A program made the position numbers and the translations under genes. A model generated the notes under the pieces. It was not told the origin of the DNA. It ran no database searches and saw only the letters and a program-made list of their open reading frames with translations. Shown here piece after piece: positions 1-8,118 of a DNA stretch of 8,118 bases (position 1 is its first letter; every line of letters begins with the position of its first letter). The DNA comes from an uncultured Bacillota bacterium (lineage in GTDB: Bacteria > Bacillota_I > Bacilli_A > Izemoplasmatales > UBA1188): NCBI GenBank assembly GCA_900318975.1, contig ONMY01000034.1, positions 1-8,118 on the forward strand, written 5' to 3'.

Positions 1-479
1 CTATCAATTAAAGTATTTCCTTTAACCTTTAGTGAAGGTGAGTCTGTATGACAACCTGCGATATTAAATGCATAATTTGATAAATCGCCAACATTAAAGG
101 CAATTATTGCACTTTCATTTTTTAAAATATAGTATTTACTATTCTTTTCTAAATTCCATTTATTGAAATCGTATAATCTTTTAAATCCGTTATCGATTAA
201 TATTGATTCAATGTTTCTTGTTGAATGATATGAAGTATATGAAAGAGATAGAAAATCTTCTATACCATTAATTTTTTCATAAGGTGCTTCTTTTGTTTTA
301 GATGTTAATTCTTCTTTTGATACCTTTAAAATAATAGAAAGTTTTTCTAATAATTCATTAGATGGAACTCTATCGCTCGTCTCATATGATGCGTAAGCTT
401 GTTGAGAAAGATTAAGATAATTTGCTACTTCTTTTTGTGTTAAATTTGCTTTATTACGATAATATTTTAAGTTTTCCAT
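1..479 (-). CDS. XRE-type HTH fused to M18 aminopeptidase (3' end outside window)
   Basis: I translated this frame by hand from ATG at 479. It stays open for 159 codons to the window edge, so the C-terminus is missing. Residues about 4-58 form an XRE/HTH_3 DNA-binding domain: LTQKEVANYL, a turn, then SQQAYASYE and a third-helix region ending VPSNELLEKLSIIL. Residues about 70-159 match the start of an M18 (aspartyl aminopeptidase/Ape1) domain: a FLSLSYTSYHS segment (family FL..SPT.fH), GF..L..F.KW.L, KYYI..N.SAIIAF.VG, then AGCHTDSPSLKVK. H144 in HTDSP corresponds to a zinc ligand in M18 enzymes, and the remaining ligands lie beyond the edge. AGAGGT at 484-489, four bases before the ATG, supports the start. 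M18 enzymes remove N-terminal residues from peptides in the cytoplasm and are normally not fused to DNA-binding domains. The fusion therefore suggests a self-regulating or peptide-sensing peptidase, which is inference. The gene diverges from the small gene at 594. Confidence 0.85.
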   Translation of the reverse strand, partial: MENLKYYRNKANLTQKEVANYLNLSQQAYASYETSDRVPSNELLEKLSIILKVSKEELTSKTKEAPYEKINGIEDFLSLSYTSYHSTRNIESILIDNGFKRLYDFNKWNLEKNSKYYILKNESAIIAFNVGDLSNYAFNIAGCHTDSPSLKVKGNTLID

Positions 480-499
480 ACTTACCTCTTGTATTTTAT

Positions 500-529
500 A
501 TTATATTTATATTGTATACCATATTTTAA
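500..529 (-). promoter_or_regulatory. candidate promoter for the XRE-M18 gene
   Basis: On the minus strand a perfect TATAAT (500-505) lies 18 bp from TTAAAA (524-529), a four-of-six match to TTGACA. It is correctly placed upstream of the AGAGGT ribosome site. In DNA this AT-rich a -10 match alone is weak evidence. Confidence 0.4.
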
Positions 530-544
530 AATAATGATATACAA
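512..544. promoter_or_regulatory. inverted repeat, likely operator between divergent genes
   Basis: Two 11-base arms, TTGTATACCAT (512-522) and the reverse complement of 534-544 (TTGTATATCAT), match at ten positions and are separated by 11 bases. The spacer holds the palindrome ATTTTAAAAT almost exactly at the centre. The repeat covers the -35 and spacer region of the leftward candidate promoter and ends one base before the candidate -35 of the rightward one. XRE-family proteins commonly bind such dyads beside their own genes. The nearby HTH-M18 product is the natural candidate ligand, but binding is inferred. Confidence 0.5.
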
Positions 545-545
545 A

Positions 546-575
546 TTATCAAATATTTATAATTGGTGTTATAAT
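546..575 (+). promoter_or_regulatory. candidate promoter for the small plus-strand gene
   Basis: TTATCA (546-551), an 18-bp spacer and a perfect TATAAT (570-575) precede the gene at 594. Transcription would begin near 582, leaving a very short leader that contains just the ribosome site AAAGGTGG (583-590). Confidence 0.5.
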
Positions 576-593
576 AAATATGAAAGGTGGAAT

Positions 594-866
594 ATGGATT
601 TAAAAGAGATAGATATTAATCTTGCGATAAAATTATTAAAAAAGGATATTATACTCTATTCAATTATCGATAAAAAAGAAACTTTCTTTAAATATGAAAA
701 CAATAATATAATGATAAAGAATAGCAATTCTATATATTATTTAATAGAATATGATTTTCTTCAATTATTTAAGAATATCGTGTTTTCTATATATGAAAAT
801 GATGAAGAATTAATCGATGAAGAAAGAGACAGAGAATACTACTCTATAGATAAAATAAAAAAGTGA
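594..866 (+). CDS. small hypothetical protein, 90 aa
   Basis: I do not recognise this protein. It has 90 residues, is lysine-, isoleucine- and acid-rich, and has no signal peptide, membrane helix or cysteine motif, so it is probably cytoplasmic. A helical start (DINLAIKLLKKDIILYSI) is followed by likely strands around FFKYENNNIMI and NSIYYLI, then YDFLQLFKNIVFSIYEN and a very acidic stretch (DEELIDEERDREYY) before a lysine tail. The frame is open further upstream, to 489, but ATG 594 is preferred. It follows AAAGGTGG at 583-590, and earlier starts would lie in the promoter and operator. It is the only plus-strand gene here and is divergent from the XRE-M18 gene, so shared control through the inverted repeat at 512-544 is plausible. 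It stops with TGA inside the shared terminator stem. Confidence 0.7.
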   Translation: MDLKEIDINLAIKLLKKDIILYSIIDKKETFFKYENNNIMIKNSNSIYYLIEYDFLQLFKNIVFSIYENDEELIDEERDREYYSIDKIKK

Positions 867-886
867 CGAACACTTTTTTATTTTAT
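850..886. terminator. bidirectional intrinsic terminator
   Basis: A perfect 16-bp inverted repeat (850-865 with 871-886) closes a five-base loop, ACGAA. The GTG/CAC pairs sit next to the loop, and six T (plus) or six A (minus) bases follow within the arms, so both strands can make a stem with a U-rich exit. It serves the convergent 90-aa and acetyltransferase genes. The stop codons of both genes (TGA 864-866, and TAA read from 883-885) lie in the structure. Confidence 0.8.
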
Positions 887-1404
887 AGAACTATCTCATA
901 TGCAAGTCTTGAATTATCCACTTCATCTCTTTTAAGATAGATGATTCCACGATATTCAAATCCATTATTTAAAAGTAACTTTTGCATCGGAATATTTTTA
1001 ATATGTGTATCAGCTTTAATAGATTTTAAATTATATTCTTTTGCATAATCGAGTGATAGTTTGATAAACTTATCACCGATTTTTTTATGATAATATCCTT
1101 TTCTTACTGCAATCCTATGGATTGTTAAGTCATTATCTGATGCAGGATTTATCCAACTTCCATCATATATTTCTGTATAATTCTTATTCAATCCCTTAAC
1201 AAGCGCAACAATTCCAACTAGATAATCATTTAAATAACAACCAAATAATTCGTTATTATTGATATCATTCATCATTACAGATTCATTTGGATAACCTTGT
1301 TGCCACTGAAGTGAATCTTTAGATAATAATTCTTTAGCATCATTAATTATCACCATTACTTCATCTATTTCATCTTTAGTAACTAGTTTTAGAGTATAAT
1401 TCAT
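883..1404 (-). CDS. GNAT family N-acetyltransferase
   Basis: This 173-residue protein has the length and layout of a single-domain GCN5-related acetyltransferase, which moves acetyl from acetyl-CoA to an amine. Residues 31-39 (SLQWQQGYP) match the W...YP segment seen in many Firmicute GNATs. Residues 52-70 form the central strands (ELFGCYLNDYLVGIVALVK). Motif A is at 94-114 (TIHRIAVRKGYYHKKIGDKFI), and motif B at 136-155 (KNIPMQKLLLNNGFEYRGII) has the typical N..M..LL...GF pattern. The usual Q/R-x-x-G-x-G/A acetyl-CoA loop is degenerate (YYHKKIG), with only the last glycine clear. GGAG lies eight bases before the ATG. It is the last gene of the operon with the 525-aa and YitT genes, 15 bases after its neighbour, and ends in the shared terminator. 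The substrate cannot be told. Confidence 0.88.
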   Translation of the reverse strand: MNYTLKLVTKDEIDEVMVIINDAKELLSKDSLQWQQGYPNESVMMNDINNNELFGCYLNDYLVGIVALVKGLNKNYTEIYDGSWINPASDNDLTIHRIAVRKGYYHKKIGDKFIKLSLDYAKEYNLKSIKADTHIKNIPMQKLLLNNGFEYRGIIYLKRDEVDNSRLAYEIVL

Positions 1405-1419
1405 GAAAAATCTCCTATT

Positions 1420-2997
1420 TTAAAACATTGAGTATTTAATTGATATATAACCTTCTTCAATACTTGTTGTTACTTTATAATTTACAAAGCCAGTAATAAC
1501 TTGTTTTAACATTTCGTTTTCAGTCATAGCCTCAGTTATTGCATCTGTGAAATCTAGTTGCATCTTATTTTCATCCTTTTCAATAGTAATCCAGTCTAAG
1601 TCTTCAAGTACTCCATCAAGATACTCTAAAAGTAGAGTTTTTTGTTCCTGTGTTAGTTCGTAAGAACCAATATATAGTTTATCTATTGTACCATCAAGTT
1701 TTAGACCATTTGCGTAAGAATCAGCACATACGAAGTTAACTTCAGCAACTATTCTAAGACCATTAATATTTACAACCATATCAATCTTAAGTCTTTCATC
1801 TAGGCAGTTTACAATTAACTGCTCTATAACTATTGATCCAACATCGTTTTCGTCATTTGCAAAAGCAAATGAGAATCCAACAAATGATAAGCTTTGGAAT
1901 ATTCCATTTAATGTATCATCTGGAATTACGAGACCTCCTAGTAAAACCTGTGAAATTTGTGTAACGTTTTTATTTTTAAATAAACCCTTAATATATCCTT
2001 CGAGTGTTACATCAGATCTATTAATTATTCCTTTATAGTTCTCATTATTACTTATTCCAATAGATGTTAAATCTATTTCTTTTATTAACGGTTGATTTTC
2101 TTTATCAATATTCTTATATCCTCTAACTAAAAAGTCATAGACCATTGATACTTGTTCATAAGTAATTGTATTTGATTCAAGAAGTGATTTAACATTTGAA
2201 TTTATTTCAGTGTAATCATAATTATATAAGAGTTCATTATGTATTAATGGGTTATGCTTAGCCATGCCAAGATGAATATATGCACCAAGAAGGTCTTCGT
2301 CTCCAAGTACTAGTGTTAGAAGTTCATCTTTAGTTAGGAATGTATCGATTAAGCATTTAAAGAGTGCTGCATTTGTTTTATCAACACCACCTGATATGAT
2401 TTCTTTCATATCATCTACTGTGAAAGAAATGATTAAATTATCAAAATCGATATCGCAGTAGATTTTTGCATCATTTAATGATTTCTTTAATTCATTTTTA
2501 TTAACTGATGCTAGTACTAACTTTCCGAGGTTTTTGAAATTTAGGGTACCAGCTTTAAGTTCGTTTAGTTTTATTGAAAAGATATGATTATCAAAACTAA
2601 AGTCTAAGTTCGCAACTGCTACAGTCTTATAAAAACCTAAAAGTTCTGCAGAGACTTCAATTTTATATTCTCCATTTATTACATCTACATTTACACCAGT
2701 AATATCCATTTTAGGACTTGAAAATGAGATAGATCTTAAAATAGGATACAATAAATATTCAAGTTCTTCTTCATTGAATAAAAGGATTGCATCATCATTA
2801 TTAGCTTCAACTTGATAAGTTGCCTCATATAATTTATTATCGATTACTCTTGAAAGAGGTTTATTATCTTCAACCACTTTTTTATTATTGATATCTCTTC
2901 CATCACTCATCTTTATTAGGATAATAGCTGCAGTAATTAATGCAAGGAGTACGATACCTCCTATTATTCCAAAGAATATTTTTAAAAATTTTCCCAT
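1420..2997 (-). CDS. membrane-anchored protein with duplicated module
   Basis: I cannot assign this 525-residue protein to a named family. A single N-terminal membrane helix (about 5-28, after MGKFLK) has no lipobox cysteine, so it looks like an uncleaved anchor with about 495 residues outside. Two regions look like copies of one module. Residues 72-200 carry LFNEEELEYLL, RSISFSS, a YKIEVSAELLGFYKTVAVANLDFSF strand block, KLNELKAGTLNF and FDNLIISFTVDDMKEII. Residues 357-490 carry VIPDDTLNGIF, QSLSFVG, RLKIDMVVNINGLRIVAEVNF, TIDKLYIGSYEL and KDENKMQLDFTDAITEA. A helical stretch (about 205-350) joins them. The anchor plus long amphipathic strands recalls YpmS/DUF2140-like or lipid-carrier folds, which is weak inference. 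AGGAAG precedes the ATG. The gene starts 19 bases after the YitT stop and is probably cotranscribed with it. Confidence 0.8.
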   Translation of the reverse strand: MGKFLKIFFGIIGGIVLLALITAAIILIKMSDGRDINNKKVVEDNKPLSRVIDNKLYEATYQVEANNDDAILLFNEEELEYLLYPILRSISFSSPKMDITGVNVDVINGEYKIEVSAELLGFYKTVAVANLDFSFDNHIFSIKLNELKAGTLNFKNLGKLVLASVNKNELKKSLNDAKIYCDIDFDNLIISFTVDDMKEIISGGVDKTNAALFKCLIDTFLTKDELLTLVLGDEDLLGAYIHLGMAKHNPLIHNELLYNYDYTEINSNVKSLLESNTITYEQVSMVYDFLVRGYKNIDKENQPLIKEIDLTSIGISNNENYKGIINRSDVTLEGYIKGLFKNKNVTQISQVLLGGLVIPDDTLNGIFQSLSFVGFSFAFANDENDVGSIVIEQLIVNCLDERLKIDMVVNINGLRIVAEVNFVCADSYANGLKLDGTIDKLYIGSYELTQEQKTLLLEYLDGVLEDLDWITIEKDENKMQLDFTDAITEAMTENEMLKQVITGFVNYKVTTSIEEGYISIKYSMF

Positions 2998-3016
2998 AAT
3001 AATACTTCCTAAAAAA

Positions 3017-3961
3017 TTATTTATCTAATATTTCTTTAAAACCTTCACCTGCAATCTCGTGAGTTCTTTGAATAATTGTGAATGCTTTTCTATCATTATT
3101 TAATATGATGGTCATAAGTTCTTGATACTGTCTTACAGTAAATGATACTATTACCATCTTCTTCATCATCTTAGAGTATCCACCTTCAATATCAACTATT
3201 GATGTAGTTCTATCAAGCTTTTCAATAACTTCATTTGTGATCTCTTCGTATTTTTCTGTGATAATAAATGCTGCAAATGATTGTGATTGTCCGACAAATA
3301 TTCTATCTATTACCTGTGCTGCGATAAACGCAGAGAATACACCTTCAAGACAAAGAGCTATATCATGAGTTTCATTGATTATAAAACCGAGTATTACGAT
3401 TATTGCATCAATTATAAATATACATGCGGAACTCTTAACACGTTTAAAATATTTACATATTATAAATGTGATAATATCTACTCCACCAGTTGATCCACCA
3501 CCAACAAATGTTATAGCACATCCAGCACCAACAAGTATTCCACCAAATACAGATGATAAAAGAGTTATAAGCGCAAGATTACCATTTAGTGAATCAGATT
3601 CTGTGATTAAGAGGAAATTCCATTTAGAACAAAGGAAATTAATTAAAAGTAGAAATACTGGATAAACGATTGTTGAGAGTAGTGTTTGTGCTGCAAAATT
3701 CCATCCAAGAAATATGAACCCTAAGAAGAATAAAGTCCAGCATATTATACCAATAATTATTTCTGAACTAAAATCAATTCCAGCATATTTAAAACAAATA
3801 GCGATACCTGATACACCACCTGTATCTAGTCCTGCAGGAATAATAAACATTTCAGTACCCATTGCGAGTACGAGTGTTCCAAGTATTATTAATAATTGAT
3901 TCTTCAAAAATAATAAAGGGTTATTCTTTGTGATTTTATTTATTATTTCTTTAAATTTCAT
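3017..3961 (-). CDS. YitT family membrane protein (DUF161 + DUF2179)
   Basis: This 314-residue protein has the YitT-family architecture. The N-terminal membrane part has about five or six helices between 20 and 220, and includes AMGTEMFIIPAGLDTGGVSG (33-52) and GAGCAITFVGGGSTGGVDII (145-164), the glycine-rich family signatures. A soluble DUF2179 domain follows (about 227-312), with TTSIVDIEGGYSKMMKKMVI and DRKAFTIIQRTHEIAGEGF. The length is slightly above the usual 280-290. The family's transport role is undefined, and known members include Bacillus YitT and YpjC. DUF2179 is thought to be a regulatory ligand-binding domain. The start is supported by AGAAGG eight bases before the ATG. It is the first gene of a three-gene operon and has a strong promoter directly upstream. 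Confidence 0.93.
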   Translation of the reverse strand: MKFKEIINKITKNNPLLFLKNQLLIILGTLVLAMGTEMFIIPAGLDTGGVSGIAICFKYAGIDFSSEIIIGIICWTLFFLGFIFLGWNFAAQTLLSTIVYPVFLLLINFLCSKWNFLLITESDSLNGNLALITLLSSVFGGILVGAGCAITFVGGGSTGGVDIITFIICKYFKRVKSSACIFIIDAIIVILGFIINETHDIALCLEGVFSAFIAAQVIDRIFVGQSQSFAAFIITEKYEEITNEVIEKLDRTTSIVDIEGGYSKMMKKMVIVSFTVRQYQELMTIILNNDRKAFTIIQRTHEIAGEGFKEILDK

Positions 3962-3989
3962 GAATATTACCTTCTAAGTTTTCTTTCCA

Positions 3990-4011
3990 CCATATATTAT
4001 AAAATATATGG
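3990..4011. repeat. 22-bp inverted repeat over the YitT operon -10 box
   Basis: Perfect 8-base arms CCATATAT (3990-3997) and ATATATGG (4004-4011) flank TATAAA. The dyad centre lies within or beside the -10 box at 3996-4001 and extends to the expected transcription start. This is where a repressor would block RNA polymerase. AT-rich sequence makes short dyads common, but the C/G-capped ends are less expected by chance. Confidence 0.45.
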
Positions 4012-4024
4012 AAGTGTTTTTCAA
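3996..4024 (-). promoter_or_regulatory. sigma-A type promoter of the YitT operon
   Basis: On the minus strand TTGAAA (4019-4024), a 17-bp spacer and TATAAT (3996-4001) give eleven of twelve consensus matches with ideal spacing. A run of seven T bases sits just upstream. Transcription should start near 3989, giving a leader of about 28 bases before the ATG at 3961. Confidence 0.8.
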
Positions 4025-4044
4025 AAAAATATACTATAAAACAT

Positions 4045-4067
4045 AAAAAATGCTCCACTATGGAGCA
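4045..4067 (-). terminator. intrinsic terminator of the six-helix membrane gene
   Basis: On the minus strand a TGCTCCA/TGGAGCA stem (4051-4057 with 4061-4067, three-base loop) is followed by six T (A run 4045-4050). It begins five bases after the stop codon at 4073-4075 and separates this gene from the YitT promoter. The T-run at 4069-4074 could also make it act on the plus strand. Confidence 0.85.
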
Positions 4068-4072
4068 CTTTT

Positions 4073-5332
4073 TTATACATTATTTAATACTGTTGTATAG
4101 GCATCCCTTATGATACCTACTAAAACTTCTTTAGAAAGAACTGAAGCATCTTCTATTTTAAACCAAATCTTATGATCTTCATATTTGTCTTTACCGATTA
4201 GTGGGTATTGAATAATAAGTCTTATTGCTTTATCGAGTTCTAGTCTAAATGACATTGTCCTATTATGGTTTGATAGAGTTAAGAATTTAACTTTATTTAC
4301 ATAATAATCAACATATGCATCACCCTTAACCATTGAACAATTCTTGAATCCAAAATCAGTATCATAAATTTCATTTAGATTTGATTGTTCGAAGAGGATT
4401 TGTTTTATAACTGCTTTTTCTTCTATTTGTGTTTCAAGAACTTCCTCTTGTCTTGGAAGATCGTAGAGTGGATCATCAATTCTTTCATGATTTTCAAATG
4501 GAGATGAATATGGAGCAAGTGGTTTAATTCTTTCTGTTTCACGCTTTTCAAGTTCTTTTTCTTCTTTATCGTTCTTTTTTGCAACAACTAAAGCAATTAC
4601 AAAATATAAAACAAATGCTAAAATTGAAAGAATTAAGAATGTATATGTTTCAATTTTGTATGTGATTACGATTTCTTCTAAACCTGTATTTGAATAGATA
4701 TTCTTAAAGAGTGATGCAACACCTGGAAGGTTATTATAAAAATCATTAAAGCCTTTAAGTGAGAGGAAACATAGGATTACTAGGAGTAGCCAGTTTAGAG
4801 TTTTTACAAAGCCACCTCTTTTATATGCTTTATTGAATAATGCAATCATGAGCTGTAGTAATAATAAAACTAGGAATATTGCTGCACCTGTTAAGAATGA
4901 TTGATAGGTTTTAAGATATGGAAGATTATTAATAAATCTACCAAGACCATAGTAATCATTATCAATTATCATAAATCCTTCTGGAGATTTATTTATAAAA
5001 GACATTAGATTATGAACAAACCCAGCAAGTGATGCACTAATACCAATGTAGTAGATAATTCCATAAGCTGTGTTTTGTGTTGATTTTTTAGTAATATTAT
5101 TAGGACTATTCTTTTTTTCAACAGTTGAAACGATTAAGAAAATAAATGATATCACAATGGCAATGAGTGGAAATAGTAATAATTTAAATGATCCATGATT
5201 TGTGAAAAATCTTCCAATAAAACCAAGACCAATTTTTGAAATTACACTTGATACTTTTTGCCAAGGAAGGAAAAGTCCTAGAGCTATTAAAAAGAATATT
5301 ACGTTAAAGAATCTATTAAAAAACTTTTTCAT
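4073..5332 (-). CDS. six-helix membrane protein with YjbR-like C-terminal tail
   Basis: This 419-residue protein is not one I can name. Six likely membrane helices lie at about 7-24, 50-70, 90-112, 146-166, 177-194 and 228-250. The lysine-rich start and the KKNDKEEKELEKRETER stretch after the last helix place both ends in the cytoplasm. A charged proline-containing linker (about 251-305) leads to a soluble domain (about 306-417). Within it, FRLELDKAIRLIIQYPLIGKD, then KIWFKIEDASV, then LVGIIRDAYTTV resembles the MmcQ/YjbR pattern (strand, helix, hWi.v, helix ending in SY..V). This is a fold-level resemblance judged by eye. AAAGGAG lies about ten bases before the ATG. The gene has its own promoter and terminator, so it is probably monocistronic. 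A membrane sensor or scaffold is possible, but no function can be stated. Confidence 0.78.
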   Translation of the reverse strand: MKKFFNRFFNVIFFLIALGLFLPWQKVSSVISKIGLGFIGRFFTNHGSFKLLLFPLIAIVISFIFLIVSTVEKKNSPNNITKKSTQNTAYGIIYYIGISASLAGFVHNLMSFINKSPEGFMIIDNDYYGLGRFINNLPYLKTYQSFLTGAAIFLVLLLLQLMIALFNKAYKRGGFVKTLNWLLLVILCFLSLKGFNDFYNNLPGVASLFKNIYSNTGLEEIVITYKIETYTFLILSILAFVLYFVIALVVAKKNDKEEKELEKRETERIKPLAPYSSPFENHERIDDPLYDLPRQEEVLETQIEEKAVIKQILFEQSNLNEIYDTDFGFKNCSMVKGDAYVDYYVNKVKFLTLSNHNRTMSFRLELDKAIRLIIQYPLIGKDKYEDHKIWFKIEDASVLSKEVLVGIIRDAYTTVLNNV

Positions 5333-5363
5333 AAGGTTAATTCTCCTTTATAGTATTAGCGAT

Positions 5364-5380
5364 TAATCTATAATAGATTA
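5364..5380. repeat. 17-bp inverted repeat at the 5377 promoter
   Basis: Perfect 7-base arms TAATCTA (5364-5370) and TAGATTA (5374-5380) flank TAA. It overlaps the downstream half of the candidate -10 box (5377-5382) and the expected start site. It could be an operator or a 5' leader hairpin. Chance is a real alternative in such AT-rich DNA. Confidence 0.35.
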
Positions 5381-5405
5381 TATATTTAATAATAAATAGG
5401 TGCAA
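5377..5405 (-). promoter_or_regulatory. candidate promoter of the six-helix membrane gene
   Basis: On the minus strand TTGCAC (5400-5405), a 17-bp spacer and a perfect TATAAT (5377-5382) precede the gene starting at 5332. The -35 is only a partial match and lies partly inside the terminator stem of the preceding transcription unit. Confidence 0.5.
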
Positions 5406-5432
5406 GTAATTTCAATAAATTCGCACCTATTT
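5394..5432 (-). terminator. probable terminator of the argS/tRNA/zinc-ribbon unit
   Basis: Perfect 10-base arms (5394-5403 AAATAGGTGC with 5423-5432) are extended inward by a second five-pair stem (5408-5412 with 5417-5421) around a four-base loop. It lies 35 bases after the stop of the zinc-ribbon gene. The tract after the stem on the minus strand is A/T-mixed rather than a clean T run, so termination may be partial. Confidence 0.6.
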
Positions 5433-5467
5433 TAAATAATTTATTAATTTTGATTAAGGGTATATCG

Positions 5468-6376
5468 CTAAATCTCGGGATATTCTTTGATAACTGGGTA
5501 GTTTATATAATATGGGTCATCAAAGATACTAAATTCTTCTCCATCCATATCAACATATATCATTACAAGATATCCTTTATTATAATTATAGAGGAATAAT
5601 ACATCGCTTGATGCATTATCATCAGTCACGAATTTTTTAGTCGACATATCTCCTCTTGCCATATAATTATATCCTGATATTTTAAGTGGAGAATCAAAGA
5701 ACATACCACTTTCAACATATTCACTATAGAAAGCATTATTCTTATCACTTGATGAAAATTCTATATATGTATATAGCACACTATCTTGTGATGAAATAAC
5801 GGATATCTCATCGATATAAAAGTTAAATACTTTATTCTCATCACTTGGATCACTAAAGAAGTTAGAATAATAGTAATTATTTTCTGTAAAATGTTTTTTT
5901 GGCACACTGACAAGCGCTCTAAAAGAATTAAGTGAGATAAGTGCCATTATTATACCAAACACTATCATTCCGATACCATTTTTGTATTTATTTCTCCTAT
6001 AAATGATTCCAAATACAAGCATGAGAATGCAAAAAGTAAATGATACTAAATAGATAAAAGATAGTGAAACAAATCTTCTAACATCAAATAGATTTCCAGA
6101 AATTAGTGCTATAAAAAATACAATATTTTGTATTAAAAATGTAACGATAGAAAGTACAGTAAATAGTCTTCCAAAGGCATGAATTTTCTTACTCTTTTCA
6201 CTATAATCATAAGATGAATCACTGCTAGTTGAATTATATGTGTTACTTCTTCCATTTGATATAGTAGAGTTATTATTTGAAGATTCATCTCTTACAACCT
6301 TTGCGCCACAATTTGGGCAATATGTTGGAGCACTTTCTTTATCACCTAAATCATATCCACAGTATCTGCAGTACAT
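5468..6376 (-). CDS. zinc-ribbon membrane protein
   Basis: This 302-residue protein begins with a rubredoxin-like zinc ribbon: CRYCG (C3, C6) and CPNCG (C20, C23) form a four-cysteine site. A Ser/Asn-rich linker (about 31-62) follows, then three likely membrane helices at about 71-93, 102-126 and 134-152. With the ribbon in the cytoplasm this puts the C-terminal 150 residues outside. That part is rich in Tyr, Phe and Asp with predicted strands (VFNFYIDEISVIS, VLYTYIEFSS, LVMIYVDMDGEEFSIF) and matches no domain I know. The zinc_ribbon_2 start is common in Firmicute membrane proteins of unknown role. A perfect AGGAGG at 6383-6388, six bases before the ATG, fixes the start. That site begins six bases after the tRNA CCA end, and no promoter is visible between them, so cotranscription with tRNA-Leu and argS is likely. 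The stop is TAG. Confidence 0.85.
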   Translation of the reverse strand: MYCRYCGYDLGDKESAPTYCPNCGAKVVRDESSNNNSTISNGRSNTYNSTSSDSSYDYSEKSKKIHAFGRLFTVLSIVTFLIQNIVFFIALISGNLFDVRRFVSLSFIYLVSFTFCILMLVFGIIYRRNKYKNGIGMIVFGIIMALISLNSFRALVSVPKKHFTENNYYYSNFFSDPSDENKVFNFYIDEISVISSQDSVLYTYIEFSSSDKNNAFYSEYVESGMFFDSPLKISGYNYMARGDMSTKKFVTDDNASSDVLFLYNYNKGYLVMIYVDMDGEEFSIFDDPYYINYPVIKEYPEI

Positions 6377-6394
6377 AATTTGCCTCCTTTTTTA

Positions 6395-6479
6395 TGGTAG
6401 GAGAGATGGGACTTGAACCCACACGGATTGCTCCAATGGTGTTTGAGACCATCGCGTCTACCGATTCCGCCACTCTCCC
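6395..6479 (-). tRNA. tRNA-Leu (anticodon CAA)
   Basis: Read on the minus strand, the 85-base gene folds as a class II tRNA. The acceptor is GGGAGAG (6473-6479) with CTCTCCT (6399-6405). The D arm is GCG/CGC with GG in the loop. The anticodon stem is ATGGT/ACCAT, and its loop CTCAAAC gives anticodon CAA (6443-6445), which reads UUG. A 13-base variable region contains GGA/TCC around GCAA, and the T arm GTGGG/CCCAT has loop TTCAAGT. Discriminator A73, the leucine identity base, and CCA are encoded. Position 1-72 is a G-U wobble. It lies 12 bases after the argS stop and ends 18 bases before the next ATG. Confidence 0.95.
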
Positions 6480-6491
6480 TTTTTTTATTTA

Positions 6492-8118
6492 TTACATCTT
6501 CTCAACTAATCTCATGCCAAGAAGCAACATGCCTCTATCAAGTCTAGATTTAATTAGTGAGATTAGATATAATTTTGTATTTCTTTCAACAGTATCTTCT
6601 ACTAAGAATTTTTCTTTTGAGTAGAAACTATTGAATACTGCTGCTAAGTTTAATAAATATTTTGCAAGATAATTTGGTGCATATTCATTTGCACATCTTT
6701 CGATAATTGAATCAAATTCATCAAGCATTTTGATTATTTCAAAGAATTCATCACGGCTTAATAGCTCAAATGAAATATTTGTTTTATCAAATGAACTCTG
6801 TTTTAAGATTGAACCAATTCTAACACTTGTATACTGAATATATGGTCCTGTTTGACCTTCAAATCTTGTTGCATCTTCTAAGTTGAATTCATAATCATTT
6901 TCATGATAATTCTTAAGGTCATTGAAGATGATCGCAGAAACGCCTACAGCTTTTGCGATTGTCTCTTTATCCTCTAAAGAACTATTCTTTTCTTCAATAT
7001 GTTCTTTCGCAAGTCTTATAGATTCATTTAAAACTTCATTTAATCCGATTGCATTTCCATGTCTTGTAGACATCTTCTTGCCACCAGTTAGGATTAAACC
7101 AAAATTAACGTGTTTAACGCTATCTTTAAATGGAGCATCCATTCTCTCAAGAACTCTCTTAAGTTGTGTGAAATAGAGTTTTTGTTCATTTCCAACACAA
7201 TAAAGCATCTTATCAAAATGATATTTTTGATAACGCCTATGAATCTCTACTAAATCTCTTGTGATATAAAGAGTTGCACCATCACTTCTTTTAATGATTG
7301 CTGGTGGGATATCATCGCCAAGACGAATGATTGTAGCTCCATCATCAATTTCAAGTAATCCTTTCTTTTCAAGTAAATCTAGGATTCCTTTTGAATCTCT
7401 TGATGCGTTTGCTTCGCTTGAATATTCATCGAATCTAACACCTAAAAGATCATAAATTCTTTTGAATTCTTTTAATGATTCATTTTTAAATGAATTCCAG
7501 AGTTCTCTATATTTAGGATTTCCTTCTTCTAGTTCATTAAATATCTTTCTTGCATCATCATCTAAAGATGGATTCTTTTCTGCTTCTTCATGGAATTTTA
7601 CATAAAGGGATACTAATTCCTTTATAGGATTAGCTTTTACTTTAGCTTCATCTCCCCAGTTTAGGTATGCATAGATGAGTTTTCCAAATTGTGTGCCAAA
7701 ATCACCTAGGTGGTTAATTCTTACAGCTTTATATCCCAAATATTCAAAGATATTACCTAAAGATTCACCGAGGATAGTACTTCTTAGGTGACCAATTGAA
7801 AAGTTTTTAGCGATGTTTGGAGATGAATAATCAATACAAACAGTACCTCTTGATCCTTTTTCATTTATTGGGTTTTCAATTTGATCTAAGATTAATTTTG
7901 TTAGTTTTTCTCTACTATAGAAAGCATTTACGTATGGGCCTACACATTCTACAGTCTCAAAATAATCTAGTCCTTCTAAATATGTTTTTATTATTGGTGC
8001 AATTTCCATTGGACTTTTATGAAGAGTTTTTGAAAGCACAAAAGAAGGTACTGCGATATCACCCTTTGTTTTATCTTTTGGTGTTTCAATGATTGCTGAG
8101 ACAGTTACACCAAGTTCA
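6492..8118 (-). CDS. argS: arginyl-tRNA synthetase (5' end outside window)
   Basis: ArgS charges tRNA-Arg with arginine using ATP in the cytoplasm. The frame is open to the right edge and gives 541 residues. An apparent GTG start at 8039 is internal, because upstream codons continue the conserved ArgS N-terminus (ETPKDKTKGDIAVPSF). Only about 10-25 residues should be missing. Domains in order are the N-terminal Add1 domain (to about residue 80, with VGPYVNAFYS), the class I catalytic core with SPNIAKNFSIGHLRST (the HIGH signature reads SIGH, about 107-110), INHLGDFGTQFGKL, and KKMSTRHGN (KMSK loop, about 348-352). The DALR anticodon-binding domain follows from about 425 and ends RGMLLLGMRLVEKM. 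The SIGH form and the HGN after KMSTR are tolerated in the family. The gene is followed by tRNA-Leu with no visible terminator. Confidence 0.97.
   Translation of the reverse strand, partial: ELGVTVSAIIETPKDKTKGDIAVPSFVLSKTLHKSPMEIAPIIKTYLEGLDYFETVECVGPYVNAFYSREKLTKLILDQIENPINEKGSRGTVCIDYSSPNIAKNFSIGHLRSTILGESLGNIFEYLGYKAVRINHLGDFGTQFGKLIYAYLNWGDEAKVKANPIKELVSLYVKFHEEAEKNPSLDDDARKIFNELEEGNPKYRELWNSFKNESLKEFKRIYDLLGVRFDEYSSEANASRDSKGILDLLEKKGLLEIDDGATIIRLGDDIPPAIIKRSDGATLYITRDLVEIHRRYQKYHFDKMLYCVGNEQKLYFTQLKRVLERMDAPFKDSVKHVNFGLILTGGKKMSTRHGNAIGLNEVLNESIRLAKEHIEEKNSSLEDKETIAKAVGVSAIIFNDLKNYHENDYEFNLEDATRFEGQTGPYIQYTSVRIGSILKQSSFDKTNISFELLSRDEFFEIIKMLDEFDSIIERCANEYAPNYLAKYLLNLAAVFNSFYSKEKFLVEDTVERNTKLYLISLIKSRLDRGMLLLGMRLVEKM

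Follow-up and report, generated by a model that had tools for sequence, protein, structure and literature searches.

We propose that a fusion protein, in which a Cro/C1-type (XRE) DNA-binding domain precedes an M18 aminopeptidase, is likely to repress its own gene through TTGTAT/ATACAA sites in its promoter, and that a second group of fusions, with an HTH_17 domain and TTGCCG sites, likely shares this design; we give this reading a probability of roughly 60%. From the sequences, the XRE-M18 proteins are best read as self-regulating "trigger enzymes", each likely to be an active peptidase and, at the same time, a repressor of its own gene. What is new here is the constancy of a QQ pair in the recognition helix, the arrays of half-sites in the promoters, and the HTH_17-M18 kind of fusion with a motif of its own; no paper on XRE-M18 or HTH_17-M18 fusions was found among open-licence papers. 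To our knowledge, the sensing of intracellular peptide supply by bacteria is poorly understood. If our reading is true, a peptidase serving as its own repressor would link its substrate directly to the control of a gene within a single protein and be read out at a single promoter, and for this reason the question can be tested with one purified protein and 114 bp of DNA.

The window, i.e. the whole analysed stretch of 8,118 nucleotides, is one complete contig (G000:C170) of a 1.3-Mb genome in 295 contigs, and the fusion gene occupies positions 3-479 on its minus strand as the first 159 codons of an open frame cut by the contig end. A first-pass annotation made from these letters had described an XRE helix-turn-helix at residues 4-58 in frame with the N-terminal part of M18, and Pfam bears it out. 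The HTH_3 domain (PF01381, 50 bits against a cut-off of 23; 306-470, minus strand) is complete, with model positions 1-55 of 55 aligned, and is followed by the N-terminal part of the M18 domain (PF02127, residues 76-154, 67.8 bits against 24; 18-254, minus strand), where the sequence HTDSP (residues 144-148; 36-50, minus strand) carries the first metal ligand, H144. A near-identical intact copy, P0002, is 487 residues long, agrees with the window fragment at 155 of 159 residues and has no stop or frameshift past the contig edge; PF02127 covers its residues 76-472, and the NCBIfam M18 model NF002759 scores 399 bits on it (cut-off 356). The fusion also exists beyond this assembly, namely intact in three congeners (L002-L004; 71, 67 and 55% identity over the 159-residue fragment), in a Christensenella-labelled MAG, UBA1260 (L032, 51%), and in G676, and 49 full-length XRE-M18 proteins (over 470 aa, with the XRE domain) occur among the best 120 of 5488 protein-database matches. 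That the contig end cuts the gene might suggest an artefact of assembly or frame, which is ruled out by the intact fusions in several genomes and assemblies and whose probability we regard as practically negligible.

The window fragment shows the first metal ligand only, and the remaining ones, which the annotation had proposed to look for past the edge, were read from P0002 and are all present there. In P0002 numbering the ligands are H144, D283, E312/E313, D358 and H450; an alignment of 35 proteins, of which 29 are fused and 6 standalone, shows no change at any of them, and the motifs around the five ligands occur in 48, 48, 49, 49 and 49 of the 49 XRE fusions. Stand-alone M18 enzymes from Pseudomonas aeruginosa (PDB 3wt4/4njr) and human (DNPEP, 4dyo) share with the fusion the fold, the five ligands and the full domain. 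We know of no N-terminal DNA-binding domain in these stand-alone enzymes, nor of any role for them in transcription. An AlphaFold model of P0002 has a mean pLDDT of 89.8, which falls to 79 at residues 51-60 and to 71 at residues 61-70, stretches that we read as a linker in the model, and a Foldseek search with it ranks M18 structures first (best E 7.8e-41). By correspondence of conserved motifs, we infer that the P0002 ligands match the five-ligand M18 signature H.D.E.D.H given in PMC3472314. Taken by its sequence, the M18 half of the XRE fusions is thus a likely active peptidase.

Proteins that join XRE to a metallopeptidase, in one chain or as a pair, are known from the ImmA/IrrE (M78) systems, including the spr1629 repressor/antitoxin family, where the peptidase belongs to another family (HEXXH) and its target is a repressor protein. 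The present fusion had been set apart from that type already at first sight, and rightly: Pfam scans of the window fragment and of P0002 gave no M78 match, which rules out an ImmA-like reading, and the window-type XRE part reaches only 20.7 of the 335 bits that the spr1629 model requires. Another likeness is PepA of Escherichia coli, which is of a different peptidase family (M17) and is not known to have an added helix-turn-helix domain. According to PMC6245113, PepA is an oligomeric metallo-aminopeptidase, called a trigger enzyme, that represses carAB; as an aminopeptidase and a repressor in one it is the nearest precedent for XRE-M18, but the target described there is carAB and not its own gene. 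Proteins of the CA_C2195 type combine a DUF4910 metallopeptidase-like part and a circularly permuted wHTH in one chain, with the HTH at the C-terminus and a proposed role in carbohydrate biosynthesis rather than a peptidase activity (PMC4000134).

The predicted recognition helix of the window protein (helix 26-34 in the model) starts with SQQAY (residues 25-29; 393-407, minus strand), and in all 49 XRE-M18 fusions this start reads (S/T)QQ(A/T/V/S)Y. None of 29 other XRE proteins has QQ at that helix position; these are the proteins of 30 loci that align above a score limit, mostly from related genomes and one from a Treponema-labelled record. In phage 434-type repressors, too, the recognition helix begins with QQ and the half-sites are of the ACAA/TTGT type; the 434 repressor itself reads ACAA.

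Sites of that kind stand in front of the fusion gene. On the gene strand, upstream of the start codon, the window promoter reads TTGTAT-N21-ATACAA-N17-ATACAA, which gives three predicted operator half-sites: TTGTAT at 539-544 (minus strand), ATACAA at 512-517 (plus strand) and ATACAA at 489-494 (plus strand), the last one beside a putative ribosome-binding site. The order and spacing are the same in the fusion promoters of the congeners G003 and G005, and the promoter of G002, set in a different neighbourhood, has three half-sites with another spacing and one of them turned round. In the four congeners the start of one half-site is 19-27 nt from that of the next, whereas the half-sites of 434 operators are closely spaced. 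Six XRE-fusion promoters contain together 15 copies of TTGTAT/ATACAA in 100 nt each, with 2.01 expected overall, and no 6-mer was as extreme in 1000 shuffle sets, although one genus supplies four of the six promoters, and shuffling does not correct for common ancestry. By promoter, three half-sites were counted in the window (a count reached in 32 of 4000 shuffles), G003 (4), G005 (2) and G002 (16), two in UBA1260 (101) and one in G676 (1202), i.e. the signal is weak in the Christensenella-type pair, where some half-sites, judged by eye, belong to a stem resembling a terminator or sit at a -35-like position. The window as a whole shows no enrichment of TTGTAT (14 copies against 10.8 expected, with 43 of 200 shuffles as high), and its unusual feature is the clustering of half-sites at 489-544. 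Promoter-like matches on the gene strand, at 552-523 and 529-500, cover half-sites 1 and 2, an overlap that weakly fits what a repressor needs, being one of consensus matches only.

A three-site pattern, modelled on these promoters, has one match each in G000 and G003 and two in G005; it has none in the other four of the seven genomes of the genus, including the fusion-bearing G002, and its reversed control matches nowhere in the seven. Since the pattern was written from the promoters it matches there by design, and only its rarity elsewhere is a test. The extra match in G005 (L129:1501-1552, contig C34) belongs to no fusion gene; it sits between a transposase-like frame and a YitT-like frame, both named by eye, and upstream of the latter.

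A set of 43 other M18 genes has on average 0.23 half-sites per 100 nt of upstream DNA (none in 34, one in 8, two in 1), or 0.24 (n=42) if an HTH_17 fusion counted among them (L117) is taken out, and for the 22 of these genes with less than 33% GC the average is 0.18. This comparison bears on the view that the XRE domain has lost its DNA binding and now helps in assembly or localisation, the repeats being ordinary promoter elements. Such a view would agree with the -35-like place which one half-site takes, by eye, in both UBA1260 and G676, and with P0016, a protein without the XRE domain that is nested in a clade of fused ones, from which it follows that the domain may be lost. The rarity of half-sites before other M18 genes, also in the poorest in GC, and the constancy of QQ in the recognition helix stand against it, and we consider it very improbable. 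The idea of the first-pass annotation that a repressor here carries its own peptidase gains, on the other hand, from the half-sites in its own promoter together with the constant QQ, which point to a probable autoregulator.

It would be possible to think that the protein controls its neighbours, more than itself. A divergent small gene of 90 aa with no Pfam match (594-866, plus strand) has a common intergenic region of 114 bp with the fusion gene, it is kept at the same place in G005 with 57% identity, and the array is common to both genes, so this gene could be the true target. Its place in G003 is, however, taken by an IS200/IS605-type pair (Y1 transposase and OrfB/TnpB-like; L118:6833-8414) between GNAT-like and fusion genes, and the neighbours differ in G002, G676 and UBA1260, yet G002 has its three half-sites; control of neighbours in preference to self-control is hence improbable in our opinion, to nearly the same degree as a loss of DNA binding. 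No conserved neighbour that may be a target was seen beyond the genus, except a LURP-one-like gene at both Christensenella-type loci: in G676 a LURP-one-related gene (Pfam LOR, L122:8301-8843) adjoins the fusion gene, and so does in UBA1260 a frame alike to it by eye (L032:1080-1583). As to the rest of the window, the frames 1420-2997, 4073-5332 and 5468-6376 (525, 419 and 302 aa) gave no Pfam or NCBIfam family above cut-off, and G003 contains, in the same order, frames whose starts are similar to theirs by eye.

A second kind of fusion came from the class sample, in which 85 of 395 genomes match the 159-residue profile (at most 9 candidates scored per genome). Only the four fused congeneric genomes match it from residue 1, and in the remaining 81 the match starts no earlier than residue 14, where that of G405 (14-154) begins; G405 has another DNA-binding domain ahead of M18. 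This is HTH_17, at 27.1 bits for a cut-off of 27, and two relatives score 30.5 and 31.7 bits. When the G405 protein was used as a query, a script pattern recognised an HTH_17-type N-terminus in 94 proteins among the best 120 of 7991 matches. The five ligand motifs, as written for the search, are found in 80, 88, 95, 96 and 93 of 96 long proteins of this group, less uniformly than in the XRE group, and some ligands may therefore vary. In a sample of G405's family the fusion is present in 5 of 146 genomes. Loci with this kind of fusion and TTGCCG repeats upstream are L117:1366-2844 (minus strand) and L131-L134. A sixth match, in G360 (L135, contig C9), comprises the HTH_17 part only, at the start of a 928-aa frame, which indicates that this domain may head other proteins as well.

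The promoters of the five HTH_17 fusions contain TTGCCG 8 times in 130 nt each, where 0.16 are expected, and no 6-mer was as extreme in 1000 shuffle sets; most of these promoters, as of the six XRE ones, are from close relatives. Four of the eight copies fall within TTGCCGAT, and a single full TTGCCG is present in each of the L132 and L134 promoters. The motifs keep to their domains: TTGCCG was counted once in front of 42 other M18 genes and never before the XRE fusions, and TTGTAT/ATACAA once before the five HTH_17 fusions. A two-site TTGCCG pattern, written from three promoters and hence matching there by design, matches those three only among 10 genomes, so that 2 of the 5 fusion-bearing genomes searched do not match, and its reversed control gave 0. 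A motif of its own in its own promoter, for each kind of fused domain, is the trace to be expected of autoregulation by the fused protein, and general promoter features would not easily produce such domain-specific motifs.

In a joint tree, built on 74 rows chosen by hand (24 of the 49 XRE fusions, 19 of the 94 HTH_17 ones and 31 standalone proteins) the two kinds of fusions stand on two sides of a 100/100 split with standalone proteins on both, which does not favour one origin for them; the HTH_17 fusions apparently had a separate origin on a distant M18 branch. Two recruitments of DNA-binding domains by one enzyme family, apparently separate, suggest that evolution repeats this design. The claim that M18 enzymes are usually stand-alone fits the genome samples and needs qualification in that two sizeable fused groups exist.

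In the mechanism that we suggest, the XRE domain would bind the TTGTAT/ATACAA sites, the M18 half would be enzymatically active, and the protein would form the twelve-subunit particle usual for M18, which may let several DNA-binding heads grip the site array together. As the enzyme half of the XRE group looks intact, the protein is likely both peptidase and repressor. Peptide sensing, which the first-pass annotation had also raised, is our guess by analogy: a peptide substrate or a metal in the active site might alter DNA binding in such a way that an abundance of peptides leads to production of the enzyme. HTH_17 fusions would likely use the same design with TTGCCG sites. The alternative is a plain control of dosage, where the XRE domain autorepresses and M18 only lends its oligomer, with no signalling and no peptide sensed. 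The half-site arrays in the promoters agree with it, and so does the report, in PMC6245113, that the catalysis of PepA is not required for its transcriptional role; against it, two different DNA-binding domains were joined, apparently separately, to the same enzyme family, which indirectly fits some useful property of the M18 enzyme, and we hold dosage control without sensing to be unlikely. Tentative, and short of an even chance, is a wider extension of autoregulation in which M18 particles have become, at least two times and with different DNA-binding domains, many-headed transcription factors: self-compartmentalised peptidases whose active sites gauge the peptide load of the cell and which adjust their own expression via a private operator array.

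As to how widespread the XRE fusions are, in the window's order they were found in 4 of 90 genomes, all in its own genus (4 of 7), and in the order of the Christensenella-labelled genome in 2 of 396 sampled genomes, that genome included (at most 9 candidates scored per genome). A phylum sample gave a strong M18 match in 63 of 392 genomes, all from query residue 37 or later (4 candidates scored per genome). Besides the fusion, a separate M18 frame (454-465 aa) is present in the window's genome and in each of the three fused congeners. In a tree of 84 rows (the 49 fusions, 2 N-terminally short proteins and 33 of 68 standalone ones picked by hand, P0054 being left out) one clade unites 38 fusions with P0016 and P0086, and a second comprises 13 (with the 2 short ones); the tree requires at least 4 changes, and a single clade of all XRE fusions is not rejected (p-AU 0.187). 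P0054, the protein left out, is listed as a single chain of 706 aa that combines M18 with a DDE transposase domain (PF01609), and an M18 match at G266:C1:1449741-1449992 lies inside an open frame of 2101 aa, possibly another fusion.
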